From assembly GCA_012960135.1 (NCBI GenBank), contig DUBW01000040.1, positions 64,491 through 100,886 of the forward strand: 36,396 nucleotides of DNA, given 5' to 3'. Below, piece after piece: positions 1 to 36,396 of this stretch. Positions within the stretch are counted from its first letter, which is position 1, and the number at the start of each line of letters is the position of its first letter. A program made the position numbers and the translations under genes. The notes under the pieces are model-generated. The model searched no databases. It was not told the origin of the DNA and saw only the letters and a list, made by a program, of their open reading frames with translations. The DNA is from Methyloprofundus sp. (GTDB taxonomy: Bacteria; Pseudomonadota; Gammaproteobacteria; Methylococcales; Methylomonadaceae).

Positions 1-107
1 CCTTTTATTTTGTCTCCACCTACGCTAACGCTCCGATTCCGACAAAACAACGGCCCTACGCCTTCTGGGGACTACCAGCCCACGCGTTCGCTCTCCATAG
101 CTGGCAG
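1..107. repeat. Dispersed repeat, copy 1 (cut by window edge)
   Basis: Positions 1-107 match 5749-5855 in the same orientation with only a handful of substitutions; similarity stops sharply after the shared CTGGCAG (101-107 and 5849-5855). The left part of this copy lies outside the window, so full length is unknown. No transposase is visible in or beside either copy. It encodes the last 16 or so codons of the disrupted reverse-strand gene to its right, so it appears to have replaced that gene's original 3' end. It could be a MITE-like or other non-autonomous element, or the end of a larger one. Confidence 0.85.
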
Positions 108-868
108 CGGTCGAGGTTGGTGTAGCGCGTGACATTTGCATGCTCATGCGAAACACCGCCTTCGCCCGGTGGACGGGGAATATCCATGAGTCCGTGTGGT
201 GAACCTGGGTTACCGTAGCTCATGATCACCATAAAAGGATGATACACTCCGTCGCTGTCCTTTTCGTTGGTAAACACAACATACGGCACGAGGTTTTGCC
301 CGAGCACGCCGTTAGATATGCCGTCGATCTGTAAGGTAGATGCCAATAGACCATCGCGAAATGCGGAGTAAACCGCGATGTCATAGCGCAGCGACTCGCC
401 TGTGCTTAGCGAGTTCTCGATAGTAAGCAGCATGGCGTTGGCGGCTATTCTAGTCCTCGCGTTTGTGCCAGGTGCATTAACGCCGTTGACCTTCACCTGC
501 GAGATGCACTTGCTGTCTACGCGGTCGACATTAAAATTCACGTCCTTGCTGATAAACGGCGCTGCCGAATTGCTTACGAACGAAGTTTTTGATGGGTTGA
601 AGTCGAACGGTACTGAGTAGTTTAATGGCGAATCGTAGAAAAACAGCTGCGTGGCATCGCGCGAACTGCTCACCAAACTAAAGCTACCGTTACTTAAATT
701 TACGTAGCTATTAGCGCCACTAAAACTATTGTTGCTAATTTATCTACCATTACCAGGGAAATTACCCATCGTCATCGTGGCTGTAGAGTTTACATAAATA
801 ATCCCGACAATGACTATTACTAAAGCGATCACCTGGACTATTCTCTTTGTTTCATTTGATATTTTCAT
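56..868 (-). pseudogene. Exported protein of unknown function, interrupted by an in-frame stop
   Basis: The likely start is ATG at 866-868, preceded by a GAGG-type ribosome site. It opens with an N-terminal membrane anchor or signal segment (MKISNETKRIVQVIALVIVI). The frame hits TAA at 740-742 after 42 codons, then continues open in the same frame to TAG at 56-58, about 228 more codons. Because the frame is exactly preserved, this looks like one gene with a nonsense mutation. A GTG or TTG near 674 could restart a 206-residue product, but that would lack the signal segment. The last 16 or so codons (from CQLWRANAW) lie in the dispersed repeat, so the natural C-terminus is probably lost. The body is rich in Ser, Asn and Thr, with a proline/glycine-rich C-terminal stretch (MDIPRPPGEGG). 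I do not recognise the family. Confidence 0.6.
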
Positions 869-1209
869 TATTTTAAACCTCGTAAGTTGCGTCAATAAAC
901 ACTTGATTTGAATAGAAGACAAAATCCGATCCTACTGCCAAATTGCGTAAATTACAGTACTAGTATATGTCTAAGTGCTGTTAATGTAGACTCGTGATTT
1001 ATTATCTTGAGTACACCCATACCGATAACTTTCTACCTGGTGCTATAAGCTGAACCATACTTAATCATTTTTCTAACTCACAAAAGAAATAACAAAAAAA
1101 CTGGGCATTAGAAAAAAAACCTTTTGTAATATTAGCATTTTATTATATTATAGGCGGATAGTATTTTTGTGACGCCCTTCACACTTTTTATAAATCAGGA
1201 GCCAGTCCC
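869..1209. other. Intergenic region between divergent genes
   Basis: A 341-base AT-rich gap between the leftward broken gene and the rightward sulfide-oxidation module. It should carry the promoter of the module. A TTGTAA at 1124-1129 followed by AT-rich hexamers around 1141-1152 is a weak candidate. An AGGAG-type ribosome site lies just upstream of the ATG at 1210. No ORF, RNA gene or repeat was recognised. Confidence 0.5.
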
Positions 1210-2301
1210 ATGTTATTTAAACAACTATTTGATAAAGAAAGCTATACTTATACTTATTTAATTGCCGACCCAGCGACTAAAGAAGCTGTTTTAATTGACC
1301 CAGTGAATACGCAACTGGCCGTGTACCTCACCTTACTACAAGAAAATGACTTTACTTTAAAGTACTCACTTGAAACTCATGTTCATGCTGATCATGTCAC
1401 TGCAAGTGGGCAATTAAGACAAAAAGTTGGCGCTAAAACTGCCGTTAGTTCGCTTTGTGGCGCAGACAGTGCTGATATTCAAATCCAGGATGGTGATGTA
1501 TTTGAATTCGGTGCTGATGAAAGTATCAAAGTCATCGCCACGCCAGGCCATACACCAGGCAGCACCTCTTTCTTATGGCGTGATAGAGTTTTTACCGGCG
1601 ATACTTTATTAATCAATGGCTGTGGACGTACGGACTTTCAAGGCGGCAGTGCCGAGGCACAATATGACAGCATTACTCAACGTTTATTCACGCTGTCTGA
1701 TGATACTATCGTTTACCCTGGCCATGATTATAAAGGTCGCTGGATTAGCAATATTGCCCAGGAACGCACTTCCAATACCAGAATAGCGGGGAAAACAAAA
1801 AAAGAATTCCTGGATATTATGGCCGACCTCAATTTACCTAAGCCTAAGCTACTTGATATGGCTGTTCCTGCGAACCTCTATTGCGGCATAGATGAAGAAC
1901 TTGCCAATCAGGATGCCGAACAACGCCTCGAGGGCTCTGATCCTAAACGTCAAACATCGACTATGGAAGATCTGGTCAACCAGGTCAAACAGAATATCAC
2001 TGAAATTGATCTACAAAAAGCCAAAGATATTATGACCAATAGCTCGGTCACTATTATTGATGTAAGAGAAGAGAGCGAATTTAATGCCGGGCATATAGAC
2101 CAGGCAGTCTTGTTACCTCGTGGGGTACTAGAATTTAAGATCAACTCAATAGCAGAACTTGCTGATAAATCGGCTGCCATTATCGTCTATTGTGCAACGG
2201 GGAAACGCTCCGCCCTTTCTGCCAACACCTTGCAGAATATGGGTTACACCAATGTATTATCTATTGCCGGTGGATATGAGGCTTGGAAACAACAAGTTTA
2301 G
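1210..2301 (+). CDS. Persulfide dioxygenase-rhodanese fusion (ETHE1-like MBL fold)
   Basis: A 363-residue two-domain enzyme. Residues about 1-240 are a metallo-beta-lactamase fold of the ETHE1/persulfide dioxygenase type: HVHADH at 57-62, TPGH with His114, GDT with Asp131, the ETHE1 hallmark GCGRTDF at 137-143, and GHDY with His172. Residues about 265-363 are a rhodanese domain with active-site Cys328 in VYCATGKRS. Family knowledge: the MBL domain oxidises glutathione persulfide to sulfite using mononuclear iron, and the rhodanese domain moves sulfane sulfur between glutathione, thiosulfate and sulfite. The adjacent sulfide:quinone oxidoreductase, 91 bases downstream, would supply the persulfide. 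It has an ATG start with a good AGGAG site. No signal peptide, so cytoplasmic. The fusion resembles the PRF class. Confidence 0.9.
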   Translation: MLFKQLFDKESYTYTYLIADPATKEAVLIDPVNTQLAVYLTLLQENDFTLKYSLETHVHADHVTASGQLRQKVGAKTAVSSLCGADSADIQIQDGDVFEFGADESIKVIATPGHTPGSTSFLWRDRVFTGDTLLINGCGRTDFQGGSAEAQYDSITQRLFTLSDDTIVYPGHDYKGRWISNIAQERTSNTRIAGKTKKEFLDIMADLNLPKPKLLDMAVPANLYCGIDEELANQDAEQRLEGSDPKRQTSTMEDLVNQVKQNITEIDLQKAKDIMTNSSVTIIDVREESEFNAGHIDQAVLLPRGVLEFKINSIAELADKSAAIIVYCATGKRSALSANTLQNMGYTNVLSIAGGYEAWKQQV

Positions 2302-2392
2302 AGAGTATTATTGACTTAGCAAAACCCAGGAATGTTTTGTAAATCATTACCCTACAAATAATAATAATTAACATCATATAAAGCGAGGATTT

Positions 2393-3655
2393 ATGTCTGA
2401 ACAACACCATTCTATTCTTATTGTGGGCGGAGGGGCTGCAGGGGTCTCTACTGCAAATAATATGCGTCGTAAAAACCCGACGATTAGTATTGCCCTGATC
2501 GAGCCTTCTGAAAAACATTATTATCAACCCGGCTTTACCATTATTGGCGGCGGTGCATATACGCTGGAAAGAGCTACCAAAAATGAAAAAGATCTCATCC
2601 ATTCAAGTGTCGTCTGGATTAAGGATTTTGCTGAGAGCTTTCAGCCCGATGAAAATACCGTTACTTTAAAATCTGGGGATGTTATCAGCTATGACTTTTT
2701 AGTCGTTTGCCCTGGGCTACAATTGGATTTTAATAAAATTGATGGTTTGGTTGAAACATTAGGTAAAAATGGTGTTTGCAGCAATTACTCTCCAGATACC
2801 GTTGAATATACCTGGGAAGTCCTGCAAAAAATCGAGTCGGGAAATTGCTTGTTTACCCAGCCTCCCATGCCTATAAAATGTGCTGGCGCGCCACAAAAAA
2901 TCATGTATCTAGCAGCCGACCGTTTCCGTAAAAAGGGCATCGCAGATAAAGTGAATGTAGAATTTCTAAACGCCGGCCCGGGTATGTTCGGCGTGCCTTT
3001 CTTTGCTAAGGCACTGAGCAAAGTTATCGCAGATTATGGAATTAACACACACTTTAATCATAATTTAGTGGCGATTGATGGTGCGGCTAAAACTGCAACC
3101 TTTGAAGCGACTGATGCCGACGGTAACAAGTCTACAGTGACTAAAGAATTTGACATGATTCATGTTACCCCGCCGCAAAGTGCGCCTGACTTTATCAAAA
3201 CCAGTCCACTGGCAAATGATGGTGGCTGGGTAGATGTTAATCAGGCGACTTTACAGCATAATAAATACCCCAATATTTTTGGCTTAGGTGATGCGGGCTC
3301 AACACCAAATGCCAAAACTGCTGCCGCTGTTAGAAAACAAGTACCTGTTGTGGTCGATAATATCCTCAAGTTACTAGAAAGCAATGAAAATAACCTGGTT
3401 GAAGGCTATGATGGGTATGGTTCATGTCCGTTAACTACCTCATTAAATACGGTGATGTTAGCTGAATTTGCTTATGCCGGAAAAGTAACGCCATCATTCC
3501 CATTTCTGGATCCTAGAACCAATAGCCGCCTGTGGTGGTTTGGAAAAATATTCGGTTTTCCATGGTTATATTGGCATATTATGATTAAAGGAATTCGCTT
3601 TGATATTCCTCATAAAGCATCTTATGTGGAAAAATTAACTAAAGAAGATTCTTAA
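2393..3655 (+). CDS. sqr: Sulfide:quinone oxidoreductase (type II-like)
   Basis: A 420-residue flavoprotein. The N-terminus has the FAD dinucleotide fold (ILIVGGGAAGVS; GGGAAG at residues 12-17). Two redox cysteines typical of SQR are visible: Cys163 in PIKCAGAPQK and Cys345 in GYGSCPLTT. A second FAD contact is GLGDAGSTPNAKTAAA. The C-terminal amphipathic stretch rich in Trp and Phe (LWWFGKIFGFPWLYWH) fits monotopic membrane binding and quinone access. Family role: oxidises H2S, passes electrons to the quinone pool and transfers sulfane sulfur to an acceptor such as glutathione. Placement between a persulfide dioxygenase and a SulP transporter supports sulfide detoxification or oxidation. 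RBS AGCGAGG precedes the ATG. Confidence 0.93.
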   Translation: MSEQHHSILIVGGGAAGVSTANNMRRKNPTISIALIEPSEKHYYQPGFTIIGGGAYTLERATKNEKDLIHSSVVWIKDFAESFQPDENTVTLKSGDVISYDFLVVCPGLQLDFNKIDGLVETLGKNGVCSNYSPDTVEYTWEVLQKIESGNCLFTQPPMPIKCAGAPQKIMYLAADRFRKKGIADKVNVEFLNAGPGMFGVPFFAKALSKVIADYGINTHFNHNLVAIDGAAKTATFEATDADGNKSTVTKEFDMIHVTPPQSAPDFIKTSPLANDGGWVDVNQATLQHNKYPNIFGLGDAGSTPNAKTAAAVRKQVPVVVDNILKLLESNENNLVEGYDGYGSCPLTTSLNTVMLAEFAYAGKVTPSFPFLDPRTNSRLWWFGKIFGFPWLYWHIMIKGIRFDIPHKASYVEKLTKEDS

Positions 3656-3692
3656 TCCCAATAAGCTGCCAAACTGGTTTGATAAATAGGTT

Positions 3693-3766
3693 GTAGAGCG
3701 GACTTCAGTCCGCTATGCAAGACACAAGGATCGAGCCCCAGAACCGCGAACTGAAGTTCACTCTAC
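3693..3766. repeat. REP palindrome pair (REP-1)
   Basis: Two imperfect palindromic units in inverted orientation. The left unit (3693-3714) begins GTAGAGCGGACTTCAGTCC. The right unit (3745-3766) is its near reverse complement ending CACTCTAC. Each unit folds on itself and the pair can also fold together. The same unit occurs at 8223-8248 and 25439-25504, with relatives at 6511-6570 and 29123-29181. Here it sits between sqr and the SulP gene, where it could stabilise or attenuate the message. Confidence 0.85.
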
Positions 3767-3808
3767 TTATTCATCAATCTCTAAATTCCGTCCACGCATA
3801 AAACCTTC

Positions 3809-5542
3809 ATGGCTTCACCACAAACCAGTCACTGGATTAATTCCTATTTCCCTATCTCAAGCTGGTTAAAAAATTACACTAGAAAAGACCTGAACGGTGA
3901 TATTTTTGCTGGCATTATTACAGCTATTTTACTGGTTCCTCAAGGGATTGCCTATGCAATGCTGGCAGGACTCCCCCCACAAATGGGCTTGTATGCCAGT
4001 ATTTTACCTCCGCTTATTTATACGCTTTTAGGCACCAGCAGAACTTTATCTGTTGGCCCGGTTTCTATTGCCGCAATTATGATTGCCAGCGTCTTGACTG
4101 CGCCCGAAATCACCCCGTTAGGTAGCACGGTTGAAAATGCCATTATTCTGGCAGCGGAAGGTGGTTTCATTTTATTATTTATGGCTATGCTACGTATGGG
4201 CGGATTAGTCAATTTCATCAGCCACCCGGTGTTAACCGGATTTACCAGCGGCGCAGCAATACTGATCGTATTAAGCCAGATTCCACATCTACTGGGTTTA
4301 TCCAAAAATCAGTGTGGTTTTGACCTGCCCTGCTATAACGCTTACTTGCAACAATTCAACCACTATACAGTGGGACTTAGCCTGTTTAGCATTGCATTGC
4401 TACTCTCATTCGGCGCTCCTTTGGCAACACTACTAAAGCGCTTTAATGTTAAAACCAACGTCATTGTTGGCCTGAGTAAATCAGCCCCTTTATTAGCCGT
4501 TATCATTACCACTTTACTTGTGACTGTCTATCAATTATCTGGCTTGCAAAATGTGGCTATCGTTGGAGAAATCCAGCCTGGCTTACCCGACATCAGCTTT
4601 ACATTTTTCACCAATATGCCTCGGTGGCAAGCACTCCTACCCGGCGCGACTTTTATCGCCATTATTGCCTATGTTGAAAGCGTCGCAATTGCCAAAGTCA
4701 CCGCAACTTTAAGAAACCAAAAAATCAATCCCAATCAGGAATTGATTGCCTTAGGCACTGCCAACCTGGTAACGGCATTTTCCGGCGGCATGTCAGTAGC
4801 GGGTGGATTTAGTCGTACCATGGTTAATTTCTCAGCAGGCGCGCGTACGCAAATGGCTATGCTGATAGCCGTCTTGATACTCAGCATCGCGGTTATCTTT
4901 TTTACCGAGCAATTCACCTATCTGCCCAAAGCCGCGCTAGCCGCAGTCATCCTGATTGCTATTTTTCCATTAATAAAATTACGGGAAATCATAACTACGT
5001 GGAAATATGACCAAGGCGACGGCATTGCAGAATTAATCACCTTACTTGGTGTACTTGCCTTAGGCATAGAAGAAGGTATCGCTCTGGGCGTAATTATCAC
5101 CATCATCAGTTATTTACGCAGAACCAGTCGACCACATATTGCAGTGGTAGGTCGTATCAAGGAGACAGAACATTTTAGAAATATAAACCGCCACGAGGTC
5201 GAAACCTGGGAAAATCTATTATTAATCAGAATTGATGAAAATATCAGTTTCGCCAATGTCAGTTATATTATCGACTTTATAGAAGTCGAAACCCTTAATA
5301 GTGCAGGACTAAAACATATTGTGCTGATTTTCTCATCGGTCAGTTATATCGATAGTACAGCTTTTGAAGCGCTCGAAAACCTTATCCAGGCTTTACATAA
5401 CAAACATATTTTGTTGCATTTAGCAGAAGTTAAAGGCCCGGTTTTAGATAAACTGCAGCAAACAAACTTTCTGGATCAGTTAAATCCAGGAGAAGTATTT
5501 TTTCAAACTGTTGATGCGGTAGACTCACTGAGCAACAAATAA
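3809..5542 (+). CDS. SulP-family anion transporter with STAS domain
   Basis: A 577-residue inner-membrane protein. Residues about 15-430 hold many hydrophobic helices and the SulP opening pattern (LNGDIFAGIITAILLVPQGIAYA, listed here by its key residues PQG and YA). The segment VAGGFSRTMVNFSAGARTQMA is typical of SulP/SLC26. Residues about 445-570 form a STAS domain (SYIDSTAFEALENL). Family members carry sulfate, other oxyanions or bicarbonate. Following the dioxygenase and sqr genes, export of sulfite, sulfate or thiosulfate from sulfide oxidation is the most economical guess; bicarbonate or sulfate uptake cannot be excluded. The gap to sqr is 153 bases and contains REP-1. The ATG start has no strong Shine-Dalgarno. 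Confidence 0.9.
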   Translation: MASPQTSHWINSYFPISSWLKNYTRKDLNGDIFAGIITAILLVPQGIAYAMLAGLPPQMGLYASILPPLIYTLLGTSRTLSVGPVSIAAIMIASVLTAPEITPLGSTVENAIILAAEGGFILLFMAMLRMGGLVNFISHPVLTGFTSGAAILIVLSQIPHLLGLSKNQCGFDLPCYNAYLQQFNHYTVGLSLFSIALLLSFGAPLATLLKRFNVKTNVIVGLSKSAPLLAVIITTLLVTVYQLSGLQNVAIVGEIQPGLPDISFTFFTNMPRWQALLPGATFIAIIAYVESVAIAKVTATLRNQKINPNQELIALGTANLVTAFSGGMSVAGGFSRTMVNFSAGARTQMAMLIAVLILSIAVIFFTEQFTYLPKAALAAVILIAIFPLIKLREIITTWKYDQGDGIAELITLLGVLALGIEEGIALGVIITIISYLRRTSRPHIAVVGRIKETEHFRNINRHEVETWENLLLIRIDENISFANVSYIIDFIEVETLNSAGLKHIVLIFSSVSYIDSTAFEALENLIQALHNKHILLHLAEVKGPVLDKLQQTNFLDQLNPGEVFFQTVDAVDSLSNK

Positions 5543-5583
5543 TTCCACTGCTAAGGCACCTAGAAATAAACGGGGAGTCGCTA

Positions 5584-5628
5584 TTTTTGCGAAAGCTTGT
5601 TTTGGGCAGCCCAAACAAGCGGCAAAAA
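5584..5628. repeat. Imperfect hairpin at the outer edge of repeat copy 2
   Basis: A long interrupted palindrome: TTTTTGC, GCTTGTTTTGGGC, one-base loop, GCCCAAACAAGC, GCAAAAA. It lies 41 bases after the SulP stop at the start of the segment leading into the dispersed repeat. It could be a structured end of the mobile element or serve as the SulP transcription end, although no clean T-run follows on the + strand. Confidence 0.6.
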
Positions 5629-5748
5629 CTTCACGCGACCACTAATGCCTTCAGCGCCCTAGACGTCCTGCGTACGTGCCACTACCATCGTAAACTCGGT
5701 TCTGGCTTCGTAACACTCTCTCAAATGACTGGACGGCGTTTCAGAATG

Positions 5749-5855
5749 CCTTTTATTTTGTCTCCACCTACGCTAGCGCTACGATTCCGACAAAACAACG
5801 GCCCTACGCCTTCTGGAGACTACCAGCCCTCGCGTTCGCTTTCCATGGCTGGCAG
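5749..5855. repeat. Dispersed repeat, copy 2
   Basis: Matches 1-107 at roughly 93-95% by eye in the same orientation, with the same right boundary (CTGGCAG). Copy 1 is cut by the window edge, so the element probably extends left here, perhaps to the hairpin at 5584-5628, giving about 270 bases. The following gene remnant lacks its N-terminal coding part, so this element may have removed it. No credible ORF or transposase is seen inside. Confidence 0.85.
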
Positions 5856-5904
5856 TGTATGTTATTTAACCCTGCAAAGGGTTTTTTATTTACTACCGCT
5901 CTGT

Positions 5905-6513
5905 TAATCATTACATCCTGCATTCCTTAATATTACTCAGGTACATACAAAGGCCGAACAAGGCAATTTTCCCGGTGATAATGACATGGGTAGCTGGCTA
6001 TTCGATTATGGCATAGCAATTTGATCCCGCTGGCCTGTTGCTGAAACGCTGGCATACAACTTTAAGCCCTCCCCTCCAATCGTCAATAAAGGCTTCTTAC
6101 TCACACGAGTATAGTGGCAGCTCGATCCAGAATTAGGCCAGAAAATTAATATTGATATTATTTCTGTACACCTTGATTTTTCCAGGCAGGCGGTTCGAGA
6201 AAAGCAGATAGCCGAGATACAGTAACTATTATCCACCAGAAATACCCCCTTAATCATATTAGGTGATTTTAACAGTGGTTGGTTTACTGAGAAGTCGGCT
6301 ATTAAAAAACTTGCTGAAAAGGGAGAATTACAAGTATATAAACCCCTGACAGATAATTTATCTACTTATGGCGATAACCATCGACTAGACTGGATATTAA
6401 TTTCCCACGAGCTAGAACTTATAAACTACATAGTCGTGCCAGGCAATCTTTCTGATCATCTTATTGTAGTCGCAGATATACAATTAAAGAACGCGCAGGC
6501 TATTGATAAATAG
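5905..6513 (+). pseudogene. Endonuclease/exonuclease/phosphatase family remnant
   Basis: One frame (positions 1 mod 3) gives a coherent C-terminal EEP-fold protein of about 200 residues: HLDFSRQ, then LIILGDFNSGW (the Asp/Asn metal and catalytic signature), RLDWILISHELEL, and SDHLIVVADI (final Asp-His motif). It is broken by TGA at 6022-6024 (in AI*SRWP), TAG at 6112-6114 (RV*WQ) and TAA at 6223-6225 (EIQ*LLS), with no frameshift. All three stops are one transition from Trp or Gln. The N-terminal third of the family is absent; the dispersed repeat lies immediately upstream. The terminal TAG (6511-6513) lies at the edge of a REP unit. Almost certainly non-functional. Confidence 0.85.
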
Positions 6514-6570
6514 GAAGCGCGGGCTTCAGCCTCGCATAGTACCATTCAGGGCTGAAGACCCCGCTTCCTA
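6511..6570. repeat. REP-like palindrome pair (REP-2)
   Basis: Inverted units TAGGAAGCGCGGGCTTCAGC at the left (from 6511) and GGGCTGAAGACCCCGCTTCC ending about 6570. It shares the CTTCAG core and overall plan of the GTAGAGCGGACT family but has a different head. It lies between the EEP pseudogene and the YbjQ-family gene. Confidence 0.75.
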
Positions 6571-6656
6571 AATCGCTATTTATTGCGTAAGCTATGTAAC
6601 TTTCATGTTATGTTTATTCACTCACTCTTTATTTTTATAATCCCTGAGGAAACAAA

Positions 6657-6980
6657 ATGCAATTTTCAACCACACCTGAAATCCCATGTAAAACTATCCA
6701 GGAAAACCTGGGAGTTGTCACAGGTAATGTCGTGCAATCCAAGCATGTGGGACGTGATCTTATGGCGGGATTAAAAGGGATTATTGGCGGGGAAATTGTC
6801 GGCTATACCGAAATGTTAGCCGATGCCAGAGACATTGCCATCGAGAGAATGGTCGATGAAGCAAACAAGCGCGGAGCCGATGCAATTATTAATATACGCT
6901 TTACGACCAGTGCCATTATGGCTAATGCCTCTGAAATTCTTGCCTATGGCACAGCTGTAAAATTAACAGACCCGTCATAA
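6657..6980 (+). CDS. YbjQ/UPF0145 family protein
   Basis: A 107-residue cytoplasmic protein without signal peptide. Family features seen: N-terminal strand pattern ending in VVTGNVVQSKHVGRD, then a GLKGIIGGEIVGYTEML segment, ARDIAIERMVDEA, and GADAIINIRFTTS. This family (also called putative heavy-metal-binding domain) forms small oligomeric rings in known structures; its role is not settled. The start ATG at 6657 follows a GAGGAAACAAA ribosome site. The next gene begins 15 bases after its stop, so the two are probably co-transcribed. Confidence 0.85.
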   Translation: MQFSTTPEIPCKTIQENLGVVTGNVVQSKHVGRDLMAGLKGIIGGEIVGYTEMLADARDIAIERMVDEANKRGADAIINIRFTTSAIMANASEILAYGTAVKLTDPS

Positions 6981-6995
6981 TTATCCTGCTCTCTT

Positions 6996-7877
6996 ATGCA
7001 TAATACTAAACAGACCCTGGGGTTTATCGGTATCGGGCTAATGGGGCAGCCCATGACACTGAGATTATTAGCTGCAGGTTATCGCGTTAATGTCTGGAAC
7101 CGTACCGCAGAAAAACTCAGCACAGTAACGAAAGCCGGTGCAGTACCTTGTGCGAGTGTCGCTGAACTAGTCGAGCAATCCGGTATTATCCTACTGTGCC
7201 TTGCGGATAGTCCAATCGTCGAGGATATCGTTAAACAACATATTCTTATCCAAGGTAACAAACATAAATTGCTGATTGATTTATCCAGCACTCACCCTGA
7301 AGTAACCCGTCAATTAGCTCAGTTATTACACCATAATTGCGCCATGGATTGGGTTGATGCTCCCGTTTCTGGTGGTGTGGCCGGAGCGACTAACGGCAGT
7401 CTTGCCATTATGGCTGGCGGCAATAAAAAGTCCGTTCAGATTGCCCGTGAGGTTTTAGCTCCCTTATACAGCCAACTGACGCATATGGGCGATGTGGGTA
7501 GCGGTCAGGTGACCAAGGTTTGCAACCAAATGATCGTGAGTTGCAATATTCTGGTTATTGCAGAAATGCTTGCATTGGCAGAAAAATCTGGCGTTGATAG
7601 CAGTAAAATTGCCACGGCTCTGGCGGGTGGCTTTGCCGATTCCAAACCCTTGCAAATTGTCGCTCCTGAAATGGCGAATAGCAACTTCACACCGGTAAAA
7701 TGGCGCGTAAAAACATTATTAAAAGACCTTAATATGGCGACTGATTTAGCCAGCACCCAATCAACCGCTACGCCTATGTCAGCTCTAGCTGCACAACTTA
7801 TGCAGCTACATGGTAGCCGAGGTTTTTTAGAACAAGACCCTGCTACTTTAATCAAACTCTATAACGATAAAAAATAA
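6996..7877 (+). CDS. NAD(P)-dependent beta-hydroxyacid dehydrogenase
   Basis: A 293-residue member of the 3-hydroxyisobutyrate / tartronate-semialdehyde reductase family. The N-terminal Rossmann fold shows GFIGIGLMGQPM at about 9-20. The substrate-binding signature is DAPVSGGVAGATNGSLAIM. The catalytic lysine is K174 in GQVTKVCNQ. The C-terminal helical domain contains DLNMATDLA. The substrate cannot be told from sequence: glyoxylate/succinic-semialdehyde reductase, tartronate-semialdehyde reductase and 3-hydroxyisobutyrate dehydrogenase are all possible. Cytoplasmic. Likely co-transcribed with the YbjQ-family gene upstream. Confidence 0.88.
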   Translation: MHNTKQTLGFIGIGLMGQPMTLRLLAAGYRVNVWNRTAEKLSTVTKAGAVPCASVAELVEQSGIILLCLADSPIVEDIVKQHILIQGNKHKLLIDLSSTHPEVTRQLAQLLHHNCAMDWVDAPVSGGVAGATNGSLAIMAGGNKKSVQIAREVLAPLYSQLTHMGDVGSGQVTKVCNQMIVSCNILVIAEMLALAEKSGVDSSKIATALAGGFADSKPLQIVAPEMANSNFTPVKWRVKTLLKDLNMATDLASTQSTATPMSALAAQLMQLHGSRGFLEQDPATLIKLYNDKK

Positions 7878-8009
7878 TCTCCATAAACTATATCGCAGGC
7901 AAAGAATGCCAAATCACACAGATAAAATTCACCCAGCAGAAAATTCAAACCCTTGTTTTTAAATTATGTTTTCGACTCGAAACATTTTTCACTTAAAATA
8001 TCATTTTTT

Positions 8010-8207
8010 TTGATGGACACTCACTAAATTATTGATATATACTTCGTCCCACTTGAGGGAATTAAGTAAATAATAATAGGGACAGCGAGGTAAGATTGCT
8101 TAACAAATAAAAATAATAAATAAGTTTAAAAAGGAATAGTTTTCCATTTAAAAATAAAAATAATAAAGTTTAAATACTCTAAAAACCTGCTTAACGCGGG
8201 TTTTTTT
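8010..8207 (+). ncRNA. Candidate small RNA (speculative)
   Basis: TTGATG at 8010-8015 and TGATAT at 8033-8038 are 17 bases apart, a plausible sigma-70 promoter. A terminator-like hairpin ends near 8207. The interval between would give a transcript of roughly 160 bases without an ORF, including a short stem TCCC/GGGA near 8047-8061. Nothing matches a known RNA family that I recognise. In such AT-rich DNA the promoter match may be chance. Confidence 0.2.
8181..8207 (+). terminator. Rho-independent terminator
   Basis: AAACCTGC / GCGGGTTT stem (one G-T pair) with a short loop, followed by seven T. It could end transcription from the hydroxyacid dehydrogenase gene or from a small RNA; on the other strand the A-run also gives a weaker terminator for the TonB receptor gene. 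Confidence 0.7.
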
Positions 8208-8222
8208 ATACCTTTTTTTCAT

Positions 8223-8248
8223 GTAGAGCGGACTTCAGTCCACTCTAC
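8223..8248. repeat. Single REP unit (REP-3)
   Basis: GTAGAGCGGACTTCAGTCC followed by ACTCTAC folds into one hairpin (GTAGAG/CTCTAC and GGACT/AGTCC). Same family as REP-1 and REP-4. It lies 6 bases beyond the TonB receptor stop codon, the usual 3'-end location for REPs. Confidence 0.85.
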
Positions 8249-8254
8249 ATCCGT

Positions 8255-10597
8255 CTATAAAGTTAACTTAATACCAACCCACCCCGCCCGTGGCGAACTA
8301 ACTCCAACAAATCGCGTATCTTGATCGGGGATCCCGATGCCTTCCAGCACATCACCGGTTTCACCGTAAGTACCGAAGTTATTATATTTTTCATTAAACA
8401 GATTATCCAGGCGACCAAAAATCGTAAAGTGCTCATTAAAGCGATATTCAGTCTGTAAATTAACCACCGCAAAGGAACCCAGCGGTGTATCCAGATTAGC
8501 CTCATCACCACGCAAGAACTGCTCGGCATTAAATAAGACATTAAAGCCAAAGGTCCAGCTTTCGATAATATCAACATCAGAAGAAAACTTGACTATATGC
8601 GCAGGAATTCCCGGGATATGACTACCATTTTGCACCTGAATCTCTCCATTTTGGTCCGCATATGGGTTACTGGGGCTATGTGATGTATAGGGAGTTAAGA
8701 AAACAGCATCGATATAAGAATAGTTCAGCGCCATACGCCAGCGATCAAAAAATGCGCTACTCAGACCTAACTCGACACCCTGTCTTTGCGTCTTGCCAAC
8801 ATTATCAAAAAAGCCAGCGCTATTCGCTGTACCTGCGCTTTGGAAAATAATGTCATTATGATTTACAGTATTAAAATAACCTAGATTCCACTGAATCACA
8901 CCATCCAGCACATTAGAAAAATGCCCTCTAAAACCAACTTCCCAGGATTTAGCTACAACCTGTTCCAATGGTGGATCGGCAATAAATGCATTGGGCAATT
9001 TACAGGGGTCATCAGGATCTGCACAACTTAATTCCATCGGCGTCGGCACTCGTGATGATTCACTATAGCCTCCATAAAAGTTAATTTCTGGCATAAAGGC
9101 ATAGGTTAAACCGGCTGCAGGATTAAAGCGGTCAAATTTATGCTTACCAGTCAGCTCAGCTCCATAGCGATCCTGCATATCGATTTCTACGTGGTTATAA
9201 CGCCCCGCCAAATTAACTGCCAGTTGCTCAGTGACATTAAAAACTTCAGTAAAGAAAATACCGAATGAATTGGTAGTGGTATCTAAACGCACCCGCGACT
9301 CATTAACCAGGATGCCAGAACCATTGACCCCTCGTTCATCTGTGAGCGAACCTAACTCGGTATCTGCACTATAGGCAACTCTGCCTAAATCATAACTACT
9401 ACCAATCACAAACTGATTCTCATACCCCCATAGGCTCTGATTAAAAGCCGATTGTAAAGCCAAGCCAAACGACCATTGATCAGTTTCCGAGGTGTTCAGC
9501 GTACCCCCTTCCACCGCATCAGTTGCCGCCACTAGATTGCCATTGACATCTTCAACGATCTCATCACTTCCCTCTTCGCATAAAAAGGCAGGGGCATCAT
9601 CACATTCTTCAAATTCACTGCCATCGCCATTCAGCGAATCGATACGATTACTACGATAATAAATATTACCGGCGAGTTCAGTCTCTTCATTAACCCATAG
9701 ATTCCCATCCAATGCAGATAAGAAAAAATGATTACTGGTCTTATCAGGATGGGTAAAAACTGCGGCTCTGTTTACCGCTTCGAGTTCAACCGGAATAGCG
9801 CCATTACCAATTAAACTGCTGTTGGCTCCTGCCAATGTCAAATTTAACTGTCCGTCATCTCCTTTCCAGCTTAAAGTGCCTAGCCCGTTAAATACGCCGC
9901 TTTCAGAAAAATCTCGCCAGCCATCTTCATGAAAGTACTGTAGGTCAAGAAAATATGCAAACTCACCATTATTCCAGCCACTGGTCAGCTCTTCATTATG
10001 TCTCGACCAGGAACCGCCACTCAGAGTCAAACTGTGTTCGGGGGCAGTAAAACCAGTTTTTGTCTGCATTGAAATCGCACCACCTAGACTATTCAAACCA
10101 TAAGCCGGATTGTTTCCGCCTTGTAAAGTCATGCTGTCAATTGCCCCTTTAGGAATCAGGTCCCAATGTACCGAATCTCCGAAGGGCTCATTAAAACGTA
10201 TGCCATTGGTATAGACAGAAAGGCCTTGCGGCAAGCCCATTAAAGGCGAGACCGTAAAGCCACGATATTGGATATCGGGCTGTAAGGGATTATTCTGTGC
10301 ATCATTTACCGAAACACTGCCCATATATTGATTCATATAATCAGCAATGGAAATACTTTGTGCTCTTGCCATATCCTCAGCAGTCATCACCTGTACATTG
10401 GTAGTGACTTTGTCTATTGCAATACCGGCTCCTAAGGGCGTAGTATTAACAACATTGATTGTTTCCAGCTCAATCATTTGTCCATCAACAGACACCTGTT
10501 CATTAGACCGTCCTTCAATAGGTTTTTTTTCTGCCCCGAATGTCGCAGTGTTCACACATAGCAATATAAAGGTACACGGCAAGGTTTTGTTAATCAT
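8255..10597 (-). CDS. TonB-dependent outer-membrane receptor
   Basis: About 780 residues from the ATG at 10595-10597, chosen because it begins a signal peptide (MINKTLPCTFILLCVNTATF-GA). The frame stays open to 10696, but those 33 codons precede the signal peptide and lack its character. After cleavage comes a plug domain (TTNVQVMTAEDMARAQSISIA by key residues, then DIQYRGFTVSP and GGNNPAYGLNSLGGAI) and then a 22-strand-type barrel with C-terminal DNLFNEKYNNFG and WVGIKLTL. Closest in style to FecA/siderophore receptors. One extracellular-type loop (about 9550-9620) is acidic with two cysteines (EECDDAPAFLCEEGSDE), which could bind metal. The substrate is unknown. No ExbBD/TonB or regulator beside it. 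Confidence 0.9.
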   Translation of the reverse strand: MINKTLPCTFILLCVNTATFGAEKKPIEGRSNEQVSVDGQMIELETINVVNTTPLGAGIAIDKVTTNVQVMTAEDMARAQSISIADYMNQYMGSVSVNDAQNNPLQPDIQYRGFTVSPLMGLPQGLSVYTNGIRFNEPFGDSVHWDLIPKGAIDSMTLQGGNNPAYGLNSLGGAISMQTKTGFTAPEHSLTLSGGSWSRHNEELTSGWNNGEFAYFLDLQYFHEDGWRDFSESGVFNGLGTLSWKGDDGQLNLTLAGANSSLIGNGAIPVELEAVNRAAVFTHPDKTSNHFFLSALDGNLWVNEETELAGNIYYRSNRIDSLNGDGSEFEECDDAPAFLCEEGSDEIVEDVNGNLVAATDAVEGGTLNTSETDQWSFGLALQSAFNQSLWGYENQFVIGSSYDLGRVAYSADTELGSLTDERGVNGSGILVNESRVRLDTTTNSFGIFFTEVFNVTEQLAVNLAGRYNHVEIDMQDRYGAELTGKHKFDRFNPAAGLTYAFMPEINFYGGYSESSRVPTPMELSCADPDDPCKLPNAFIADPPLEQVVAKSWEVGFRGHFSNVLDGVIQWNLGYFNTVNHNDIIFQSAGTANSAGFFDNVGKTQRQGVELGLSSAFFDRWRMALNYSYIDAVFLTPYTSHSPSNPYADQNGEIQVQNGSHIPGIPAHIVKFSSDVDIIESWTFGFNVLFNAEQFLRGDEANLDTPLGSFAVVNLQTEYRFNEHFTIFGRLDNLFNEKYNNFGTYGETGDVLEGIGIPDQDTRFVGVSSPRAGWVGIKLTL

Positions 10598-11091
10598 TAT
10601 CTTATTATCGAGTTTTTCACTTAGCAGAATTGTATTAGTTAAGCAGGAACAAATATATAGGAATTTTTCCTGTTTCTTTACCTTGCGTTTGTACAAGTTA
10701 CCAAGCCCACTTAATCGTAAATAATAGCAAAGCCAGAGATTTTAAGTGTCTAGTACTGGAATCAAGTCAGGAGCGCACTCTTTAATTTCAGTGTCGTGTA
10801 TACCCAGGAATAAGCGGGGGGTACGGCGTTTAATAAACCTTAAGTAATAACACAAATAGACCTATATTTTTCCATGTCAGCGAAAATGACAAAATAGATT
10901 TTCCATGTTATTATTGAACAGTTTCACTACAGAAAAATTTTATTAACTAAATGGTTTTAATGGGTCACTTTGAACAACAATGCAGTAGCGGCTAGAGCGT
11001 TCAGACAAGCGCAACATTTACTGTATTAGCAAATACCTATCATTAATTAAATGCAGAGTTAAAACCATAAACTGCTAAGCGGGTTGGATCA
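10598..11091. other. Divergent intergenic region upstream of TonB receptor and GltB-like gene
   Basis: About 490 bases containing the promoters of two divergent genes. A direct repeat TTTTCCATGT occurs at 10868-10877 and 10899-10908 (31 bases apart). No convincing Fur box, ORF or RNA gene. The GltB-like ATG at 11092 is preceded by GGGTTGGATCA, a weak ribosome site. Confidence 0.5.
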
Positions 11092-14000
11092 ATGAACAAA
11101 TATTCCCCATTAGATAAAAAAGATCAATTGTTATATAACGCTGAAACTTCACAAGATAGCTGTGGCGTGGGCTTTATTACTCATAAACAAAGCAAACAGA
11201 CGCATGATTTGCTGAATAAATCACATGAAGCCTTATGCACCATTCCGCATCGAGGAGGCATGAGCGCGGAAGGCATTGGCGATGGTGCTGGTGTCAATAT
11301 TGATTTATCACTGAAGTTTTTCCGCAAAGTTACTGCAAAACAAGACTTGCAGCTAGGTCAGTTCGGCGTTGCCAACTTTTTCTTCCCCGAAGATCACAGC
11401 CATTTTGACTCTGCAGCGCATGACTTAGTGGTTAGTCATCTAAAGAAGCATGGTTTACCCATTATCAAATGGCGTGATATCCCAGTCGATAATAGTGTGC
11501 TCAATCAAGCCTCAATTAATGCTCAACTGCCTATTAAGCAAGTGATCTTTGGTCGCCCAGATGCATTAGCAAAAAGCGCTAGCCATGATGAGTTTGAATA
11601 TTATATTCAGGACGTTCTATTAAGTATTGAAGAAGAAGGTTATACCCGTCATGAACTAGTTGGATTTTATCCGCTATCGATGAGTTCTCGCACCCAGGTT
11701 TATAAAGGCCGTCTGAACTCAGGCGAAGTGATTCCTTACTTCACTGACTTATACGATAAAGACCACGAAATTAATACCCTATTTTTCCATACCCGGTTTT
11801 CTACCAATACCGCGCCAGCAACGATGATGGCTCAGCCATTCCGCTATATGGCGCATAATGGCGAATTAAACACAGATAAGAAAAACCGCCTCAGCGAGCA
11901 GGCAATTGCCAGACAACATGGTAAAAACCTGGTCTTTCCTATTGGCCAATCAGATTCCAGTCGCCTGGATCAAACTTTATCACGCCGCATTCATGAAGAT
12001 AAGCTGGATATTGTCACTGCTATTCTAGCGATGATGCCACCTGCCTGGGAAAACGACACCACTTTATCGGCTGACGTAAAAGCTATGCTGGAGTATTTCA
12101 GCTTGTATGAAGAGAAAAATGATGGCCCAGCGGCACTGATTTTTAATGATGGCATACGCGTTGGCGCACGTCTTGACCGCCTTGGCTTACGGCCTCTGCG
12201 CTCTGTTGAAACAATAGACTATTTAGCGGTTATGTCAGAAGCGGGGCAAATCGACTTTCCTTCTGCAGATATCTTAAAGCGTGGGCGTATCGAAGCGGGC
12301 GGCATGATTTATTTTGATCATAGCACCGGCGAAGCCTACAACAGCTATCAAGTGATGGAACGCCTGGCAAAAGAAACAGATTATCATGCGCTATTAAAAG
12401 CACGCGCGATTCATCTGGATGAACTGGAAACTGTTACATTAGCCGAGATAGATAATCAACATAGCTTTAATATAGATCAGCAGCATACCGCTTATTCGCT
12501 TAATCAGGAAAGTTTTAAATTCTTGCTAGACCCTATGTTAAGCACCGGCTTAGAAAAAATTTCTGCGATGGGTTATGGCGTTACGCCTAATTCCCTGTCA
12601 AGTGCTGAAGGTGGAATGTCACGTTATTTCAGCCAGCGCTTTGCCCAGGTCACTAACCCGCCACTGGATTCACTGCGTGAAAGTGATGGTATGTCCTTGC
12701 GCGTTGCTCTGGGTGCAAAACCCAATTTTTCTGAGCAAAACAGTCAGCAACTAGTGATTAGCTCGCCAATTTTGCAACGCACTCAATTGGAACAAATTCG
12801 CCAACAGCCTACTGTTAGCATACAAACCATAGATGCTTTATATACAGTTGATACAGAAGATGCCGAGCAAAATGCTAAAAACCTGCTACAGGCCTTAACA
12901 GAAGTTTGTAATACAGTAGGCCGAGCCGCAAGAAACAATACCGGCATCATTATTCTTAGCGATATTAACATCAGCAAAGATCAGGCAGCCCTCCCTGCCC
13001 TGTTACTGATTTCAGCCGCTAATCAACATCTGGTAAAAGAAGGCTTACGCTTTAATTCATCACTGATTTCTGAAACGGGGCAGGCAGTTAGCGCACATGA
13101 TGTTGCGACTATCCTGGGTTTTGGAGCATCTGCTATCTGCCCACTCAGTGTGCATAACCGGGTGATCTCGCAATACAGTATCGATACGCAACAGACTGCA
13201 CTAGACAGATTTCAAAAAGCGGTAGAAAAATCGCTAATGAAAATCATGGGTAAATTCGGCCTATGTACTGCAGAAAGCTACATCGGTGGTGAGTTCTTTG
13301 AGTCTAATTACATCGATACCGATGAGCCGATTCTGGAAATCTACTTCCCCAATATTAATTCTTCTGTAGGTGGTGTTCGTTTTGCGGATATTGCAGCCAG
13401 TGCGACAGAATGGCATGCCAAAGCTCTTGAAGTAGATAACGAAAGTGATATACCCTTCCTGGGTCTTTTTAAAGAGCGTAATGAAGGTGCCGGCCATACC
13501 TTTGGTAACTCATCGGTACGTGAATATATTAATATGACAGATGAAGATATTCTGTATGTTAATCAGGACAAATCACCCGCTGTTAGCGATACGGCCTATA
13601 CTGACTTTGGTTATGAGAAACGTACACCAGAGCAAATTGATAACTTTGGCATAACCCCTGCTTACCGTAATTTCAGCAAGATTCTGATGCAGGAACGTGA
13701 TGGCCGCCCAGCAGCCTTACGTGATGTTATGAGCTATCCAGCTGATATTTCCCGTGCTAAAGAAACGGCCGAATTTGATGCCATTTTAGGTAAACAGAAT
13801 CTACGCGGGAATATTAATTATAGTATTCGTGGCTTAACCGTTACCCAGCTCCAGCAGGGTAATGGATTTGAGGTCAGCTTAAGTAATGACTCCACTAAGC
13901 AGCGTCTGGAAAATCTGGCTGCGCATTTTAGCTCACGTTTTGCCGATCAGGCACTGACTGTTGAAGTAACACAGACAGCTATTCAAATCACAGTCGAAGA

Positions 14001-16551
14001 CGCACACAGCCTTGCTGGACTGTATCTGAGCACGATTATCGGCGCCCGCGCAGCAATTAGCCTAGGCGATGTGCAGCCTGCGCATGAAATCACACCAACC
14101 CTGGCAACAGGCGCAATGAGCCATGGAGCCTTATTAGCTGAAGCGCATGAAGCAGTGGCACAAGGTACTAATATCGCCGGAGCCATGAGTAACTCGGGTG
14201 AAGGTGGCGAGCATTCGAGTCGCTTTAATACTATTCGTTCCAGCAAAATCAAGCAATTTGCATCAGGCCGTTTCGGTGTCTGGGCTGGCTATCTTGCCGA
14301 CTTAAATATCGAAGAAATTGAAATTAAAATCGCTCAGGGTGCAAAACCCGGTGAAGGTGGCCAGTTACCTGCGGCTAAAGTCTCGGTAGAAATTGCAGCC
14401 GCTAGAGGTGGAACACCTAAAGTTGAATTAATCAGCCCTCCTCCGCACCATGACACCTATTCGATTGAAGATTTAGGCCAACTAATTCACGATGCCAAAG
14501 CGGCTCGCGTTAGAGTAGTCGTAAAACTGGTTTCTTCGGAAGGAATTGGTACTATCGCTGTGGGAGTTGCTAAAGCCGGTGCAGACGTGATTAACGTCGC
14601 AGGTAATACTGGTGGTACCGGGGCTGCAGCAGTAACCAGCCTAAAAAATACCGGACGCTCACCTGAAATTGGTATTTCCGAAGTGCATCAAGCGCTGTCA
14701 GTAAATGGCTTGCGCGATAAAGTCATATTACGCTGTAGTGGCGCACACCAGAATGGTTCCGATGTCGTTAAGTCAGCCATACTAGGTGGTGATTCCTTTG
14801 AATTCGGTACCACAGCCCTGATGATGCTGCGCTGTGTGATGGCAAAAAATTGTAATATTCGCTGCCCTGCTGGTTTGACCACCATTCATGAAGAATTTAA
14901 AGGTGATCCCCGGGTTTTGGCCCAGTATTTTATGAATCTGGCGCATGAAGTACGTGAAATCCTTGCTGCACTGGGTTACCGTAGTCTCGCGGAAATACGC
15001 GGTCAAACTGACTTATTGCATTTGATGGATCATAAAACCATGATTGGTCAAATGAACTTTAGCAAGCTGCTCAATTATGTTGATGTAATACATATTGATA
15101 ACCCGGTTTACCTGGAAGCTGATTTTTCTATTGATGACAAAATCATGGCGCAATTCAAAGCCAGCTTTATAAAGGCAAAGCAGGAACAGGTCATTATTGA
15201 AGGCGCTGAGTTTAAGCTGAATAACCGTCACAAAACAGTGGGTGGCCAGACAGCGATTGATATAGAGCGGCTTTTAGCTTATCAACTAAAAACTGAACAT
15301 TCTAAAGTTTATACCAACCAGCATCAGCGTCGCTATTTAGCGCCTGATTCACTGATTGTACGCACTCACGGCTCAGCCGGACAAAGTTATGCCGCATTCA
15401 ATAATGACGGTATGCGCATGGAACATACCGGTACCTGTAATGATGGTGTCGGTAAATCATCCTGCGGCGGAACCATTATTATTAAATCACCTGGCGGCGG
15501 ACATAAAGTCCCGGGCGAGAATGTCTTAGTCGGCAACTTCTCATTATTCGGTGCCACCGGTGGCAAAACCTTTATTAACGGTGAAGCGGGCGACCGCTTT
15601 GCTGTACGTAATTCGGGTGCAATGGCGGTTGTCGAAGGCGTAGGTGATTTCGCTTGTGAGTATATGACTAACGGTGCGGTATTAAATCTCGGCAGTTTTG
15701 GTAAAGGTTTCTGTAACGGCATGTCCGGCGGAAATGCGTACCAATATGATCCTAAAGATAAATTACAGCATTTATATGATGCTTCTTCGATTGAAATAAG
15801 AAACTTAACAGAAGACTGTGATACCGCACGCGCGCATGAGCAATTTATTTTAGCGATGCTAGAGCAACATGCTGAGTATGCTGAGTCCAGTGTCGCACAA
15901 AAAATACTGGATAACTGGGATAAAGAGCGTGAGCATTTTAAGTTTGCCATTCCGCTCTGGTTATACAAAACTCAGACAGCAGAATTTATAGCGACAACAG
16001 TGGATCGCAAAACCATTATTGAAGAACTGGCCGTTGATCAGGCACAACAGCAAATCATTCAGGTCCAAGAGGCCTATGCTGGTAGTCATGTTTTATTTGG
16101 CGGCCTAACGCCTGATTATGGTGAAACCGATAGCCTGCTTGCCTTTAAAATGATCAATAGCTTTACGGTACTGAATAAAGCAACGCAAATTGCAGCCACT
16201 CAAGTACAGAGCCAACAACAAACTGAAGTTGCCGCACAGCGCCTGATTACGACGAGAGCAAGAAAACTGCAGGATGTTTTAGTCAAAGAAACGCGTGAAG
16301 CCTACGCAAACTATGATGATATGCAGCTGGCTAACCTGCTAGCCAATAAGCGCTTAAATGACTATAAGCAGGCATTAATGTTGCGCGATGTACAAAGCAT
16401 CTACTCGATTGGATCGACTAACTGGATTATCGAACAGACAGAGATTAACAACCAGGCACTGCAGGATATACCTAGTGTCGATGAATACCTTGCAGCACTA
16501 AACAGCCAGGTAGTTATCCAGGATATGATCAAAATCAAAGAAGCTGCCTAA
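11092..16551 (+). CDS. Glutamate synthase large subunit-like protein, long divergent form
   Basis: A 1819-residue protein with the domain order of GltB (usually about 1480-1520 residues). Glutamine amidotransferase class II: Cys24 in DSCGVGF would be the mature N-terminal nucleophile after propeptide removal, and AHNGELNT lies around 254-261. Central domain about 470-900. FMN synthase domain: GAMSHGAL at 1007-1014, NSGEGGE at 1034-1040, KPGEGGQLP at 1085-1093, ISPPPHHDTYS, NTGGTGAAA. Cysteine cluster C1248, C1254, C1258, spaced x5/x3 rather than the usual x5/x4. GXGXG domain about 1420-1560. A C-terminal extension of about 190 residues follows residue 1628, partly charged and helical. No gltD is near; a CysJ-like reductase starts 96 bases downstream. 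Ammonia-transfer chemistry is likely, but the electron partner, and possibly the product, may differ from classical GOGAT. Confidence 0.85.
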   Translation: MNKYSPLDKKDQLLYNAETSQDSCGVGFITHKQSKQTHDLLNKSHEALCTIPHRGGMSAEGIGDGAGVNIDLSLKFFRKVTAKQDLQLGQFGVANFFFPEDHSHFDSAAHDLVVSHLKKHGLPIIKWRDIPVDNSVLNQASINAQLPIKQVIFGRPDALAKSASHDEFEYYIQDVLLSIEEEGYTRHELVGFYPLSMSSRTQVYKGRLNSGEVIPYFTDLYDKDHEINTLFFHTRFSTNTAPATMMAQPFRYMAHNGELNTDKKNRLSEQAIARQHGKNLVFPIGQSDSSRLDQTLSRRIHEDKLDIVTAILAMMPPAWENDTTLSADVKAMLEYFSLYEEKNDGPAALIFNDGIRVGARLDRLGLRPLRSVETIDYLAVMSEAGQIDFPSADILKRGRIEAGGMIYFDHSTGEAYNSYQVMERLAKETDYHALLKARAIHLDELETVTLAEIDNQHSFNIDQQHTAYSLNQESFKFLLDPMLSTGLEKISAMGYGVTPNSLSSAEGGMSRYFSQRFAQVTNPPLDSLRESDGMSLRVALGAKPNFSEQNSQQLVISSPILQRTQLEQIRQQPTVSIQTIDALYTVDTEDAEQNAKNLLQALTEVCNTVGRAARNNTGIIILSDINISKDQAALPALLLISAANQHLVKEGLRFNSSLISETGQAVSAHDVATILGFGASAICPLSVHNRVISQYSIDTQQTALDRFQKAVEKSLMKIMGKFGLCTAESYIGGEFFESNYIDTDEPILEIYFPNINSSVGGVRFADIAASATEWHAKALEVDNESDIPFLGLFKERNEGAGHTFGNSSVREYINMTDEDILYVNQDKSPAVSDTAYTDFGYEKRTPEQIDNFGITPAYRNFSKILMQERDGRPAALRDVMSYPADISRAKETAEFDAILGKQNLRGNINYSIRGLTVTQLQQGNGFEVSLSNDSTKQRLENLAAHFSSRFADQALTVEVTQTAIQITVEDAHSLAGLYLSTIIGARAAISLGDVQPAHEITPTLATGAMSHGALLAEAHEAVAQGTNIAGAMSNSGEGGEHSSRFNTIRSSKIKQFASGRFGVWAGYLADLNIEEIEIKIAQGAKPGEGGQLPAAKVSVEIAAARGGTPKVELISPPPHHDTYSIEDLGQLIHDAKAARVRVVVKLVSSEGIGTIAVGVAKAGADVINVAGNTGGTGAAAVTSLKNTGRSPEIGISEVHQALSVNGLRDKVILRCSGAHQNGSDVVKSAILGGDSFEFGTTALMMLRCVMAKNCNIRCPAGLTTIHEEFKGDPRVLAQYFMNLAHEVREILAALGYRSLAEIRGQTDLLHLMDHKTMIGQMNFSKLLNYVDVIHIDNPVYLEADFSIDDKIMAQFKASFIKAKQEQVIIEGAEFKLNNRHKTVGGQTAIDIERLLAYQLKTEHSKVYTNQHQRRYLAPDSLIVRTHGSAGQSYAAFNNDGMRMEHTGTCNDGVGKSSCGGTIIIKSPGGGHKVPGENVLVGNFSLFGATGGKTFINGEAGDRFAVRNSGAMAVVEGVGDFACEYMTNGAVLNLGSFGKGFCNGMSGGNAYQYDPKDKLQHLYDASSIEIRNLTEDCDTARAHEQFILAMLEQHAEYAESSVAQKILDNWDKEREHFKFAIPLWLYKTQTAEFIATTVDRKTIIEELAVDQAQQQIIQVQEAYAGSHVLFGGLTPDYGETDSLLAFKMINSFTVLNKATQIAATQVQSQQQTEVAAQRLITTRARKLQDVLVKETREAYANYDDMQLANLLANKRLNDYKQALMLRDVQSIYSIGSTNWIIEQTEINNQALQDIPSVDEYLAALNSQVVIQDMIKIKEAA

Positions 16552-16647
16552 ACTAAAATCCAGGTATTTAATAACGACCCTTACATTAAAAAGTAAACAC
16601 TTTGCTACCAAACTTACTTTACATAAAGACCTTTTTAAGAATAGCCC

Positions 16648-18384
16648 ATGAAAACAGCGAATAATTCTCAAAACATACCTTTCAATGAGGCACAACAAGC
16701 CTGGTTAGGTGGTTTTTTTGCAGGCATGCATTCCCATATATTACAAAGTGCAGGTTCCGGCGATGCTGCTAATGCCCGCACTATTAGCATTTTATACGGT
16801 TCGCAAACAGGTAACTCGGAATCGGTTGCCTATGATGCCGCTCAACTTGCTAAAGCGCATGGCTTAAACCCTAATGTGTTGAGTATGGATGAAATTGAGG
16901 CTGATAATTTTATCAAGCTTGAATACCTATTAATCATCACCAGTACCTACGGTGAAGGCGAAATGCCGGATAACGCGCAGATGCTATGGGATGCCATTAG
17001 TTCAGACGACAGCATCGACCTGGCGCAAATGCACTACTCGGTACTAGCCCTCGGGGATACTAGTTATGACTTATTCTGCCAAGCAGGTATAGACTGGGAT
17101 CAACGCCTGGAAAAACTCGGAGCCAAACGTCTGTATGAGCGGGTAGATTGTGATGTTGATTTTGACGATGCGGCTGAAGCCTGGATTAGCAACACAATTC
17201 CACTGATGGCTGATGGTGCTGCAACAATCACTGTGGACAGTAGCAAGACTTCAAACGCACCAAAATATGGCCGTAAAAACCCATTCCTGGGCAAACTCGT
17301 CACTAACCGCTTATTAAGCAGCCCTGATTCTTCAAAAGAAATTCGCCATTATGAAATTTCCATTGTAGGCTCTGGATTAAGCTACGAAGCAGGTGACGCC
17401 CTGAATGTTGTCCCAGTTAACTGCCCGGAATTAGTCAGCGATATTATCAGCGCAATTGGTTGCAGCGGCGATGAAGATGAGCCGGTTAGCGGAGAATTAA
17501 TGCCGTTCACTCAAGCATTAAGCGAACACTTTGAAATCAAACTGCCAAGTAAAGAATTATTAGAAGAAATTGCTAAACGCTCTGGCGATCAGAAGCTAAA
17601 TAATGCCTTAAGCTCTGGTGATAAAGACAAACTTGCCAGTTATTTATGGGGACGTGACACCCTGGATTTATTACTGCAATCCCCTGAAATGCAATTCTCG
17701 GCCGCCGAGTTTCTAGCCTTACTTAAACCACTGCAGCATAGAGCCTACTCTATCTCGTCCAGTGGCAAAGCCCATCCTGACACAGTACATTTAACCATCA
17801 GCAGCGTGCGTTATAACAGTCATGATCGCGAACACAAAGGCGTTTGCTCAACTTACCTGTCTGATTTAGCCAATGAAGAGACCGCTGTACGTTGCTTCTT
17901 CAGCCCCAATAAAGTCTTCAGAGTACCTGAAGACAATGACCTGCCGATGATTATGGTCGGCCCTGGAACGGGTATCGCACCTTTCCGTGCTTTTTTGCAA
18001 GAACGTGAATTCAGAAATGCCAAAGGGGTTAACTGGTTATTTTTTGGTGACCGTAATGCCTCTACAGATTTTATCTACCGCGATGAAATTGAAGCAATGC
18101 AAAAGAGTAGCGTATTAGGCAAACTAGACCTTGCCTTCTCCCGTGATCAGGAAGAAAAAATCTACGTTCAAGACCGTATGCGTGAACAAGGCGCAGAATT
18201 ATTTACTCTGCTAGAACAAGGCGGGTATTTCTTTGTCTGTGGCGATGCCTACCGCATGGCCAAAGATGTCGATAAAGCATTGCATGATGTAATTTCCACT
18301 CAAGGCAGCATGTCAGAAGAACAAGCAGCAGAATACGTTAATCAAATGAAAAAAGATAAGCGCTATGTAAGGGATGTTTACTAA
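16648..18384 (+). CDS. NADPH diflavin reductase, CysJ-like
   Basis: A 578-residue cytoplasmic flavoprotein. Flavodoxin-like FMN domain at about 45-190: ILYGSQTGNSES at 48-58, STYGEGEMPDNA, ALGDTSYDLFC. FAD domain at about 205-420: RAYSISSS at 365-372. NADP-binding region: VGPGTGIAPFRAFLQER at 437-453, FFGDRN at 465-470, CGDAYRMAKDVDKAL from 531, ending KRYVRDVY as in CysJ. Family members pass NADPH electrons through FAD and FMN to a partner. CysI (sulfite reductase haemoprotein) is not nearby; the upstream neighbour is the long GltB-like protein, which lacks a GltD partner here. Donation to that protein is the contextual inference; service to a CysI encoded elsewhere is the alternative. Probably co-transcribed. 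Confidence 0.9.
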   Translation: MKTANNSQNIPFNEAQQAWLGGFFAGMHSHILQSAGSGDAANARTISILYGSQTGNSESVAYDAAQLAKAHGLNPNVLSMDEIEADNFIKLEYLLIITSTYGEGEMPDNAQMLWDAISSDDSIDLAQMHYSVLALGDTSYDLFCQAGIDWDQRLEKLGAKRLYERVDCDVDFDDAAEAWISNTIPLMADGAATITVDSSKTSNAPKYGRKNPFLGKLVTNRLLSSPDSSKEIRHYEISIVGSGLSYEAGDALNVVPVNCPELVSDIISAIGCSGDEDEPVSGELMPFTQALSEHFEIKLPSKELLEEIAKRSGDQKLNNALSSGDKDKLASYLWGRDTLDLLLQSPEMQFSAAEFLALLKPLQHRAYSISSSGKAHPDTVHLTISSVRYNSHDREHKGVCSTYLSDLANEETAVRCFFSPNKVFRVPEDNDLPMIMVGPGTGIAPFRAFLQEREFRNAKGVNWLFFGDRNASTDFIYRDEIEAMQKSSVLGKLDLAFSRDQEEKIYVQDRMREQGAELFTLLEQGGYFFVCGDAYRMAKDVDKALHDVISTQGSMSEEQAAEYVNQMKKDKRYVRDVY

Positions 18385-18464
18385 CACAGCAGTGCCTTAT
18401 TTTGTTAAGCCTAGCTAACATGTTCGCATCTAAGCCAAAGGTTATTCATCTTTGAGGCGTTTTA

Positions 18465-18989
18465 ATGAACAGGCAACTATTGATTTTACGACATGGTAAA
18501 TCCGACTGGAGTGTCGGTCATGGTGATATTAAAAGGCCTTTGAAAACACGTGGCAAAAGAGCATCACAACGTATGGGCTTGTGGCTACAGCAACAAGCCC
18601 TGATTCCGGACTATATCCTGAGTTCGCCAGCCGCAAGAGCCAAAAATACAGCTAAAATAGTAGCCGAAGCCATGGGCTTAACTGTGCAACAGATTCATTA
18701 TCGCTCACAACTTTATGCTGCAAATTTAAGGCAGCTGAAAAATGCATTGGCACTATGCCCACATCATAGTAAACGAGTATTGTTAATAGGACATAATCCA
18801 GAACTGGAGTCCTTGTTAGTATTTCTAAATAAGGGCAGCCTAGCTATCCCTGATTGCGGGAAATTATTACCCACGGCAACACTTGCAGTCTTTGATATGC
18901 CAGATGACTGGAATGTATTAAGTGAGGGCTGTGGCAAATTATTAAGTATTACCCGACCGAAAGATCTTCTTGATAGCGTGGAGTTGTAA
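18465..18989 (+). CDS. SixA-like histidine phosphatase
   Basis: A 174-residue single-domain histidine phosphatase. LRHGKSDW at the N-terminus supplies the RHG catalytic histidine (residue 10). SSPAARAKNTAKI contributes the second arginine, and LLIGHNPELE the second catalytic histidine. Size and the RHGKSDW form match the SixA branch, which dephosphorylates histidine-phosphotransfer proteins in E. coli; other substrates are possible. It is 80 bases after the diflavin reductase stop with a TGAGGCG ribosome site before ATG, and may be in the same transcript. Confidence 0.85.
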   Translation: MNRQLLILRHGKSDWSVGHGDIKRPLKTRGKRASQRMGLWLQQQALIPDYILSSPAARAKNTAKIVAEAMGLTVQQIHYRSQLYAANLRQLKNALALCPHHSKRVLLIGHNPELESLLVFLNKGSLAIPDCGKLLPTATLAVFDMPDDWNVLSEGCGKLLSITRPKDLLDSVEL

Positions 18990-19139
18990 CTGTCGCAATC
19001 GAACTAAGCATACCCGTAGAAAATTTAGCAGATTTAAGTTCGAAACCTCCCTCCGCTTAAACAGGAATGGTTATAATTGTCGACACCGCCCTGTAAATTA
19101 TAACTGGGATTAGCCACTACTAACTCTGAGGATAAAATA

Positions 19140-19451
19140 ATGAGTGTCGCCAATTTTTCCATTGGGCAAATTGTTCAGCATCGCTTATTCAATTACCGTG
19201 GTATCGTTATTGATGTTGATTACAAGTTTCTGGGCACTGACGATTGGTACCAACAGAGTGCTCAAAGCCGGCCTCCAAAAGACCGGCCCTGGTACCACGT
19301 GTTGGTCGATAATAGTATTCATCAGACCTATGTAGCCGAACGTAATCTTGAAATAAGTGAAGATATTTCCAGCATTCACCACCCTATGCTAGACCACTAT
19401 TTTATCGTGATGAAAAATGGTAAATACCAGCTTAGAACACGGAAGAATTGA
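19140..19451 (+). CDS. hspQ: Heat shock protein HspQ (YccV, hemimethylated DNA-binding fold)
   Basis: A 103-residue protein, close to the 105 of E. coli HspQ. Seen: FSIGQIVQHRLFNYRGIVIDVD, RPWYHVLVDN, HQTYVAERNLE and a C-terminal HHPMLDHYFIVMKNGKYQLR, all in the family's order. HspQ binds hemimethylated oriC DNA and tunes Lon protease in enteric bacteria. A GAGGATAAAATA site precedes the ATG. Upstream, GGTTATAATTGTC near 19069-19081 holds a good TATAAT -10 candidate, so it probably has its own promoter. Confidence 0.9.
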   Translation: MSVANFSIGQIVQHRLFNYRGIVIDVDYKFLGTDDWYQQSAQSRPPKDRPWYHVLVDNSIHQTYVAERNLEISEDISSIHHPMLDHYFIVMKNGKYQLRTRKN

Positions 19452-19533
19452 TACCACTATAAACAAGCCCTGTAATATGTCTTGTTGCGGGGCTTGATCA
19501 AACCACCATCAATTAGCTACAAATACTCGAAAC

Positions 19534-19639
19534 GGGGTAGCCGGTTAGAGCCACCAATTACTGCATATTGCAATTTATACAGATAAACCGTGATTAAACT
19601 TCTATATATAGATTTAAGTGGCGCTAACCGCCTACCCCC
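19534..19639. repeat. Long inverted repeat, second palindrome family
   Basis: GGGTAGCCGGTTAGAGCCAC (from 19535) and GTGGCGCTAACCGCCTACCC (from 19618) are inverted copies with about two mismatches over 20 bases, 63 bases apart. The arms differ from the GTAGAGCGGACT REPs. It lies between convergent genes, so it could act as a bidirectional transcription barrier or be a different REP/BIME class. Confidence 0.7.
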
Positions 19640-19718
19640 GCCTTTACTCGAATATGTAAAGTCGAGAGAGCAATATCTTCGATTCCAAGAAATCATTGCT
19701 CTATAGCTCTATAACGAC

Positions 19719-19934
19719 CTATTTTACTTTCTCACATTTTACATAGTCTAACTTCTGTCCCGCTTTGACCATACGATCTTGAGCTTTAGTTTCAGCAATT
19801 GGAGTTTTTGAAGCATTAACTTTAATCGCAGGTCCGGCCTGAGCCCCATCCAAATAGGCCGTACACTTATATATTCCCGCATATGAAACAGAAGTTATTA
19901 ACATCATCATTAAACCAGTGATAATTTTTTTCAT
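19719..19934 (-). CDS. Small exported protein, unknown function
   Basis: 71 residues with a clear signal peptide (MKKIITGLMMMLITSVSYA, cleavage after SYA) leaving about 52 periplasmic residues. Two cysteines, one near each end (IYKCTAYL and DYVKCEKVK), could form a disulfide. The ATG at 19934 has an AGATATAAAAA upstream, with GGAG slightly further away. It stands alone, convergent with hspQ. I do not recognise the family. Confidence 0.65.
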   Translation of the reverse strand: MKKIITGLMMMLITSVSYAGIYKCTAYLDGAQAGPAIKVNASKTPIAETKAQDRMVKAGQKLDYVKCEKVK

Positions 19935-20364
19935 TTTTTATATCTCCATGCCCTATTAATCATAGTCTAGCAGACACTGGGCATATCAAATGTCTGCATA
20001 AAAGTAACCAAAGAATAAGCTATTATTAATATTATACCTGTATTAATTAAGTTCTACTGCCTTTCCTCAGCTGTTAATTTCACCCACTGAATGCAGAAAA
20101 TGCCCTCAACGCATGCAGCGAATTGTTTATTATTCAAAATTATAATTAAAATCACAAGCACTAAAACCAATTTTAGTGTGCTATGCGTCCGTTTTATTTG
20201 CTGATTCGCACCTATAAACATGCATTATAAAGCGCAAATTAATACATGGCAGTATTTTTCTGGCGACCAATTAATCATGACATTTAAATGGAATTTCCGG
20301 GTAATAGTTTTCTAGTGTTACGCCCTCTTAAATTCCAAATAATAATAAAAACAACAAGAATTTT
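19935..20364. other. Intergenic region without recognised genes
   Basis: About 430 AT-rich bases between the divergent small exported-protein gene and the carbonic anhydrase remnant. No ORF, RNA gene, terminator or repeat could be supported. It presumably holds the promoter of the small gene and the former promoter of the pseudogene. Confidence 0.5.
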
Positions 20365-21004
20365 ATGCTCCGCCAATTAAAATGTTTATTAAAAAAGGAT
20401 CAAGCCTGGGCATAAAAATGACGGAACATGACCTTGATTTTTTTCTTAATTTATCTAAGCAGCAATCTCCTAAATATCTCTGAATCGATTGTTTCGATAG
20501 CCCGGTATCAGAAATCTGGCGCCCGGAGAAGTCTTTGTTAACCGTAATATTGCCAATGTTATGGTACACACCGACCTGAACTATCTATCTGTTATTTAAT
20601 TTGCTGCTGAAGCCATAAAAGTTAAACATATCATCGTCTGTGGTCACTATGGCTACGGTGGCATCAAAGCGACTTATGATGTAAAAGAGCTAAGCTTAAT
20701 TGATAAACTGGCTGGGGGGCATATTAAAGATGTATATCGCTTACACAAGGACGAAATCGATGATGAAGCAACAGAAAAGGAACAACTAGACTTATTGTGC
20801 GAGAAGAATGTTATCTTACAGGTTACTAATGTTTGTCATACCAATATCGTACAACGCGCCTGACGAGAACATCAGGATTTAACTGTACACGGCTGAATTT
20901 ATTCAATCGAAAATGGCTTATTAAAGGCGCTGGATGTCGAAGTCAGTGTTGGCAATAACGTCAGTTCAACGCATACGATCCAGAAAAGGCAACAAGCCGC
21001 TTAA
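20365..21004 (+). pseudogene. Beta-carbonic anhydrase (Can-like), decayed
   Basis: Aligns by eye along its length with E. coli Can. Seen: [13 protein letters not shown] (metal ligands Cys and Asp), [57 protein letters not shown], ending at TAA 21002-21004. Stops interrupt it at 20481-20483 (TGA), 20597-20599 (TAA), 20861-20863 (TGA) and 20894-20896 (TGA). The three TGA fall where Can has Trp, and the TAA where it has Gln. Two small frameshifts are needed, one near 20410 and one near 20520-20530. The second zinc cysteine (CGHYGCGG in Can) is Tyr. Bicarbonate supply by this enzyme is lost. Confidence 0.9.
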
Positions 21005-21083
21005 AGCCAGATTGTCATTGTCCGTCTTATATCTAGCACGTAGAACAAGCGACTTACACACCTCTTTCCGGCTCGACACGCAT

Positions 21084-21120
21084 AAAAAAAGCCACCAGCT
21101 AAACGCGGGTGGCTTTTTTG
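21084..21120 (-). terminator. Bidirectional Rho-independent terminator after the EF-G gene
   Basis: AAAAAAGCCACC and GGTGGCTTTTTT form a perfect stem around an 11-base loop, with T-runs on both strands. It ends the leftward EF-G gene, 36 bases past its stop, and would also stop rightward transcription from the carbonic anhydrase remnant. Confidence 0.9.
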
Positions 21121-21155
21121 TAAGCTAAAAACTGGGTTAACAAAACCCTTATAAA

Positions 21156-23243
21156 TTATTTTTTCGCTTTCTCACGCTCTTGAACTTCTTTAATCACATC
21201 TTCAGATATGTTTTTAGGGCATGGCAAGTAATGCGAGAATTCCATAGAGAATTGTCCACGACCTGAAGTCATCGTACGTAAGTCACCGATATACCCAAAC
21301 ATTTCGCTTAGCGGTACTTCTGCTTTAATCCGAACACCAGCAACACCTGCGTCTTGTCCCTGAATCATGCCTCGACGACGGTTTAAATCTCCAATAACAT
21401 CACCTACGTGATCTTCAGGAGTAAAGACATCAACCTTCATAATAGGCTCAATTAATTGAGGGCCCGCTTTAGGGATTGATTGACGATAGGCTGATTTCGC
21501 TGCAATTTCAAATGCAACGGCTGATGAATCCACTGCGTGGAAACCACCATCCAATAAAGTAACTTTAAAATCTAAACAAGGGAAACCTGCTAATACCCCT
21601 GTACCAATCATACCTTTAAAACCTTTTTCTACCGCTGGCCAGAATTCTCTAGGAACGTTACCACCGGTTACTTTTGATTCAAAAATAAAACCTGTTCCTG
21701 GCTCACCTGGCTCAATTTTATAATCAATTTTACCAAACTGACCCGAACCACCTGATTGCTTTTTATGTGTGTAACTATCTTCAATCGACTTAGTGATTGT
21801 TTCACGGTAAGCCACTTGAGGTTTACCTACTTCTACATTAATACCATGTGTACGCTTTAGAATATCAACTTTAATATCTAAATGTAACTCACCCATTCCA
21901 CGTAAAATAGTTTCACCTGAATCTTCATCTGTTTCAACACGGAACGAAGGATCTTCTGCAACCATTTTACCAATCGCAATACCCATTTTCTCTGAGCCAG
22001 CCTTATCTGTTGGCGATACTGCAATTGAGATAACTGGATCTGGAAAAACCATCGGTTCTAATGTAGCAGGATTTTTAGGATCACATAGCGTATGACCCGT
22101 CTTTACGTTTTTCATACCCACAATGGCGATAATATCACCCGCCTGTGCGTGATCTAATTCAATACGTTCATCTGCGTGCATCTCTACCATACGACCGACA
22201 CGTTCTGTTTTACCGGTAAAGCTATTCATAATCGTGTCGCCTTTATTCAGTTTACCTGAGTAAATACGTACGAAAGTTAGTGCACCATAACGGTCATCCA
22301 TGATTTTGAACGCTAAAGCACGGAATGGACGATCTATATCAACAACTGCAAATTCACCTGTTTCTTCACCCTCTTCATCCACTTCTGGCTGTGGCTTAAC
22401 TTCAGTCGGTGATGGTAGGTAATCAACTACTGCATCCAGTACCAATTGGATACCTTTGTTTTTGAAAGCAGAACCACAGTAAGTAGGGAAGAAATCAAGG
22501 TTGATTGTACCTTTACGGATACATGCCTTGATAGTTTCTATACTTGGTATCTCACCTTCCAGGTAAGCTTCCATTGCCACATCGTCTTGCTCTAACGCAG
22601 TTTCAATTAATTTTTCGCGATATTCTGCTACGTCATCGATCATATCCGCAGGAACATCCTGGATTTCATAGTTTGTTGGATCACCTGAGTTATCCCACAC
22701 CCATGCTTTTTCGGTGAGTAAATCAACGACACCAACGAAATCATCTTCTGCACCAATCGGTAAAACCATGACGACTGGATGAGCACCGAGCACGTCTTCA
22801 ACCTGCTTAACAACTCGGTAGAAATCAGCACCTAAGCGATCTAGTTTATTGACTAGAATAATACGCGCAACTTCTGAGTCATTTGCATAACGCCAGTTAG
22901 TTTCTGATTGTGGCTCTACACCACCTGATCCACAGAACACTCCGACACCACCATCAAGTACTTTTAACGAGCGGTATACCTCAATAGTAAAGTCAACGTG
23001 TCCCGGAGTATCAATGATATTGAAGCGGTAATCATTCCAGAAACATGAAGTCGCAGCAGACTGGATAGTAATTCCACGTTCTTGCTCTTGTTCCATGAAA
23101 TCAGTGGTCGCAGCACCATCATGTACTTCACCTAGCTTATGGATTTTACCTGTCAGCTTTAGGATTCGTTCTGTTGTTGTCGTTTTTCCCGCATCTACGT
23201 GCGCGAAAATACCAATATTTCTATAAAGAGATAAATCTGTCAT
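21156..23243 (-). CDS. fusA: Elongation factor G paralogue (EF-G2-like)
   Basis: A 695-residue translational GTPase. G1 AHVDAGKT at 14-21; switch region with [10 protein letters not shown]3 DTPGHVDF; G4 NKLD; then EF-G domains II-V ending in [14 protein letters not shown]. It promotes ribosomal translocation. Sequence character (EVHDG...[21 protein letters not shown]) resembles the second EF-G found in Vibrio and related gammaproteobacteria. It is not in a str operon (no rpsL, rpsG or tuf here), which also suggests a paralogue, so the symbol should be read with that caveat. It lies downstream of mch, 145 bases away, with a terminator behind it. Confidence 0.9.
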
Positions 23244-23388
23244 TGTTGTACTCTAAAAGGTATTGATGTTCTATCAATGAATTTGAGCTAAAACCAGTAA
23301 TATCCAGCACTACTAAGCCCACTGTTAAAAAGCCGACCATTTTACCTTAATTTACAAGGAAAAATACAGCCTTATCGCTAATTAAATT

Positions 23389-24372
23389 TTAAGCGCCAAA
23401 AGATTGATTTAATAAATCATTATCTAATTTTCCAGCGCGAAAGCTATTACCTGATTCCACTGCGGTTACAATCACACTCGCCGGGCTAAATAACATGCCA
23501 TCTATTTTGAAAAAATCATATTTAGCATCTTTAAACACTTGGGCAAACGGCTTGCCATAATCTTTTGAAGTCGAGCTAGGCAAGGCGACTGCTAGTTTCT
23601 CCGCAGCCTCATCAGAGCCCTTAACAAAGATATGCACCTGACCGGCAAATAAAATCGCATCATTAGTACGTCCCATCGCCTGAACAAAGTCAGGGTGTGG
23701 CGGACAGAGTGGCGCACTGCCCATTCCATCGACTATGTTTTCTAACGGAAAATGTAATTCATGTGCTTTATGCATCGCCACTTCCAGAACCCGACCAACA
23801 ACTTGCACGCCACCCGCCAAACTACTAGTTGGGGTTACAATAATCGTTAACTTATCCAGGGCAACAGCACAGGCTTTAGCAACTTTCTCGACAATTTCCA
23901 GAGGTGGAATCGCATCATTTTCTATCACCAGTGTGGTCGTCTCGCAGGTATCTCTATAATCTAATTCTTTATATAAACCTTCTACCGGCAACACCTGCCC
24001 GTCTTTTTCTTTAGTTGCCATCGCACGTGCCGGGCCTGAACCTAAAGCAAAATATTTCTCATGCGCCAGACTCCAACCTGCATACTGACTACCCAGACAA
24101 GCTAAAACTGGATTACTGGTATACACATTAACCGTAATAGGCCAGTTATCAGTATAGGGTGTATGGCTAAGAGAAACCGTACCCATGCCGCCCAGGCAAA
24201 TTTCAGTAATAATACGCCCGGCCTCCAGACCACCCAGCACATTAATCCCGGCATCAATAATTGTGCAACCGTTTTCTAGCGTTTGTACATCCAGCCTTAA
24301 TTTATCTGCATTATCGATTAGCTCCTGCACTAAAGGCCCTGTCAGCTTATTCACGCTCGCTGTGTATTGCAT
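23389..24372 (-). CDS. mch: Methenyltetrahydromethanopterin cyclohydrolase
   Basis: 327 residues, the usual length for Mch. Recognisable blocks: [103 protein letters not shown]. It interconverts 5,10-methenyl-H4MPT and 5-formyl-H4MPT in the tetrahydromethanopterin pathway that oxidises formaldehyde to formate in methylotrophs. Cytoplasmic. The gene starts 8 bases after the ATP-grasp stop with an AGGTAG site, so the two are in one operon. Together with the RFAP synthase gene it is the clearest evidence that the host is a C1-utilising bacterium. Confidence 0.96.
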
Positions 24373-24380
24373 AATAATTA

Positions 24381-25481
24381 CTACCTATTTAATATAAATT
24401 CTTCAATTTTAATTTGCTTAGCCTGTAACCGGGCTAACACCTGTTGTACTGTTTTTCCGTGCGCCATGATACTACAAATTGGCGCACCTATTTGTATACT
24501 GGTTGTATACTTTGGCTTATCATAACTCCATTGCGGCCACTTGATCCCAGATGGTATTACGCACGCCTCTTTTGCATAAACGATTTGTAAGGCACGAATA
24601 GTTTTCTGTTCTGTAGCTTTCAGAAAGCGCCCTGTCCTATGTGCGCCAAATAAATCAAATTCTGGATACAGCATCATGCTTGCAGGCGGTCTGGGATTTA
24701 TTTCCAAAAAATAACAATGTGCAGCATTGTAAATAAAATCCAGACTTGCCAGACCTTGTAAATGATAAAACCTGACTAGCTTATCAAGCCACTTATGTAC
24801 TGTTCTTTGGAGTTCTTCCGGGATGCAAGCTTCTTTTATAATGCCTGCAAAGGTAAAATCATCCTCTGCTAGCGTCCATTGCCGATGAAAGCCAATGATG
24901 TCAAACTGCTCACCATCGGCACAAAACAAAACCGAACCTGCCTCACCCGGACAAAATTTTTGATAATATTCATTCTCTCCCGCAACTCTATCGCAGTAAC
25001 GAATCCCCACGCCACCCGCATGATAAGTCGGTTTTATTAACCAGCCTGCATGACTACCGGGCGGATAAAACCGTACTGCAGGGTAAGGTATATCCAGTGC
25101 ATCGAGTTGTTTAAAGAATGTTTTTTTAGCATGCAAACGCTGAATAACGGAAAAATCATTACCCATAACAACAGAGCACCCCGCCAGATACTCAAATGTT
25201 TCAGGGAAATTTTCCAGCCCACTGCCATACACAATCCATTGAATCTTATAAGTTAATAACAAACTTTCAACTGCCTTCTGCACAAGCACTAACGAAAGCT
25301 CTTCCACTTGCCAGACCCGTTCTGCTATTGCTTGTGTATCCTGATCAGCAAACAGATCAATGACTAAAGGCTGATAGCCCGCAGATCGAACTGCATTGGC
25401 TAACATTCGACCTGAATTAGCAACAATCAACACACTCTGTAGAGCGGACTTTAGTCCGCTAGTTTCTCGAACTCCAGGCAT
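24381..25481 (-). CDS. ATP-grasp protein of the H4MPT cluster (COG2232-like)
   Basis: 366 residues from the ATG at 25479-25481. An N-terminal Rossmann-like part ([20 protein letters not shown]) leads into an ATP-grasp fold with [14 protein letters not shown] (nucleotide-binding lysine and glycine loop) and [16 protein letters not shown] (metal-binding Glu/Asn). Proteins of this type occur in methanogens and in methylotroph H4MPT gene clusters; a role in cofactor biosynthesis or modification is inferred, with no known reaction. The first 15 residues are partly encoded by a REP unit (SGLKSALQ), so the original start may have been a GTG or TTG at about 25430-25435, just before LIVANSG. Start assignment is therefore uncertain. 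Confidence 0.8.
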
Positions 25482-25504
25482 TAGCGGACTAAAGTCCGCT
25501 CTAC
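25439..25504. repeat. REP palindrome pair spanning a gene junction (REP-4)
   Basis: Two near-perfect inverted units. The first (25439-25460) begins GTAGAGCGGACTTTAGTCC. The second (25483-25504) ends AAAGTCCGCTCTAC. The 22 bases between hold the ATP-grasp ATG. The last seven sense codons (VERTLVR) and part of the stop of the RFAP synthase gene lie in the second unit, and residues 8-15 of the ATP-grasp ORF lie in the first. REPs are normally intergenic, so this insertion has become coding on both sides. Confidence 0.92.
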
Positions 25505-26458
25505 AATCACTTCACCACCACTATTTCTAGCACTGGCAATTAATACAGATAGATTTTCACAATACGCATAGTCATTCTCTACCTGCTGCTTTAATCTTTC
25601 TGCCAGCTCAACACCCTGCACCGCACAAAAACCGGTTGGCCCCCAGGAGGTCTGCCCAATCGCCACAGCGCCTTGTTGCTGTAGAAACTGCATGACTGAC
25701 GCAACTTCCTGGCTAGTAAATACACCACCCTGTGCGCTTGCAAAATGCTCGCCCACCGAGGTTTGCAACTGGGTTATAGCATCTCCAAATAGTTGGATAT
25801 CCCCTTCTGCTAAAGCAGGCAGTCCCTGCATCATTAATAAATAACATAAGCGTGCCGCTTCCTGTTGTGGAAACGGAGGTAACTCTTTAAATGCCTGAAT
25901 TTCCTGTTTACCGTGCAGCCCTTGGCCACGCCGATCAAAGACCAGAATAAATCGCCAGTCTTCCGGGACGGTCATCCGCGAAATAACCGGCGGCGTTAGC
26001 GTGTGCTTGCCACGCCCACCATCAACCACCAGGCCGCCTTGTTCAAAAGTTGCAATGCCTATACCAGAGCGCGCACCACGCTCTGTCATCTGCGCAATAT
26101 CACGGACACTTAGGCGCAAATCATAAAAAGCACTTAAAGCCGTACCAACAGCAATTGCCATTTGTGTGCCCGAACCCAGCCCCACATGCTCAGGAATAAC
26201 GGATGATAATTCAAGGTGCAACTTATCCGGAATATTTAATGCGTGGCAAAGCTGCTGTAGACATAGCAAAGCCCGCTCTGATGGTAGCCCACTAAGTGTT
26301 AACTGTTCCGCATAGGAGAGGGTCAGCCGGGTATTGATCTCATTCAGTGCCACACCGATACTACCGAAATGTCGCCCCAGAGAGCCGCTTAAATCAATAA
26401 AGCCCATATGCAAACGTGCAGGAGCAATAACTGTAATCTTGTTAGGTGTGACGTTCAA
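25481..26458 (-). CDS. Beta-ribofuranosylaminobenzene 5'-phosphate synthase (MptG-like)
   Basis: A 325-residue GHMP-kinase-fold protein of the archaeal-type COG1907 group. Seen: an N-terminal strand VIAPARLHMGFIDLSGSLGR, the GHMP ATP-loop-like VGLGSGTQMAIAVGTAL, RSGIGIATFEQGGLVVDGG and GQTSWGPTGFCAV. The family condenses p-aminobenzoate with PRPP, the committed step to methanopterin. Position just upstream of the ATP-grasp and mch genes supports H4MPT synthesis. Its stop (TAA, 25481-25483) shares one base with the next ATG (TAATG). The final seven residues come from a REP unit, so the native C-terminus has been replaced; this probably does not affect the core fold. Confidence 0.9.
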   Translation of the reverse strand: MNVTPNKITVIAPARLHMGFIDLSGSLGRHFGSIGVALNEINTRLTLSYAEQLTLSGLPSERALLCLQQLCHALNIPDKLHLELSSVIPEHVGLGSGTQMAIAVGTALSAFYDLRLSVRDIAQMTERGARSGIGIATFEQGGLVVDGGRGKHTLTPPVISRMTVPEDWRFILVFDRRGQGLHGKQEIQAFKELPPFPQQEAARLCYLLMMQGLPALAEGDIQLFGDAITQLQTSVGEHFASAQGGVFTSQEVASVMQFLQQQGAVAIGQTSWGPTGFCAVQGVELAERLKQQVENDYAYCENLSVLIASARNSGGEVIVERTLVR

Positions 26459-26509
26459 AGGACTTTGCTACTCCAGAGTAAAAAGGAGAGAATTATACAG
26501 GATTGCGGG

Positions 26510-27172
26510 CTAAGCTTGTAAAAGCAAGCACAGTTCATTTAAATCATTCAACACTAGCCCTGCTAGCGCTTGCATTTGCCCATCTTTATCCGCAGTCGAT
26601 GGGACACATACCGAAAATGCCTCAGCATTCTGGGCAGCCATCAAACCCGTTAAGGAATCTTCAATCACCAGACACGACCCTATAGCCTGCTGCATCCGAC
26701 TCGCGGCAAGCAGGAAAATATCTGCCGCCGGCTTAGGTTGCTGCACATGATCACAACAAACGAGTATTTCGAATACATCACTCATACCTGCATAATTCAA
26801 GCATTCCCGCGCATTAACCTCCGGGCTATTGGTGGACAGACAGAAAGGCACTTGCGCATTTTGTAAGTAGTGCAAGATTTCATAAGCGCCTTGTTTCACT
26901 GCTATACCTTCCCGTTGCACTCTCTTACGCCAAAGCTCGCCACTCAAGCTATAAAATTCTGTAAAAGGAAAATCTCGACCTATATAATCGGTAAGCCTGC
27001 TGCCAATCACAGTAAAAGGCAAACCAGAAAGGCCGGCACAAAACTCATCACTAATAATATAACCCAGTTGCTCAGCCGCCTGCTGCCAAGCAGTAAAATA
27101 AGTAGTTTCGGTATCTAAAATTAAGCCATCCATATCAAAAATTATGGCATTATAATCGGGCAATTGACTCAT
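26510..27172 (-). CDS. HAD-superfamily phosphatase (beta-phosphoglucomutase-like)
   Basis: 220 residues with all four HAD motifs: DMDGLILD (nucleophile Asp13, general acid Asp15), STNSP, KPAADIF (lysine) and IEDSLTG (metal Asp). The helical cap between motifs I and II is the C1 type of the phosphoglucomutase/phosphonatase group. Substrate unknown; a phosphate-removal step in H4MPT synthesis is conceivable from position only. Its ATG overlaps the TGA of the upstream nucleotidyltransferase (ATGA, 27169-27172), so they are translationally coupled; 51 bases separate it from the RFAP synthase start. Confidence 0.87.
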   Translation of the reverse strand: MSQLPDYNAIIFDMDGLILDTETTYFTAWQQAAEQLGYIISDEFCAGLSGLPFTVIGSRLTDYIGRDFPFTEFYSLSGELWRKRVQREGIAVKQGAYEILHYLQNAQVPFCLSTNSPEVNARECLNYAGMSDVFEILVCCDHVQQPKPAADIFLLAASRMQQAIGSCLVIEDSLTGLMAAQNAEAFSVCVPSTADKDGQMQALAGLVLNDLNELCLLLQA

Positions 27173-28107
27173 GCTACCGCAACAACTTTAATATACTCTC
27201 CCCGTGCTTCCCGGGTTGAGCCAACGATGATACGCTGCCTACCAGTGCAGGAATGCTCCAGCTGACCCGCTACCTCAATCACTTCTCCTGCGACAGCCTG
27301 ACCGGTGTAAGTTGCTGTATAACACAGCACTTCGGCTATATCTGGGTGATCAATTATAAATTTTGCCGGATAATCGAATGCATACTGCGCATCTGTAACC
27401 CTCGCACGGATTTTAATTGCGCCTTTTTTTTCATAGATAGCCGAATCTGCTACAGGCTCCTCGGCTAGCAAATTAAGATCTATTTTTCGCTGATTGGCCA
27501 GTGCTTTATTGTATTTACGCTGTTCATGCCAGACATAATCAGCGTAACTTAAATCACACTGCCTGCGCTGGTATGACACATGCCAGGCTTCCTCATCCAG
27601 ATGCTCCAGCTTTCCAGCGTCTAACAAATCCATAAGACCCACTCTAAGCTTATGAAAGTTATCTCTGCCATAAGCAACAATATCTATATCAGACTGTGGA
27701 TTCTGTGCTGCTATCAATAATGAGCCCGTAATGCCCAGATTATCTAGCGATAAGCCTTGCGTCAGAAAAAGCTGACACAAATCAATAAGATCCTGCTCAA
27801 CCTTATCTGGCTCATGTTTACTTAAAATCTGCTGAAGTCGTTTTTTTGGCTGGTGGTGAATAGTAATATCGGCAACGGGAACGGCATGTAAATGCGCTGA
27901 CTTTACTGTTGAATAAAATAAATAATGCGGATACTGCTCTGCAAGCAACTGATTTGCAACACCTGTTGCCAGTTTTTTCCACACCTCACCTTGCCACTGA
28001 TAGCGCAAAAAACATAATACATTACCTTGTTCCAGTCCCTCTTCGACAACGGCAAATACCAGCCCCTCTCTGGTCTGGATAAAGTCTTTAGCTTGATACT
28101 TGATCAC
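27169..28107 (-). CDS. Nucleotidyltransferase-domain protein (archaeal-like)
   Basis: 312 residues. The centre shows the polymerase-beta-type nucleotidyltransferase signature GITGSLLIAAQNPQSDIDIV (glycine-serine pair, then SDID metal aspartates). The N-terminal 100 residues are an unrecognised domain. The C-terminal 90 residues (KKGAIKIRARVTDA...GQRI-like beta-rich part, ending IIVGSTREARGEYIKVV) look like a small beta-barrel or OB-type domain. Related predicted nucleotidyltransferases are common in archaea. As first gene of the H4MPT operon it may act in cofactor biosynthesis or in nucleotide modification; the reaction is unknown. It starts 60 bases after the ttcA stop. Confidence 0.75.
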   Translation of the reverse strand: MIKYQAKDFIQTREGLVFAVVEEGLEQGNVLCFLRYQWQGEVWKKLATGVANQLLAEQYPHYLFYSTVKSAHLHAVPVADITIHHQPKKRLQQILSKHEPDKVEQDLIDLCQLFLTQGLSLDNLGITGSLLIAAQNPQSDIDIVAYGRDNFHKLRVGLMDLLDAGKLEHLDEEAWHVSYQRRQCDLSYADYVWHEQRKYNKALANQRKIDLNLLAEEPVADSAIYEKKGAIKIRARVTDAQYAFDYPAKFIIDHPDIAEVLCYTATYTGQAVAGEVIEVAGQLEHSCTGRQRIIVGSTREARGEYIKVVAVA

Positions 28108-28167
28108 TGGAAGCCTTTGCCCTGGTTAATTGCAGTCTATAGACGAGAGTCGAATGAGAACCATGCA

Positions 28168-29025
28168 TTATTGCAAAATACCCAGACCCGCAGAATCACT
28201 GGCAAATATTTCTGTCTGATCAGTCTCTTGCATCGCTAATTGCAAACCAGAGAAATCAAAGAGCTGGTTATCGGCGAGTTGCGATGGTGCGATATTTTGC
28301 AGACTTGCAAAAATACTTTCTACCCGACCTGGGGTGTTTTTATCCCAGTTTTCCAGCATTTTTTTCATTGCCTGGCGCTGCAGATTTTCCTGCGAGCCAC
28401 AGAGATTACACGGAATAATTGGAAACTGCTTATACTCAGAGTAAGCCTCTATATCTTTCTCTTTGCAATACGCCAGCGGCCTGATGACCATATTCTGACC
28501 ATCATCACTGCGTAGTTTAGGCGGCATGGCTTTTAATTTACCGGCATAAAACAGATTCAGGAAAAAAGTTTCCAGAATATCATCCCGATGATGCCCTAGA
28601 GCAATTTTTGTGATGCCCTGTTTTTTTGCATAGCCATATAAGGATCCTCGGCGTAAGCGCGAACACAGACTACAGGTAGTCTGTCCTTCCGGAATAACAC
28701 GCTTAACGATACTGTAAGTATCATTCTCGATAATATGATAGGGAACACCTAAGTCTTTAAGATACGCAGGTAAAACGTGCTCAGGAAAACCCGGCTGTTT
28801 CTGGTCTAGGTTAACGGCGAGAATATCAAAATCGATCGGTGCGATTTTTTGCATATGTAGCAATATATCCAGCAAAGTATAAGAATCTTTGCCACCCGAC
28901 AAACAAACCATCACTTTATCGCCCGCTTCTATCATATTAAAGTCAGCAATTGCACCGCCTACATTTCTGCGCAGGCGCTTATGTAATTTATTGATCCCGG
29001 TACGGTCTTTTTTTGGACTAGACAT
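28168..29025 (-). CDS. ttcA: tRNA 2-thiocytidine synthetase TtcA
   Basis: 285 residues. PP-loop ATP pyrophosphatase motif SGGKDS at 43-48; Cys118 and Cys121 in [12 protein letters not shown]; third conserved cysteine region IPCNLCGSQ at 206-209; [17 protein letters not shown] is typical of TtcA. It thiolates cytidine 32 of certain tRNAs using an Fe-S cluster. Cytoplasmic. Start ATG 29025, only about 25 bases from the strong terminator upstream, so its promoter must overlap that hairpin or transcription reads through from fabB. Confidence 0.93.
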
Positions 29026-29049
29026 ATAAAACTATTTATTTAAAACGAC

Positions 29050-29092
29050 AAAAGGCGAGAGCGTGCTTTTTATAAGCACGCTCTCGCCTTTT
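29050..29092 (-). terminator. Strong Rho-independent terminator after fabB
   Basis: A perfect 19-base stem (AAAAGGCGAGAGCGTGCTT with its inverse) around a 5-base loop TTTAT. On the minus strand it is followed by TTTTGTCGTTTTA. It ends the fabA-fabB transcript before ttcA; it is nearly symmetrical, so works in both directions. Confidence 0.93.
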
Positions 29093-29122
29093 TGTTTGAC
29101 TGACTTAGACTACCATATAAAC

Positions 29123-29181
29123 TATAGGGCATGGCTTTAACCCGTCTTTACTCAAAAAAACAGGCTAAAGCCACGCTCTAC
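29123..29181. repeat. REP-like palindrome pair (REP-5)
   Basis: CTATAGGGCATGGCTTTAAC at the left and CAGGCTAAAGCCACGCTCTAC-type unit at the right (29161-29181) are inverted relatives; the right unit read in reverse begins GTAGAGCGTGGCTTTAGCC. Head GTAGAGCG is shared with REP-1/3/4, but the palindrome core differs (GGCTTTAGCC), so it is a subfamily. It lies between fabB and its terminator. Confidence 0.75.
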
Positions 29182-29190
29182 ACTATGTGG

Positions 29191-30411
29191 TTAGCCGTTA
29201 TAGCGCTGAAAAATTAAAGAAGCATTAGTACCACCAAAGCCGAAGCTGTTGGACATCAGCGTATTTAAGGTCACATTATCTTTACGCTCTGTAACGATAG
29301 GCACACCCTCAGCCATAGGGTCAAGCTGAGTAATATTTGCCGACGCACTGATAAAATTATTCTGCATCATCATGATAGAGTAAATCGCTTCATTCACACC
29401 CGCCGCGCCTAAAGCATGCCCTGTCAAGGACTTGGTCGAGGTCACATAAGGCATTGCATCTGCTGTAAATACTTCACGTAAAGCAACGATCTCACGCTCA
29501 TCACCCACAGGGGTACTGGTTCCATGAGCATTAACATAATCAACTTTCCCATCGGTAGTCGCCATCGCCTGTTGCATACAGCGAATAGCCCCTTCACCAG
29601 ATGGCTGCACCATATCATAGCCATCGGACGTCGCGCCATAACCAGTTATTTCAGCGTAGATTTTCGCCCCACGTGCTTTTGCATGCTCCAGTTCTTCAAC
29701 AACTAAAACACCGCCGCCGCCTGAAATCACAAAGCCATCACGGGTTAGGTCATAAGCTCTTGATGCAGTTGTTGGTGTATCATTATATTTTGACGACATC
29801 GCACCCATAGCATCAAACAACACAGACATTGTCCAGTGCACTTCTTCGCCACCACCGGCAAAGACGATATCCTGTTTGCCAAGTTGAATTTGCTCCATGG
29901 CATTACCGATACAATGTGCACTAGTAGCACACGCAGAGGTAATCGAGTAATTAATGCCTTTTATCTTAAAAGGTGTCGCTAAACAGGCTACATTGGTACT
30001 GGACATGGTCCTAGGTACCATATAAGGCCCGACTCGCTTCAGTCCTTTTTCACGCAGAATATCAGCCGCAGCAACCAGGTTAGAAGTGGACGGACCACCT
30101 GAACCCATAATCAAACCAGTACGCACATTGGAAACTTCATTGTCTTCCAGCCCCGCATCGGTAATCGCCTGTTGCATGGCAATATAATTGAAAGCAGCAC
30201 CATCGCCCATAAAGCGCTTAACCTTACGATCGATAAAATCGTCTAGATTAATATCAATCGCACCACGCACATGACTACGAAAGCCTAATTCTTTATAATC
30301 TTCGGCGAAGCTAATCCCTGACTTACCTTCTTGTAAAGATGCAAGAACTTCATCGCTGTTATTTCCAATACTAGAAACAACGCCTAGTCCTGTTATAACT
30401 ATCCTCTTCAT
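29191..30411 (-). CDS. fabB: Beta-ketoacyl-ACP synthase I
   Basis: 406 residues, the standard FabB length. Active-site Cys161 in [14 protein letters not shown]; catalytic histidines in [11 protein letters not shown] and [13 protein letters not shown]-terminal [13 protein letters not shown]. Condenses malonyl-ACP with acyl-ACP, including the cis-unsaturated intermediates made by FabA. Begins 9 bases after the fabA stop, the usual fabAB operon of anaerobic-type unsaturated fatty acid synthesis. ATG start; the GAGG motif just upstream lies within the gap between the two genes. Confidence 0.95.
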
Positions 30412-30420
30412 ACCCGCCTC

Positions 30421-30936
30421 TTAGAAATCTGTTGTATTTGTAAATAAACCTACTCGTAGGTCTTTTGCCGTATAAATGACTTTACCATCAACTTCCATTG
30501 TTGCATCAGCAATTCCCATCACTAATTTACGCATAATAACGCGCTTTAACTGAATCCGGTAAATCACTTTTTTGGCTGTTGGCAAGACTTGACCAGTAAA
30601 TTTAACTTCACCAACGCCTAAAGCACGCCCTCTTCCTGGGCCTCCTTTCCAGCCCAGATAAAAACCAACTAATTGCCACATTGCATCAAGACCTAAACAT
30701 CCAGGCATAACTGGATCACCCTGAAAATGGCAATCAAAAAACCATAAATCCGGATTAATATCTAATTCCGCAACCATTTCACCCTTGTCAAATTCACCGC
30801 CGTCATCCGAGATAAGCGTAATGCGGTCCATCATTAACATATTAGGTAGAGGCAATTTAGCATTACCAGGACCAAAAAGGCCATTATGCCCAGATTCTAA
30901 TAACTCTTCGCGAGTGTAACTCTGCTGCTTTTGCAT
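30421..30936 (-). CDS. fabA: 3-hydroxydecanoyl-ACP dehydratase/isomerase
   Basis: 171 residues from ATG at 30934-30936; the open frame extends two codons further to a TTG, but the ATG gives the conserved family start ([12 protein letters not shown]). Hot-dog fold with [20 protein letters not shown] (catalytic His and, after it, the Asp of LDAMWQ). It dehydrates 3-hydroxydecanoyl-ACP and isomerises trans-2 to cis-3, opening the route to unsaturated fatty acids. In operon with fabB. About 125 bases separate it from the slt stop upstream, enough for its own promoter. Confidence 0.95.
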
Positions 30937-31060
30937 TCCCAATCCCGTTTCTTTTTTTATAATTATATTTTGTTAACGCAGTATTATACCCTGGAATTAG
31001 TAAAGGTCGAAAAAATTATCATGCACTTTCCCAGCAATTAAATACTTGGTACCTGCACAG

Positions 31061-33055
31061 CTACTCTCCTCCTGAATTCGTTTGAGTGGTCGCTAATTTA
31101 CTCCTGGTCTTTATATCTTGCATATAATCGTTAATCCGCATCTCACCACTCTGCAAGCGGCTTTGATAAATCAGCGCATAGGTAAGAATTGCCGCAACAT
31201 AAGCTCTTGTTTCCTTATAGGGTATGGTTTCTATCCAGATATCAGCCGCATAGTCACGCTCAATCTTCAACCATTTATCGACATTATGTGGCCCCGCATT
31301 ATAGGCCGCAGCCGCCAGAGCAAAATGCCCATCAAACTTACCCAGCATTTGCTTATAATAGTGAGCGCCAAATTTTACATTAACCGCTGGCCGTAATAAG
31401 ACTGACTTGGACCTCCAGGGGTAACGTATCTCTTTGGCAATCTGTTTTCCTGTCGCCGGCATAATTTGCATAAGCCCTAGCGCTCCTACAGGAGATCCTA
31501 CTGCCGGGTCAAACATACTTTCTCTACGCACCAGACTGTAGATAATCGACGTATCCAGTTGCTGAAGCTGCGCATTTTGTTCAATATTTTCGCTATAGGC
31601 TATCGGAAATCGCAACGCCACATCATCCCAATATTTTGCCCGGGAAACGGTGAGTATCGCCAGTCTATGCCAATGCCATTGCTGAGCAATTTTTGCTGCC
31701 GCTAATAAATCATCTCCCTCCAGGTTACGTACAGCTTCCCACCAAAATTGCTGTGCTTCTTTTTCCATCTCCAATGCTTTAAATTCGCTAACGATTACAA
31801 ATCGCTGTTGAGATAATAAACGAGACCTATTCTTGGCTTCTAATATTATCGGCTTGTTACCCAAGGCATAATCCTGCTGAAGAAAATCTGCTGCCAAAAA
31901 CCCATAATAACTGCGCTCATTCGCCAGTTGTTTAAAAATGGCCAGACTTTTTTCTCGCTGATTAGTCTGTAATAATGCTTTAGCCTGCCAATAACGCCAG
32001 CGCTCCTGTTTCTTTTCCTTAGCAGATAAGTTACCCAGCGCCTGATCTACATGCCGCCAGTTATGCTCGATTAATGCCGCTCTGACCGCCCACAAGCGCG
32101 TCGTTGCATCTAAGTGAGGTAATTGATTAAACCGGGCATACGCCTGCTCTGATTTATTAAAAGCAAATTGTAAGGCAATCGCTCGCTCAATATGGTAAAT
32201 CTGGGCTGCGCTTAATTTAAATACAGAACTTTGCGCATCCCACAACCGAGCTGCATTCTCTACATCAGCTGAGACCAGTCTTTTCATGGCATCAGTAAAC
32301 ATCTTAGCTTGCAGTGGTTTTGCAACCCCCTGAAAAAAACCTGTTTGCGAAATTAACTGTGGTTTTTTTACTAGCTCCAGCCATAGTTCAGCTTTTTTAC
32401 GATCTCCTGCGCTACTTAGTTTCTTACTTAGATAAGTCGCTAAATTATAGTGTCTGGCTTTGGCTGCAAGCATAAATCGCTGCCAAATCAGCTGTTGCGT
32501 TAAGAAAGAAGACTGCGTAAATTTTTCTAATAATGGGTCGCAAGCCTTGGGTAAAGAAGCGCCTGTTAGCCAGATTTTTTGAGTCGCGGTTAGCGCTTTG
32601 TTTTTATAGTTACGCTGATACTCCGCCCAGTTATAACGACATTGCATCAGCTTACTTTTAGACGACCTGTAATTTGCAACAAAGGTATTCCACTTGCCCT
32701 GCTTATAAAGATAGTTTAGCCATTTTCTGCGTAACTTCCGCGTATAGAGCGACTGAGTTGAATTATTCAGAAAATTCAATATTTGCTTGTCCTGGCCTAA
32801 ATGCAAACTTAACCACTGGTACTGCAAATAAAAATTCAAAGGATAAGACTCTAAGCCAGGGCTGATCGCAGCATAGCCCTGTTCATCGCCAGCTGCAATC
32901 ATCTGCTCAGCCTGCAAAAAATCCACACGCTGCTGCTCAAGTACACCAGCATAACTCTGAAAAAAACCGGAAAGTAGAAATAAAACTACCACTTTCTGCC
33001 AGTTGCAGCATATATTTCCTCTCCTTATCGTAGCGTTAACCGCTTTTTTAAACAC
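31061..33055 (-). CDS. slt: Soluble lytic murein transglycosylase (Slt70-like)
   Basis: 664 residues. Start is GTG at 33053-33055, supported by a strong GGAGGG ribosome site seven bases upstream. N-terminal hydrophobic segment (VVVLFLLSGFFQSYA) is a signal peptide with a long basic n-region. Residues about 40-480 are the all-helical U/L superhelical ring. The C-terminal lytic domain has catalytic Glu512 in VRRESMFDP, GLMQIMPATG and AYNAGPHNVDKW. It cleaves the glycan strands of peptidoglycan in the periplasm. Slightly longer than E. coli Slt70 (645). Divergent from the ABC transporter gene, 68 bases between the two starts. Confidence 0.92.
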   Translation of the reverse strand: MFKKAVNATIRRGNICCNWQKVVVLFLLSGFFQSYAGVLEQQRVDFLQAEQMIAAGDEQGYAAISPGLESYPLNFYLQYQWLSLHLGQDKQILNFLNNSTQSLYTRKLRRKWLNYLYKQGKWNTFVANYRSSKSKLMQCRYNWAEYQRNYKNKALTATQKIWLTGASLPKACDPLLEKFTQSSFLTQQLIWQRFMLAAKARHYNLATYLSKKLSSAGDRKKAELWLELVKKPQLISQTGFFQGVAKPLQAKMFTDAMKRLVSADVENAARLWDAQSSVFKLSAAQIYHIERAIALQFAFNKSEQAYARFNQLPHLDATTRLWAVRAALIEHNWRHVDQALGNLSAKEKKQERWRYWQAKALLQTNQREKSLAIFKQLANERSYYGFLAADFLQQDYALGNKPIILEAKNRSRLLSQQRFVIVSEFKALEMEKEAQQFWWEAVRNLEGDDLLAAAKIAQQWHWHRLAILTVSRAKYWDDVALRFPIAYSENIEQNAQLQQLDTSIIYSLVRRESMFDPAVGSPVGALGLMQIMPATGKQIAKEIRYPWRSKSVLLRPAVNVKFGAHYYKQMLGKFDGHFALAAAAYNAGPHNVDKWLKIERDYAADIWIETIPYKETRAYVAAILTYALIYQSRLQSGEMRINDYMQDIKTRSKLATTQTNSGGE

Positions 33056-33123
33056 AGGAACCCTCCAAAATAAAGCTATAATCCATCATAAATATTTATC
33101 AATAACTAACGCAAATAAACTCC

Positions 33124-34929
33124 GTGCTAAACCAGGACATGCCTAAAACAACTCCCTATACATGGTCTTATATTATAAGCATCGCCAGAGAACACAGAAA
33201 AGAACTCATTAGCGCGCAATTGCTCGCCATTCTGGCAACCATGGCAACCGTGCCCGTTCCACTGCTAATGCCTTTACTAGTAGACGAAGTTTTACTCAAT
33301 AAACCGGGGTTTAGCGTCCATACCATCAACCAGTTTGCACCTGCTCAATGGCAAACCCCCCTACTCTATATCAGTGTAATATTAATCACCAGTCTTGTTT
33401 TAAGAACACTGGGAATTATTTTCAATATTATCCAGTCACGTCAATTTTGCCGTATTTCTAAAGATATTATTTTCCGTATCCGCAAAAATCAGATCAACCA
33501 CCTAAAGCATATCTCCATGGCCGAATATGAGGACTTAGGTAGTGGCACCGTGATCACACATCTAGTCACAGACCTGGATACTATTGATACTTTTATCGGC
33601 AGCACCACCAGCAAGCTACTTGTTGCCTGCCTCACCATTATAGGCACAGGTGCTATACTGCTATGGATGCATTGGCAACTCGGTTTATTTATCTTACTAC
33701 TTAACCCGATCGTCATTTTCTTTACCCGTAGCCTGGGCAAAAGAGTCAAAACCCTGAAAGCAAAAGAAAACTCTGCCTACGGCATATTCCAGCAGGCTTT
33801 ATCCGAAACCCTGGAAGCCATTCAGCAAATACGTGTTAGCAACAGAGAAAAACATTACTATAAAAAACTGATCGATTCTGCGGCCGAAGTAAAAGAGCAT
33901 TCTATTTCATTTGCCTGGAAAAGTGATGCCGCCACACGCTTCAGTTTTCTAATTTTTTTATTCGGCTTTGATATCTTTCGTGCAGCGACCATGTTGATGG
34001 TTCTATACTCGGATTTAAGTATCGGTGAAATGCTCGCGGTCTTTGGTTACTTATGGTTTATGATGGCACCGGTGCAGGAAGTGCTGGGTATACAATATTC
34101 ATTTTTTGGTGCTAAAGCGGCACTTGTGCGCATCAATCGCATGCAATCCTTGCAACTAGAACCTATCTACCCCTCGCTCAACAACCCTTTTGCAAATAAA
34201 CAGACGGTTAGTTTACGCATAGAAGATTTACATTTTAATTATGCTAGCGAGCCAGATGAAGTCCTGACTGGCATCAATTTAAGCGTCAATGCGGGTGAAA
34301 AAATAGCGCTGGTCGGTGCCAGTGGCGGTGGAAAGTCCACCCTGATTCAAACTCTCATTGGATTGTACCCCGCAAAAAGAGGGATGATTTATTATGATGA
34401 TGTGCCAATTAATCAAATCGGCTTTGACCTTGTTCGAGAGCATGTAGTGACCGTGCTGCAACACCCGATACTATTTAATGACTCGATTCGTGAAAACCTT
34501 GCCTTAGGTAAACAAGTTTCAGACCAGGAATTATGGCATGCGCTGGAAATAGCGCAATTAAAAGACACTATCAACCAGCTGGAAAACGGCCTGGACACAA
34601 TCGTTGGGCGCCAGGGCATGCGCTTATCAGGTGGACAAAGGCAACGCATGGCTATTGCGCGCATGGTAATCGCCAAACCCAGTATCGTGGTACTTGACGA
34701 AGCCACCTCAGCGCTAGATACAGAAACCGAACGCAAGCTTCATCTAGCCCTGAATGATTTCTTAAAAAACCGCACCACGATCATTATTGCTCATAGACTG
34801 AGCGCTATAAAACAAGCCGATCACGTCTATGTCTTTGAAGAAGGTAAAATTTGCGAACAAGGGAGCCATGACAAATTAATCAATCAAAATGGACTTTATG
34901 CAAAACTATATGGAGAATACCAACAATGA
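33124..34929 (+). CDS. ABC exporter, fused permease and ATPase (MsbA-like)
   Basis: 601 residues from GTG at 33124, or 596 from ATG at 33139; neither has a good ribosome site, so the start is open (the ATG gives MPKTTPYTW). Transmembrane domain with about six helices in residues 20-330; nucleotide-binding domain about 360-601: Walker A GASGGGKST from 398, LSGGQ from 501, Walker B VVLDEAT with Asp525/Glu526, and AHRLS switch histidine. It exports lipids, peptides or drugs as a homodimer; substrate unknown. The coding region overlaps the PHP gene by four bases (ATGA, 34926-34929), so both are made from one message. Confidence 0.9.
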   Translation: MLNQDMPKTTPYTWSYIISIAREHRKELISAQLLAILATMATVPVPLLMPLLVDEVLLNKPGFSVHTINQFAPAQWQTPLLYISVILITSLVLRTLGIIFNIIQSRQFCRISKDIIFRIRKNQINHLKHISMAEYEDLGSGTVITHLVTDLDTIDTFIGSTTSKLLVACLTIIGTGAILLWMHWQLGLFILLLNPIVIFFTRSLGKRVKTLKAKENSAYGIFQQALSETLEAIQQIRVSNREKHYYKKLIDSAAEVKEHSISFAWKSDAATRFSFLIFLFGFDIFRAATMLMVLYSDLSIGEMLAVFGYLWFMMAPVQEVLGIQYSFFGAKAALVRINRMQSLQLEPIYPSLNNPFANKQTVSLRIEDLHFNYASEPDEVLTGINLSVNAGEKIALVGASGGGKSTLIQTLIGLYPAKRGMIYYDDVPINQIGFDLVREHVVTVLQHPILFNDSIRENLALGKQVSDQELWHALEIAQLKDTINQLENGLDTIVGRQGMRLSGGQRQRMAIARMVIAKPSIVVLDEATSALDTETERKLHLALNDFLKNRTTIIIAHRLSAIKQADHVYVFEEGKICEQGSHDKLINQNGLYAKLYGEYQQ

Positions 34930-35765
34930 TTGAACAAAAATACGACTTGCATTGCCATTCCAGTTATTCAGATGGTGAACTATCCCCCGGCGACGTTGTT
35001 TTACGCGCCGTAGAACACGGGGTAACGACACTCGCTCTAACAGACCATGACACCCTGAGCGGCCTGGCAGAAGCACAGCAGATTGCAAAGCAATATGAGC
35101 TGAACTTCATCCCGGGCATTGAGCTCTCTTGTCTCTGGAATAAAAAAACATTCCATATATTAGGACTAAATGTTGATGCCAATAATGCAGAACTCTTGGC
35201 AGGAACCCGGCAATTGAAAAATATTCGCTACGAGCGGGCAAAAGAAATTGCTAACAAATTAGAGAAAAATAAAATCCCGGGCGCTTTCCAGGCTGTCCAG
35301 GACTCCGCAGGCGTCGGCATGATTACTCGCCCACATTTCGCAAATTTTCTGATTAAGCAAGGCCATGTCAGTACCATGCAATCAGCCTTTGATCGATACC
35401 TGGGACAAGGTAAAAGCGCTTTCGTAAATACCCAATGGGTAGAACTGGAAGATGCAGTCCAGTGGATTAAAGCTGCTGGCGGCATTGCAGTTTTAGCCCA
35501 CCCTATGCGTTATAAACTCACAGCAAGCTGGTTGCGCCGATTTTTAACAGCCTTTAAAGAAATGGGCGGCCTGGGAATAGAAGTCGTTACCGGCCGCAGT
35601 AACCCCGACGAAATCAGAAGGACAATACATTTTGCTCAACAATATGAGCTATATGGCTCGGTTGGTTCAGACTTTCATAGCCCAAAAAACCAGTGGGTAG
35701 AACTAGGCCGCCTAGCCCCCTTGCCAAAAAACATCAAGCCTGTATGGGATCTATTTACTCAATAA
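34926..35765 (+). CDS. rnm: PHP-domain phosphoesterase, RNase AM/YciV-like
   Basis: 279 residues with the PHP metal-binding motifs in order: DLHCHSSYSDG (residues 7-17), LTDHDT, PGIELS, RPHFAN, AHPMRYK and GSDFHSP. Length and motif set match YciV (RNase AM), a trinuclear-Mn 5'-3' exonuclease that trims rRNA 5' ends and removes phosphate from 3',5'-nucleoside bisphosphates. Cytoplasmic. Translationally coupled to the ABC exporter, which is probably incidental in function. Symbol given by homology only. Confidence 0.85.
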   Translation: MIEQKYDLHCHSSYSDGELSPGDVVLRAVEHGVTTLALTDHDTLSGLAEAQQIAKQYELNFIPGIELSCLWNKKTFHILGLNVDANNAELLAGTRQLKNIRYERAKEIANKLEKNKIPGAFQAVQDSAGVGMITRPHFANFLIKQGHVSTMQSAFDRYLGQGKSAFVNTQWVELEDAVQWIKAAGGIAVLAHPMRYKLTASWLRRFLTAFKEMGGLGIEVVTGRSNPDEIRRTIHFAQQYELYGSVGSDFHSPKNQWVELGRLAPLPKNIKPVWDLFTQ

Positions 35766-35882
35766 CAAATTTTTTCTCTACTGCAAACAATATATTACAA
35801 AATAGCTCGCTAATAAAATAAAAATTTACTAGTCAAACTAGAAAAAAACATTATAATAGTCTGCTCTCTATCAGAGATTGAT

Positions 35883-35968
35883 GCCTCGGTGGCGAAATTG
35901 GTAGACGCAAGGGACTTAAAATCCCTCGCCTTCTGGGCGTGCCGGTTCGATTCCGGCCCGAGGCACCA
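35883..35968 (+). tRNA. tRNA-Leu (anticodon UAA)
   Basis: 86 bases including encoded CCA. Acceptor stem GCCTCGG (35883-35889) pairs with CCGAGGC (35958-35964), discriminator A, then CCA. Anticodon stem AGGGA/TCCCT encloses CTTAAAA; anticodon TAA at 35917-35919. A long variable arm (CGCCTTCTGGGCG type) confirms class II. T-arm GCCGG TTCGATT CCGGC. It reads UUA and UUG codons. Confidence 0.97.
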
Positions 35969-35979
35969 CAGATAACTAA

Positions 35980-36013
35980 AGGCTTGTAGCGATTTTCGTT
36001 ACAGGCTTTTTTT
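35980..36013 (+). terminator. Rho-independent terminator after tRNA-Leu
   Basis: GGCTTGTAGCGA / TCGTTACAGGCT stem with a short loop and a G-T pair, followed by a T-run of seven. It ends the tRNA transcript 12 bases after the CCA. Confidence 0.85.
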
Positions 36014-36178
36014 ATGCCTGAAATTTACGGGGCTACCTCAGGGCTACTTTTGAAACAAAAAAATGTATTCCTGATTAGCACTCATTGCCTGCCTGCTATA
36101 TCAACTCTCATTTTCAAGCCAACAATAAAACCACCACTAAACAACTCCAGTGATCTATAAAATAGTTTAATTAAAAGC

Positions 36179-36359
36179 CTACCCAAAACTAGCCTTACCA
36201 TCAAAATAGCTATTGGCATTAATAGCCTCTAAAGTTCCTATGATATTTACCACCTGAGCTTCTTCAAAAAAACCATCCACACTGTCTTGATTGTTAATCA
36301 GCACGGTAAATTTTCTAGTTTCAGCAAAGAGTTTCCAGCCATGGGGTTTTAAATTTCAT
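36179..36359 (-). pseudogene. Small ORF with apparent single-base frameshift, unknown function
   Basis: Starting at ATG 36357-36359 the frame reads MKFKTPWLETLC then stops. Removing one base in the AAAACCCC run (36343-36350) gives a continuous protein of about 59 residues: MKFKPHGWKLFAETRKF..., passing LINNQDSVDGFFEEAQVVN and ending NSYFDGKASFG at TAG 36179-36181. The corrected frame is coherent, so this is either a broken gene or a sequencing error in a homopolymer. Its upstream region is near the window edge. No family recognised. Confidence 0.45.
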
Positions 36360-36396
36360 TATATATCAGCCGCTTAAATATTTCATTTAGTAATGG

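What the first reader, a model, noticed from the sequence alone, without database searches (positions are those of the whole stretch)
11092..18384. Long GltB-like protein paired with a CysJ-type diflavin reductase instead of GltD
Seen: an 1819-residue protein with the amidotransferase, FMN and GXGXG domains of glutamate synthase is followed at 96 bases, same strand, by a complete CysJ-like NADPH diflavin reductase. Neither gltD nor cysI is present in the window. Known: bacterial GltB normally takes electrons from GltD, plant-type forms from ferredoxin, and CysJ from NADPH to CysI. Inference: the diflavin reductase feeds the FMN/Fe-S centre of this GltB-like enzyme, making an NADPH glutamate synthase of a different architecture, or a related ammonia-using enzyme with a new product. 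This is the best candidate in the window for an undescribed system.
Basis: partly seen in the sequence, partly recalled or inferred. Interest (0 to 1): 0.75.

Follow-up and report, generated by a model that had tools for sequence, protein, structure and literature searches.

The report
Glutamate synthase with diflavin reductase partner
A pair of bacterial genes found in several distant groups looks like a glutamate-making enzyme that gets its electrons from a two-flavin reductase instead of the usual iron-sulfur partner, which would be a further design of a central nitrogen-assimilation enzyme.

Summary
An 1819-residue GltB-like protein (GltB* here) is followed after 96 nt by a CysJ-like diflavin reductase (GltJ), in a genome that looks like a Methyloprofundus-type methanotroph. 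The pairing is not local. GltJ follows GltB* directly in 72 of 75 named, mostly Methylococcales loci, in four same-class genomes from other orders, and in 9 of 9 plasmid records with near-full-length GltB* (five genera, including Rhizobiaceae and the actinobacterium Tsukamurella). In 41 relatives the two genes occur in the same 21 genomes. Two 100%-complete genomes carry the pair with no match to the sulfite/nitrite reductase domain and no GltD. Methylotuvimicrobium buryatense has the pair plus a separate cysJ beside cysI, and no GltD. Checked glutaminase and 2-oxoglutarate residues are conserved. GltB* has a C-x5-C-x3-C motif (76 of 76), a ~95-residue insert and a long helical C-terminal domain, lacking in six conventional GltBs. 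GltJ forms a clade apart from 12 CysJ-type reductases. Best reading: an NADPH glutamate synthase with the electron path NADPH-FAD-FMN-[3Fe-4S]-FMN. Coupling is very likely and glutamate as product likely; neither is shown biochemically. I found no description in the papers searched.

The parts
11092..16551 (+). gltB* : long GltB-like glutamate synthase large subunit, 1819 aa
11161..12387 (+). class-II glutamine amidotransferase domain (residues 24-432), catalytic Cys24
   Evidence: Cys24, R54, N256, G257, D288 conserved in 24 of 24 GltB* rows and 6 of 6 conventional GltBs
12481..13305 (+). glutamate synthase central domain (residues 464-738)
13744..14046 (+). clade-specific insert of about 95 residues (about 885-985) just before the FMN/synthase domain
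   Evidence: residues 880-990: 102-112 letters in 24 of 24 GltB*, 11-15 in 6 of 6 conventional; alpha/beta in the model; no Pfam match over cut-off
14053..14979 (+). FMN/synthase domain (residues 988-1296)
   Evidence: K1085, Q1091, R1105 and E1126 conserved in 24 of 24
14833..14865 (+). Cys1248-x5-Cys1254-x3-Cys1258, expected [3Fe-4S] ligands, one residue shorter than x5/x4
   Evidence: 76 of 76 long GltB* ORFs; 6 of 6 conventional are x5/x4
15286..15816 (+). GXGXG beta-helix domain (residues 1399-1575)
15967..16548 (+). clade-specific all-helical C-terminal domain (residues about 1626-1819)
   Evidence: 181-203 letters from residue 1626 on in 24 of 24 GltB*, 19-47 in 6 conventional; model of 1558-1819 pLDDT 87; no PDB fold match at E<=0.001; no Pfam match over cut-off
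16552..16647 (+). 96-nt gap between the two genes
16648..18384 (+). gltJ : CysJ-like NADPH diflavin reductase, 578 aa
16789..17184 (+). flavodoxin (FMN) domain of GltJ (residues 48-179)
17272..17856 (+). FAD-binding domain of GltJ (residues 209-403), signature RAYSISSS
   Evidence: signature in 69 of 69 GltJ rows against RLYSIASS in 12 of 12 CysJ-type rows
17953..18273 (+). NADPH-binding domain of GltJ (residues 436-542), S498/R499/K504/Y506
   Evidence: these residues conserved in 69 of 69 GltJ rows

Best explanation
GltB* and GltJ are the two subunits of an NADPH-dependent glutamate synthase in which a diflavin reductase replaces the GltD (beta) subunit. Proposed path: NADPH reduces FAD on GltJ; electrons pass to the FMN of its flavodoxin domain, then one at a time to the [3Fe-4S] cluster of GltB*, then to the FMN of the synthase domain. 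That FMN reduces 2-iminoglutarate, formed from 2-oxoglutarate and the ammonia channelled from glutamine hydrolysis at Cys24, to glutamate. The clade-specific C-terminal helical domain, the pre-synthase insert and the shortened cluster loop are the likely places where GltJ docks or the coupling is controlled. Shown: domain content, conserved catalytic residues, pairing, co-occurrence, absence of GltD and of CysI in key genomes, separate clades. Inferred: physical association, electron path, product, docking sites. A consequence (inferred) is a cofactor set with one Fe-S cluster instead of three.
For: Adjacency: 72 of 75 named loci, median gap 86 nt. It also holds in G188, G411, G416 and G334 outside the order at 46-53% GltB* identity, with unrelated flanking genes around the two of these annotated, and in 9 of 9 plasmid records with near-full-length GltB*. 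Co-occurrence: in 41 relatives, 21 of 21 GltB* genomes have GltJ and 0 of the 20 others has a match at that level; eight of those have a CysJ at 40-46%. G188 and G411 (100% complete) have no PF01077 match, no GltD at E<=1e-30 and one CysJ-type gene each. M. buryatense G288 has GltB*-GltJ, a separate cysJ (43%) beside cysI, and no GltD. GltD over cut-off in only 2 of 19 GltB* genomes, both of which also have conventional GltB. E. coli CysI finds nothing in 84 loci carrying GltB*. Catalytic and substrate residues conserved. GltJ separate clade, SH-aLRT 98; GltB* separate from 6 conventional, 100. GltB*/GltJ distance correlation 0.965 over 17 representatives, 0 of 2000 permutations as high.
Against: No biochemical or structural evidence of complex formation. 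GltB* has clade-specific changes near the expected 2-oxoglutarate/FMN site (S/T-A-M-G-Y for G-S-M-G followed by D/N/T/A), so a different acceptor is possible. Two loci (L118, L142) have GltB* without GltJ beside it. The genome of L142 has GltJ elsewhere, behind gltB-gltD; in the genome of L118 only a 42% CysJ was found (completeness of that assembly not told). Six named loci show a conventional gltD end or gene upstream of GltB*, so GltB* need not be the main glutamate synthase everywhere. Tree and mirror-tree results partly reflect shared descent. The synthase-half model was poor (pLDDT 64).
Confidence: 0.8

Rival explanations
1. GltJ is an ordinary sulfite reductase flavoprotein (CysJ) that happens to sit beside a glutamate synthase gene and serves a CysI elsewhere.
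For: Domain architecture and closest solved relatives are CysJ; database records name relatives 'sulfite reductase subunit alpha' or cysJ; the window's genome has one 557-aa siroheme reductase of the CysI/NirA superfamily and no other CysJ.
Against: G188 and G411 have the gene but no PF01077 match. M. buryatense and G020 have a second CysJ-type gene beside a PF01077 gene (CysI identity checked by tblastn for M. buryatense only). Scores fall under the TIGR01931 cysJ cut-off in 6 of 6 tested. The window genome's reductase is NirA/DUF934-type. G018 and G024 have PF01077 genes but no CysJ at E<=1e-20.
Confidence: 0.05
2. The pair is real and coupled, but the enzyme aminates another 2-oxo acid or makes another product, not glutamate.
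For: Deep divergence from conventional GltB (about 32-45%), coexistence with conventional gltBD in some genomes, clade-specific loop around Met493, clade-specific insert and C-terminal domain.
Against: The checked glutaminase residues and the equivalents of K972/Q978/R992/E1013 are conserved in 24 of 24. In the window's genome and in the nine same-genus genomes given to it is the only GltB at E<=1e-30 and no GltD is found, so it would have to replace the usual enzyme; glutamate dehydrogenase was not searched for.
Confidence: 0.12
3. GltB* is driven by free ferredoxin or flavodoxin and GltJ only recharges that carrier.
For: Fd-dependent glutamate synthases exist (PMC8097209); nothing here shows direct contact between the two proteins.
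Against: GltB* has no extra sequence in the region where, by recall, Fd-type enzymes carry the ferredoxin loop; it is shorter there than five of six conventional GltBs and equal to E. coli. No carrier gene is annotated directly beside the pair in four annotated plasmid regions, though two neighbours are hypothetical proteins. GltJ has its own flavodoxin domain.
Confidence: 0.05

Closest known systems
Bacterial NADPH glutamate synthase GltB/GltD (alpha/beta GltS)
   Same: Same four large-subunit domains, catalytic Cys, ammonia and 2-oxoglutarate residues, three cluster cysteines; NADPH expected as donor
   Different: No GltD partner; reductase is FAD+FMN with no Fe-S domain found; x5/x3 cysteines; about 95-residue insert; about 195-residue C-terminal domain
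Ferredoxin-dependent glutamate synthase (plant/cyanobacterial)
   Same: Large subunit alone carries FMN and one Fe-S cluster; donor comes from outside (PMC8097209)
   Different: No ferredoxin-loop insertion in the corresponding region (loop position recalled); NADPH diflavin partner encoded beside it
Assimilatory sulfite reductase flavoprotein CysJ (SiRFP)
   Same: GltJ has the same three domains, NADPH-site residues, N-terminal motif and C-terminal RDVY
   Different: Own clade, RAYSISSS for RLYSIASS, below the cysJ equivalog cut-off, beside gltB* and not cysI, present in genomes without a PF01077 match

Membership tests
NADPH-GltS alpha/beta (GltB/GltD) | PurF-type glutaminase with catalytic Cys and glutamine-site residues | tested here: met
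   24 of 24 GltB* rows conserve them; Pfam GATase_2 306 bits; CGVGF motif in 74 of 76 long ORFs, the two misses L117 and L122 aligning only from residue 27 and 117
NADPH-GltS alpha/beta (GltB/GltD) | Central, FMN/synthase and GXGXG domains with three cluster cysteines | tested here: met
   cysteines present but spaced x5/x3
NADPH-GltS alpha/beta (GltB/GltD) | Passes NCBIfam NF008730 (glutamate synthase large subunit), cut-off 1047 bits | tested here: inconclusive
   Window protein 1069.1 passes; G188 998.3, Shinella 1045.8 and Tsukamurella 986.4 fall below
NADPH-GltS alpha/beta (GltB/GltD) | GltD (FAD + two 4Fe-4S) as electron-donating partner | tested here: not met
   No GltD in window or its genome; no match at E<=1e-30 in 15 of 19 GltB* genomes and over cut-off in only 2, which also have conventional GltB
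NADPH-GltS alpha/beta (GltB/GltD) | NADPH- and glutamine-dependent glutamate formation | not testable with these tools
   needs enzyme assay
Ferredoxin-dependent GltS | Ferredoxin-loop insertion in the synthase domain | tested here: not met
   No insertion in the 7 GltB* rows shown; shorter than five of six conventional GltBs and equal to E. coli. Loop position recalled; no Fd-GltS row in that alignment
Eukaryotic-type fused NADH-GltS | Large and reductase parts in one polypeptide | tested here: not met
   Separate ORFs in the window; the G416 case is two ORFs split by TAA
CysJ (sulfite reductase flavoprotein) | Flavodoxin, FAD and NADPH domains | tested here: met
CysJ (sulfite reductase flavoprotein) | Passes the TIGR01931 cysJ equivalog cut-off | tested here: not met
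   611.3 against 668.15 for the window protein; 5 further GltJs 562-645
CysJ (sulfite reductase flavoprotein) | Encoded beside CysI, or in a genome holding CysI | tested here: not met
   E. coli CysI finds nothing at E<=1e-6 in 31 GltJ loci with 1.5 kb flanks or less nor in 84 loci carrying GltB*; G188 and G411 have no PF01077 match
CysJ (sulfite reductase flavoprotein) | Clusters with CysI-linked CysJ in a tree | tested here: not met
   GltJ 24 rows against CysJ-type 12 rows, one branch, SH-aLRT 98, quick tree; 4 of the 12 have cysI beside them and a fifth (L176) a more distant PF01077 gene

The most novel reading that the evidence does not exclude
A further class of glutamate synthase: GltB* plus a dedicated diflavin reductase, with one Fe-S cluster instead of three, its own helical docking or regulatory domain, spread as a two-gene unit across Gammaproteobacteria, Alphaproteobacteria and Actinomycetota, and replacing GltBD altogether in methanotrophs such as Methyloprofundus and Methylotuvimicrobium buryatense.
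Probability: 0.75. Interest if true: 0.8.

Novelty: new variant of a known kind. Interest (0 to 1): 0.74.

Why it matters
Glutamate synthase is a main ammonia-assimilating enzyme of bacteria and plants, and the review seen here (PMC8097209, passages and section 10 part 1) lists GltD-type, ferredoxin-type, fused NADH-type and archaeal split forms. A diflavin-driven form would show the large subunit accepting another kind of electron donor. It would make the rule that GOGAT needs GltD or ferredoxin testable. It would correct gene names such as 'sulfite reductase subunit alpha', bear on nitrogen and NADPH accounting in metabolic models of methanotrophs, and offer a GOGAT with fewer Fe-S clusters for engineering.

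Tried and rejected
Fusion in G416: the genome search reported an open frame of 2363 aa, but the sequence shows GltB* ending in TAA and GltJ starting at an ATG after 15 nt, in the same frame; rejected as a fusion.

CysI-contact residues of CysJ (F496, V500 of E. coli, recalled): position 500 varies among CysJ-type rows too, so the test says nothing.

Iron-starvation control: no Fur-box-like site stands out upstream of GltB* in 16 regions. L151 scores 13 of 19, equal to the best of its 200 shuffles; the others lie within the shuffle range. The iron-sparing idea is therefore unsupported, only not excluded.

Fold of the C-terminal domain: confident mostly helical model, but no PDB match at E<=0.001. 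The model of residues 800-1819 was poor; its seven best matches (E<=3.7e-25) were glutamate synthases, followed by flavocytochrome b2 and IMP dehydrogenase barrels.

Papers: ten searches gave no description of the pair in their listings. Only CC-licensed PMC papers are held. One listed paper, on the Caulobacter iron response (PMC3751524, passages only), mentions a glutamate synthase with large and small chains and, elsewhere, a sulfite reductase flavoprotein in an iron-regulated cluster.

Not tested: glutamate dehydrogenase in the window's genome; conventional GltB below E=1e-150 in G188, G411, G416, G334 and G288; chromosomes of the plasmid hosts.
Full report
OBSERVATION. Pfam gives GATase_2, Glu_syn_central, Glu_synthase and GXGXG for the first and Flavodoxin_1, FAD_binding_1 and NAD_binding_1 for the second. 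E. coli GltD and CysI find nothing in the window by tblastn, while GltB and CysJ do. I call the proteins GltB* and GltJ; these names are mine.

WHERE IT IS. The window lies in a 2.5 Mb, 92-contig assembly of 90% completeness. The best-matching named loci (81-86% over the C-terminal region searched) are Methyloprofundus or Methylococcaceae MAGs and methanotrophic Bathymodiolus gill symbionts (the window's own record may be left out there). A methenyl-H4MPT cyclohydrolase gene in the window fits a methylotroph. In this genome GltB* is the only full GltB found (the other match, L004, is a 546-aa protein with the Glu_synthase domain alone). GltJ is the only CysJ-type protein apart from a 27%-identical partial match. 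There is no GltD: best match 27.8 bits against a 447.7 cut-off. The siroheme reductases are a NirB-like protein (L006) and a 557-aa NirA-family protein next to a DUF934 gene; the latter scores 114.5 bits against the 756.55-bit CysI cut-off.

PAIRING, NEAR. In 41 relatives, 21 genomes have GltB* (long-form matches; split genes in G003, G013 and G015 counted as present) and exactly the same 21 have a GltJ of 69-100% identity. The other 20 have no match at that level; eight of them have a CysJ at 40-46%. Three same-family genomes without GltB* (G018, G021, G024) show only a conventional GltB (a partial one in G021, which is 77% complete) and no CysJ at E<=1e-20. Of 18 loci with a GltB* of near-full length (L003, L014-L030), 17 show GltJ starting right after it; the 18th contig (L023) ends 111 nt behind the match.

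PAIRING, NAMED LOCI. One scan of a collection of 84,980 species' genomes with two exact peptide patterns from the C-terminal region, which by design reaches close relatives only, gave 75 loci. Of these, 69 carry titles of Methylococcales organisms or methanotrophic symbionts, among them Methylobacter, Methylotuvimicrobium buryatense, Methylovulum and Crenothrix. Six have vaguer or other titles: L078 (Methylophaga), L080, L088, L098, L138, L140. GltJ starts on the same strand within 600 nt of the GltB* stop in 72 of 75 (median gap 86 nt, range 9-242). The three misses are L139 (held stretch ends), L118 and L142 (other sequence follows). The genome of L142 has GltJ elsewhere, directly behind a conventional gltB-gltD; the genome of L118 shows only a 42% CysJ. 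At least 16 of the 21 GltB* genomes above share a contig length with one of these loci, so the two sets overlap.

PAIRING, FAR. The order of G188 has it in 3 of 32 genomes, that of G334 in 1 of 4. In G188, G411, G416 and G334 a GltJ of 38-47% identity (over the part visible; 43-52% over the whole protein) follows directly. The gaps are 9 nt in G188 and 15 nt in G416, and the longest ORFs overlap in G411 and G334. The surrounding genes annotated around G188 and G334 are unrelated: pantoate synthesis and poly(A) polymerase, or an FMN-dependent dehydrogenase and a TPR protein. Of 72,556 plasmid records, 213 match GltB*. The nine best of the 40 listed (H1-H9) match 98-100% of its length at 50-55%; the rest listed match in two or three pieces at 35-37%. 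The nine are Sinorhizobium BG8, Neorhizobium, Shinella (2), Ketogulonicigenium vulgare (4) and Tsukamurella tyrosinosolvens. All nine have GltJ at once downstream, and these nine are also the nine best GltJ records of the collection (annotation absent for Sinorhizobium, position). They are five genera, so nine is not nine independent cases. The annotated records name the genes 'glutamate synthase-related protein' or gltB, and 'sulfite reductase (flavoprotein) subunit alpha' or cysJ. Tsukamurella also has a conventional gltB with a beta-subunit gene on another record of the same strain.

IS IT A SULFITE REDUCTASE SUBUNIT? G188 and G411, both 100% complete, have no PF01077 match (the control rang in 11 of 14 known genomes), one CysJ-type gene each (the GltJ) and no GltD at E<=1e-30. 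M. buryatense keeps a second CysJ-type gene (43%) beside a CysI (51% to E. coli CysI) as well as GltB*-GltJ; G020 has the same arrangement by coordinates. Against this stands that 17 of the 19 genomes searched do hold PF01077 genes. Among 19 GltB* genomes tested for GltD, 15 have no match at E<=1e-30. G022 and G023 have a GltD over cut-off and a conventional GltB. G334 has a GltD-like gene (61% to E. coli GltD, no gltB in the 14 kb fetched), and G020 has a partial match. In a quick tree GltJ (24 rows) and CysJ-type proteins (12 rows) are separated by one branch, SH-aLRT 98. Rows CJ_L176, GJ_L160 and CJ_L175 are long; 4 of the 12 lie beside cysI and a fifth beside a more distant PF01077 gene. 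The FAD motif is RAYSISSS in 69 of 69 GltJ rows and RLYSIASS in 12 of 12 CysJ-type rows (Tsukamurella and a few incomplete GltJs were not in that alignment, and L094/L152 are one record twice). GltJ scores below the cysJ equivalog cut-off in 6 of 6 tested but above the cut-off of another 'sulfite reductase subunit alpha' model (NF004859) in 5 of 6, which probably explains the database names.

IS IT A GLUTAMATE SYNTHASE? Compared with six conventional GltBs, 24 of 24 GltB* keep the catalytic Cys, the checked glutaminase residues and the positions that correspond, by recall, to K972, Q978, R992 and E1013 of the Synechocystis enzyme; the serine of the NSGEGG stretch is Cys in 3 of 24. The three cluster cysteines are present with spacing x5/x3 in 76 of 76 long GltB* ORFs and x5/x4 in 6 of 6 conventional ones; four or five residues after the cluster are also missing. 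Clade-specific differences: residues 880-990 hold 102-112 letters in 24 GltB* against 11-15 in the six conventional ones, and the part from residue 1626 on holds 181-203 against 19-47. A further difference is an S/T-A-M-G-Y stretch in place of G-S-M-G followed by D, N, T or A; I take its Met493 to be Met479 of the Azospirillum enzyme, which PMC8097209 says may control electron transfer between cluster and FMN. No conserved cysteines appear in the insert or the C-terminal domain, so I infer no extra cluster. The C-terminal domain is predicted as a helical bundle (pLDDT 87) without a significant PDB match. The Fd-loop region has no insertion. The NCBIfam large-subunit model accepts the window protein (1069.1 against 1047) but not the three distant GltB* tested (986-1046).

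CO-EVOLUTION. Pairwise distances of GltB* and GltJ correlate at 0.976 over 70 pairs (one record twice) and 0.965 over 17 representatives; 0 of 2000 permutations reached the latter. Shared descent alone gives high values, so this shows that the two travel together, not that they touch. Occurrence on plasmids of Alphaproteobacteria and an actinobacterium suggests transfer as a unit (inference).

MECHANISM. The best-supported account is NADPH to FAD to FMN (GltJ), then [3Fe-4S] to FMN (GltB*), then 2-iminoglutarate to glutamate. Domain content and NADPH-site conservation are shown; the transfer steps and the product are inferred from known GltS and CysJ chemistry. I put coupling at about 0.9 and the whole statement at 0.8.

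KNOWN OR NEW. The review PMC8097209 (passages; section 10 part 1) names the alpha/beta NADPH form, the ferredoxin form, the fused NADH form and archaeal split forms, and does not use the word diflavin. A study of Methylomicrobium alcaliphilum reports GOGAT up-regulation and does not name gltB (PMC6570963, passages). Ten searches found no description of the pair. They cover only open-licence papers, so it may have been described elsewhere. I rate it a new variant of a known kind: same catalytic subunit family, new electron-input partner.

Noticed in passing
L125:4-11559, L131:91-11702 (also L092, L135, L139; partial in L123): A conventional gltD, with gltB in front of it where the stretch reaches far enough, lies upstream of gltB*-gltJ on the same strand, so both kinds of glutamate synthase stand in tandem in some Methylococcales.
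   Followed up: partly
L226 (genome of L142): In this MAG gltJ follows gltB-gltD directly while gltB* is on another contig; either a rearrangement or an assembly effect.
   Followed up: partly
L004:108-1745 (-), contig C83 of the window's genome: 546-aa protein with only the Glu_synthase (FMN) domain and no amidotransferase.
   Followed up: no
L105:11886-12245 (same contig as G022:C119, by length): An inverted fragment of about 120 codons, 57-58% identical to gltJ, lies just downstream of the intact gltJ.
   Followed up: no
G014:C21:2139-3797 (L071): A second, 71%-identical GltJ in an assembly with 7% contamination.
   Followed up: no
window 18465-18989 and 19140-19451: SixA-like histidine phosphatase (61.4 bits, below its 74.5 cut-off) and HspQ follow gltJ on the same strand; a histidine phosphatase gene also lies about 2 kb downstream of gltJ on the Neorhizobium plasmid (L216:16188-16754). 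Possibly coincidence.
   Followed up: no
NCBIfam NF004859 (PRK06214): The model 'sulfite reductase subunit alpha' accepts 5 of 6 GltJ proteins tested, so database entries with that name may include glutamate synthase partners.
   Followed up: partly
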